Shown here: positions 1 to 48,678 of the stretch, in pieces
Layout of the letters: each line of letters opens with the position of its first letter
Numbering within the stretch: the stretch's first letter is position 1
NCBI GenBank assembly: GCA_903859715.1
Contig: CAIONS010000005.1
Span: 1-48,678, forward strand
Reading direction: 5' to 3'
Length of the DNA stretch: 48,678 bases
From: an uncultured Opitutia bacterium
GTDB taxonomy: Bacteria; Verrucomicrobiota; Verrucomicrobiia; Opitutales; Opitutaceae
Position numbers and translations under genes: made by a program
Notes under the pieces: model-generated
The model's input: only the letters and a program-made list of their open reading frames with translations
Database searches by the model: none
Told to the model about the DNA's origin: nothing

Positions 1-68
1 CCGGCTGGGATTCGAACCCAGAACCAATTGCTTAAAAGGCAACTGCTCTACCATTGAGCTACCAGCCC
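1..68 (-). tRNA. tRNA-Lys (anticodon UUU), 3' end cut by window edge
   Basis: Read on the minus strand this folds as a tRNA. The 5' acceptor strand GGGCUGG is followed by UA and a D arm beginning GCUC. The anticodon arm is GUUGC-CUUUUAA-GCAAU, giving anticodon UUU (Lys). The T arm CUGGG-UUCGAAU-CCCAG is followed by CCGG, which pairs with the inner acceptor bases. The last three acceptor bases, the discriminator and any CCA lie beyond position 1, so the gene is partial only because of the window boundary. Confidence 0.95.
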
Positions 69-87
69 CCGGGCAAAGTAAAAGCGC

Positions 88-117
88 GAAATAGGTTCCG
101 GCGTCGAGCTTTGGCAA
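88..117 (-). promoter_or_regulatory. Candidate promoter of tRNA-Lys
   Basis: On the minus strand a TTGCCA box (112-117) is separated by 18 bases from TATTTC (88-93). This lies about 20 bases upstream of the tRNA-Lys 5' end, as expected for a housekeeping promoter with a short tRNA leader. The match to the consensus is only moderate. Confidence 0.3.
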
Positions 118-150
118 GTAATTTCGGGTGTGCAAGCTACGGCGCGGGCA

Positions 151-179
151 TTGACCGCGCCGACCCGGGCGCCTAAGCC
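151..179 (+). promoter_or_regulatory. Candidate promoter upstream of the sigma factor gene
   Basis: TTGACC (151-156) and TAAGCC (174-179) are separated by 17 bases, and the sigma factor start is about 65 bases downstream. The -35 box is good and the -10 box is poor, so this is tentative. The rest of 69-245 shows no gene. Confidence 0.25.
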
Positions 180-245
180 AGCCGTCCACTCACCACGAAT
201 TTGGGAACAATTCAAAAATATACCCATCAGAGCGAAGTTGAACGC

Positions 246-851
246 ATGTCAACCAAAGCTCAGGAAGTAGCCTTCGATCAGGTACTCGTAACCCGCTTCA
301 AGAACGGCGACCAGTCGGCCTTCGACGAGATGGTCTCGCGCTATTGGGACCGGATCTACGCGATGGTCAACCAGCTGCTGCGCAACTCGCAGGACGCCGA
401 GGAGGTCACGCAGGATGCCTTCATCCGCGCCCATCGCGGCCTGGCCAATTTCCGCGGGGATTCCGCCTTTTCGACCTGGCTTTACCAGATCGCCACCAAC
501 CTGGCCCGCAACCGCTATTGGTACTGGTGGCGCCGCAAGCGGGATAAGTCGGTCTCCTTCGATGCCCCCGTCAGCGCTGACAATTCGACCACGCTGGCGG
601 ATTTGATCCCGGCCGAGGTGGAGACGCCCGATGACATCACCGTCACACAGGAGTTCGTTGCCCGCATCGCTCAGGGCATGGAAAAGCTCAGCGCGAAGCA
701 CCGCGAGATCCTGACTTTGCGCAACATCAAGAACCTCTCCTACGAGGAAATCGCCGACATCCTCAACATCTCGGTGGGCACCGTAAAAAGCCGCATCGCC
801 CGCGCCCGCGAGAGCCTCCGCGCCAAACTCGGCGAAGATTTCAAGACCTGA
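246..851 (+). CDS. ECF-type RNA polymerase sigma factor (RpoE-like)
   Basis: A 201-residue sigma-70 family protein with only regions 2 and 4, as in ECF sigma factors. Region 2 runs from about 'LVTRFKNGDQSAFDEMV' to the aromatic/basic stretch 'RYWYWWRRKR'. It includes 'DAEEVTQDAFIRAH', which contacts the core enzyme and the -10 element. Region 4 is the C-terminal helix-turn-helix 'LSYEEIADILNISVGTVKSRI', which reads the -35 element. I chose ATG 246 rather than an in-frame TTG at 201 because similarity begins just after it; neither start has a clear ribosome-binding site. The next gene, 41 bases downstream, encodes a probable membrane anti-sigma protein. The pair probably answers an envelope signal, but the stimulus cannot be read from sequence. 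Confidence 0.9.
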   Translation: MSTKAQEVAFDQVLVTRFKNGDQSAFDEMVSRYWDRIYAMVNQLLRNSQDAEEVTQDAFIRAHRGLANFRGDSAFSTWLYQIATNLARNRYWYWWRRKRDKSVSFDAPVSADNSTTLADLIPAEVETPDDITVTQEFVARIAQGMEKLSAKHREILTLRNIKNLSYEEIADILNISVGTVKSRIARARESLRAKLGEDFKT

Positions 852-892
852 CCCCTGCAGCTTGACCCTGCAAAACCTGACCCAACACCGCC

Positions 893-1552
893 ATGAAAGA
901 CTCCAAGTTCATCGAACTCCTGAACCTCTACGTTGATCACCAGATCAGCGCCGACGACGCCACGTTGCTTGAGGCCGAAGTATACTCCAATCCCGAGCGT
1001 CGCCGCGTTTACCGGCAATATTGCCAGATGCAGAAAGCCTGTGCCGAGATGAGCGCCGCTTTTCGCACGGAGGCCCCGGCCGCCAACCCGAAGATCGCGG
1101 AATTCGAGCCGCGTCGCCGCGCAGCCGGCTTGGCCGTGTACGCCACAGGCTTCAGCGCCTTGGCGGCCTGTCTTGCCTTGGTTTTTGTCGTTCGTTCCCG
1201 CGTGGTGCAGTCGGTCGCCCCGTCCGTATCCAGTGTGCACGAGCAGGTCGCGGCTCAGTCGACCCCTGCTGTGCTGGCCACCAACGTCGCCCGCCCGGCC
1301 CTGCAGCCTGCCTTTGGCCCGCGCTCGCTCAAACTGCGCGAGCAGAATACCGAGCTCGCGGACGCCACGACCGATCAAGCCTCGTTTGGCGGCTGGATGA
1401 ACAACGTCCAGCTCTCTTCGATGGAAGGCGTGTCGGTGGATGACCTGCGCTTCGATGGCCGTCCGGCGCTGCCGTCAGACAGCCGCACGAATCGCTCCGT
1501 CCGTCCCTTCCAGGGCAAGGTCGAGATGGCGGCCGTTCGCTTCCAGAAATAA
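893..1552 (+). CDS. Probable membrane-bound anti-sigma factor
   Basis: A 219-residue protein lying directly behind the ECF sigma gene. Its first 55 residues ('LLNLYVDHQISADDATLLEAEV' region, shown here only as its location, residues 10-31) have the helical layout of an anti-sigma domain. The HxxxCxxC zinc motif of the zf-HC2 family is missing: only C44 and C50 are present. One transmembrane helix is predicted at about residues 78-100. It is followed by a low-complexity Ala/Pro/Ser periplasmic part of about 115 residues with no recognised domain. By position and topology it should hold the sigma factor at the inner membrane. That is inference; the periplasmic sensor has no family I recognise. 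Its stop lies two bases from the end of the convergent ruvA. Confidence 0.65.
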   Translation: MKDSKFIELLNLYVDHQISADDATLLEAEVYSNPERRRVYRQYCQMQKACAEMSAAFRTEAPAANPKIAEFEPRRRAAGLAVYATGFSALAACLALVFVVRSRVVQSVAPSVSSVHEQVAAQSTPAVLATNVARPALQPAFGPRSLKLREQNTELADATTDQASFGGWMNNVQLSSMEGVSVDDLRFDGRPALPSDSRTNRSVRPFQGKVEMAAVRFQK

Positions 1553-1553
1553 G

Positions 1554-2156
1554 TCAGCTCAGCGCTTTCTTGATCAAGGCCTCGGTGGAGGCCTTCGGCC
1601 CGAGCGTAAGCGCCGCGCGCCGCACCGCCTGATCGGCGTCGGCGGTCTTGTAGCCGAGCGCAGTGAGCGCGGCGACTGCATCGCGATGCGGCCCGCCGGC
1701 GGGTGCATCGTCCGAAGCGGCGCCAACAGCGGCCGGAGTGGCGGAACTGCTGGAGCCCACCTTTGATTTCAATTCTACCACAAGCCGCTCCGCGGTCTTT
1801 TTGCCGATGCCCGGGCATTTCGCCAGCGTGGCAATGTCACCGATGCGGATGGCGTCCTCGAGTAAGGCCAGCGACAGCCGGCTCATAATACTGAGAGCGA
1901 CCTTCGGACCGACGCCGGTGACGTGCTCAATCATCAGTCGGAAAAAATCCCGGTCCGCGGTGGTCGCGAAGCCGTAGAGTGTCTGCGAGTCCTCGCGATA
2001 GATGACGAGGGTATGAAGTTTCACCAAGGCGCCGGGTGGCGGGAGTTTTTCCGCCGTCGTGACGGGGATGTTCACCTCATAGGCGAACCCGTTGAGCTCG
2101 ATGATGGCGTGAAGCGGCGTGGCGGAAGTGAGCGTGCCCTGGATCGAAGTGATCAT
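1554..2156 (-). CDS. ruvA: Holliday junction branch migration protein RuvA
   Basis: A 200-residue protein, the usual RuvA length. The N-terminal OB-fold begins 'MITSIQGTLTSATPLHAII'. Two helix-hairpin-helix motifs follow: 'VTGVGPKVALSIMSRL' and 'CPGIGKKTAERLVVELK'. An Ala/Gly-rich linker leads to the C-terminal RuvB-contacting domain ('AVAALTALGYKTADADQAVR'). RuvA tetramers bind four-way junctions and load the RuvB motor. The gene is last in a dapA-dapB-ruvA series; its start is five bases after the dapB stop, so it is probably cotranscribed. ruvB and ruvC are not in this window. Confidence 0.97.
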   Translation of the reverse strand: MITSIQGTLTSATPLHAIIELNGFAYEVNIPVTTAEKLPPPGALVKLHTLVIYREDSQTLYGFATTADRDFFRLMIEHVTGVGPKVALSIMSRLSLALLEDAIRIGDIATLAKCPGIGKKTAERLVVELKSKVGSSSSATPAAVGAASDDAPAGGPHRDAVAALTALGYKTADADQAVRRAALTLGPKASTEALIKKALS

Positions 2157-2160
2157 GGCG

Positions 2161-2892
2161 TCACTTCAGGCCGAGCACATCCTGCATATCGTAAACGCCG
2201 GGCTTCTGCGTGGCCACCCATTGGGCGGCGCGCACGGCGCCGCGAGCGTAGATCGCCCGGTCGCTCGCCTTGTGCGTGAGTTCGAGGCGCTCACCGAGGG
2301 CGGCAAAGATGACCGTATGATCGCCAACCACATCGCCGCCACGCAGGGAGTGGATGCCGACCTCCGTGGGTGTGCGTGCGCCCGGGATGCCCTGGCGACC
2401 ATGGCGCAACGCCTCGGTGGTGAGCTGGCGCTCTTCCAGGATGATCTCGAGGAGGCGCGCGGCCGTACCACTGGGCGCATCCTTTTTAAACCGGTGATGC
2501 ATTTCGACAACCTCGGCGTCGTAGTCGGAACCGAGGACGGCGGCAGCGCGGCGGGTCAGCGCAAACAGAAGGTTCACCGCAACGGAGAAATTGCCCGCCC
2601 AGACACACGGGATTTTGGCAGCAAGCGTGAGCAGTTCCTGCTTGGCCGGTGCGGAATGTCCGGTGGTTCCGATCACGACCGGTTTGCCCTGGGCGACGGC
2701 GAGTTCCAGCACGGCCTTCGTGGCGTGAGGCGAACTGAAATCGATGACCACATCCGAGCGCGCAAGTCCGGCGGCGAGATCATCGCCCGGGTTTACCACG
2801 GCGCCGATCCTCAGGCCGAGTGCCGGGACCGAGGTCGAGAGCGCCTGGCCCATGCGGCCCCGGGCGCCATTGATTAGAATCCGGAGGGCCAT
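2161..2892 (-). CDS. dapB: 4-hydroxy-tetrahydrodipicolinate reductase
   Basis: A 243-residue DapB that reduces 4-hydroxy-tetrahydrodipicolinate with NAD(P)H, the second committed step to diaminopimelate and lysine. The dinucleotide-binding loop 'NGARGRMGQ' is at the N-terminus. The catalytic/substrate signature reads 'EMHHRFKKDAPSGTA', with the general-acid histidine and the Lys that binds substrate. It lies four bases downstream of dapA on the same strand, so consecutive enzymes of the pathway are coupled. The product feeds peptidoglycan cross-linking as well as lysine. Confidence 0.96.
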   Translation of the reverse strand: MALRILINGARGRMGQALSTSVPALGLRIGAVVNPGDDLAAGLARSDVVIDFSSPHATKAVLELAVAQGKPVVIGTTGHSAPAKQELLTLAAKIPCVWAGNFSVAVNLLFALTRRAAAVLGSDYDAEVVEMHHRFKKDAPSGTAARLLEIILEERQLTTEALRHGRQGIPGARTPTEVGIHSLRGGDVVGDHTVIFAALGERLELTHKASDRAIYARGAVRAAQWVATQKPGVYDMQDVLGLK

Positions 2893-2895
2893 GGC

Positions 2896-3783
2896 TTATT
2901 TGCGCAGGGCGGCGAGGGCCTTGACCAAGGGTGCGAGATGCGCCGGCGTCAGGTCGCTCAGCGGCGGACGCACGGCGGCGGAGGTGATGATCCCGGCCCG
3001 CACGAGCGCCACCTTGATCGGAACAGGGTTCGGATCCAGGAAGATCGCCTTGAACAGCGGATAGAGCTGCCGATGGAGGCGCGCGGCCTTGGCGTACTCG
3101 TCGGCCAGGGCGAAACGGACCATCTGGCCGATCTCGCGCACGGCGAGATTGGAGGCGACGCTGATGACGCCCTCGGCGCCAACCGCCATGAAGGGCAGGG
3201 TGAGGGAGTCGTCACCACTGAGGACGGTGATGTCGGAGCCCATGGCCTGCTTGAGCTGGTCGACCCGGTCGACGCTGCCACCCGCCTCCTTGATCCAACG
3301 CACGTGAGGATACTTGGCGCGCAGACGCTCCACGACAGGCACGCTGATCTCGATGCCACAGCGGCCGGGAATGGAATAGAGGATGATGGGCCGGTCGGTG
3401 GCGTCCGCCACGGCACAGTAGTGCTGGAAGAGGCCTTCCTGGTTCGGCTTGTTGTAGTAAGGCGTGACCACGAGCATGCCATCGGCACCTGCCGCGTGGG
3501 CTTGGTGCGTCAGCTCAACGGCTTCGTGCGTGGAATTGGAGCCAGTGCCTGCAATCACGGGTACGCGGCCGCGGGCCGACGCGATGACGGCGCGAATCAC
3601 GTCCATGTGTTCCTCATGGCTCAGCGTGGGTGACTCACCCGTGGTGCCGACCGGGACTAGGCCGTTGATGCCGCCTTTGATCTGATGCTCCACCAGTTTC
3701 GCGAGATCGCGATAGGCGACCTCGTGATTCTTGAAAGGCGTGACGAGCGCCGTGAGCGTACCAGTGAGCGGACGGAGTTTCAT
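2896..3783 (-). CDS. dapA: 4-hydroxy-tetrahydrodipicolinate synthase
   Basis: A 295-residue class I aldolase that condenses pyruvate with aspartate semialdehyde. Visible family signatures are 'GTTGESPTL' near residue 45, the catalytic Tyr in 'YSIPGRCG', and the Schiff-base Lys in 'WIKEAGGS'. I chose ATG 3783 because the family starts just before 'LTGTLTALVTPF'. A TTG four codons upstream (3795) is possible. No Shine-Dalgarno is seen before either. This is the first gene of dapA-dapB-ruvA; its promoter should lie in the 69-base gap shared with the divergent pilT remnant, which holds a small GGCAA/TTGCC palindrome at 3791-3802. Confidence 0.96.
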   Translation of the reverse strand: MKLRPLTGTLTALVTPFKNHEVAYRDLAKLVEHQIKGGINGLVPVGTTGESPTLSHEEHMDVIRAVIASARGRVPVIAGTGSNSTHEAVELTHQAHAAGADGMLVVTPYYNKPNQEGLFQHYCAVADATDRPIILYSIPGRCGIEISVPVVERLRAKYPHVRWIKEAGGSVDRVDQLKQAMGSDITVLSGDDSLTLPFMAVGAEGVISVASNLAVREIGQMVRFALADEYAKAARLHRQLYPLFKAIFLDPNPVPIKVALVRAGIITSAAVRPPLSDLTPAHLAPLVKALAALRK

Positions 3784-3852
3784 GGGAGCAGGCAATGTTG
3801 CCTTGCGGTAGAAGGCATGGTGAAATAGGTATTCCGCAACGCTTTTTTACCC

Positions 3853-4754
3853 ATGTCCACTCCACACACGGAAATGATCAACGACCTGCTCAAACTCGCC
3901 GTGGAAAGCGGTGCGAGCGACATCGTCGTAAAATCCAACAAGCCGGGCTACGTGCGAGCATCGTGATGCGTCACATCAAAAGCCGCGTGCCCTCATTCGA
4001 GGACCTCGGGGTGCAGTCCGAGCCCATGCTGAAGCTCGCGCAGGCCAAGGACGGCATCCTTTTGATCTGCGGTGCGACCGGCTCTGGCAAGAGCTCGACG
4101 ATGGCGGCCATGCTCAACTGGATCAACCTGAACATGGACAAGCATATCGTCACGATCGAGGACCCGATCGAGTATACCTTTCAGGATGAGAAGTCGCTGT
4201 TCCAGCAGCGGGAGATCGGCCTTGACGTGCCGAGTTTCGCGTTGGCGATCAAGGCCGTGCTCCGCCAAAACCCCGACATCATCCTCATCGGTGAAATGCG
4301 CGACCGTGAAACGTTTGAGACCGCCATCTCAGCCGCCGAAACGGGCCACTTGGTGTTCTCGACGATGCACGCCGCGACCGTGGGTCAATCACTGACCCGC
4401 CTGTTCGAATTTTTCCCGCCCGAGGAGCAGATCCAGGCGCGGCGCGCGGTGTCCGGTTCGCTGCGCGGCTTCATCTGCCAGAAACTCGTTCCCGCGCTCG
4501 AAGGCGGCGGCCGCGTTCCGACCAACGAGATCCTTAACGCCGACACCGTCGTGAAGAACCTCATCCTCGAGGGCCAGTTCGAGAAGATCCAGGGCATCCT
4601 CGAGGGCAACACCGACTCGAACAGCTTCTCGTTCAACAAGGATATCTACCGCCTCATCAAGGCGGGCAAGATCAGCAAGGCCGAGGGCCTCCGGTTCTCG
4701 CCGAATCCGCAGGCACTGGAGATGAACCTCAAGGGCATCTTCATCAAAACCTGA
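3853..4754 (+). pseudogene. pilT: PilT-like type IV pilus retraction ATPase, internally deleted and frameshifted
   Basis: The 5' piece (ATG 3853) encodes 'LLKLAVESGASDIVVKSNKP', a typical PilT N-terminus, and stops at TGA 3964-3966 after 37 residues. The next frame then continues with 'SIVMRHIKSRVPSFEDLG', Walker A 'GATGSGKSS', the Asp box 'IEDPIEY', Walker B 'PDIILIGEMRD' and the His box 'ETGHLVFSTMH'. Compared with known PilT, about 60-65 residues of the N-terminal PAS-like domain are missing between 'PGYVR' and 'SIVMR'. The frame offset implies a net loss of 3n+1 bases. The stop overlaps an ATG (TGATG, 3964-3968), so a truncated 262-residue ATPase (3966-4754) could be made by coupled re-initiation. 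It would lack most of the domain that PilT uses for ring assembly. A sequencing or assembly deletion is the alternative. Confidence 0.8.
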
Positions 4755-4762
4755 TCGCGCCC

Positions 4763-5671
4763 ATGTCCGTTTCGCGGTGCAGCCGGTATCTGCTGGTGGG
4801 GCTCATGGCCGCCGGACTGCGCGCGGAAGAAAAAACCGGGCCCGCGTCGCCCCCTCCGGAAGACGCCATTATCGCGGCAAAGCGCGACTACGACCTGATC
4901 AAGGGAGCGAAATCCTCCTCGCTCGATCCGCAAAAAATCGACCTGCCGAAGATGGAGGCGCCGATGATGCACCTTTCGGGGGATGAGATGTCAGCCTTTC
5001 TGGAGTCGGAGGCGGCCCAGAAGAAAAAGGCCAAGGACCTCAAAAAAGGGAAATCCGAGAACTGGCTGGTCGACGCGATGAGCGAGAAGAAAACCGACAG
5101 CCGCGATGAAGGAAAGGCCACGGCGATTTCCGGAACCGAGGACGAGCCGGCGACATCACTCACTGCCGATGTGAAGGACGTGCCGCGCAACGACACAAAA
5201 TCCAACACTGCCTCCGCCAAACCGGCGGCCGCAGGCGATAATCCGCTTACGACTTACATGTCGGCCTGGATGACACCGAAGGATCTCGATCTCCTGAAGG
5301 TTAAACCGGCGGAGACCAATTTGGTCGCCGGGCCCGACAAGACGCCGGAACACGGGGCCGACGCCGCGATGTTCGATGGCTTGGTGCGCGGTGACCCGGC
5401 GATTGGCTCGGTGGACACAGGCAGTCGCCCGACGGCAGAGACGCGAACCAATCCTTATCTGGCGGAATTTGCTCCGGATAGCACGGCGGCGGCCGGAATG
5501 AAGGACCTGCTCAGTTTGCCGGCGCCGAGCGGCCCCAGCTACAGCCCTGCGCATCCTTTGCTTCCCACGGCCCAGAATGACCTCAGTCCGGCCAAAACGG
5601 GGACAGCTCCCATGGACCTGCTCAAAACGCCGAACGATGCGAAATATTTCCCGCAGTTGAAACGTTTTTAG
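4763..5671 (+). CDS. Hypothetical secreted/lipid-facing protein downstream of pilT
   Basis: A 302-residue protein with a short N-terminal signal-like stretch ('RYLLVGLMAAGLRAEE'), cleavage likely after 'LRA'. It has no other membrane segment. The mature part is hydrophilic, rich in Lys, Asp, Ala and Pro, and looks largely disordered ('EAAQKKKAKDLKKGKSENW'). I recognise no domain and assign no function. It starts eight bases after the pilT stop, so the two are probably cotranscribed, and a role linked to the pilus or envelope is conceivable. The gene has no visible Shine-Dalgarno. Confidence 0.7.
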   Translation: MSVSRCSRYLLVGLMAAGLRAEEKTGPASPPPEDAIIAAKRDYDLIKGAKSSSLDPQKIDLPKMEAPMMHLSGDEMSAFLESEAAQKKKAKDLKKGKSENWLVDAMSEKKTDSRDEGKATAISGTEDEPATSLTADVKDVPRNDTKSNTASAKPAAAGDNPLTTYMSAWMTPKDLDLLKVKPAETNLVAGPDKTPEHGADAAMFDGLVRGDPAIGSVDTGSRPTAETRTNPYLAEFAPDSTAAAGMKDLLSLPAPSGPSYSPAHPLLPTAQNDLSPAKTGTAPMDLLKTPNDAKYFPQLKRF

Positions 5672-5716
5672 GGCTTGGTTTTTCCGGCGTCGGGAGATGT
5701 TCTAACCGGTTCAACC

Positions 5717-6628
5717 ATGGCATTGGCACTTATTTTTTCCGGTCAGGGAGCCCAAAAAATCGGCATGGGCCGGTCGCTTTCCGAGCAGTCACCCGCGGCT
5801 CGCGCGCTTTATGCCGAGGCCAGCGCGGTTCTCGGCTGGGATTTGGCCAGGATTTGCTTTGAAGGACCTGAGACCGAGCTGACGCAGACCAAGGTCTGCC
5901 AGCCGGCGCTGTTCGTGCACGGCTTGGCCCTGCTAGCCGTCCTACGGGAACAGGGCAAACTGCCCGCTGGTGAGCTGCAATTCGCTCTGGGCTTGAGCCT
6001 GGGCGAGGTGACGGCCTATTGCGCTGCAGGGGTGTTCGATTTTGCGACCGGTCTGCGCGTCGTGGCCGAACGTGGCCGGCTGATGCAGCTGGCATGTGAG
6101 CAGACGACCGGTGGCATGGCGGCCATCATCGGCGAGGAACGGGCGAAGGTTTACGAACTGTGCCGCGAGTTCGATATCGAGGCCGCCAATTTCAACGCGC
6201 CCGGTCAGATTATCGTCTCCGGCGAGAAGTCGAAAATCGACGTGGCTGTCGCGGCCGCGAAGGAGCGGGGCATCAAGAAGGTGATCCCGCTCAACGTCGC
6301 CGGCGCGTATCACTCACGACTGATGGAGCCGGCCCGGACGGCGTTTGCCGCTTACCTGGAGCAGATCCCGTTTTTGACGCCGAAGTTCACCGTGTTCACC
6401 AACACCACCGGACAGACCGTCTCGGCACCCGCCGACCTGAAGGCCGCGCTGGTGAAGCAGGTGGTTTCGTCGGTGCTGTGGGAGGATTGCATGCGCAATG
6501 CCGCGGCCGCCGGGGCGACGGAGTTCTGGGAACTCGGGCCGGGCGGCGTGCTCGCCGGATTGGCGCGACGCACCGAGAAGACCTGGACGGTGAAGAGCTT
6601 TGCAGAATTCCCTGATGTGACCGCCTGA
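5717..6628 (+). CDS. fabD: Malonyl-CoA:ACP transacylase
   Basis: A 303-residue FabD that loads malonyl groups onto acyl carrier protein for fatty acid chain extension. It starts 'MALALIFSGQGAQ', the family's standard opening, at ATG 5717; an upstream in-frame start at 5675 would only add unrelated residues. The nucleophile is Ser94 in 'GLSLGE' (usually GHSLGE, so the neighbouring His is Leu here). The partner is His199 in 'AGAYHSRLM'. It lies two bases before lepA and heads a fabD-lepA-lepB run. It could also supply malonyl-ACP to the 11-20 kb lipid cluster, which has no transacylase of its own. Confidence 0.96.
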   Translation: MALALIFSGQGAQKIGMGRSLSEQSPAARALYAEASAVLGWDLARICFEGPETELTQTKVCQPALFVHGLALLAVLREQGKLPAGELQFALGLSLGEVTAYCAAGVFDFATGLRVVAERGRLMQLACEQTTGGMAAIIGEERAKVYELCREFDIEAANFNAPGQIIVSGEKSKIDVAVAAAKERGIKKVIPLNVAGAYHSRLMEPARTAFAAYLEQIPFLTPKFTVFTNTTGQTVSAPADLKAALVKQVVSSVLWEDCMRNAAAAGATEFWELGPGGVLAGLARRTEKTWTVKSFAEFPDVTA

Positions 6629-6630
6629 CG

Positions 6631-8427
<1,797 letters not shown>

Positions 8428-8436
8428 TTTTTTCCC

Positions 8437-9762
8437 ATGTTCGGCCTGTTTGAATCGCAAGAAGCCAAAACCCGCGAAAGCGCGGTCAACTGGCTGGAGT
8501 TGGCGGACAAGGTCTGGCGCTTCCGACGCGATCTGCTGGACGCCAAGGACACAGGCGACCTGCGCCAGCATACGGATGAGCTGCGCCAGCGGCTGAAGAA
8601 CAAGGCTGCGGCCCCCGAGCTGCAACTGGGCATCGAGGCGCTCGAGGAAGTCCTGCGGCGCACCGGCGGATCCCTTTATCCCAAGAGTGCGCTGGTCGAG
8701 AACGTGGAGTTTTTTCTCGTGGCCGCGATCATGATCATCGGGATCAAGTCATATTTCATTCAGCCGTTCAAGATCCCCACAAACTCGATGTGGCCGACGT
8801 ACAACGGCATGACGCCGGAGATCTACAGCAAGCCCGCCGCCGAGCCGAGCGCGCTCACGGAAGCCGTGCGCGTGGTGGCGCGAGGCGCGTGGCCGCATCG
8901 GCTTGACGCTCCGGCTGCCGGCGAAGTGCTGGTGCCGGTCTACGGGGCCGAAAACCGCGGGATTGTGCATTGCCGGATCGTCCCGGGACATACCTGGCTG
9001 ATTTTTCCGACGCAACTGCGGGAGTACACGCTGCTCGTCGGCGACCGGCCGGTCACGGTGACACTGCCGCTTGATTTCGATTTCGACTGGGTGGTGTCGG
9101 ACGCTCTTTTCCCGGGAACCCGAAGCCGGAGCACCGGCGAATTCTTCGCCCTGATGCTAGCGAAGATCAAAGCGCGTGAGACCGAGATCGTGATGGTCGA
9201 CGGGCAGCCGACCCCGTGCGTCCGCACCGGACGCTATGTGAAAGCCGGTGAACGCATCCTGTCGTTTGACGAGCTTACCGGCGACATGCTGTTCGTGGAC
9301 CGCTTCACATATAATTTTTTCCGGCCACAAGTGGGGCAGGGCTTCGTCTTCTGGACGGGGAATATCAAAAGTGAGCAAATGTTGAATAGTTCTGGGAACC
9401 AGATTGCGGAGTATTACGTCAAGCGCTTGATCGGGACTCCGGGCGATGTGATTCAGATCCATGAGCCGGTGATTTACCGCAATGGCCAACCGATCACCGG
9501 TGCCAAGGCGTTTGAAATGAATGCGCACCGTGAGAGTGGCTATCGCGGCTATTTTAACGGCCCTTCCGACGGTCGCGCACGTTTTCTCCTGACCGATCTG
9601 GATCAACTCACGGTTCCGGCGAACTCTTTTTTTGCCATGGGTGATAATTCCGGCAACAGCGCCGATAGCCGTTACTGGGGCTTTGTGCCGGCCAAGGACG
9701 TCGTCGGACGCCCGTTATTCATCTATTTTCCGTTCAGCAGTCATTGGGGTCCGGCCCGGTAG
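8437..9762 (+). CDS. lepB: Signal peptidase I with a long internal insertion
   Basis: A 441-residue S26 signal peptidase that cleaves signal peptides at the outer face of the inner membrane. An 85-residue, mostly helical cytoplasmic lead precedes one transmembrane helix (about 91-109). The catalytic Ser117 is in 'PTNSMWPTYNG' and the catalytic Lys329 in 'YYVKRLIGTPGD'. The C-terminal box is 'MGDNSGNSADSRYWG'. Ser and Lys are 212 residues apart, against about 55 in E. coli LepB. The extra sequence (about 125-280) lies before the 'GDMLFVDRFTYNF' box and should form an added beta-rich periplasmic domain. It follows lepA by nine bases. Confidence 0.94.
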   Translation: MFGLFESQEAKTRESAVNWLELADKVWRFRRDLLDAKDTGDLRQHTDELRQRLKNKAAAPELQLGIEALEEVLRRTGGSLYPKSALVENVEFFLVAAIMIIGIKSYFIQPFKIPTNSMWPTYNGMTPEIYSKPAAEPSALTEAVRVVARGAWPHRLDAPAAGEVLVPVYGAENRGIVHCRIVPGHTWLIFPTQLREYTLLVGDRPVTVTLPLDFDFDWVVSDALFPGTRSRSTGEFFALMLAKIKARETEIVMVDGQPTPCVRTGRYVKAGERILSFDELTGDMLFVDRFTYNFFRPQVGQGFVFWTGNIKSEQMLNSSGNQIAEYYVKRLIGTPGDVIQIHEPVIYRNGQPITGAKAFEMNAHRESGYRGYFNGPSDGRARFLLTDLDQLTVPANSFFAMGDNSGNSADSRYWGFVPAKDVVGRPLFIYFPFSSHWGPAR

Positions 9763-9814
9763 GCTCTCATAGGCATATTACGCACAATGAATATTATGTT
9801 AAGTAAGGTTGTGC

Positions 9815-11344
9815 ATGACTGAGCCGCTTTACCACTGGCTCAGTGACGGCGATCGGCATGCGGGTGTCCTGCTGCACCCGACAGCCCTGCCCGGTTCGTA
9901 CGGCATTGGGTCGCTGGATGAGAACGCTGTCACCTTCCTGGAGTTTCTTTCGGCTGCCGGCTTCAAACAGTGGCAGATCTGTCCACTCGGTCCGACGGGC
10001 TACGGCGATTCGCCCTACCAGTGTTTCTCGGCGTTTGCCGGGAATCCCTACCTGATCGACGTCGCCGCCTTGGTGCGTGCTGGATTGCTAACCGCTGAGG
10101 ATGTCAGACCCCTGCAGGCACTCAGCCCCGATCGCGTTGATTTTGGCTCTCTCTACACCCTCAAATGGCCCGCCTTGTTTCAGGCTCATGCGCAGTTTGT
10201 GCGCAGCGGTCGGAAAACCCAGCCCTATGGCGATTTCGAGGCCTTCCGTCGGCAGCAATCCGGCTGGCTGGCGGACTACGCGCTGTTCTCCGCATTGAAG
10301 GGTCATTTCGCCGGTCAGCCGTGGTGGGAATGGCCGGCCAGCGTCCGTACTCCGGCTACCGCCCGCAAGACGACGTTGCCGCGCCAGCTCGCTGAGCGCA
10401 TCGAGGCCTACGAGTTCATCCAGTACCTTTTCTTCGGCCAATGGACCCAGCTGCGCGCCCATGCCACCGCCCTGGGTGTCAGTATCATCGGCGATGCGCC
10501 GATCTTCGCCGCGCTCGACAGCGCCGATGTCTGGGCCAATCCCCGGCTTTTCCAACTGGACCCCAAGACGGCGCGCCCCGTCGCCGTGGCCGGCTGTCCG
10601 CCCGATTATTTCTCAGCCGACGGTCAGCTTTGGGGCAATCCCCTCTACGACTGGCCCGTCCACGCCGCGGATGGCTATGCCTGGTGGCTGGCCCGGCTGA
10701 GGGCGAATTTCACGTTGTTTGATGTGGTGCGCATCGATCACTTCCGCGGTTTCGAGGCCTACTGGTCGATTCCTGCCGGTTCCGCCACCGCCCGGCCTGG
10801 TCACTGGGTGCCGGGCCCGGGCCTGGACTTCTTCCGCGCCGTCCACGCCGCCCTGCCCGGCGCCAAATTGATCGCCGAGGATCTGGGCACGCTCACCCCC
10901 GAGGTCATTGCGCTGCGCGAGGCGACCGGCCTGCCCGGCATGGCGGTGCTGCAGTTCGCGTTCGGTGGTCCCTCGGATAATTTCTACCTCCCGCATAACC
11001 ACCGGACAAATTGCGTCGTTTACCCCGGCACGCATGACAACGACACGACACTCGGCTGGTATGCGACCACGGACGAAAAGACCCGCGACCACGTGCGCCG
11101 CTATCTGCGCGTGAATGGCCAGGACGTGCATTGGGATTTTCTGCGTTCCGCCTACGCGTCGGTCTGCGCGCTCGCGATCATCCCCCTGCAGGATTTGCTC
11201 GGCCTCGGTTCCGCCGCCCGTTTCAACAGCCCGGGCGTGCCGCAGGGAAACTGGTCATGGCGCTTCCGGGCCGATCAGTTGAGTGCCCTGAGCGCCGGCC
11301 CGGCCGTTTACTTGCGCGAGCTCGCCGAGTTATACCGGCGGTGA
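9815..11344 (+). CDS. malQ: 4-alpha-glucanotransferase (amylomaltase)
   Basis: A 509-residue GH77 enzyme that transfers alpha-1,4-glucan segments between malto-oligosaccharides, used in maltodextrin and glycogen metabolism. Family markers include 'GVLLHPTALPGSYGIG' at the start, 'QICPLGPTGYGDSPYQ', the nucleophile region 'VVRIDHFRGFEAYW', the acid/base 'AEDLG' and 'PGTHDNDTTLGW'. ATG 9815 is chosen because AAGTAAGG lies about six bases upstream, one of the few Shine-Dalgarno sites in the window; TTG 9809 is less likely. The gene stands alone, with a short AT-richer gap after lepB. Confidence 0.96.
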   Translation: MTEPLYHWLSDGDRHAGVLLHPTALPGSYGIGSLDENAVTFLEFLSAAGFKQWQICPLGPTGYGDSPYQCFSAFAGNPYLIDVAALVRAGLLTAEDVRPLQALSPDRVDFGSLYTLKWPALFQAHAQFVRSGRKTQPYGDFEAFRRQQSGWLADYALFSALKGHFAGQPWWEWPASVRTPATARKTTLPRQLAERIEAYEFIQYLFFGQWTQLRAHATALGVSIIGDAPIFAALDSADVWANPRLFQLDPKTARPVAVAGCPPDYFSADGQLWGNPLYDWPVHAADGYAWWLARLRANFTLFDVVRIDHFRGFEAYWSIPAGSATARPGHWVPGPGLDFFRAVHAALPGAKLIAEDLGTLTPEVIALREATGLPGMAVLQFAFGGPSDNFYLPHNHRTNCVVYPGTHDNDTTLGWYATTDEKTRDHVRRYLRVNGQDVHWDFLRSAYASVCALAIIPLQDLLGLGSAARFNSPGVPQGNWSWRFRADQLSALSAGPAVYLRELAELYRR

Positions 11345-11345
11345 A

Positions 11346-11362
11346 GCAGGCAGGATGCCTGC
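11346..11362. terminator. Short hairpin between convergent malQ and oleB-like genes
   Basis: GCAGGCA-GGA-TGCCTGC forms a perfect 7-bp stem just after the malQ stop and just before the oleB-like stop codon on the other strand. It lacks a clear T run, so it may be a bidirectional transcription stop or a short dispersed palindrome. Confidence 0.4.
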
Positions 11363-11363
11363 G

Positions 11364-12254
11364 CTACTTCAGCAAATGCTCGCGGATGAGCGGGATCACT
11401 TCCTCCGCTGCATCCTCGAGCACATAGTGTCCGGCGTCGGCGATTCGTTCACAGCGGGCTGCCGGAAACAGTTCCCGCCAGCGCGCGAGGAATGAGTCAT
11501 TGAAACAAAAATCCCGGCCGCCCCACACGATTAGCGCAGGCCGGTCCTCGAAGTGCGCGAGTCCGGCTTCCGCAGCATTCAGGGTCGCCCAGCTCGGATG
11601 CGCCGGGCTCAGCGGGATGTCGCGCACGAAGGCGCTGACTGCGACCCGTGCGCTCCAGGAACCATAAGGGAAAAGATAACCGCTCTTCTCCTCTGGCGTG
11701 AGACAGCGGCGGTGCATCGCCATCCAGGTGGCGGGCCACGCAAAGCCGTTGAATCCGCGCACCAGCAGCGGGCCGACGAACGGCAGTTTGCAGAGGGCGA
11801 TTCGAGCCGGGATCCGTTCCGAGGCAAAGGCCGCCGTATTCAGGATCACGAGCCGGCCGATCAGCTCGGGATGACGGGCCGCAAAGCCGAATCCAATCGC
11901 CCCGCCCCAATCGTGGACCACCAGGTGCACGCGCTTGAGTCCGAGTGACGCCACCAGCGCTTCGATATCGGCGATGCGGGTCGCGAGCGTGTAGTCATAA
12001 TCCCCGGGCTTCTCCGACAGCCCCATGCCGATGTGATCGGGCGCGATGCAGCGCAGCGTCGGCACCAGCTCCCGCACGAGATTGCGGTAATAGAACGACC
12101 AGGTCGGGTTGCCGTGCAGCATCAGCACCGCCTCATCGGCCCGCGGTCCTTCGTCGAGATAGCTCAGCCGGGCGCCTTGCGCGGTGGCGAATGAGCGCGG
12201 CGTGAATGGATATTGCCGCGCCAGCCAGCCGGGAATCTGTCGGGAGTTCACCAT
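11364..12254 (-). CDS. oleB: OleB-like alpha/beta hydrolase (haloalkane dehalogenase family)
   Basis: A 296-residue hydrolase of the haloalkane dehalogenase III/OleB group. The oxyanion motif is 'HGNPTWSFYYRN', the nucleophile is Asp115 in 'VHDWGGAIG', and the catalytic His is in 'DAGHYVLEDA'. In known ole pathways OleB decarboxylates a beta-lactone to a cis-alkene. ATG 12254 is chosen because it overlaps the OleA-like stop codon (ATGGTGA); another ATG at 12275 lies inside oleA. Translational coupling to an OleA-like gene supports OleB over a true dehalogenase. No OleC or OleD is seen in the window, so its actual substrate is open. Confidence 0.75.
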   Translation of the reverse strand: MVNSRQIPGWLARQYPFTPRSFATAQGARLSYLDEGPRADEAVLMLHGNPTWSFYYRNLVRELVPTLRCIAPDHIGMGLSEKPGDYDYTLATRIADIEALVASLGLKRVHLVVHDWGGAIGFGFAARHPELIGRLVILNTAAFASERIPARIALCKLPFVGPLLVRGFNGFAWPATWMAMHRRCLTPEEKSGYLFPYGSWSARVAVSAFVRDIPLSPAHPSWATLNAAEAGLAHFEDRPALIVWGGRDFCFNDSFLARWRELFPAARCERIADAGHYVLEDAAEEVIPLIREHLLK

Positions 12255-13282
12255 TCGAGCGCGAGCATCAGGCAATTGAGTCCGCTGCCGATGCCGAGCA
12301 ACCCGACCCGGCTGCCTTCTTTTACCGCACCGGCGTCAACCGCCGCGGATAAAGTTGCAGGCAACGCCACGGAGCCGGTGTTGCCGAGTGTTTCAAAGGT
12401 TGAAAAATCCTTCGTCAGATCGAGTCCAAGTGTTTCGTACAGCTTCCGGCGATGCGTGCTGCCGACCTGGTGGCAGATGAAACGGTCAAACGAGTCTGCG
12501 CTCCACCCGGCGGCACTGGCAAACTCGCGCCAAGTCTCCTGCGCGAGTGCGACCCCCGCCACGAGCAATTGTTCGGAGTCGGTCTGCATCGCGAGCGCTT
12601 CGGCTCCATGGGTATCGCCCTGGCAAAGCTCGCTGTGCTGCGTCGCCGCGCGGGCCACGCCTCCGAGCAGGCGGTGCGCATGACCCTTGATGAGCGACCG
12701 GTGGCACACGACTGCAGCCACGGCGCCCGAGCCGATCGTCAGGTTGGCGAAATACGGTTTGATTTCGTTCCGCGTCAGCGGCTGTTCGAGCAGCGTCGTC
12801 AGGGTTTGCTCGACGAGGGGACGCCCGTTCTCCCCGGCGACCACGAGCGCACAGCGGATCTGGCCGGACTCGATCAGGCCGGCGGCGACCGTCAGCGAGT
12901 TGAGGAAACCGAGGCAAGCATTGGACACATCGAAAATCTGCGCCGTGGCCGGGAGGCCGATCTTGCGATGGGTAAACGACGCCGTGGCCGGCTCCAGCAT
13001 GTCGCGACTGACGGCGGCGTGGATGAAGAGCTCGACCTGCTCCGCCTTCAGCTTGGATTTGGCGAGCACGGCCTTCCCGGCTGCGGCACTGGCATCGGAT
13101 GGACGCATGCCAGCCGGCCACATCCGACGCTCGCGGATGCCAGTCATCAGTTCCAGCCGGCCCGCCGGGAGTTTCAGGCGCTCGTAGAGCGGACGCAGGC
13201 GTTCCTCAATCTGGGCGGAACTCCAGCTTTCGTCGGGCAAGGCGACAGCGAGGGACTCGATGCAGACGTTTTCGAACTTCAT
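12248..13282 (-). CDS. oleA: OleA-like condensing enzyme (KAS III / thiolase superfamily)
   Basis: A 344-residue FabH-fold synthase. Predicted catalytic residues are Cys123 in 'SNACLGF', His271 in 'ICHQVGS' and Asn301 in 'LGNTGS'. Glu97 in 'RDMLEPATA' sits 26 residues before the Cys, the same spacing as Glu117 and Cys143 of Xanthomonas OleA; the His-Asn spacing of 30 is also kept. OleA joins two acyl-CoAs head to head into a beta-keto acid. The gene follows a FabI-like gene by seven bases and overlaps the OleB-like gene. GAGG about six bases before ATG 13282 may serve as a ribosome-binding site. A cluster-specific FabH starter enzyme is the main alternative. Confidence 0.75.
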   Translation of the reverse strand: MKFENVCIESLAVALPDESWSSAQIEERLRPLYERLKLPAGRLELMTGIRERRMWPAGMRPSDASAAAGKAVLAKSKLKAEQVELFIHAAVSRDMLEPATASFTHRKIGLPATAQIFDVSNACLGFLNSLTVAAGLIESGQIRCALVVAGENGRPLVEQTLTTLLEQPLTRNEIKPYFANLTIGSGAVAAVVCHRSLIKGHAHRLLGGVARAATQHSELCQGDTHGAEALAMQTDSEQLLVAGVALAQETWREFASAAGWSADSFDRFICHQVGSTHRRKLYETLGLDLTKDFSTFETLGNTGSVALPATLSAAVDAGAVKEGSRVGLLGIGSGLNCLMLALEW

Positions 13283-13289
13283 GCGGGCC

Positions 13290-14102
13290 TCATTTCACGG
13301 GCCGCATCGCGAGGCGGATGATTTCCTGGTCAAAATAATTTGAGCCGAGCCCGGCATCGACCACGAGCGTCGTCCCATTCACGCCGCTGCTGCGCTCGCT
13401 GAGCAGAAACAGCACGGTGTTGGCGACCTCCTGCGTCTCGAGGTTCTTTTTCCGAAAGGTAAGCTTCTCGGCGTATAGATAGCTTTCCAAATAGCCCGGG
13501 ATACCGGCCGACGCGCTGGTCTTGAGCGGCCCGGCACCGACCGCATTGAAGCGGACCGCGGTGTCGGCGCTGAAGGACTTGGCCAGGAACCGTACGCAGG
13601 ACTCCAGGGCCGCCTTGATGGGTCCCATATAGCCGTAGTTGTCGGGTGTGACCTGCAACGAGGAAATGCCGATCGTGACGACCGAAGCGTGCTTCGCCAG
13701 CAGCGGTTTGAATGCGCGCGCCACTTCGACCAGCGAGAAGGCCGAGATGCCCGTGGCTTGGAGAAAGTCTGCGCGCTTCGTTTCGTGAAACGGCTTGAAG
13801 CCCTCGCTATAGTTGGCGAACGCGATCGAGTGCACGATGCCGTGCAGCGGGCCGTGCCCGGCGGCGGAAATTTCAGCGGCAAGCTGCTCGACTGCGCCCG
13901 GATGCTCGACGTCGCAGAGAAACACCGGTTTGCCGGCCAGCTGGGCCGCCAGGGACTGTTTTCTCGCCTCGGAGCGAACGCTATAGAGCACGCGGGCGCC
14001 CTGCTCCTCCAGGGACTTGGCGACGAACCAGGCGACGCTTTTCCGATTCGCGACACCAAAGACCAGGAAAGTCTTGCCCGTGAGCTGGAGGAAATCGCTC
14101 AT
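13290..14102 (-). CDS. fabI: Enoyl-ACP reductase, FabI-like
   Basis: A 270-residue short-chain dehydrogenase of the FabI type, which reduces the enoyl-ACP double bond with NAD(P)H. The cofactor loop reads 'VFGVANRKSVAW'. The catalytic pair Tyr156 and Lys163 in 'NYGYMGPIKAALES' falls at the same residue numbers as E. coli FabI. The substrate loop is 'GPLKTSASAGIPGY'. ATG 14102 overlaps the FabZ-like stop by four bases (ATGA). It sits inside the lipid operon instead of with housekeeping fatty acid genes, so it may be a dedicated paralogue. Whether it is the cell's only FabI cannot be told here. Confidence 0.85.
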   Translation of the reverse strand: MSDFLQLTGKTFLVFGVANRKSVAWFVAKSLEEQGARVLYSVRSEARKQSLAAQLAGKPVFLCDVEHPGAVEQLAAEISAAGHGPLHGIVHSIAFANYSEGFKPFHETKRADFLQATGISAFSLVEVARAFKPLLAKHASVVTIGISSLQVTPDNYGYMGPIKAALESCVRFLAKSFSADTAVRFNAVGAGPLKTSASAGIPGYLESYLYAEKLTFRKKNLETQEVANTVLFLLSERSSGVNGTTLVVDAGLGSNYFDQEIIRLAMRPVK

Positions 14103-14551
14103 GCGCCGGGTGCTCCTTCGGGCGTCTTCCACGCCACGGCGAATTCCACGGTGAGCACACGTTTGTCGCCGCTCTTGATGCTGCCGCTCATCATCGTGAA
14201 ACCGCCGAGGACTTCCTTCTTCTTCACCTCGATGAGGATGGTTTCCCCGGGAAACACGGGATTGCGGAAACGGACATCACTGATCTTGGCGAGCAGCGGC
14301 ACGCCCGCGCGGCTCCCCTGCCCGGCCATCGTCCGGGCCATATAGAGCGCCCCGGCCTGGAACACGGCCTCGCATAACAGCACCCCGGGCGTAATTGGCG
14401 CGCCGGGATAATGGCCCTGATAAAAATCCTCCTCGGCGCGAAACGTCCGGCGGGCGATCAGCCCATCGGCACTCTCCGAGACGATTTCGTCCACGAACAG
14501 AAACGGCGGGCGGTGCGGGATCAGTTGAAGAACCGTGGGACTGGCGCTCAT
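14099..14551 (-). CDS. fabZ: 3-hydroxyacyl-ACP dehydratase, FabZ-like
   Basis: A 150-residue hot-dog-fold dehydratase. The FabZ active-site residues His47 in 'GHYPGAP' and Glu61 in '[13 protein letters not shown]' are both present, and the N-terminal '[11 protein letters not shown]' is typical. It removes water from 3-hydroxyacyl-ACP to give the trans-2-enoyl form. Its start overlaps the end of the CrtI-like gene and its stop overlaps the FabI-like start, both by four bases, so these three products are translationally coupled. It is probably a cluster-dedicated copy. Confidence 0.85.
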
Positions 14552-16011
14552 GCGGAAACTGGAGTGGGTGTGGGCGTGGCCTGGCGCTGGCTGAAGAGGT
14601 ACTGGTCGATCTTGTTCGCCGTGATCACACCATAATTGATCGTGCCGAGCCAGCCCGACATGATGATGCCCACCGAGCCGGCGTGGTAGAGCCCGGGCAG
14701 CTTTTCCGACAGCTCCATCGAGACCTTGAGGCCCTCGAACTTCGTGCCGAAGGAGGTGCCGTTCTGATGCGTGGTGTAACGTTCGATGGTGCGGGGAGTG
14801 GCGGCTTCAGACCAGTCGATCTTGGCCCGCACTCCGGGGATGTAACGCTCGAGCGCAACAATCGACTCCTCCACGAGCCGGGCTTTTTCCTTCTCGTAGT
14901 CCGCGTCGCTGAGCTGCTTCCAGTCACCGTAGCGACCGTTCAGGGAGACAACGACGGTATAGCGATCGGATCCAGGGCGCGTGTCAGGATAATAGACGGA
15001 AAAGGTGCGGCTCGTCGTATGAAAGTTGGTCAGCTCCTCGCTGCTGAATCTGGGATTGGCTGACGTGAAGACGAGATCGCCGATATGCGGGATGCTTTCA
15101 CCTTTTCGGATGCCGAGATAAACTTGGCAAGAACTGGCATTGATCCGCACGGCGCGCGCGGCCTCGATATAATCCGCCGGGAAGTTTTCCTCTCCGGCGA
15201 GCCGGAAGATCGTGTTTTTGATGTTCGCATTGGACAGCACGGTCTTGGCGCGGATGACCCGGCCATTGCCGGCAACGATTCCGCAGGCCACTTTCCGACC
15301 GTCGCGTTCCTCGACGAGGATCCGGTCGACCAGCACTTTTTTCCGCACTTCCACGCCGTTCTGTTTCAGCTCCGCGACCATCTTCTCAATGAGCAGGTCC
15401 GAACCGCCGCGGAACGTATAGACTCCAGAGCCCATGAAATTGGAGAAAACGATGCCGTACGTGATCGCCGGGTCATCGAGCGTCGAGCCGTTGGCGTAGG
15501 CAATCGGCTCCATGAGGAGACGCTTCACGTCATCGCGCCCCGGAAAAAACCGCTCGAGCATTTCCCCCGTGGTTTCCGAGTTGTTGTCGTAGAAATTCAT
15601 GCCCCGGAGATAATCGTAGAACTTCTCCACGTGGGCGGCCTCGAGCTGGAACTGCTCGACCAGCACGCGGGTGTAATCCTCACGGGTGAAAGTAGTCCAG
15701 ACGTCCATCTGCGGATTGACGAAGCGGATGTCCTTCAGCTGCACGATCGAGCTGGCGATCTCCTTCGTCCAGTACTTGCGGCATGACTTGATCATGCCGA
15801 CCGGAAATCCATGCAGGGAAATATCGAAGATATGGCCACCCTTGCGCGTAAACCATGTCGCCAGGCCGCCGAACTGGTAGTGGTGCTCGAGGAGCAGCAC
15901 CTTGTGACCGGCCTTGGCCAGCACGTTAGCACCGGTAAGTCCGCCCAGACCGCTGCCGATCACGATCACATCATACTCGTCGGCCACTCCTTTGAGCCAG
16001 TCATAAGCCAT
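14548..16011 (-). CDS. CrtI/phytoene-desaturase-like FAD oxidoreductase 1
   Basis: A 487-residue flavoprotein of the phytoene desaturase / carotene isomerase / retinol saturase family. The FAD-binding Rossmann motif is '[20 protein letters not shown]', followed by the acidic residue of '[11 protein letters not shown]'. The C-terminal family segment reads '[17 protein letters not shown]'. There are no carotenoid synthesis genes (crtB, crtE) nearby. The gene begins an operon with FabZ-, FabI-, OleA- and OleB-like genes, so an acyl chain is a more likely substrate than phytoene. ATG 16011 is chosen because the Rossmann fold begins 13 residues later; it is preceded by a pyrimidine-rich stretch, not a Shine-Dalgarno. 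Confidence 0.8.
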
Positions 16012-16094
16012 GGAAGGAGCAGAGTGAAAGCGGTGCCGCAGCGAGGGCAAGGGGTTTTGTACCGCTGCCGGCCCGCTTTGCCCGGCCGGCAGAT

Positions 16095-16147
16095 GCCGAC
16101 GTGTGGAGGCTGGGCCCTCTTTCTCAAGCCAGCCTCCTCACGTCGGC
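16095..16147. repeat. Long imperfect palindrome between the CrtI-like and DUF3300 genes
   Basis: The arms 16095-16113 (GCCGACGTGTGGAGGCTGG) and 16129-16147 are reverse complements over 19 bases with one mismatch, around a 15-base loop. It lies in the gap downstream of the DUF3300 stop and upstream of the CrtI-like start. It may terminate DUF3300 transcription, or be a dispersed palindromic repeat; there is no T run directly after it. Confidence 0.7.
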
Positions 16148-16183
16148 TGCTACTAATGCTGGCGGGCTGACTCCGACGGATCT

Positions 16184-17389
16184 CTACTGCGGAGCACCGC
16201 CACCCCTTGAAGACGTCGTGGGTGGCGATGCCGGTGGAGGCGTCGCTGTCGCTGGCGCTGGAGCCGACGTTGCAGCTGGCGGGGGCATCACGACCCGCGG
16301 GCTGGGCGTGGCTTTCACCTGAGGGGGCCGATTTTGCGGCGGCATTGGTGGATTGGCCGGCACGGCGCTACGCGGTTGATTGTTTGAAGGAGGAGCTACT
16401 CTAGCCGCTGGGACGGAAGGCACCGGTGTACTCCGGTATGTTCCAGGAACCGGCGCTGCCCGCGAGGGCTCCGCCACCGGTGACTGGCGATTTACATCCG
16501 GTCGAGCCGGGCGGTTGCGATCATCAGGCCGGGAGTTATGCGGCGTGGGCGGTGTTCCCGGAAAAGGTCTGGGGCGTACGACGTCAGGGCGCGGCCGGTG
16601 GCCACCGGGTGGCGGTGAAGGCGGCCGATGGACTGGCGGCCTCCACGGGTGCCAGTTGGGATTGTTCGGGAAATTGGGCCGGCCGGGTGAACCGGGGCGA
16701 TACCAGCCTTGGTGCCGGTCTCCCACCCAGATGCTCCGGCGGCGCCAGTCCAAATCATAGCTCAGCCAATAGCCCGTGGGAAATCCGTAGCCGAACGTCA
16801 CATACGATCCGCCATAATTGTCCGGATCTGCGACATAAACGACATCGGGGTCATAACGCGGCACGTAGATGACATCGGGCTGGGCCGGCACGATTTCAAT
16901 CGCACCCTCATCGTCGACGACCTGCTGCTGCGGTGTATTGACCAAGGCGCCCGTGGCCCGCGCGCGGGCGCGGAGACGTTGAACAGCGGTCATCACATCG
17001 GAGGGCTGGGCGACGAAGGCGGAGCCCATCTGTTGCGTCCACGCGAGATTCTCATCCATCCATTTTATGATCTCAGGATAGCGCGCCAGCGATTTCACAC
17101 TGTCGTTCCAGGGCTGGCCGTCGATTTCCGCCGCGGTACCCGCGGCGTTCAGGTAGCGGGCGGCGAGGACGATATCCGTGGGCATCGTCGATGCGGGCAA
17201 AATGAGGGCAACCAAGGCGTCCGGATAAAGGGCGATGGGGCCGAGCAATTGATCAAGCTGCGGCTGGGTCAGCTGAACATCGGGATCAATCTCGGGAATG
17301 GATTCCTGAGCCCGGATCGAGCCGGGCAGGAGAAAGGCGATGCCGAACAAGAAAGCCAGCGGGCGAACAGTTCTGAAGCAGGATGTCAT
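16184..17389 (-). CDS. DUF3300 family secreted protein
   Basis: A 401-residue exported protein. The signal peptide 'LAFLFGIAFLLPGSIRAQ' ends near residue 28. The DUF3300 domain occupies about residues 35-200, with 'QLDQLLGPIALYPDALVALI' near its start and 'VIYVPRYDPDVVYV' near its end. The last 170 residues are rich in Pro, Arg and Asn and probably disordered. The function of DUF3300 proteins is unknown. It sits between the two CrtI-like flavoenzyme genes on the same strand, 52 bases after the second one, so it may share transcription with the lipid cluster, but nothing in its sequence suggests an enzymatic role there. Confidence 0.85.
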   Translation of the reverse strand: MTSCFRTVRPLAFLFGIAFLLPGSIRAQESIPEIDPDVQLTQPQLDQLLGPIALYPDALVALILPASTMPTDIVLAARYLNAAGTAAEIDGQPWNDSVKSLARYPEIIKWMDENLAWTQQMGSAFVAQPSDVMTAVQRLRARARATGALVNTPQQQVVDDEGAIEIVPAQPDVIYVPRYDPDVVYVADPDNYGGSYVTFGYGFPTGYWLSYDLDWRRRSIWVGDRHQGWYRPGSPGRPNFPNNPNWHPWRPPVHRPPSPPPGGHRPRPDVVRPRPFPGTPPTPHNSRPDDRNRPARPDVNRQSPVAEPSRAAPVPGTYRSTPVPSVPAARVAPPSNNQPRSAVPANPPMPPQNRPPQVKATPSPRVVMPPPAATSAPAPATATPPPASPPTTSSRGGGAPQ

Positions 17390-17441
17390 GGGGTATGGGG
17401 TTGCCGGTACGACAAGCGGACCTGGACTTCGTGCCAGCCGA

Positions 17442-18875
17442 TTAACCTTTTTGAAGGATGTGATAATTTGCCATCGAAATCCCGCTGAGCATCGCGCCTA
17501 CGATGCCAAGAAATCCCTGGTCGGTGCCACAGAGGTAAAGATTCGCCAGGTCGGTACGACCCTGACGGTTTTTCTGCGTGGCCCCGTAAATCGCACCGCC
17601 GAGGTGGCCGGTGAATTTCGTGATGGTCCGCGGGGTGAACATGTCGGTGGTCACGGTCGCCACGGACAGTGCGTCCGGTGTTGGCAGGGCGGGCAGGAAA
17701 CGCTGCGCACTCTTTTGCAGTGCCTGATACCAACGCTGTTTGTCCGCTTGGTAAACATCATCCGGCAAATGCGCCCACTGCGCGTAATTGGCCAGGCAGG
17801 TGCAGCGGAAGATTCCCTCCGGCAACTGGAGCTCCGGGCCGTAGTCGAAGTTGTTGGGGATGCAGATCACGCCGCTCCGTGGGTCGACCTGGGCGCCCGG
17901 ACAGGCATAGTCGAAACGGGCGGAGTCGTTGAAAAAAATGATCGTGTCATTCCCCCACCCGAGTGCGGCCGGCTGGCGGTCGAGGATCGTGATGGTTTCG
18001 ACGAACGATAGCCGTCCCGGTGCGGCCGGCGGCGCAGTGAGGACGGCAGGTTGAATAAGGCGGGCGGTTTCAGGCGCGCCGATCGACGAGATGACCTGGT
18101 CCGCGGAAATTTCATCGCCCGTGTCGAGTACCAGTGCGGTCGCCCGCCCGTCATGCGAGATGATCTGCTTCACACCGCACTTCATCCGCCGCTCGCCGCC
18201 CGCTGCACGGTATTTCTCCAGCAGCACGCGCAGGATGACCCGCACGCCATCGAAGGGCCGGGCAAAGCCCTCGAGGAAGAGCGCCTTGAACATGATCACG
18301 AACTGACCGAACTCCATGTCGTGCTCCGTGGCGCTGCCGTAGTACATCAGCGGACAGAACAACATGTCCTCCAGCAGCGGATCGGTAATATGCTGGCGAA
18401 CGATCTGCCGGGCGGAGACCGGCGCCGCGTCCAGCGATACATCGTCGAAACTCCGGACGGTGGTCGTGAGCCGGCGAAAACCGTCGATCTGGCCGGGAAA
18501 CCGAGCAGCCACCTCGCTCTCGAGCACGCCAAAATCATTGGTGAAACGGAGTGACGTTTCGCCGCGCGGGCCAAAGGCGACGCGCGACTGCTTCTGCTCG
18601 CACAGCTCGAACTCATCCCGGTCGATCCGCAGTTGCCGGAGGAGTTTGCCGAGTGGCGTACCCTTGGTGCCGGGCCGCACATAGTTGGTCATCGCGTGCA
18701 GGCCCACGTCGAACTTGCGGCCGCCGATGCTGTAGAAACTGTTCAGGCCCCCGACGGTGTTATGGCGCTCGAAGATGCACACCCGCTTGCCGAAATGCGC
18801 CAGGCGGATGCCGGCGGCGAGGCCGGACATGCCGGCGCCGATGATGGCGACATCATAGTGCGAGCGGGTGTTCAT
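17442..18875 (-). CDS. CrtI/phytoene-desaturase-like FAD oxidoreductase 2
   Basis: A 477-residue flavoprotein of the same superfamily as the gene at 14548-16011 but clearly divergent from it. The FAD motif is 'VAIIGAGMSGLAAGIRLAHF', followed by 'CIFERHNTVGGLNSFY'. The C-terminal segment 'LYLCGTDQGFLGIVGAMLSG' is the second FAD contact typical of CrtI/CrtISO/RetSat enzymes. Such enzymes desaturate, isomerise or saturate conjugated carbon chains. It lies 70 bases after the acyl carrier protein gene, with a strong terminator hairpin between, so its expression may depend on read-through or its own promoter. Confidence 0.8.
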   Translation of the reverse strand: MNTRSHYDVAIIGAGMSGLAAGIRLAHFGKRVCIFERHNTVGGLNSFYSIGGRKFDVGLHAMTNYVRPGTKGTPLGKLLRQLRIDRDEFELCEQKQSRVAFGPRGETSLRFTNDFGVLESEVAARFPGQIDGFRRLTTTVRSFDDVSLDAAPVSARQIVRQHITDPLLEDMLFCPLMYYGSATEHDMEFGQFVIMFKALFLEGFARPFDGVRVILRVLLEKYRAAGGERRMKCGVKQIISHDGRATALVLDTGDEISADQVISSIGAPETARLIQPAVLTAPPAAPGRLSFVETITILDRQPAALGWGNDTIIFFNDSARFDYACPGAQVDPRSGVICIPNNFDYGPELQLPEGIFRCTCLANYAQWAHLPDDVYQADKQRWYQALQKSAQRFLPALPTPDALSVATVTTDMFTPRTITKFTGHLGGAIYGATQKNRQGRTDLANLYLCGTDQGFLGIVGAMLSGISMANYHILQKG

Positions 18876-18885
18876 GCGTGGGACT

Positions 18886-18923
18886 CGGGCAAAACAAAGG
18901 GCCGGGAAATGCTTCCCGGCCCT
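18886..18923 (-). terminator. Rho-independent terminator after the ACP gene
   Basis: On the minus strand AGGGCCGGGAA (arm 18913-18923) pairs perfectly with 18898-18908 around a 4-base loop, an 11-bp GC-rich stem. TTTGTTTTGC follows. It lies about 23 bases after the ACP stop and 22 bases before the next gene's ATG, separating the KS-ACP pair from the downstream flavoenzyme. Confidence 0.8.
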
Positions 18924-18945
18924 GTCGAAAGGTCAAACCCGGCGC

Positions 18946-19209
18946 TCAGCTCTTGGCGCTGAGGGCGTTGAACTTGGGCGTCAGGTAGTTCGCGCAGCTG
19001 TCGAGCGAGGCGAGCTGGATGTAGTCGGCCTCCGGGACCTCGATGCTGTGGCGCTTGCGCAGCTCCATCACGATGTCGAGAAAGTCCATCGAATCGAGCT
19101 GGAGCTGATCGCGCAGGCGCACGTCGGGCTTGAGCGTGCTCAAGTCCTCATCGGGCGCGATGTCGGCGATAATATCGATCACCACCTTCTTGCATTCGTC
19201 TTTGGTCAT
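18946..19209 (-). CDS. Acyl carrier protein (cluster-specific)
   Basis: An 87-residue acyl carrier protein. The phosphopantetheine site is Ser40 in 'LQLDSMDFLDI', and the four-helix pattern and acidic helix II are normal. ATG 19209 gives 'MTKDECKKVVIDII'; an upstream in-frame ATG at 19251 would overlap the ketosynthase gene and add 14 unrelated residues. It lies 19 bases behind the FabF-like gene, so the two are cotranscribed, and a terminator follows. A housekeeping acpP normally sits by fabG/fabF; this copy is probably dedicated to the lipid cluster. Confidence 0.92.
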   Translation of the reverse strand: MTKDECKKVVIDIIADIAPDEDLSTLKPDVRLRDQLQLDSMDFLDIVMELRKRHSIEVPEADYIQLASLDSCANYLTPKFNALSAKS

Positions 19210-19228
19210 ATGGGCTGAAGCGAGGGAC

Positions 19229-20467
19229 TTAGGCGGCAAAGCGCTTAACAATCAACGTGGAATTTATCCCCAGCATGCCGAACGAATTATTAAGGATCGT
19301 GTCCACTTTCGCAACCTTGCGCGGCTGATTCAGCACCAGCCCAGGCAGCGCGCAGGCCGGGTCGAGCTGGTCGACGTTGATCGTGGGATGAACCGTCAGG
19401 TCGTCAAACGACGGCAGGTTGCCCGCCAGTTCAAGCGCGCCCGCCGCGCCCATGCAGTGGCCGATGTAACTCTTCGTGTTGTTGATGTGGGTGTCCGGGC
19501 AACCTTCGCCAAACACCGCGCGGATCGCCTCGCACTCCTGGATGTCGCCCAGCGGCGTGGCGGTGGCATGGGTGTTGACGATGTGGATGTCGCGCGGCTC
19601 GAGTCCGGCGCGACGGATGGAGGCGCGTACGCACTCGGCCTGGCGCACCGGATTGGGCAGCACGTAATCGCTGGCGTCGGAGTTGACGTGATAACCCGCG
19701 ATCTCGGCGTAGATCTTCGCGCCGCGCGCCTGCGCATCCTCGAGCCGTTCAAGCGTGTACAGGCAGCCGCCTTCGGAAACAACGATGCCATTGCGGGCAA
19801 GATCGAAGGGACGGCTGGCCTTGCTTGGGTCGGCATGTGTCGCGAGCGCGTTCTGGCTCTTGAAGCCGGCAAAGATGCCAAACGTGTGGATGCTCTCGCT
19901 CACCCCGCCGCAGATCGCCAGGTCCACTTCGCCAAGCCGCAGCATCTGCGTGGCGTGGATCAGCCCGAGATTCCCGGCCGCGCACGCCGCGCCGATCGTG
20001 TACGCCGGGCCGGTGACACCCAGGTTGAGCGAAGCTTCCCCGGCCGGGTTGTTCGCGACAGTCCGCGGGTTGTGGTAGTGAGACCAGAACTTCGTGTCGT
20101 AGTTAAATTTCGAGATGTTGTAGATTTCGTTCTCGGTCTCGACGTTGCCGTGCTCCGTACAGCCGATGTAAATGCCCGCGCGGTCCTTCGACTGGGCCGC
20201 CCAGTCAACGCCGCTGTCGTTCAGCGCCTCGCGGGCGCAGTAGATGCTGATGCTGCCGGCGCGAGTACCGACCCGGACTTCCTTCTTCGTCTGGTGGCGC
20301 AGCGGGTCGTAGTGACAGACCCCGGCCAGCTGCGAGCCCATGTAGCGGATTTCCATCCGTTCGATGCCTGCCACGCCGTTGAGCAGGTTCTGGCGAAATT
20401 CGGCGAGGGAATTGCCGTTGGGGGCTGTCAGACCGACTCCGGTGATGACGATGCGGGAAGGCTTCAT
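19229..20467 (-). CDS. FabF-like beta-ketoacyl-ACP synthase with altered gating loop
   Basis: A 412-residue condensing enzyme of the FabB/FabF type. The catalytic triad is intact: Cys162 in 'GAACAAGN', His300 in 'NTHATATPLGD' and His337 in 'KSYIGHCMGAAG'. The strongly conserved C-terminal gating loop 'GFGGTN' of FabF is replaced by 'GMLGIN' (397-402). This suggests a specialised paralogue accepting an unusual acyl chain. No chain-length-factor partner is present. It starts the leftward cluster, divergent from galE across a 59-base gap that must hold promoters for both. It forms a pair with the ACP gene. Confidence 0.88.
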   Translation of the reverse strand: MKPSRIVITGVGLTAPNGNSLAEFRQNLLNGVAGIERMEIRYMGSQLAGVCHYDPLRHQTKKEVRVGTRAGSISIYCAREALNDSGVDWAAQSKDRAGIYIGCTEHGNVETENEIYNISKFNYDTKFWSHYHNPRTVANNPAGEASLNLGVTGPAYTIGAACAAGNLGLIHATQMLRLGEVDLAICGGVSESIHTFGIFAGFKSQNALATHADPSKASRPFDLARNGIVVSEGGCLYTLERLEDAQARGAKIYAEIAGYHVNSDASDYVLPNPVRQAECVRASIRRAGLEPRDIHIVNTHATATPLGDIQECEAIRAVFGEGCPDTHINNTKSYIGHCMGAAGALELAGNLPSFDDLTVHPTINVDQLDPACALPGLVLNQPRKVAKVDTILNNSFGMLGINSTLIVKRFAA

Positions 20468-20526
20468 TCGTTAGGAACGGAAATCGCTAGCCAACCCGGC
20501 GCCGAAAGCAATACAAGCCTCACCGC

Positions 20527-21516
20527 ATGAACGTGCTTGTCGTCGGGGGAGCCGGTTATATCGGCAGCCATTGTGTCCGTCAGCTGATCGCCGCGGGGCA
20601 TCGTCCCGTGGTGCTGGACAACCTCGCGTACGGCCACCGGGCCGCCGTCGCACCCGGCGTGGCGTTTCACGAGCTCAGCCTGGGCGATGAGGCGGCGGTC
20701 GAGCGCGTGCTGCGGACGGAGCAGATCGAGCTCGTGATGCATTTTGCGGCCTACTGCTACGTCGGCGAATCCGTGACCGACCCGCTCAAGTACTATTTCA
20801 ACAACGAGGTCGCGACGCTGCACCTTCTGCGCGCCATGCTGGCGGCTGGCGTGAAGAAATTCGTCTTCTCCTCCACCTGCGCCACGTACGGCGTGCCCGC
20901 CACGTTGCCGATCACCGAGCTGTCGCCCCAGGCACCGATCAATCCCTATGGCCAGACCAAGCTCGACGTCGAGAACGCCCTGAAGGCCGTCGCGCACGCG
21001 CATGGACTGAGTTTCGCCGCTTTCCGCTATTTCAACGCCGCGGGTGCTTCGGAGGATGGTGTCATTGGTGAAGATCATTCGCCCGAGACGCATCTGATCC
21101 CACTGGCGTTCGACGCCGCCACCGGCCGGCGCCCGCAGCTGGAAATCTTTGGCACGGACTACCCCACTCCGGATGGCACCTGTCTGCGCGATTATGTGCA
21201 CGTCGATGATCTCAGCCGGGCCCACATTGCGGTGTTCCCCAAGCTCAGTGCGCCGGGAACCGCGCTGTTCTACAACCTCGGCACCGGCCGGCCGACGTCG
21301 AATCGCGAGGTGATTCGCGCGGTGGAAAAAGTCACCGGCAGGAAAATCAAGATGATCGAAAGCCCGCGGCGCCCCGGCGATCCGCCCGCGCTTTATGCCG
21401 ACTCGACCAAGGCGCAGCGCGAACTCGGCTGGACGATCAAATTTCCCGACATCGACTCCATCGTCGCCACGGCGTGGAAATGGCATTCAGCGCATCAGAC
21501 CGGCTACGGTCGCTGA
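20527..21516 (+). CDS. galE: UDP-glucose 4-epimerase
   Basis: A 329-residue extended short-chain dehydrogenase. The NAD-binding loop is 'VVGGAGYIGSHCVRQL'. Catalytic Ser/Thr in 'FSSTCATYG' and the Tyr-x3-Lys pair in 'NPYGQTKLDVE' are present. 'FRYFNAAGA' and 'GTCLRDYVHVDDL' are typical GalE segments. It interconverts UDP-glucose and UDP-galactose, for Leloir galactose use and for surface polysaccharide precursors. A beta-galactosidase gene lies at 34-37 kb in the same window, though not adjacent. The gene stands alone and is followed by a palindromic repeat. Confidence 0.95.
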   Translation: MNVLVVGGAGYIGSHCVRQLIAAGHRPVVLDNLAYGHRAAVAPGVAFHELSLGDEAAVERVLRTEQIELVMHFAAYCYVGESVTDPLKYYFNNEVATLHLLRAMLAAGVKKFVFSSTCATYGVPATLPITELSPQAPINPYGQTKLDVENALKAVAHAHGLSFAAFRYFNAAGASEDGVIGEDHSPETHLIPLAFDAATGRRPQLEIFGTDYPTPDGTCLRDYVHVDDLSRAHIAVFPKLSAPGTALFYNLGTGRPTSNREVIRAVEKVTGRKIKMIESPRRPGDPPALYADSTKAQRELGWTIKFPDIDSIVATAWKWHSAHQTGYGR

Positions 21517-21521
21517 GAAAT

Positions 21522-21620
21522 GTAGGGCGGGGTCGCTGACCCCGCCAGTTTGGAAGGTAGGGCGAATCCTCCGGATGAGCCGTCTGCACGGCAATGGCGG
21601 GGTCAGCGACCCCGCCCTAC
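21522..21620. repeat. REPIN-like element: two inverted 25-base palindromic units
   Basis: The unit at 21522-21546 (core GGCGGGGTCGCTGACCCCGCC at 21526-21546, itself a 9-bp hairpin) recurs as an exact 25-base reverse complement at 21596-21620. The 49-base middle holds a partial GTAGGGCG copy at about 21557-21564 and a small GCCGT/ACGGC hairpin. Two head-to-head palindromic units define a REPIN. It fills the space between convergent galE and the NtrC-type gene and may also end their transcripts. Confidence 0.85.
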
Positions 21621-21626
21621 ACCCAA

Positions 21627-23144
<1,518 letters not shown>

Positions 23145-23217
23145 GGAACATCAGGAGGAGCCGCGAGTCGCCAAATGAGCGCTGGCGCTTTCGCAAAGCG
23201 GGATTTGATTACTTCAC

Positions 23218-23979
23218 ATGCTCGGCTGGTCAATCAACTTGTTCCGCATCCGCGGGATTCAACTGGCGGTTCACGCCAGTTTTTTCCTGCTGCTGGCCTA
23301 CGCCGCGTATGAAGGCTGGCAGGACGGCGGCTGGATCCAGCTGGCTTGGAGCGTGGCCATCCTGCTGGGATTCTTTACCTGCGTGGTGCTCCACGAACTC
23401 GGCCACTCGTTCACCGCCATGCATTTTGGCGTCGGAGTCCGCCGGATCCTCCTCATGCCCATCGGCGGAATGGCGGAGTTCGATGCGATTCCCCGGCAGC
23501 CCGTGCGCGAATTGCTGATCACCCTGGCCGGTCCGGCGGTTAATTTCGTGATTGCGGCCATTCTCTGGTCGCTTGTGGGGTTCGGCGGCGATGACTACCC
23601 GGCCGATATCACGGGCTTTGCCCAGCTGCTGCTGCGCGCGAACCTTCTGATGGGTTGCTTCAATCTTCTCCCGGTTTTCCCCATGGATGGCGGCCGGATC
23701 TTTCGCGCCCTGCTCGCCACCCGCCTGCCTTACTTACGGGCCACCTTCTGGGCGGCCACGGTGGGCAAGGTTCTGGCCATTCTGGCCGGTCTGATCGCGG
23801 CCTTCGTGTTTCACAATTACCTCACGGCTTTTCTCTTTGGCTTCATCTATTTCGCCGGCGAGGCCGAGTACCGCGCCGTGCAACGCCGGGAGGTCGAGGA
23901 CGTGCAGTGGCGCGCGATGCTCCATGGCGTCTATGGTGCGACGCCTGTGACCGAAGAGCCGCCACTTCTGGGGCCGTGA
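23218..23979 (+). CDS. M50-family site-2 protease-like membrane metalloprotease
   Basis: A 253-residue polytopic membrane protein of the rhomboid-independent S2P/M50 family. Zinc ligands His59 and His63 with catalytic Glu60 form 'HELGHSF'. The third ligand, Asp157, is in 'NLLPVFPMDGGR'. About six hydrophobic helices are visible. There is no PDZ domain or C-terminal CBS pair, so this is the short form of the family. Relatives cut transmembrane substrates such as anti-sigma factors. The substrate here is unknown; the anti-sigma-like protein at 893-1552 is one candidate in the window, but it is far away. The gene is divergent from the NtrC-type regulator across 73 bases. Confidence 0.9.
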   Translation: MLGWSINLFRIRGIQLAVHASFFLLLAYAAYEGWQDGGWIQLAWSVAILLGFFTCVVLHELGHSFTAMHFGVGVRRILLMPIGGMAEFDAIPRQPVRELLITLAGPAVNFVIAAILWSLVGFGGDDYPADITGFAQLLLRANLLMGCFNLLPVFPMDGGRIFRALLATRLPYLRATFWAATVGKVLAILAGLIAAFVFHNYLTAFLFGFIYFAGEAEYRAVQRREVEDVQWRAMLHGVYGATPVTEEPPLLGP

Positions 23980-24092
23980 GGTGGGCCGTACGTCCCTTGC
24001 CGGCATGGATGAGGCCCGAACACTTTGAACAGTGGAGCCGGCTCAATGTAAGATGCCTTGGAATGCGGACACGGGACGTGCCCGCCCACCTC
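23978..24092. repeat. Imperfect inverted repeat flanking a 76-base spacer
   Basis: The arm 23978-23996 (GAGGTGGGC..ACGTCCC) faces a near-complement at 24073-24092 (GGGACGT..GCCCACCTC). It overlaps the last bases of the protease gene and occupies most of the gap before the next gene. The remainder of the gap, to 24168, shows nothing I can assign. It resembles a small mobile palindrome. Confidence 0.6.
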
Positions 24093-24168
24093 GCCCCAGT
24101 CTCCCGCGGTTGCCGCTGGTCATGGTTTCCAAAATGATGTTGGGTTCCGCCCGGCTCCCGCCGCAACC

Positions 24169-25545
24169 ATGACCCTGCCCACCCGGAAAAATATTCGTGG
24201 CCTGAGTTTGCTCTGCCTGGTCCTGCTCGCCGCCAATCTCTACGTCTTTTTCACGCGCGACTGGGAGTCGTCTTTTTATCCCGAGAACTACACCACCCTT
24301 AATGTCCCGCTCGACGCCCCCAGCCTGCGTGAGTGGGTCGTGGAGAAGGGCAACGTCCTCCGGCTCGACCTCGCCTGGAACCGCACGCCCGACCAATGGC
24401 GGCTCCTCGTCGATGGCAAACCGGTGCAGACGATGCCCGGCACGGCGCCGCGCCTGCAGATCGCCGGGCCCATCTTTGATGGCTCTACCCGCACGCCACT
24501 CGACGACTTCAAGCATCAGTACACCCTGCAGCCACTGCCGACGGGGATCGGGCCTGAGCTCAATTTCACGGTCAACGAGATCTCGGCTGAGTTTTACCGG
24601 AAGAACGGGATGCAGTTCGCAAATGACGTTTACCTGCTGCAAACGGATTTGCCGGTCGGGAAGTTCAAGCGGTACCCGCTCAGTTACTGGGTGGATGATT
24701 ACGCGTACATCGGCGCGGAAAAACTGGCGGCCGCGGATCGCGTCGTGCGCGAGGACATGGGTATAAAGGATACGGACGACACCCTGACCCGCGTGGAAAA
24801 GGTCATGCGCTATCTCAGTCCCAGACTGGCCAACACCGGTGGCGTCCCCAAGGACGACTTCCGTTGGACGGACCCGTGGACCATGTGCCAGGAAATGATC
24901 AACGGTACCGGCATGGGCTGGTGCACGCAAAATGCCCAGATCTACACGTTTTTCGCCAACCGCGCGGGCATCCCCACGCGCTTCGTCTTTGGCGCCAATA
25001 CCCAGGCGGATGTCATCGTCTACAGCGGCCATTCCTGGGCCGAATCGTGGGTCAAGGAGCAGAACCGCTGGACCTACGTGGACATGACCCAGTCCCTCTT
25101 CGGCGTGGCGGACAAGCACGGCGCACTGCTCAACACGGCCGACATCCTCCAACTGTGCCAGCACGATGCGTTCGATGGCATCACGGCCCGCGTCTTCAAG
25201 GACTGGCACTGGAAGAATCTGCCCATCGAGGCCAAGCCGCTCACGCCCGTGACCGTGCCCTTTGCCAGCGTCAACTGGCTTGCGCGGCAGGAGTACAGCC
25301 ACAATGCCATCATCAAGTATCGGCATCCGCCCAACGTGGAGGACATCCGGGGCGTATACTCGATGCTCCTGAAAGACCGGACGTTTGCCTGGACGAATTT
25401 CACCCGTTATCTCTACGACCCGCCGGCGGCCTATTCCCTGCTTCCGACCGACGGGGCCCGCACTTATCTGATCCGACAATCGTTGTTCGCGGGATTTCTG
25501 CTCGCGCTTGTGCTGCTCGGCCTCGCGGCTTTGCGCCGTCCCTGA
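24169..25545 (+). CDS. Membrane-anchored transglutaminase-like protein
   Basis: A 458-residue protein with an N-terminal anchor (about 10-27) and a second hydrophobic helix near the C-terminus ('AGFLLALVLLGLAAL'). A transglutaminase/protease-like core lies between. The predicted triad is Cys252 ('GWCTQNAQ'), His288 ('SGHSWAESW') and Asp305 ('YVDMTQ'). Bacterial members act as proteases or amidases in the envelope; the reaction of this one is not known. ATG 24169 is chosen because the anchor helix begins ten residues later; an upstream in-frame start at 24058 would lie in the repeat. It converges on a membrane spermidine-synthase-like gene. Confidence 0.85.
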   Translation: MTLPTRKNIRGLSLLCLVLLAANLYVFFTRDWESSFYPENYTTLNVPLDAPSLREWVVEKGNVLRLDLAWNRTPDQWRLLVDGKPVQTMPGTAPRLQIAGPIFDGSTRTPLDDFKHQYTLQPLPTGIGPELNFTVNEISAEFYRKNGMQFANDVYLLQTDLPVGKFKRYPLSYWVDDYAYIGAEKLAAADRVVREDMGIKDTDDTLTRVEKVMRYLSPRLANTGGVPKDDFRWTDPWTMCQEMINGTGMGWCTQNAQIYTFFANRAGIPTRFVFGANTQADVIVYSGHSWAESWVKEQNRWTYVDMTQSLFGVADKHGALLNTADILQLCQHDAFDGITARVFKDWHWKNLPIEAKPLTPVTVPFASVNWLARQEYSHNAIIKYRHPPNVEDIRGVYSMLLKDRTFAWTNFTRYLYDPPAAYSLLPTDGARTYLIRQSLFAGFLLALVLLGLAALRRP

Positions 25546-25597
25546 TTTCAAGTCAGTCGAACGGTTCCTTTGTCTGACATGCGCTCCCGTTCGCCTT

Positions 25598-27730
25598 TCA
25601 GGTTTGGCTGGCCCGACCGACCGGGCGCCAGCGCAGCGTGCAGAGCAGGCTCGCGACATAGGCCGTCAGCACCAGGTAACCAAGCGCCTGGCTGCCCGTC
25701 CACATCCCCAGATATTCGGAAAATCCGCCCAGCGTCGCGCCGATGAGGTTCGCGCCAAATAGGGCGGACGGATTGGCCGCCGCCCGGAACGTCGTGGAAA
25801 AGATCAATCCGGCGAAAAAGACCGGCAGCGGGACGGCCAGCAGCGTCCATGCGAGACGTAAGCCGAGGGGTTCCGCCAGGATCAGTTCGCGCGGCACCAC
25901 GAGCAGCGCCAGCAGCGTGACGATCAGCGGCACGTAAAGCCAGGGATTGAACGCCCGGAGAAAACGCAGCGCGACCCAGTTGGCCAGCAGCACCATCAGC
26001 AACACGCCGGTGATGACCACCGTAGTCACCAGCCAGGTGGCGCCAAAATAGAGCGAACAGTCTCCGATGGCCTTCGTCTGGAGCAGCAAAAAACCCCAGC
26101 CGAGGAAAAGGAAATGGCTGTCCGCCGACCCAAACCCCCGGCCACGGAGCGTGGCGACCGCCAGGACGGAAAGCGCCGCCAGCAGGCCGATCACAATCGC
26201 ATAGTCGGTCGGCACGCCACGGTGCTCCAGGTAAAGGTAGGGCCAGTCGTCGGTGGCAAGGGCGATGCCACCTCCGTCCACCGTACTCAGGGTCCATTGG
26301 CCCATGACCGGCGGGGGCGGCCGGGCCAGCGCGCCTTTCGGGGCCAGGATCGCGAGCGATCCCGGCTTCAGGTAGACGAGCGGCCGAGTTCCCGTGGCCT
26401 CCGTGACCATGCGCGCCAGTTTTCGCACCAGCCACTCGCGCCCGCCAAAGAACCAGATTGCCATGACGCCGCCCTCGCGCACGTGGCTGAACGCCTGGCG
26501 AAAGCTTTCCACGGTGTAGATGTAGCCGTCGAGCCGCACGTTCGCGCCGTAGCTGAACAGCGCCTGGCTGTCCAAAAAACCGAATGCCACGAGGTCGAAC
26601 CGGCTGGTCGTCCGCTGGAGAAACGCGCGGCCATCGCCGACATGCAGCGTGACGCGCGGATCGAGGAACGGGGCGGCGGCGTTGAGCCGGTTGCTGAGGC
26701 CCGGGATCTTTGGGTCGATTTCCACGGCATCCACGTGACCGGCGCCGTTGAGCAGCGCGGTCTCGACGTCCATTCCCCCGCCCGCGCCGAGCACGAGCAC
26801 ACGGTCCGGCCGGCCGATCAGCTGGTACGGCAGCTGGTATTGCTCGTACATCGGCGCCATCGCGTCGTGCTGCCAGCCCTTCGCGGTGTAGCGGTGGAGA
26901 TCCACGGTGGCGTGCAGCTGATAAAAGTCCTGATTGACGCGGAGGGTGTAGATCGGCGGATCGAGCATCGTCCGCAAACCGGCGGGCGGCGGACTGGCCG
27001 GTTGCTCGACCACAGCTTGCCGGAAGGCACCGCCCGGCGGGGATTCCGTCACCAGCCGGTTTTCGCCGATCGTGATATAGTAGTAGGGCGACCAGAAAAT
27101 CTCGCGGCGGCCGGCCGCCAGCCAGACCGCGCCGATCGCCACCATGCCGGCCGCGATGCTCCACCAGCGGGGCCGGCGCTCACCGAGCCCCACGATCACG
27201 AGCACCACCGCCGTGAGCCCGAAGAGCGGCGAAAAGGACAGCAGGGAAAACAACCCGAAGGCCAGCGTGCCGGCCAGGCTGCCCGCCAGATCCCAGGCAT
27301 AGGCGCGCAACGCCGGCAGCCGGCTGAATTGCACCCCGACGGCTTCACCCAGCGGCGCGAACATCGCGGCATTGGCGAAAAAAACCAGCAGCAGGCAAAG
27401 GTGACCGCGCAGGCTGCCCTGGGTCGCGCCGAACCGGAATTCACCTGCGCCGCCCGGTAGCAAGTCGTTGCCCAGCCACAGGAGCAGCACGATGTCGGCG
27501 GCGAACAGCGGGAGGAAGAACCGGAACAGGCCCCAGCCGCGGGTACTGAGCAGCGCGCCAACGCCCAGCCCGAGAAACGAGCTGATCAGGAGCAGGTTCG
27601 CATAATATGCCACCAGGCGCACCTCGGACGGCACCCAGCGGATAACCATGAGCTCCAGGAACAGTGCCGTGAACGAAAGGGTAAACAGCCGCCACCCTGC
27701 GCCAAGGGATGCCGGGTTTGCCGGGGGCAT
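25598..27730 (-). CDS. Membrane protein with spermidine-synthase-like methyltransferase domain
   Basis: A 710-residue protein. Several hydrophobic helices (about residues 10-220) come first. A Rossmann domain of the spermidine synthase type follows, with SAM-binding loop 'LVLGAGGGMDVETALLNGAG' and acidic 'VDAVEIDPKI'. More membrane helices follow to the end ('LLMVLLANWVAL' and onward). Such fusions are widespread but mostly uncharacterised, so aminopropyl transfer is not proven. ATG 27730 is chosen over ATG 27763 because AGGAG lies six bases upstream of it. The gene converges on the transglutaminase-like gene. Confidence 0.82.
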   Translation of the reverse strand: MPPANPASLGAGWRLFTLSFTALFLELMVIRWVPSEVRLVAYYANLLLISSFLGLGVGALLSTRGWGLFRFFLPLFAADIVLLLWLGNDLLPGGAGEFRFGATQGSLRGHLCLLLVFFANAAMFAPLGEAVGVQFSRLPALRAYAWDLAGSLAGTLAFGLFSLLSFSPLFGLTAVVLVIVGLGERRPRWWSIAAGMVAIGAVWLAAGRREIFWSPYYYITIGENRLVTESPPGGAFRQAVVEQPASPPPAGLRTMLDPPIYTLRVNQDFYQLHATVDLHRYTAKGWQHDAMAPMYEQYQLPYQLIGRPDRVLVLGAGGGMDVETALLNGAGHVDAVEIDPKIPGLSNRLNAAAPFLDPRVTLHVGDGRAFLQRTTSRFDLVAFGFLDSQALFSYGANVRLDGYIYTVESFRQAFSHVREGGVMAIWFFGGREWLVRKLARMVTEATGTRPLVYLKPGSLAILAPKGALARPPPPVMGQWTLSTVDGGGIALATDDWPYLYLEHRGVPTDYAIVIGLLAALSVLAVATLRGRGFGSADSHFLFLGWGFLLLQTKAIGDCSLYFGATWLVTTVVITGVLLMVLLANWVALRFLRAFNPWLYVPLIVTLLALLVVPRELILAEPLGLRLAWTLLAVPLPVFFAGLIFSTTFRAAANPSALFGANLIGATLGGFSEYLGMWTGSQALGYLVLTAYVASLLCTLRWRPVGRASQT

Positions 27731-27734
27731 ATCA

Positions 27735-27739
27735 CTCCT
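27735..27739 (-). promoter_or_regulatory. Shine-Dalgarno site deciding the start at 27730
   Basis: Minus-strand AGGAG followed by TGAT and then ATG 27730. It is one of the very few canonical ribosome-binding sites in the window and favours this start over the ATG eleven codons upstream. Confidence 0.7.
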
Positions 27740-27771
27740 GGTGGTGGTAGGGTGCTCGGGCATTTGAGGCG

Positions 27772-27804
27772 GAAATCAAACAGGCCGCCGTTGCCGGCGG
27801 CCTG
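27772..27804 (-). terminator. Rho-independent terminator of tRNA-Ala
   Basis: CAGGCCGCCG (27781-27790) and CGGCGGCCTG (27795-27804) form a perfect 10-bp stem with a 4-base loop. On the minus strand it begins five bases after the tRNA CCA end and is followed by TTTGATTT. Confidence 0.85.
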
Positions 27805-27809
27805 AAATT

Positions 27810-27885
27810 TGGTGGACCCTAGCGGGTTCGAACCGCTGACCTCCTCAATGCCATTGAGGCGCTCTACCAACTGAGCTAAGAGCCC
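27810..27885 (-). tRNA. tRNA-Ala (anticodon GGC), CCA encoded
   Basis: On the minus strand the acceptor GGGCUCU pairs with AGGGUCC. The D arm is GCUC-AGUUGGUA-GAGC and the anticodon arm CCUCA-AUGGCAU-UGAGG, giving anticodon GGC (Ala). The T arm is AGCGG-UUCGAAC-CCGCU. The discriminator is A and CCA is encoded at 27810-27812. A strong terminator follows, so it is transcribed alone. Confidence 0.97.
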
Positions 27886-27944
27886 GTTTCCCAACTACGG
27901 GAGGTGTGGAAAATCAAAGTTCCCCGCGCGAAGGCAAGGACTTT

Positions 27945-28850
27945 TTAACCGGCGTCCTCCTCCTTCATCCGGAAGGTCAGGTTGACCGTCTCGCCCTTGT
28001 GGTCCGGCCGTGCCCCAATCGGGCGGAACCGGCTGATCGCATCGAGCACGGCCCGGTCAAACTCGGCGCTCCCCGACGAGCGGGTGATTTGGGCGCCTGA
28101 CACCGAGCCATCCGCTCCCAACCGGAACTCCGCAATCGCGATCAGCGAATCGCTCAGGCCCGGCGGCTTATCCAGATTCTCCAGCATCCGGCGCTTCAGC
28201 AGTGAGAAATAGGCATCCATCAGCTCGCCTTCCTCCCGGGTCAGGGCCTTGCCTCCCGCCCCGCTCTTGCTGGCCGTCGAACCGCCCACCACTCCGCCGG
28301 CGATGCCTTCGGCGTCGATGTGCTTCACGTTGGGATTTCCGCCCGCCGCTGCGATTTTGGCCGCCTTGTTCTGCCGGTCAAATTCCTCCTTCGTCAGCCG
28401 CTTTTGCTCCGCCTCGCGTTCTTTCTTGATCTCCTGCTTGGCCTTCGACTCCGCCCGGATGATCTTCCGTTTGATTTGCCGGGAGAAATTCGGGGCCGTG
28501 TTGTCCGCGGGCTTTGCCGGGGTTTTGGTCACGGCCACGGGTTTTTCGACCGGTGCTTGGGTCACTTGAGGCTCGGGCGTCGACTCAGCCGGGGGTGAGA
28601 CCGCCATGGCAAGAGGCGTGAGCACAGGCGCTGGCGGCTCCTGAAGGGTCAGCTTGACGCCGCCCTGGACACCGAGCGCTGGCGCCTGGGTCGCAGCGTA
28701 GTCGTCCCCTTCCCCGGCCACCAACTCGAAGACCTTGGGCACTTCCTTGACCTGCGTTTGCAGCGCATAGGTGAAGAGCAGGATCACGCCCACCAGCGCA
28801 GCATGCAGGCTCGCCGACAAAAGCAGGGCACTGGGTGAACGGGCGGTCAT
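27945..28850 (-). CDS. TonB/TolA-like energy transducer
   Basis: A 301-residue inner-membrane-anchored protein. One N-terminal helix ('LSASLHAALVGVILLFTYAL') is followed by a Pro-rich stretch. A long Lys/Glu-rich helical segment of TolA type comes next ('KAKQEIKKEREAEQKRL'). The C-terminal TonB/TolA domain contains 'IAEFRLGADGSVSGAQI' and ends near 'GETVNLTFRMKE'. It transmits proton-motive-force energy from an ExbB/ExbD (TolQ/TolR) motor to the outer membrane. It follows exbD and exbB on the same strand. The charged helical middle favours TolA over TonB, but the call is not certain. Confidence 0.88.
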   Translation of the reverse strand: MTARSPSALLLSASLHAALVGVILLFTYALQTQVKEVPKVFELVAGEGDDYAATQAPALGVQGGVKLTLQEPPAPVLTPLAMAVSPPAESTPEPQVTQAPVEKPVAVTKTPAKPADNTAPNFSRQIKRKIIRAESKAKQEIKKEREAEQKRLTKEEFDRQNKAAKIAAAGGNPNVKHIDAEGIAGGVVGGSTASKSGAGGKALTREEGELMDAYFSLLKRRMLENLDKPPGLSDSLIAIAEFRLGADGSVSGAQITRSSGSAEFDRAVLDAISRFRPIGARPDHKGETVNLTFRMKEEDAG

Positions 28851-28910
28851 GGCGTCACGAAGAGAACGTGCGGGCGGTGGATGTCTTAGCCTGAATTCAT
28901 CGCCGGCCGA

Positions 28911-29342
28911 TCAACCCGGCGTCTGCGTGTCCAGCGTGAACTTCAACAGGTTGTTCTTCTTCAGCTCGTCCATGAGCTGCACGACCTTCTCGTAGGGCAG
29001 CTTGGCGTCGCCTTGGATCCGGATGATCGGGACTCTTGCGGAGGTCGCATACTCGTGGAGCCGGACTTTGAGTTCGCTGAACGACACCGGGGTCGGCCGG
29101 TTCTCGAGGTAGAAATTGCCGCGGGCGTCGATCGCGATCGCCACGTAGCGGGCATCCTTGTCCGGCTTCACCTGCGGACTCCGCGACTCGCTCGGCAGGT
29201 TGACCGGGATGCTCTGCTCCTGCTTGGCCGACGTCGTGATCATGAAGATGATCAGGAGCGTGAAGCCCAGGTCGATGAGGTTGGTGACGTTCAGCTCCGA
29301 GATCGGATGCTGCGCATGCTTGCGGCGGAAAGTGCGGGCCAT
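28911..29342 (-). CDS. ExbD/TolR family biopolymer transport protein
   Basis: A 143-residue ExbD/TolR protein. The cytoplasmic start 'ISELNVTNLIDLGFTLLIIF' leads into the single transmembrane helix, and its Asp (in 'LIDLGF') is the proton-path residue of the family. A periplasmic alpha/beta domain follows ('VPIIRIQGDAKLPYEKVVQLMDELKK'-type segment at the C-terminus). It works with the ExbB/TolQ protein encoded 18 bases upstream and the TonB/TolA-like protein encoded 60 bases downstream. Confidence 0.93.
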   Translation of the reverse strand: MARTFRRKHAQHPISELNVTNLIDLGFTLLIIFMITTSAKQEQSIPVNLPSESRSPQVKPDKDARYVAIAIDARGNFYLENRPTPVSFSELKVRLHEYATSARVPIIRIQGDAKLPYEKVVQLMDELKKNNLLKFTLDTQTPG

Positions 29343-29360
29343 GGCGGAGGGCTCCGTCGC

Positions 29361-30062
29361 TCAGCTCTCGAGCTCCAGCCGGTCGGCGAGCGAACTGGCG
29401 AAATTCTCCAGCTCGGTGATCAGCTGCTTGGTATTGCCGAGGAGAAAATTATAACCGAACACCGACGGGATCGCGACCACCAGGCCGGCGATCGTCGTGA
29501 GCAGCGCGGCCGAGACGCCGGGCGCGAGGGTCTTGATGCTGGCCGATTCCTGCACGGCCACGGCGCTGAAGGCCTCCATGACGCCCCAGACTGTGCCGAG
29601 CATGCCGAGGAACGGCGCGCCGGTGACAATCGTGGCGAGGAAGATCATGCTCGATTCGTAGCGCAGCGTCTGGCGTGACAGCGCCCGTTGCAGCGCATTC
29701 TCCGCGTGCTCGAGGCGCGCGCGCGGCGTGGCATCGCCCTTTTCCTTCGCGATGGCGGTGGCGCGCCAGTACGCCTCGATCGCATCGGTGAAAAGGTCCG
29801 CATACGGGATCGAGCGCTTGTTGCGGAATGATTCCGGCAGGTTGAGCAGCGTCTTCTGGTCGTTCAGGTGAGACTCGAACGCCTGGTTCAGCTGGCGGAG
29901 CCGCTTCAGTTCAAAGTGCTTCCCGATCATGATCGACCAGGCGATGATGCTGAAGACCGCGAGGCCGCTGGTGATAATCTGGCCGACGACGTCGCACTTG
30001 AGGAAAACATCGATGAGGTTGGTCGTCGCAAGGACGGGTGAAAAAAGGACGGTGGCGGGCAT
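29361..30062 (-). CDS. MotA/TolQ/ExbB family proton channel protein
   Basis: A 233-residue TolQ/ExbB protein with three transmembrane helices. The first is near residues 25-45. The conserved pair near the C-terminus includes 'GAPFLGMLGTVWGVMEAF' and 'LAPGVSAALLTTIAGLVVAI', the family's hallmark helices 2 and 3. ATG 30062 is chosen because the family similarity starts there; a long in-frame upstream extension to 30386 runs through the divergent kinase gene and is not credible. It is the first gene of exbB-exbD-tonB. Confidence 0.93.
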   Translation of the reverse strand: MPATVLFSPVLATTNLIDVFLKCDVVGQIITSGLAVFSIIAWSIMIGKHFELKRLRQLNQAFESHLNDQKTLLNLPESFRNKRSIPYADLFTDAIEAYWRATAIAKEKGDATPRARLEHAENALQRALSRQTLRYESSMIFLATIVTGAPFLGMLGTVWGVMEAFSAVAVQESASIKTLAPGVSAALLTTIAGLVVAIPSVFGYNFLLGNTKQLITELENFASSLADRLELES

Positions 30063-30174
30063 CGCGCCAAAGAGTTGGAGGGTTTGGCGGACGCGTTCAA
30101 CGGAAATTCCCGCCGATCTCACGCGATTCTGTTTGCGAGTGTCCGCCGGGGATTTTTCGCTGAGTCCCCGTCCC

Positions 30175-31287
30175 ATGAATTTCAAAACCCGCACGCTGCA
30201 GGAACTTCGCGACCGCCGGGGCGTTCTCGCCTCGAAACAGGCCCTGCTGGGCTTTGACGGCTTCGTCGACACCATCGTGGCGCCGGTCGCGCTCCGGGCG
30301 GGCCAGGGGGAGAATTTCACGCCGATCACCACCATCACCGAGTTTGGGCAGCGCATCCTCGGGGCGGCCGGCAAGAGCACCAACATCGAGTTTTACCCGC
30401 GCATGGACAAGCTGGGCGGCAACGGCCCCATCATGGCCAGCGCCCTGCTCGCCCATGGCGCGCCCGTGACCTACATCGGCGCGCTCGGCCGCTCCTCGAT
30501 TCACCCGGCCTTCGCGGATTTCGCGAGCCGCGCCAGGGTGATCTCGCTCTGCGACCCGGCGGCGACGACCGCGGTCGAGTTCACGGATGGCAAGCTCATG
30601 CTCGGCATGATGCGCAGCCTCGACGAGATCACGCCGGAGAAAATCACGGCGGTCATGGGCGACGGCGCCTTTGCCGCCGCCTTGGGTGCCGCGGACCTGG
30701 TCGGGCTCGTGAACTGGACGATGATCCCGAACATGACCGCGATCTTCACCGATCTTGTCACCCGCGTGCTGCCGCGCGTGCCGGTGCGCCCGGGACGCGG
30801 ATTCTTCTTCGACCTGGCCGATCCGGAGAAGCGCTCCCAGTCCGACCTGGTCTATGCGCTCGAGACCATCGCCCAGTTCGAGCAATTCGGCCGCGTCACC
30901 CTCGGGCTTAATCTCAAGGAAGCTCAGCAGGTCTTCACCACCCTCGGCTTCGGCGCCGAAACCGAGACGGAAAGCGGCCTCCGCGCCATGGCGGAGAAAA
31001 TCCGCGCGCGCCTCGACCTGACCACCGTCGTTGTCCACCCCAAGGAATCCGCGGCCTGCGCCACGCGGGAAGGCACGTTCTGGGTGCCGGGCCCCTACTT
31101 TGCCCAACCGCTGATCACGACGGGCGCCGGCGACCATTTCAACGCCGGCTTTGCCGCCGCCCAGCTGATGGGCTGCTCGCCCGAGGCCGCCCTCGGCCTC
31201 GGTGTCTGCACCAGCGGGCATTATGTGCGGACGGCCCGCAGTCCTTCCCTGGCCGATCTCGAAACCTTCCTCGCGAACTGGAAATAA
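30175..31287 (+). CDS. PfkB-family carbohydrate kinase
   Basis: A 370-residue ribokinase-superfamily sugar kinase. The substrate-side Gly-Gly region is 'DKLGGNGPIMASALLAHGAP'. The catalytic base Asp lies in the C-terminal signature 'TTGAGDHFNAGFAAA'. The particular sugar cannot be told; candidates are fructose, ribose, adenosine or a similar substrate. ATG 30175 is chosen because family similarity starts a few residues later; the in-frame upstream extension to 29929 runs into the divergent exbB gene. It is followed 17 bases later by tmk, so the two may be cotranscribed. Confidence 0.9.
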   Translation: MNFKTRTLQELRDRRGVLASKQALLGFDGFVDTIVAPVALRAGQGENFTPITTITEFGQRILGAAGKSTNIEFYPRMDKLGGNGPIMASALLAHGAPVTYIGALGRSSIHPAFADFASRARVISLCDPAATTAVEFTDGKLMLGMMRSLDEITPEKITAVMGDGAFAAALGAADLVGLVNWTMIPNMTAIFTDLVTRVLPRVPVRPGRGFFFDLADPEKRSQSDLVYALETIAQFEQFGRVTLGLNLKEAQQVFTTLGFGAETETESGLRAMAEKIRARLDLTTVVVHPKESAACATREGTFWVPGPYFAQPLITTGAGDHFNAGFAAAQLMGCSPEAALGLGVCTSGHYVRTARSPSLADLETFLANWK

Positions 31288-31304
31288 TCCCCCACGATTT
31301 TCCC

Positions 31305-31952
31305 ATGCCCCTGAAATCAAAACCCGCCGGAAAACTAATCTCCTTCGAAGGCTCCGAAGGCAGCGGTAAATCCACCCAGATTTCCCGCCTCGCTGCGCAT
31401 CTCCAGAAAGCCGGCCGTGAGGTCGTCTCCACCCGCGAACCGGGCGGCACGGAGATCGGCGAACAGATCCGCAATATCATCGTCCATAACTCCAAGGGCG
31501 ACGAGATGTGCGCCGAGACCGAGCTGCTGCTCTTCACGGCGGCGCGGGCCCAGGTGGTCCGCGAGGTCATCGCCCCCGCGCTCATCCGCGGCGCCGTGGT
31601 GCTGACGGACCGGTATCTCGACTCCTCCACCGTTTACCAAGGGATCGGCCGCAACCTCGCCGCCGATCCCGTTGCCCAGGTCAATCGTTTCGCCGTCGGC
31701 AAAGTCATGCCCGATCTCACCGTGGTGATCGACGTGCCGACCGAGGTGAGCCTCGCCCGGATCCGTCGCCGGGCTTCCGATCTGCCCGACCGCATGGAAC
31801 GCGAGAACATCGATTTCTACAAAAAAATCCGCGAAGGCTATCTCGTGCTCGCGAAGGGCCTGCCCGACCGCTTCGTCGTGTTCGACGGCACCTTGAATGA
31901 GGACGCCTTGGAGAAGAAAATCTGGGCCACGGTGAAAGAGCGCATCGGGTGA
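31305..31952 (+). CDS. tmk: Thymidylate kinase
   Basis: A 215-residue dTMP kinase that makes dTDP for DNA synthesis. The P-loop is 'EGSEGSGKST'. 'REPGGTEIGEQIR' contains the DR/PGG substrate site, and 'LTDRYLDSSTVYQG' the conserved DRY-type motif. The lid region 'RIRRRASDLPDRME' carries several arginines. The next gene is holB, the frequent tmk-holB pair. The start lies behind a pyrimidine-rich TTTTCCC, with no Shine-Dalgarno. Confidence 0.97.
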   Translation: MPLKSKPAGKLISFEGSEGSGKSTQISRLAAHLQKAGREVVSTREPGGTEIGEQIRNIIVHNSKGDEMCAETELLLFTAARAQVVREVIAPALIRGAVVLTDRYLDSSTVYQGIGRNLAADPVAQVNRFAVGKVMPDLTVVIDVPTEVSLARIRRRASDLPDRMERENIDFYKKIREGYLVLAKGLPDRFVVFDGTLNEDALEKKIWATVKERIG

Positions 31953-31976
31953 GACGCAGAGCCACGCCGGTGGAAA

Positions 31977-32096
31977 ATGGAAAGTCGCATGGTGAAAGCC
32001 TAATTTCGGTGGATCTGAAACGTCTGAACCGTGCCGCAGCTCCCGCCGGCTGATTTCCGGTCTTCCCACTTTCGCCTTTCACCTCTCAACTTTCCC
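31977..32096. repeat. Purine/pyrimidine-rich imperfect inverted repeat before holB
   Basis: A purine-rich arm (about 31977-32000, with GGAAAGT and GGTGAAAG) faces a pyrimidine-rich arm (about 32072-32096, CTTTCACCTCTCAACTTTCC). The second arm ends two bases before the holB ATG. The same GAAAG/CTTTC word pattern recurs at 45187-45295. Confidence 0.55.
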
Positions 32097-32097
32097 C

Positions 32098-33054
32098 ATG
32101 ACTGCCGCTACTCCCTGGCCCGCCGCCCTTGCCGGCAGTCCCGCCGTGGCGGTCATTGAACAGGCCATCGCGCGTCAGCGGCTGTCGCACAGCCTGCTGC
32201 TCCATGGCGACGATCACGACACCTTGGCGGCAGTCGCCCTCGCGATCGCGGACCGGCTGCTCAACGTCCCGCCTGCCGCCGCCTCGTTTCCGCCGGACCA
32301 GCATCCCGACTGTTTCATTCTCCGGCCTGCGGGCAAGATGCGGCAGATCTCCGCCGATGCGACGCGCGAACTGATCGGCAAGGTCCAGGTGTCGCCCGCC
32401 GTCGCCCCGCGCAAGGTCGCGATCCTTCACGAGGTCGACCGCATGAACACCGCCGCGGCCAATGTGTTCCTCAAGACCCTCGAGGAGCCGCCGGCCAATA
32501 CCACGCTGCTCCTGCTGACGACCCGGCCCTACGCCCTGCTGCCGACCATCCGCAGCCGCGTGCTGCATTTCAGGTTTCCATCCGCAGCCTCGGCCGTGAC
32601 CGCGGATGGCTGGACAGCATGGCTGGAGGATTATCGCGGCTGGCTGGTCCGGCTGAGCGAAGGCGTGAGCGGCAAGACCGCCATCGCCGACCAGGTCTTC
32701 ACCCTCTACGGCCTGGTCGCCCGGTTCAGCGCCGTACTTGATTTCGCCACCACCGAAGTCTGGAAACAGCAGAAGGAGAAACTGCCGCCCGACCTCGCGG
32801 ACGATGAGCAGGTCGCCATCGAGACCGGCATCGCGAATGGCCTCCGCGCCCGGCTGTTTGCCGAGATCGAGACGGCCACGCGCACGTTTGCCCTGCCCCG
32901 GCTCGCCGCTGGCGATGAGCGCATGCGCCGCGTGTATCCGGCCGCAATCGAGAAACTCGAACACAACGTCGGGCTGCTCAGGCTGAATCTCAACGAATCC
33001 GCCGCGCTGGAGGATTTCATGCTCAGCTCGCTCCGGCTGTGGACCCAGCGATGA
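32098..33054 (+). CDS. holB: DNA polymerase III subunit delta' (clamp loader)
   Basis: A 318-residue AAA+-like clamp loader subunit. The 'RQRLSHSLLLHGDD' opening corresponds to the P-loop region but lacks the GxxGxGKT residues, as expected for non-ATPase delta'. 'KVAILHEVDRMNTAAANVFLKTLEEPP' is the family's Walker B/sensor region, with DEAD degenerated. 'TIRSRVLHFRF' matches the SRC region, with Val for Cys. It follows tmk, its usual partner. It acts in loading the beta sliding clamp. Confidence 0.9.
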   Translation: MTAATPWPAALAGSPAVAVIEQAIARQRLSHSLLLHGDDHDTLAAVALAIADRLLNVPPAAASFPPDQHPDCFILRPAGKMRQISADATRELIGKVQVSPAVAPRKVAILHEVDRMNTAAANVFLKTLEEPPANTTLLLLTTRPYALLPTIRSRVLHFRFPSAASAVTADGWTAWLEDYRGWLVRLSEGVSGKTAIADQVFTLYGLVARFSAVLDFATTEVWKQQKEKLPPDLADDEQVAIETGIANGLRARLFAEIETATRTFALPRLAAGDERMRRVYPAAIEKLEHNVGLLRLNLNESAALEDFMLSSLRLWTQR

Positions 33055-33081
33055 GCTCCCCGGCCTGCTTCTTTTCCATTC

Positions 33082-34047
33082 ATGCTGCGTCTCCTCTTCG
33101 CCGCCTTGCTTGCGTCGTTAACGCTCTCGCCGGCGCTCCGCGCGGCGGATGATGTCCTCAGCCCGGCTTCGTTAACGGAGTTGCAGGCCCTGGCGAAGGA
33201 GTACGTCCGCCTACAGCCCTCGGCGGTGTTCTTGAAGCAACGCTGGGATCTCGCCGAGCCCTTCTTCGTGGAGGCCGAGGCGCTGGCCAAGACGGATTTT
33301 TCCGCCGCTGCCCCCAAGTATCTCGTGGCTCAGGACATTCTCCGGTCGGCATTTTGCACTGCGCCCGTGGGCCCGGCTCCGTCCGACCCGGTGATCCAGG
33401 GCGTCGTCACCGGCTGGAACAAAGTGATGACGAAGGACGAGGCCGTGGCACTGGTCACCGCGCGCGGGCCGGCGTCGTACGGCATCGAGCAACTCCAGGT
33501 CAGCTACCAGCGCGGCGACTTCACGGAGGAGCACAAGTCGTGGGCCGACCAGATCGAGGCGATCTTCCACGGACGCGACCGGGTGCGGGCAGAGTTGGTC
33601 GTGAAACGCAGCGTGATCGATCCCGCGATGGCGAAGGAAGGTGCGGCGATTGACAAGTCGCGCGACCGGACTGACCGAGGCGTGGCAGAGGTGAAGCGCG
33701 TGGACCTGGAGATGAGACGCGGTGCGGCCGAGGTGGACAGCGACGCCGACGACCTGCACCACGACCATGCCAAATTGGTCGCCGACATCAGTCGCTACAA
33801 GAAAGCGCCGGCGGGAACCTACGGTTCCGATTACTACGACGAGTTGAAGCACCGGAAACTGGAGTATGAGCTGAACGCCGAGAATCTGCGCAACAAGATG
33901 ACGTCTTTCACTGCCCAGATTCAGCAAAATCGGAACACGAGCGATGAGATCAACGAGGAGATCACCGCGACAAATGCGCGCGCGGCACGGTACGACTCAT
34001 TCCTCGCCGTGCGGAAGCAGATTAACGCGATCGAGAAAGCGAACTGA
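33082..34047 (+). CDS. Hypothetical exported protein, helical
   Basis: A 321-residue protein with a signal peptide ('LLFAALLASLTLSPALRA', cleavage about residue 21). The mature part is highly charged and predicted helical. The segment from about residue 190 to the end ('LRNKMTSFTAQIQQNRNTSD' region) suggests coiled coil. I recognise no domain. It begins 27 bases after holB, and its end lies nine bases from the convergent lacZ stop. No function is proposed. Confidence 0.75.
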   Translation: MLRLLFAALLASLTLSPALRAADDVLSPASLTELQALAKEYVRLQPSAVFLKQRWDLAEPFFVEAEALAKTDFSAAAPKYLVAQDILRSAFCTAPVGPAPSDPVIQGVVTGWNKVMTKDEAVALVTARGPASYGIEQLQVSYQRGDFTEEHKSWADQIEAIFHGRDRVRAELVVKRSVIDPAMAKEGAAIDKSRDRTDRGVAEVKRVDLEMRRGAAEVDSDADDLHHDHAKLVADISRYKKAPAGTYGSDYYDELKHRKLEYELNAENLRNKMTSFTAQIQQNRNTSDEINEEITATNARAARYDSFLAVRKQINAIEKAN

Positions 34048-34056
34048 GTTTTCGCG

Positions 34057-37973
<3,917 letters not shown>

Positions 37974-38066
37974 GCCCCACACGAAACACCGGAAAACTTA
38001 CTGCAAGCAAGGTTCTGAAAAATTTTCGTGTGCTTCGCCCGTTTCGTGGTTTCCTCGGCGTTCTTC

Positions 38067-40622
38067 ATGCCGGCCGAGAAACTCACCCCGATGATGCAGC
38101 AGTATTTCGAGGTTAAACGCGGCCTGCCGCGCGACACCCTCCTGCTCTTCCGCCTCGGGGATTTCTTCGAGATGTTTTTCGACGATGCCGTCGTCGCCTC
38201 CAAGCTGCTGGGCCTGACCCTGACCAAGCGCCAGGATCACCCGATGGCGGGCATTCCCGCCCATTCCTGCGACAACTACGTCACCAAGCTCCTTGCCGCG
38301 GGCAAGAAGGTCGCCATCTGCGACCAGGCGGAAACCGCCCAGCCCGGCCGGCTCGTGAAACGCCAGCTGACCCGCATCCTCTCCCCAGGTACCACCCTCG
38401 CCGCCAATCAGCTCGATGCCGCGCGCAATCACTACCTCTGTGCCCTTGCGCTCGATCAGCAGGGGCTGCACGCCGCCTGGCTGGATCTCTCGACTGGTGA
38501 GTTCAAAATCGCGACTGATCCCAACATCGCCAACTTGCTCCCGGTCCTCACCGCGCTGGATCCCGCGGAATTGCTCGTCATCGAGGGCGAGCTTTCCCGC
38601 TGGGCCGCGGCGTCGCATGACCAGGCCGCGATCCATGCGCTGCACGCCTTCTGCGGTTCGCGCCTGTGCTCCGAGTTATCCGGCTATCATTTCGAGACGG
38701 CCACCGGCGCCAAGACCGTGATGGACACGCTCGGTGTGCTCAACCTCCAGGGCTTTGGTCTCCTCCACTCGCATCCTGCGCTCGGCCCGGCCGGTGCGCT
38801 CGTGTACTACGCCACCGAAAATCTCTGCGCCAAACCCGAGAACCTGCGCGGCCTGCAGGAGTACCGCAGCGCCCGCACGCTCCTGCTGGATCCCGCCACA
38901 CTGCGCAATCTTGAGATTTTCGCCTCCAGCCGCGGCGCGCGTGAAGGATCTTTGCTGGGCGCCATCAACCGCACCACAACCTCGACGGGTGCGCGTCTGC
39001 TCGAGCGTTGGCTGGCCTCTCCCACCCTCGACCTGCCCGAGATCAACCGCCGCCAGGTCCTCATCGGAGAATTGCTGGCCCAGCCGTCCCGCCTCGCCGC
39101 CCTGCGTGAGCAGCTGGCCGGCGTGCGTGACATCCCGCGCATCCTCGGCCGGCTGCAAAACCGCCTGCGCAATCCCCGCGAACTCGGCGGCGTGAAGGAC
39201 ACGCTCCTGCAGCTGCCCGCATTGCGGGCTGAGCTGGCGGCGTTTGGCGGCCGGCTTTCCTCGGACTATCAGCCTCGTCTCGCCGAACTGCCCACCCTGC
39301 GCGACCTGCTCTCCCGCGCGCTCGCCGACGAACTCCCCAACGATCTGGCCGATGGCAATTATATCCGCCCAGGTCATGATGAGGAACTGGATCGGCTCCG
39401 GTCGCTGACTACGGGCAACAAAACGTGGCTTTCCGACCTCGAGCGCACCGAACAGGAGCGCACGGGCATTCGCAGCCTGAAGGTCCGGTTCACGAATAAT
39501 TTCGGTTATTACATCGAGATCACCAAGGCCAACCTCCACCTCGTGCCGGTCGATTATATCCGGCGGCAGACGACCGTCGGTGGCGAGCGCTACGTCACCG
39601 AGTCGCTGAAACTGAAGGAAAAGGAGATTTTCCATGCCGAGGAAAACGCCCTCGCCCGGGAGCTCGAGCTCTTCAACCAGCTCATCGCCGCCATTCTCGA
39701 CGAATCCCTTATCCTCGCCCAGACCGCCGACGCGCTCGCCGAACTCGATGTACTGGCCGGCTGGGCCGTCCTCGCCCGTGAATGGGGCTATTGCCGCCCG
39801 CTGCTCGACGAGGGCGAGGTCCTCGAGATCATCGAGGGCCGGCACCCGGTCGTGGAACAGATGCTCAAGGCCCCCGACGCCGCTCTGGCCCGTGGCACAA
39901 GTCAGGCCTTCGTGCCCAATGACACCCTGCTCGCCTGTGACGACGCCCAGATTGCGCTCATTACTGGCCCGAACATGGCCGGCAAATCCACCTACATCCG
40001 CCAGGTCGCGCTCATTACGTTGCTCGCCCAGGTCGGCTGCTGGGTACCGGCGAAGTCCTGCCGCGTCGGACTGGTGGACCGTATCTTCTCCCGCGTCGGC
40101 GCCAGCGACGACCTCGCCCGCGGGAACTCCACCTTCATGGTCGAGATGAACGAGACCGCGAACATCCTCAACACCGCCACGCACCGCTCGCTCATCATCC
40201 TCGACGAAATCGGCCGCGGCACCTCGACCTACGACGGCTTGTCCATCGCCTGGGCCGTCGTTGAGCACCTGCATCGCGAACCCGATCGCGGGCCGCGCAC
40301 CTTGTTTGCCACCCATTACCAGGAATTGACCCAGCTGGAAAAGCACCTGCCGCGCCTGCGCAATTTCTCAGTCGCCGTGAAGGAGTGGCAGGACGACATC
40401 GTCTTCGTCCGCCGCGTCGTGCCCGGCGCCGCCGACCGCAGCTACGGCATCCAAGTTGCCCGGCTCGCCGGCCTGCCGCTGAGCGTGATCGACCGCGCCA
40501 AGACCATTCTCAGCAAGCTCGAGGGGGACGAATCCAGCGTCACGGTCTCTGCTCCCCAGGCCCGGCCCAAGAAGAAGATCACGGTCGCCCCCGCGGATGA
40601 TTCCCAGCTGAGCCTGTTGTAG
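38067..40622 (+). CDS. mutS: DNA mismatch repair protein MutS
   Basis: An 851-residue MutS1 of normal length. The mismatch-recognition Phe-x-Glu motif is in 'LGDFFEMFFDDA'. The ATPase has Walker A 'TGPNMAGKSTYIRQ' (near residue 635), Walker B 'SLIILDEIGRG' and 'TLFATHYQELTQL'. ATG 38067 ('MPAEKLTPMMQQYFEVK') is chosen because the family starts there; ATG 38028 adds 13 unrelated residues. It finds base mismatches after replication; mutL is not in the window. Its stop lies three bases from the convergent PIN toxin gene. Confidence 0.97.
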   Translation: MPAEKLTPMMQQYFEVKRGLPRDTLLLFRLGDFFEMFFDDAVVASKLLGLTLTKRQDHPMAGIPAHSCDNYVTKLLAAGKKVAICDQAETAQPGRLVKRQLTRILSPGTTLAANQLDAARNHYLCALALDQQGLHAAWLDLSTGEFKIATDPNIANLLPVLTALDPAELLVIEGELSRWAAASHDQAAIHALHAFCGSRLCSELSGYHFETATGAKTVMDTLGVLNLQGFGLLHSHPALGPAGALVYYATENLCAKPENLRGLQEYRSARTLLLDPATLRNLEIFASSRGAREGSLLGAINRTTTSTGARLLERWLASPTLDLPEINRRQVLIGELLAQPSRLAALREQLAGVRDIPRILGRLQNRLRNPRELGGVKDTLLQLPALRAELAAFGGRLSSDYQPRLAELPTLRDLLSRALADELPNDLADGNYIRPGHDEELDRLRSLTTGNKTWLSDLERTEQERTGIRSLKVRFTNNFGYYIEITKANLHLVPVDYIRRQTTVGGERYVTESLKLKEKEIFHAEENALARELELFNQLIAAILDESLILAQTADALAELDVLAGWAVLAREWGYCRPLLDEGEVLEIIEGRHPVVEQMLKAPDAALARGTSQAFVPNDTLLACDDAQIALITGPNMAGKSTYIRQVALITLLAQVGCWVPAKSCRVGLVDRIFSRVGASDDLARGNSTFMVEMNETANILNTATHRSLIILDEIGRGTSTYDGLSIAWAVVEHLHREPDRGPRTLFATHYQELTQLEKHLPRLRNFSVAVKEWQDDIVFVRRVVPGAADRSYGIQVARLAGLPLSVIDRAKTILSKLEGDESSVTVSAPQARPKKKITVAPADDSQLSLL

Positions 40623-40625
40623 GCC

Positions 40626-41045
40626 TCAGCCCACCAGCGGAATTCCAAGCCTCGCCGCTGCATCGCGCATGCGCCGGTCGCGCGTAAAGAGCGGACCGGC
40701 ATCCACACTGAGGTAGGTGGCGAGGTGGATCGCATCCAGCGTGCGCAGGGGCAGCGGATAAACCTGCCGCATGACCTCTGCGGCTTGGTGGAGCAGTATC
40801 CCGTTGAGCGGGATCAGGCGCACGAATCCATCGGCGATGTGCTCCTCAAACCGAAGTTCAATCTCAGCCCTGAGACCCGATGAAATGACTCGGGCGCGTT
40901 CCTTGCCCAGCAGCGCACTTGCCACTTCGCCGATCAGCAGTTCGGAGGAAACAAATCCATCGCCGGTGCCTACGATGCTTTCACAACGCTCCGATTCTGC
41001 TTCCAACGCATAGAGCGGCACTGCGGCCGAGGTGTCCAAATACAT
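40626..41045 (-). CDS. vapC: PIN-domain ribonuclease toxin (VapC-like)
   Basis: A 139-residue PIN-domain protein with four acidic residues at the expected places: Asp in 'MYLDTSAAV', Glu in 'LLIGEVASALL', Asp in 'RTLDAIHLAT' and Asp in 'LFTRDRRM'. VapC toxins cut tRNA or rRNA when free of antitoxin. ATG 41045 lies one base after the upstream antitoxin stop, so the two are cotranscribed and probably coupled. An extended frame to 41171 overlaps the antitoxin gene and is rejected. Confidence 0.9.
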   Translation of the reverse strand: MYLDTSAAVPLYALEAESERCESIVGTGDGFVSSELLIGEVASALLGKERARVISSGLRAEIELRFEEHIADGFVRLIPLNGILLHQAAEVMRQVYPLPLRTLDAIHLATYLSVDAGPLFTRDRRMRDAAARLGIPLVG

Positions 41046-41046
41046 G

Positions 41047-41382
41047 TCATTCGTAATCCCGGCGGATTTCGTCGATGATCGCTGCAGAATCGGGCTGCAT
41101 CGGTTGGGTGGCACGGAATTCCGCCAGCGATTTCCACGGCTTGGCCCGCACCACCGGGCGATAGCGGACAATCATCGCACGCGGCTCACCGTCACTCGTG
41201 ATGACAATCTGCTCACCCCGGGCGGCGCGTTGGAGCAGCGCTGACAATTGGTCCTTTGCTTCGCGGACACTGACCACGTCGCGGCGCAGTCCATAGGCTG
41301 CAGCCGCTTCCTTGATCATCGCCGGCGTCTCCGGCCCGGTAGCCTCAGGATAAGGGATGGATTTTGGCTTGATTGGCTTCAT
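41047..41382 (-). CDS. Phd/YefM-type antitoxin of the PIN toxin
   Basis: A 111-residue protein. The Phd/YefM DNA-binding fold spans about residues 37-75 ('VVSVREAKDQLSALLQRAA', 'QIVITSDGEPRAMIV'). The C-terminal 35 residues, which should wrap around the toxin, are acidic and Pro-rich. The first 35 residues are an extension not usual for the family; ATG codon 22 is a possible shorter start. It should repress its own promoter, as other antitoxins do. It is the first gene of the pair. Confidence 0.87.
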   Translation of the reverse strand: MKPIKPKSIPYPEATGPETPAMIKEAAAAYGLRRDVVSVREAKDQLSALLQRAARGEQIVITSDGEPRAMIVRYRPVVRAKPWKSLAEFRATQPMQPDSAAIIDEIRRDYE

Positions 41383-41428
41383 GTGGCCACGATTGGCCTC
41401 AAACGGGCTTTTTCAAGTGTTTTCCCGC

Positions 41429-42463
41429 CTACGCTCCCCGGCTCAGGGCCCAGAGTTGCTTGGCGTGCCGGATCGTCTTCGCGAGCACATCAGGCGTGAT
41501 GGCTTGCTTCGGATCATCGCCGATCCCCTTCGAGGGATCCACATGGGATTCGATGCAAAGCCCGTCCGCGCCATAGGCGACCGCCGCGAGGGCTGCAGCC
41601 GGCACGTACGCCGCCTTGCCGACCGAATGGGACGGATCGACGACCACCGGCGCCCAGGTCTTTTCCTTGAGCAGCGGCGTGATGCTTTCATCGGGATGGT
41701 TGCGGTAGCCATCGAGCGTCGGCGTCGTGCCGCGCGGACAAAGGATGACGTTCGGGTTGCCGAACGCCGCGATGTACTCCGCGGCGGAGATGAACTCATT
41801 CAGCGGACCCATGTGGATGCTCCGCTTGAGCAGCACGACCGTAGCGCGCTCGGCGATGGCGCGGCCAACCGACCGCAGCAAGGAGTAGTTGAGCGCGTTG
41901 CGCGCGCCGATCTGCAGCGAGTGCACGCCGGCATCGAGTGCCAGCTTGATATGGGCATCTTCCATCACCTCGGTGTCCACCGGCAGGCCCGTCCGGCGCG
42001 ACGCTTCCATCAGGATGTAGAGCGATTTCACATCGCCCTGAAACGTGTAGGGATTGGTGCGCGGCTTCCAGACGCCGCCGCGCAACACATGCGCCCCGGC
42101 TTCCTTCACGGCGGCGGCGGTTTCGTAGAAGTAGTTCGGATTCTTCGGATCGATCGTGCACGCTCCCGCAATGACAAACAGCTCCTCGCCCAGCGTCACG
42201 CCGCCGGCCTTGATCCGGTGCGTCGCGAGGTCCGACCGCTTGTCCATCAGCTTGAAGGGCGACTGGATCCGGTCGATGCGGTCGACGAAGGCGAGGCCTT
42301 CCAGCCGGTTGATCATCAGTTCCTCGCGCTCGTCGCCGACGATGGCATAGATCGTCCGCACGGCGCCGACGATGGGCTGAATCTTGCAGCCAAATTCGCA
42401 GACGATGGCGGTGATTTCGGCGAGCTGTTCGGACGTGAGACGGTTGGTCTTTGGGAGGATCAT
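41429..42463 (-). CDS. aroF: 3-deoxy-7-phosphoheptulonate synthase (DAHP synthase, type I-beta)
   Basis: A 344-residue DAHP synthase that joins phosphoenolpyruvate and erythrose-4-phosphate, the entry to the shikimate pathway. The N-terminal ferredoxin-like regulatory domain occupies about residues 1-70. The barrel then carries 'IAGACTIDP', 'LRGGVWKPRTNPYTFQG', 'LKRSIHMGPLNE', 'LCPRGTTPT' and 'PVVVDPSHSVGK'. ATG 42463 is chosen because an open frame continues upstream only through the leader region. The 209-base leader holds a short Phe/Tyr-rich frame and a terminator hairpin ending 21 bases before the ATG, so control by aromatic amino acid supply through attenuation is likely. Confidence 0.95.
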   Translation of the reverse strand: MILPKTNRLTSEQLAEITAIVCEFGCKIQPIVGAVRTIYAIVGDEREELMINRLEGLAFVDRIDRIQSPFKLMDKRSDLATHRIKAGGVTLGEELFVIAGACTIDPKNPNYFYETAAAVKEAGAHVLRGGVWKPRTNPYTFQGDVKSLYILMEASRRTGLPVDTEVMEDAHIKLALDAGVHSLQIGARNALNYSLLRSVGRAIAERATVVLLKRSIHMGPLNEFISAAEYIAAFGNPNVILCPRGTTPTLDGYRNHPDESITPLLKEKTWAPVVVDPSHSVGKAAYVPAAALAAVAYGADGLCIESHVDPSKGIGDDPKQAITPDVLAKTIRHAKQLWALSRGA

Positions 42464-42483
42464 GGCAGGGTTTGGTTTGGGGT

Positions 42484-42512
42484 AATAAAAAAGCCGCCCT
42501 GATGGGCGGCTT
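42484..42512 (-). terminator. Attenuator-type terminator in the DAHP synthase leader
   Basis: On the minus strand AAGCCGCCC (42504-42512) pairs with GGGCGGCTT (42491-42499) around a 4-base loop, and the stem runs straight into TTTTATT. A second segment GGCGGCT at 42549-42555 could pair with the first arm instead, as an antiterminator. Confidence 0.88.
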
Positions 42513-42534
42513 GTTTTGCGAAACTTATTTGGAT

Positions 42535-42621
42535 TCAGTTTTCGCGACAGCCGCCAGCGGGTTTCCGGGTAAAATAGCCCCGGAAAGCAAAGCTGCAGGA
42601 ATAAAAGCTGACGCTGTTCAC
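42535..42621 (-). CDS. Putative Phe/Tyr-rich leader peptide of DAHP synthase
   Basis: A 28-codon reading frame (GTG 42621 to TGA 42535) too short for standard ORF calling. Residues 5-17 read SFYSCSFAFRGYF: six of the first seventeen are Phe or Tyr. The stop codon lies 12-18 bases past the GGCGGCT antiterminator segment, so a ribosome finishing the peptide would mask it. A ribosome held at the Tyr16-Phe17 codons would leave it free. There is no clear Shine-Dalgarno, as for most genes here. The peptide itself probably has no function beyond sensing charged Phe/Tyr tRNA. It has not been compared with relatives, so chance remains possible. Confidence 0.55.
   Translation of the reverse strand: MNSVSFYSCSFAFRGYFTRKPAGGCREN
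42562..42586 (-). promoter_or_regulatory. Upstream hairpin in the DAHP synthase leader
   Basis: TTTCCGGG and CCCGGAAA form a perfect 8-bp stem with a 9-base loop (42570-42578) that contains the Tyr-Phe codons of the leader peptide. It would be opened by a translating ribosome and lies just upstream of the antiterminator segment. It may act as the first hairpin of an attenuator. Confidence 0.6.
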
Positions 42622-42672
42622 GAATGAAGACGTGGCCGTCGTGCGGTCGCTTGTCAATTCCCCCGTCCGGCT

Positions 42673-43437
42673 TCAAAGCCAGGCCCCGAACTCCTCGGGC
42701 AGCGGCGCTTCGGCGGCAAACGTGTGCCGCGTACCGCGAAACTCGTACTGAAAATTCGTCGCGAGCGAGTGCAGGAACAGCCGTTTGCTTCCGGCCAGTT
42801 TCGCGAACGTCCGGTTGCGGGTGAAATCGCCGTACGTCTGGTCGCCCACGATCGGCATCCCGCGCTTCGCGCATTGCACACGCAGCTGATGGCTGCGGCC
42901 CGTTAGCGGCTCAAGGCGCAGCAGGCTGACGCGCGGCTCCTTCTTGCCCACGCGCATGACGCCCATCCGGCATTCCGCGGGCACGCGGCCCACGCCGGCC
43001 TGGGCGCGAATCCGGGCGGATTTCTTGATCGCCGCGATGGTGTCACGCCAGACCTCCGTGGACTCGCGCGGCGCGCCAAACACCAGGGTCTGATAGATCT
43101 TCCGCACTTGCTTCCGCTTGAATTGCGCCCGGATTTCCTGCGCCAGGGTCTCATCGGCCGCCGCGAGAATCACGCCTGACGTCGCCGAATCGAGCCGGTT
43201 GAGCAGCCAGAGCCGCTGCGGCGCGGCGCCTTTCTCCGCGACCCATTCAAAGTACTCGCCTTCCAGTTTGTAGCGCGCGGTCAGGAGTGAGCGCGGCTCG
43301 TCTCCCCCGGCGTTCGGGTGCGACAGCACGCCCGCGGGCTTGTCGAACGCGGCCAGGCCGTTCGCATCGCGTGCGATCAGTTTCACCCCGCGGCCCAATG
43401 GCAGCGCCGTCCAGAAGCTTTCGGGCAGCGCGCTCAC
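42673..43437 (-). CDS. RluA-family pseudouridine synthase
   Basis: A 254-residue RluA-type synthase that isomerises uridine in rRNA or tRNA. The catalytic Asp is in 'LNRLDSATSGVIL'. 'PLTGRSHQLRVQCAKRGMPI' and 'GDQTYGD' are family signatures. No S4 domain precedes it, so it is the short RluA/TruC-like form; which base it modifies is unknown. GTG 43437 is chosen because it overlaps the stop of the upstream TonB-like gene (GTGA), and the protein similarity starts after it. The frame is open to 43542 but within that gene. Confidence 0.9.
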   Translation of the reverse strand: MSALPESFWTALPLGRGVKLIARDANGLAAFDKPAGVLSHPNAGGDEPRSLLTARYKLEGEYFEWVAEKGAAPQRLWLLNRLDSATSGVILAAADETLAQEIRAQFKRKQVRKIYQTLVFGAPRESTEVWRDTIAAIKKSARIRAQAGVGRVPAECRMGVMRVGKKEPRVSLLRLEPLTGRSHQLRVQCAKRGMPIVGDQTYGDFTRNRTFAKLAGSKRLFLHSLATNFQYEFRGTRHTFAAEAPLPEEFGAWL

Positions 43438-44549
43438 TGGTAGTAAAACTGGAAGGTCATTTCCTGCTCTTTTCCCAACATGGCCTTCATGTCCTCGGTC
43501 CAGGGGCCATACGGCGCCGGGACGGTGATGGCGCTTGTGCAAGCCTGGGCGCCTTGTTCGGTCGCCCGGTTGTCCACGTTGACGATACGCGCAATCTGCC
43601 CGTCCGAATTCATGACGAACGTCACAATCACGATGCTGCCCGAAGGCGGATAAACCCGGCTATCCGACAGGATCTTGTCCCACTGGGCCTGGACGATCTC
43701 CACCAGTTTCTGCAAATAGACGCCGTACTTGCTGAACTGCGCGCTCACCCCGATGATACCCATGTTGGAGGTGCCGAATTTGTTTTCCTCAAAAATCGCG
43801 GGGCGCACCTGCTGCTGCTTCACGATCTGCGGGCGGGGCCGCGGGCGATTCCGGTCGATCGTCGGCTGCATGGCGGCGGCGCCCTCGATCAGCGGCACGT
43901 TCTTGGCTCCGTCGATCTTCTCGGGGATGTTTTTAGCCGTGTCCGAGCGGTTCGCCACGTTGCTGCCGTACGCAGTCGGGTCTTCGCCGATTTTCTTCTC
44001 AAAGCCCGACAGCGGGTTCTGCTCCGGTCGAGTTGTCGTGATTTTAACTTCCTTCGGGGTGGTCTCGGGCAAGGGCGGGACCGGGGCCTGCTCGACGGGC
44101 TTGCTCAACTGGCCGGTGACAATCTGCGTGGAGTGAATGTCCTTCTGGCCTTCGAGCGCCGGATGATCGCTCTTCCCCTGCGGCGTGGGTTTTTCCTGCG
44201 CCACCTGCTGGTTCTGGGCCGCGAAATTATTGGTCTTGTCGGGAGGATTATCCGGAGCGTTGGGGTTCGTCTCGACAAACTTCATCGGCTGTTTCACCGG
44301 CGGCTTCGGCACGAACGCATCCGGGGCGAGATCGATGCTGAACTGGCGCGGTTTCGCCGCCGGGCGCTTGATCAGCGAACTGGGGTCGGTGCGCAGCAGG
44401 GACGGTGCGATAAAGTAGAGCAGCAGATGCACCAGGATCACGCCAATCAGCCCGATCAGGATGGAGCGCGAATCGGGGTCGTTCCACATCCGCGCGAAAA
44501 AACGGCGCGGGGTGAGCGACAAGGGCGGTGAAACGATGGTTTGGCTCAT
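43434..44549 (-). CDS. TonB/TolA-like periplasm-spanning protein
   Basis: A 371-residue protein with one membrane anchor (about 29-48, 'ILIGLIGVILVHLLLYFIA'). A long Pro/Gln/Lys-rich middle follows. The C-terminal TonB/TolA-type domain starts about residue 280 ('KLVEIVQAQWDKIL') and includes 'IVIVTFVMNSDGQIARIV'. No ExbB or ExbD gene is adjacent, unlike the set at 27.9-30.1 kb, so it may share that motor. It lies between maf and the pseudouridine synthase on the same strand and overlaps the latter by four bases. Confidence 0.8.
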   Translation of the reverse strand: MSQTIVSPPLSLTPRRFFARMWNDPDSRSILIGLIGVILVHLLLYFIAPSLLRTDPSSLIKRPAAKPRQFSIDLAPDAFVPKPPVKQPMKFVETNPNAPDNPPDKTNNFAAQNQQVAQEKPTPQGKSDHPALEGQKDIHSTQIVTGQLSKPVEQAPVPPLPETTPKEVKITTTRPEQNPLSGFEKKIGEDPTAYGSNVANRSDTAKNIPEKIDGAKNVPLIEGAAAMQPTIDRNRPRPRPQIVKQQQVRPAIFEENKFGTSNMGIIGVSAQFSKYGVYLQKLVEIVQAQWDKILSDSRVYPPSGSIVIVTFVMNSDGQIARIVNVDNRATEQGAQACTSAITVPAPYGPWTEDMKAMLGKEQEMTFQFYYQ

Positions 44550-44574
44550 GAATGACCCGGCTGGACCCGGAAAG

Positions 44575-45156
44575 TCAGCCCACCAGACCCCATGGCGTCA
44601 AAATTTGTTTCGTCGCTTCCATCGGCAGCCCCATAATATTCGTGAATGACCCTTCCCAGCCGGCGATGATCAGCTCCCGGCCCTCTTGGATTCCGTAGGA
44701 TCCCGCCTTGTCGAGCGGGTTTACCACCCGGAAATAAGCATCGATTACGGCGTCATCGAAGGCCTTGAACGTGACCTGGCTGGCCACGCCCTGATCGATC
44801 TTCACCCCGTCCCGCTGACGGCGCAACGCTACCCCGGTGAAGACGGTATGCGTCCGCCCGGCGAGTTGCCGGAGCATCGCCCGGGCCTGCGCGAGGTCGC
44901 AGGGCTTGTTCAGCACGGTCCGGTCGATGAAAACGGTCGTATCTGCGCCGAGGACGAGCGCATCCGGATGCCGCGCCGCGACCCAGTCCGCCTTGAGCGC
45001 GGCATTGTAAGCCACCATGGCCCGCGGTTCTGCCGCCGGATCCTCGTGTTCGGTCACGTCCGCCACCACCACGTCAAAGACCACGCCCAGCCCCGCGAGC
45101 AGTTCGCGGCGGCGGGGCGAGGCCGAGGCCAGGATGAGGTGGACGGGAGCAGGCAT
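44575..45156 (-). CDS. maf: Maf-family nucleoside triphosphate pyrophosphatase
   Basis: A 193-residue Maf protein that hydrolyses non-canonical or dTTP/UTP-type nucleotides to monophosphates. It begins 'LILASASPRRRELLAGLG', the family's P-loop-like signature. The catalytic Asp and Lys region is 'LVLGADTTVFIDRTVLNKP', and the C-terminal 'DKAGSYGIQEG' is conserved. ATG 45156 gives the standard N-terminus; the in-frame ATG at 45171 adds five residues. It lies upstream of the TonB-like gene, 25 bases away, and diverges from nadE. Confidence 0.95.
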   Translation of the reverse strand: MPAPVHLILASASPRRRELLAGLGVVFDVVVADVTEHEDPAAEPRAMVAYNAALKADWVAARHPDALVLGADTTVFIDRTVLNKPCDLAQARAMLRQLAGRTHTVFTGVALRRQRDGVKIDQGVASQVTFKAFDDAVIDAYFRVVNPLDKAGSYGIQEGRELIIAGWEGSFTNIMGLPMEATKQILTPWGLVG

Positions 45157-45186
45157 GGAACCGCGGAGCAAAGCCGTCGGTGGCGG

Positions 45187-45295
45187 CAGTTGAAAGGTGA
45201 AAGTCGAGGGTTGAAAGCCGTGCAGCCAGTCGGTCTGCAGCGCTCAATCCATTTCCGTCCCAATCTTTCAACTTCCATCTCTCCTCTTTCAACTG
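45187..45295. repeat. Purine/pyrimidine-rich inverted repeat between maf and nadE
   Basis: The 31-base arms 45187-45217 (CAGTTGAAAG ... GTTGAAAG) and 45265-45295 (CTTTCAAC ... CTTTCAACTG) match exactly over their outer 10 and inner 8 bases. The loop is 47 bases. It fills most of the 209-base divergent gap and resembles the element before holB. Confidence 0.7.
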
Positions 45296-45365
45296 CTGGA
45301 CGCCAGCCAGCTTGCGAGTTGTCAGCGCCGGAAAACGCGTCCACGTTGCGCCCTCCCATTTCTCC

Positions 45366-47015
45366 ATGCGTCTCGGCCTAGCCCAGCTCAATCCGATCGT
45401 CGGCGACCTCGCCGGCAACCGCCGTCGCATTCTCGACGCCTACACCGCCCTCGTGGCCCAGGGCGCCGAGCTCGTGGTCTTCCCCGAGCTGGCCGTGTGC
45501 GGCTACCCGCCGCGCGACCTGCTGTTCAAGCGCCGTTTCGTGCCGGATGTCGCCGAATCCCTCGCCCAGATCGCCGCCGCCGTCGGCGAGGTTCCCGCCC
45601 TCATTGGGACCGTCGAGCTCAATACCAGCGGTCACGGCCGTCCGTTTCATAATTCCGCCGCTTTCTGCCACCGTGGAGGCGTCACCGCCATGGCCCGGAA
45701 ATGCCTCCTGCCGACCTACGATGTCTTTGACGAGGACCGCTATTTCGAACCCGCCACGTCTCCGACCGTCGTTGAGCACAACGGACAGCGCATCGGCATC
45801 ACCATTTGCGAGGATATCTGGACGCACCCCATGCTGAGCACCCGCCGGCTCTACAGCGGCCGCATGCCGCTCGAGCAGCTCGCGACACAGAAATGCGACC
45901 TCATGCTCAACCTCTCGGCCAGCCCGTGGCACCACGACAAGGAGAACGTCCGCCAGAAACTCGTCGCCGATTCCGCCCGTGCCCTCGGCTGTCCGGTCGC
46001 CTACGTCAATGCCATCGGCGGCAACGATGAACTCATTTTCGATGGCCGCAGCGTGGTCTGCGACGCCGCCGGTAACCTCCTCGCCGGTCTCGCTGCGTTT
46101 GCCGAGGAAACCCGGGTGGTTGATTTGTCCGCCAAGTCCGCGAAACCCGCGCTGCATCCGGCCTTCGCCATGGACGAGATGAAGGACACCTTTGAGGCCC
46201 TCGTGCTCGGTCTGCGCGACTACGCCCACAAGAGCGGTTTCAAACGCGCTCTCATCGCTCTTTCCGGCGGCATCGATTCCGCCCTCGTCGCCGTCATCGC
46301 CGCGGAGGCCTTGGGCAAAGAGAACATTATCGGTGTTTCGCTGCCTTCCTCCATTTCATCCGGACACTCGCGCGACGACGCCCGCATCCTCGCCCGCAAT
46401 CTCGGCATCCGGTTCGAAACCATCGCCATCGCCGATGCCGTCGCGGCCACGGAGACCTCGTTGCAGCCGCTCTTTGCCGGCCGGCCGCGCGACGTCGCCG
46501 AGGAAAACATCCAGGCCCGCGTCCGCGGCGTCCTCATGATGGCCCTCTCCAATAAATTCGGCTCCCTGCTTCTCACCACCGGCAACAAGAGCGAAATGGC
46601 GGTGGGTTACTGCACTCTCTACGGCGATATGTGCGGCGGCCTCGCGGTTATCTCGGATGTCTTCAAGATGCAGGTCTACGCGCTCTCCAACTGGATCAAC
46701 CGCGAGCGCGAGATCATCCCGAAAAATACGATCGCCAAGGCGCCCAGCGCCGAGCTGCGCCCCGACCAGACCGACCAGGACAGCCTCCCGCCCTACGACA
46801 TGCTCGACGCGATCCTTCACGGCTACGTCGAGGAAGGCCTCTCCCGCCGCGACTTGATCGCCCAGGGCTTCAGCGAAGCCGTCGTCAATGACGTCGTGCG
46901 CAAGGTCGATCTCAACGAGTACAAGCGGAAGCAGGCTGCGCCCGGCCTCAAGATCACACCGCTCGCCTTCGGCGTTGGCCGGCGGATTCCCATCGTGCAG
47001 AAATACGTGAGCTGA
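45366..47015 (+). CDS. nadE: Glutamine-dependent NAD+ synthetase
   Basis: A 549-residue two-domain NadE. The N-terminal nitrilase-type glutaminase has Glu, Lys and Cys148 ('GITICEDIW'). The C-terminal synthetase has the pyrophosphatase loop '[11 protein letters not shown]' near residue 299 and '[19 protein letters not shown]'. It amidates deamido-NAD with ammonia taken from glutamine, the last step of NAD synthesis. ATG 45366 is chosen because the family starts '[14 protein letters not shown]'; the earlier in-frame ATG at 45312 is in the intergenic region. It is followed by a VOC protein gene six bases later. Confidence 0.97.
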
Positions 47016-47020
47016 ATCCC

Positions 47021-47374
47021 ATGCTGGCCCCGATCACCCGGATTGTCCTCTACGTCAAAAACGTCGAGAAGCTCGCGGAATTTTATCAGCGCGTTTTCGA
47101 GCTCAAGCCCGTCGCTCCACCCGAGAAGGGCTGGATCGAACTGGGTGCCGGCGGCTGCAATATCGCACTGCACCAGGCCAGCAAAACCGCTGATTTTCGC
47201 CGCGCGGCGGCAAAAATTGTCTTTGGCGTGAAGGATGTCGCCAAGACCAAGGCGCTGTTGAAACGCCGCGGGCTGAAACTCGGGCCGATTCACGACGGGC
47301 CCAATTCGCGGTTTTGCAACGGCAAGGATCCGGAAGGAAACCTGATCTCCATCGGCAACCGCGGCTTGGCCTGA
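47021..47374 (+). CDS. VOC superfamily (glyoxalase/dioxygenase fold) protein
   Basis: A 117-residue single-domain protein of the vicinal oxygen chelate fold: '[20 protein letters not shown]' begins the first beta-alpha-beta unit and '[13 protein letters not shown]' ends the second. One metal ligand position of glyoxalases appears changed, as 'LYVKN' replaces the usual 'HxxxxV'-type start. Whether it binds metal is unclear. The substrate is unknown. It follows nadE by five bases and is followed 16 bases later by hemL. Confidence 0.85.
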
Positions 47375-47390
47375 TTTCAACGATTCTCCT

Positions 47391-48674
47391 GTGCCGGCCC
47401 AAACTTCAGACGCCCTTTTCGCTCGCGCCCTCCGGCTGATGCCCGGCGGCGTCAACTCCCCGGTGCGCGCTTTCCGCTCTGTCGGCGGCGCGCCCTTCTT
47501 CGTGAAAGCCGCTCGGGGCGCCACGCTCATTACCGCCGATGATCGAGAGCTAATTGATTTCGTCTGCACATGGGGCCCGGCGATCCACGGACATAATCAC
47601 CCGCGCATCAAGGCCGCCATCGCCGCGGCGCTCGAGAACGGCACGTCCTTCGGCACGCCGAATCCGTACGAGGTCGAGATGGCCGAGCTGATCGTGAAGT
47701 TCTTTCCGTCGATCCAGAAGGTTCGGATGTGCAACAGCGGCACCGAGGCGACGATGTCCGCCATCCGGCTTGCGCGTGGTTTTACGAAGCGCGACAAAAT
47801 CATCAAGTTCTCCGGCTGCTACCACGGCCACTCTGACTCGCTCCTCATCAAGGCCGGCTCCGGCGCGCTTACGCACGGCAATCCCGACAGCGCCGGCGTC
47901 CCCGCGTCGTTTGCCCGCGAGACCGTGGTTCTCCCTTACAACAATCCCGCCGCCCTCGCTGCGGCCTTCGCCGCCAATCCCGGCCAGATCGCCTGCGTCA
48001 TCATCGAGCCCTACTGCGGCAACGTCGGCTTCATTATACCCGATGCCGGCTACCTCGCCTATCTGCGCGAGATCACGGCCAAGCATGGCGCGCTCCTCAT
48101 CTTCGACGAAGTCATGACCGGCTTCCGCATCGCGAAGGGCGGCGTGCAGGAACGGGAGAAAATCATTCCCGATCTCACCTGCCTCGGCAAAATCATCGGC
48201 GGCGGGCTCCCGGTCGGCGCCTTTGGCGGACGCGCCGACATCATGGACTGTCTCGCGCCGCTTGGTCCCGTCTATCAGGCCGGCACTTTGAGCGGCAATC
48301 CGCTCGCCATGGCCGCCGGTATCGCTGCGCTGACTCTCCTGGAGGAACTCAATCCTTACGCCCGTCTCGACGCCCTTGGCCGCCAGCTCCGCGATGCTGT
48401 GCTCGCCGCCGCAAAAGCCAAGGGCCTCCCGGTGCAGGTCCCGCAATGCGGCTCCATGTTCAGCATCTTCTTCACCGCCACGCCTGTCCGTGACTACGCC
48501 ACCGCGCTGACCGGCGATGCCAAGCTCTTCGCTAAATTCTTCCACGCCTGCCTGGAGCGCGGCGTGTATCTCGCCCCCAGTGCCTACGAGGCCGGCTTTA
48601 TCAGCACCGCTCACGAGGGCGCCGCGATCGACCGGGCCTGCGAGGTCTTCGCGACCGCGATCCGGGATTTATAG
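47391..48674 (+). CDS. hemL: Glutamate-1-semialdehyde 2,1-aminomutase
   Basis: A 427-residue PLP enzyme that converts glutamate-1-semialdehyde to 5-aminolevulinate, for haem and other tetrapyrroles by the C5 route. The PLP Lys267 is in '[16 protein letters not shown]' (E. coli Lys265). '[15 protein letters not shown]' and 'FDEVMTGFR' are typical. The start is GTG 47391, giving '[20 protein letters not shown]' (20 residues). The gene is complete, with TAG four bases before the window end. hemA is not in the window. Confidence 0.97.
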
Positions 48675-48678
48675 GTAG

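Follow-up and report, generated by a model that had tools for sequence, protein, structure and literature searches.

A run of nine reverse-strand genes at positions 11364-20467 of the window (the whole 48,678-nucleotide stretch of Opitutales DNA analysed here) is best read, with a probability that we put at roughly 0.6, as a supply line dedicated to hydrocarbon synthesis by the head-to-head (Ole) pathway, with a type II system and two CrtI-like flavoenzymes that would feed OleA. The acyl chains supplied to OleA are probably polyunsaturated and, by analogy, the C31:9 hydrocarbon known from Pfa-fed Ole pathways is the leading product candidate. Verrucomicrobia were reportedly tested for olefins in the work of Sukovich in 2010 on Ole distribution, with 31:9 said to be the commonest product. 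A dedicated lipid-type cluster joining fatty acid synthase type II (FASII) and CrtI logic with Ole logic had already been proposed in the first-pass annotation, which named beforehand what would speak against it: KS, ACP, FabZ and FabI being the only housekeeping copies in the genome, or gene order being lost in relatives. Neither was found, and the proposal is supported.

Gene content and layout

The open reading frame (ORF) list and profile scans give a left-pointing set comprising a ketosynthase (KS), ACP, CrtI-B, a DUF3300 protein, CrtI-A, FabZ, FabI, OleA and an OleB-like hydrolase (Table 1). All eight lipid-type genes listed in the first-pass annotation lie where it had placed them and on the reverse strand, and the five that it described as overlapping or almost abutting (CrtI-A, FabZ, FabI, OleA and OleB) do so, as do the overlapping KS and ACP reading frames. 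That list was incomplete, the DUF3300 gene (16184-17389) and a hairpin in the ACP/CrtI-B gap having been overlooked. Since it is found in only 2 of 40 loci of the order and in 6 of the 80 best-scoring named related loci out of 588, the DUF3300 gene is probably a passenger. The hairpin, a possible attenuator, is one of 5 terminator-like hairpins in the region, where 7.7 are expected by chance; a hairpin followed by at least 6 T in 8 bases is present in 8 of 32 homologous ACP/CrtI-B gaps. A promoter scan of the region was uninformative (3 sites vs 1.8 expected by chance). A foreign island is not supported because GC stays at 0.57-0.65 over the cluster and its flanks and the genes are almost universal in the order.

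Table 1 Features of the locus, with coordinates in the window.
Feature	Position	Strand	Evidence and remarks
OleB-like alpha/beta hydrolase (candidate)	11364..12275	-	PF00561; HDWGG motif
OleA-type thiolase	12248..13282	-	NF006720, 456 bits vs cut-off 285
FabI-like enoyl-ACP reductase	13290..14099	-	PF13561; ORF opens 14132, likely start 14099
FabZ-like 3-hydroxyacyl-ACP dehydratase	14099..14551	-	PF07977, E 2.4e-21
CrtI-A, CrtI/CrtISO-like FAD oxidoreductase	14548..16011	-	PF01593; ORF opens 16050
DUF3300 protein	16184..17389	-	PF11737, E 1.1e-48; between both CrtI genes
CrtI-B, CrtI/CrtD-like FAD oxidoreductase	17442..18875	-	PF01593
Terminator-like hairpin	18898..18923	-	T-rich tail; ACP/CrtI-B gap
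ACP	18946..19251	-	PF00550
KS, FabF-like	19229..20467	-	PF00109/PF02801

Cluster enzymes and their counterparts in the genome

Alignment of the KS to FabF (4qav) shows that the active-site Cys, both His and the Lys, which we take to be catalytic, are retained, and the ACP carries a DSM motif, presumably its phosphopantetheine site. Assignment of KS, ACP and FabZ to general fatty acid synthesis was rejected because counterparts of all three are found elsewhere in the genome, the housekeeping FabF-, FabZ- and ACP-like proteins having been picked by eye from neighbouring genes. The KS shares 34% identity with a FabF-like protein on contig C56 and 66% with an OleA-adjacent KS in a genome of another class, while the ACP shares 26% over 58 residues with the ACP on contig C56. 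The best reading is that KS and ACP are dedicated to the cluster. Six KS loci are present in the genome. Five of them (the cluster KS, three others scanned over their full length and the KS domain of a protein on contig C70) yielded no PfaA-model match above the cut-off, the best score being 122 bits vs 1010; the sixth, on contig C56 beside ACP- and FabG-like ORFs, has a length of only 423 aa.

The FabZ model reached 98 bits, under its cut-off of 113, and the FabI models at most 182 bits, all under their cut-offs; the FabI-like protein nevertheless retains, in an alignment to 6ah9, a Tyr and a Lys that we assume to be catalytic. It is the only FabI homologue found in the genome, but a FabV is encoded outside the cluster (626 bits vs cut-off 400) and, judged from these sequences, the cluster FabI therefore need not serve as the general enoyl reductase. 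FabI is an enzyme type that removes double bonds, and its inclusion in the cluster counts against a supply line.

The model matched by OleA (NF006720) bears the name 3-oxoacyl-ACP synthase III, yet the protein is much nearer to 3row-type structures than to FabH, with 3row and 3s21 as top PDB matches at 237 bits and the next family at 80 bits. These and similar structures are, we presume, the Xanthomonas campestris OleA, and alignment to the top matches shows retention of the Cys, His, Asn and Glu that we take to form the active site. The neighbouring hydrolase is an OleB-like candidate on the basis of fold, HDWGG motif and neighbour: it matched haloalkane dehalogenases in structure and, under cut-off, in their models, and matched no OleB-specific model. 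Candidates for OleC and OleD lie side by side on contig C68. The former scored 635 bits with NF006754 (cut-off 478) and 508 and 441 bits with two OleC-specific models, under their cut-offs of 900 and 850; its neighbour has the OleD model as top match, at 374 bits, under a cut-off of 580. Scores under cut-off for the OleD, both OleC-specific, FabZ and FabI models also weigh against a supply line. The Ole set appears complete, with candidates for all four proteins of the OleABCD pathway. The classical ole operon is made up without FASII or CrtI genes, whereas here oleAB continues from such genes and lies on contig C5, apart from oleCD, rather than in one operon.

Both CrtI-like proteins share the fold and FAD-binding motif of the carotenoid enzymes CrtI, CrtISO and CrtD, but are 18% identical to the closest solved structure, lie in a different gene context and score far under the family cut-off (crtI_fam TIGR02734, 77.7 bits and, for CrtI-B, 53 bits vs 238.1). 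CrtI-A, for which homologues favour a start at 16011 over 16050, scored 119 bits with the carotenoid isomerase model TIGR02730 (cut-off 587). Structure searches with AF2 models (pLDDT 83.2 for CrtI-A and 83.7 for CrtI-B) recovered the fold expected of them but gave no hint of the substrate, the gamma-carotenoid desaturase 4rep being the top PDB match of CrtI-B and matching CrtI-A with Z 28.1 and rmsd 3.5 over 429 residues. A plasmid collection yielded one weak match per CrtI protein (~25% identity).

Conservation and co-occurrence

Across the order the genes recur as two modules, KS-ACP-CrtI-B and CrtI-A-FabZ-FabI-OleA-OleB. The second is ordered on one strand in 52 of the 80 named related loci, and the eight-gene order, DUF3300 disregarded, is found in 30 of them; the order is therefore not chance. 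Being the best-scoring 80 of 588, these loci lean towards close relatives and do not extend to other phyla; some are cut by contig ends, and intervening unrelated genes were not scored. The five-gene order is also found in a record that is not a metagenome bin, Verrucomicrobiae bacterium DG1235 (L221), and CrtI-A is present in Geminisphaera colitermitum TAV2 (L190) and Coraliomargarita sp. SDUM461004 (L223). Locus counts were taken from tblastn and blastp tables, a Louvain neighbour clustering that left the CrtI-A proteins ungrouped having been set aside. Among 40 loci of the order, 16 have the five genes in order and 21 have no recognised cluster partner near CrtI-A on its strand, and in all 20 CrtI-A loci of other classes FabZ, FabI and OleA are absent from its vicinity. 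KS-ACP-CrtI-B stays together in 9 of 12 hand-picked loci of the order in which CrtI-B lies away from CrtI-A, and in two genomes of a single genus belonging to another class it diverges from OleA. In L089, which comes from a genome of another family, OleC and OleD follow CrtI-A 3.4 kb downstream. Modules that are often apart, and the hairpin between KS-ACP and the other genes, are further observations against a supply line.

The gene set is nearly core in the order: with at most four candidates scored per genome in part of the scans, CrtI-A was found in 70, CrtI-B in 71 and OleA in 70 of 74 genomes, and all three were absent in three. It is retained in genomes as small as 1.3 Mb, the exceptions being G103 (CrtI-A, CrtI-B, OleC and OleD, but no OleA match) and G330 (CrtI-B and OleA without CrtI-A). 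In other classes OleA was found in 43 of 49 CrtI-A-positive genomes, the other 6 lacking it, vs 0 of 31 CrtI-A-negative genomes. Co-occurrence of CrtI-A, CrtI-B and OleA is partly shared ancestry, which, like these exceptions, tells against a supply line.

Proposed route, precedents and alternatives

In the proposed route, KS, ACP, FabZ and FabI would assemble an acyl chain bound to the cluster's own carrier protein, with FabG and FabD borrowed from the general fatty acid genes, and the two CrtI-like flavoenzymes would insert double bonds into the ACP-bound chain, or move or isomerise them. OleA would condense two such chains, OleD would reduce the product, OleC would then close a beta-lactone and OleB would decarboxylate it to a long internal olefin. 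What the sequences show directly is gene content, order, conservation and co-occurrence; the polyunsaturation of the chain, the product, the CrtI chemistry and the borrowing of FabG and FabD we infer. In a bolder and more tentative reading, to which we give somewhat less than even odds, polyunsaturated acyl-ACP would be made independently of Pfa and possibly of oxygen: discrete type II enzymes and the CrtI pair, as desaturases of acyl-ACP or isomerases of its double bonds, would take the place of a giant PUFA synthase in supplying OleA. Such a route would date far back in the order and extend to further classes of the phylum, and its chemistry may be that used by anammox bacteria en route to ladderanes.

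The first-pass view that the combination matches no characterised pathway needs qualifying: no published description of this cluster was found in the titles, abstract openings and passages searched, most subscription papers lying outside that scope, but there is partial precedent in Rattray et al. 2009 (PMC2649909), passages of which describe CrtI-like genes amid FASII genes in Kuenenia stuttgartiensis and Desulfotalea psychrophila. According to the same passages, D. psychrophila, the nearest precedent, makes C31:8 and C31:9 hydrocarbons and yielded no PUFA-type polyketide synthase. As described there, both clusters resemble the locus in having extra FabF, ACP and FASII genes and two or three CrtI-like proteins, but FabI lies in unrelated clusters (PMC2649909, Figure 4 legend) rather than inside, and here OleA and OleB are joined on. 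The ladderane likeness noted at first pass stands as regards the CrtI-like genes and the extra FabF, FabZ and ACP that accompany them, but no radical SAM or SAM methyltransferase gene was found among the ten proteins scanned, from OleB to GalE, and because radical SAM is absent from these ten a ladderane-type (anammox) cluster is not supported. In Pfa-bearing bacteria (Shewanella, Photobacterium), OleA is believed to draw 16:4 chains from an ACP, with 31:9 as product (passages of PMC6463001); only the proposed logic, a dedicated unsaturated chain on ACP passed to OleA, is common to the locus, in which separate type II enzymes and CrtI-like flavoenzymes take the place of PfaABCD.

Alternatively, the products of the Ole genes could be ordinary olefins (saturated, branched or mono-unsaturated) drawn from the general pool of acyl-CoA or acyl-ACP, with KS, ACP and the CrtI-like enzymes devoted to a different, unsaturated lipid and the proximity of the genes reflecting no more than shared regulation. 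This would agree with the frequent separation of the modules, with the hairpin that splits off KS-ACP and with the use of ordinary FASII products by Ole in Xanthomonas and Stenotrophomonas (passages of PMC6463001). We consider it unlikely because CrtI-A, CrtI-B and OleA are gained or lost almost jointly in the 74 genomes of the order, as are CrtI-A and OleA in other classes, because one genus from another class has KS-ACP-CrtI-B beside OleA, and because CrtI-A is so often ordered with OleA and OleB (52 of the 80 best-scoring loci).

CrtI-type enzymes typically extend conjugation. Since their hydride removal normally requires an activated (allylic) position, non-conjugated cis double bonds are no obvious product, which counts against the supply line. 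A conjugated, aryl-polyene-like chain, dimerised by OleA or serving as a pigment or antioxidant, would suit such enzymes, but in aryl polyene clusters the KS is accompanied by a partner KS, which is missing from this single-KS cluster, and FabI is present, making this quite improbable even though the only two clusters that a genome-mining paper lists for Opitutales symbiont bins were both called aryl polyene (PMC8277422, in passages that do not specify the genes meant). That both CrtI-like enzymes belong to carotenoid or squalene metabolism and merely adjoin lipid genes is less probable again, and very unlikely: the nearest solved structures by profile and fold include carotenoid desaturases, but against this stand the low crtI_fam scores, the lack of a terpenoid synthase among the ten proteins scanned, the tracking of OleA by CrtI-like proteins across genomes and the failure of Kuenenia CrtI-like proteins, likened here by description rather than by sequence comparison, to yield lycopene (passages of PMC4790861).

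Read as a supply line for OleA, the locus is a candidate for a missing route to polyunsaturated hydrocarbons in little-studied bacteria. It bears on the source of the polyunsaturated chains for 31:9-type hydrocarbons in bacteria that lack a PUFA synthase, and on the role of CrtI-like proteins in fatty acid clusters, itself one side of the ladderane question; being compact and almost core in the order, the gene set gives a handle on both.

Gene content and gene order

The cluster is a genuine and dedicated set of genes whose conservation runs deep. Pfam and NCBIfam searches bore out every gene named by the first-pass annotation, which had described a lipid-type cluster of FASII, CrtI-like and OleA/OleB genes, and added a DUF3300 protein that it had omitted. 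The latter looks like a passenger, because only 2 of 40 loci from the order Opitutales and 6 of 80 named loci (the best-scoring of 588 related loci from named records, leaning to close relatives) have one. The flanks seem unremarkable: one holds ORFs resembling LepA, LepB and MalQ (by eye), the other GalE (NCBIfam) and an ORF resembling a response regulator (by eye). GC content (0.57–0.65) does not set the cluster apart from them. A GC-rich hairpin with a T-rich tail hints at attenuation after KS-ACP; a script found a hairpin followed by at least 6 T in 8 bases in 8 of 32 homologous ACP/CrtI-B gaps (loci L161–L232).

Features of the cluster and its surroundings, with genes numbered from upstream
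Feature	Coordinates	Strand	Basis
Nine-gene cluster, OleB to KS	11364-20467	minus	
1, FabF-like ketosynthase (KS)		minus	Pfam, NCBIfam
2, ACP		minus	Pfam, NCBIfam
Hairpin and T-rich tail, between ACP and CrtI-B	18923-18898	minus	
3, CrtI-B, CrtI-like FAD oxidoreductase		minus	Pfam, NCBIfam
4, DUF3300 protein, between both CrtI genes	16184-17389	minus	Pfam, NCBIfam
5, CrtI-A, second CrtI-like oxidoreductase		minus	Pfam, NCBIfam
6, FabZ-like dehydratase		minus	Pfam, NCBIfam
7, FabI-like reductase		minus	Pfam, NCBIfam
8, OleA-type thiolase		minus	Pfam, NCBIfam
9, alpha/beta hydrolase, haloalkane-dehalogenase type (putative OleB)		minus	Pfam, NCBIfam
FabD-like ORF	5675-6628		by eye

Among 40 fetched of the 70 CrtI-A loci in the order, the ordered, single-strand arrangement CrtI-A-FabZ-FabI-OleA-OleB was found at 16 (with insertions after CrtI-A at L077 and L102), comprising 12 of 14 loci in the Opitutaceae and 4 of 26 outside, from four other families. 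Partial sets occur at three more (FabZ-FabI at L086, FabZ at L103, OleC-OleD at L089), and the remaining 21 showed no recognisable cluster partner on the CrtI-A strand. At locus L089, in a 1.7-Mb genome (G103) with CrtI-A, CrtI-B, OleC and OleD in which OleA was not found, OleC-OleD lie 3.4 kb downstream of CrtI-A. The eight-gene order, disregarding DUF3300, occurs at 8 of 40 loci, all in the Opitutaceae and some with insertions; among the named loci (best 80 of 588), 52 show the five-gene and 30 the eight-gene order. KS-ACP-CrtI-B was present at 9 of 12 hand-picked order loci with CrtI-B distant from CrtI-A, the rest being one locus with these genes rearranged and two, from one family, with CrtI-B alone. 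Outside the class Verrucomicrobiia, no FabZ, FabI or OleA lay near any of 20 CrtI-A loci examined; weak AMP-ligase matches beside two of them were discounted as OleC at 22–24% identity. Eight outside-class OleA or CrtI-B loci comprised two from one genus (G512, G524) with KS-ACP-CrtI-B and a divergent OleA directly upstream, one OleA-OleB pair, and five with OleA or CrtI-B alone. From these gene-order counts, the units of conservation are two modules, each positionally tied to OleA in at least one lineage.

Dedicated genes and their distribution

The window's own genome (3.18 Mb, 97.8% complete) has six ketosynthase loci, one of which, encoding a FabF-like protein on contig C56, adjoins FabG- and ACP-like ORFs (both by eye). 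With this protein the cluster KS shares 34% identity, against 66% with an OleA-adjacent KS in a genome of another class, and the cluster and C56 ACPs share 26% identity over 58 residues. Of two further PF07977 matches, one looks by eye like a fusion of LpxC with FabZ and the other like an ACP-FabZ protein. The cluster gene is the only FabI homologue found (a second match, 25% identical, is by eye an SDR), and FabV is present above its curated cut-off. Given these KS, ACP and FabZ counterparts and FabV, the cluster genes do not appear to be the sole housekeeping set, which leaves the dedicated role first proposed for them standing. A second lipid-like locus (L031, G000:C56:105000-124000; also L009, L028) holds an ACP-FabZ-like protein, a FabB/F-like KS, and glycosyltransferase-like and alpha-oxoamine-synthase-like ORFs, with only the KS and PF07977 matches resting on searches and the others identified by eye. 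The 53-kb contig C70 (L004, L010, L011, L013-L019, L022, L024), which has the appearance of a large NRPS/PKS cluster, carries 11 of the genome's 16 AMP-binding matches and a type I KS.

CrtI-A was detected in 70 of 74 order genomes and 0 of 310 others of the class (384 in total; E 1e-20, at most 4 candidates scored per genome). In an 80-genome set, OleA occurred in 70 of 74 order genomes and CrtI-B in 71, each with 0 of 6 others of the class. Three of these 71 (G122, G169, G213; one genus) have a best CrtI-B match of only 32–33% identity, with CrtI-A and OleA normal. All three genes are absent from G281, G362 and G377, OleA alone from G103 and CrtI-A alone from G330; apart from the last two, small order genomes (1.3–2.1 Mb) retain the set. 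A search of 387 genomes of the phylum also located CrtI-A in 49 from other classes; in 47 of these the identity is 49–59%, while G494 and G590 have weak matches (27–28%). OleA (≥45% identity) was found in 43 of these 49 (42 of 47 without the weak pair) versus 0 of 31 comparison genomes, which were picked non-randomly by handle number, are absent from the listed CrtI-A-positive genomes and are taken to belong to the same 387-genome draw; weaker FabH-like matches (25–41%) in seven of them were excluded. This co-occurrence stems partly from shared ancestry, and the genomes are not independent events.

CrtI-like and Ole proteins

CrtI-A and CrtI-B, 23% identical to each other, both keep the glycine-rich FAD motif. 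The nearest solved structure to their AlphaFold2 models (mean pLDDT 83) is a gamma-carotenoid desaturase, 4rep (CrtI-A: Z 28.1, rmsd 3.5 over 429 residues), a predicted likeness that informs on fold and not on substrate. They score 77.7 and 53 bits against the carotenoid CrtI model, far under its cut-off of 238, and the best model for CrtI-A, CrtISO, gives 119 bits, far below 587. It is very improbable that they are carotenoid enzymes merely adjacent to lipid genes. Three further PF01593 matches lie beside a HemE-like ORF (by eye), on C65 and, as a short match, on C68. In the portions available of Rattray et al. 2009 (PMC2649909), FASII genes with two or three CrtI-like genes are described in Kuenenia and Desulfotalea, hydrocarbons C31:8 and C31:9 in Desulfotalea, and a novel anaerobic PUFA route is proposed; available text of Javidpour 2016 (PMC4790861) reports that lycopene was not seen with the two Kuenenia CrtI-like proteins.

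OleA scores 456 bits (cut-off 285). Its best solved relatives (3row, 3s21, 5vxh, 4kti and others), which we take to be Xanthomonas campestris OleA, score 233–238 bits, with the next family at 80; aligned to them, it keeps LEP, NAC, HQV and GN at the positions of what are presumably the key residues, Glu117, Cys143, His285 and Asn315. Fold, HDWGG motif and position suggest that the alpha/beta hydrolase is OleB. Candidates for OleC and OleD adjoin each other on C68: the former matches a fatty acid CoA ligase family (635 bits, cut-off 478), followed by two OleC models below their cut-offs, and the latter is best matched by the OleD model (374 bits, below 580).

Proposed pathway

Published extracts report oleABCD among freshwater Verrucomicrobia only in that study's Opitutae genomes (PMC5673642), Opitutae among OleA carriers (PMC7064751) and Opitutaceae among lake MAGs with olefin genes (PMC10176705). 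Searching the main text of Shulse and Allen 2011 (PMC3098273) for Verrucomicrobia and Opitutus gave no match, and in the literature searched, part of it as extracts, we found nothing that links ole genes of Verrucomicrobiota with a FASII/CrtI cluster.

Chains would be elongated by general FabD and FabG with the cluster KS, ACP, FabZ and FabI. On the chain bound to the dedicated ACP, CrtI-B and CrtI-A may insert double bonds, by hydride removal beside an existing one, or isomerise them as in CrtISO. OleA would then take two chains, and OleD, OleC and OleB would complete the olefin. In a scan covering five KS proteins or domains from the genome's six loci, none reached a PfaA model cut-off. The available text of Allemann 2019 (PMC6463001) proposes that OleA of Pfa bacteria receives its substrate, 16:4, from an ACP, the product being 31:9; this is a precedent for the hand-over proposed here. 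The cluster is a variant of Ole-type synthesis that we did not find described in the literature searched; its best reading, predicted from the genes, is a hydrocarbon route fed by its own supply of acyl chains, and the product is likely polyunsaturated.
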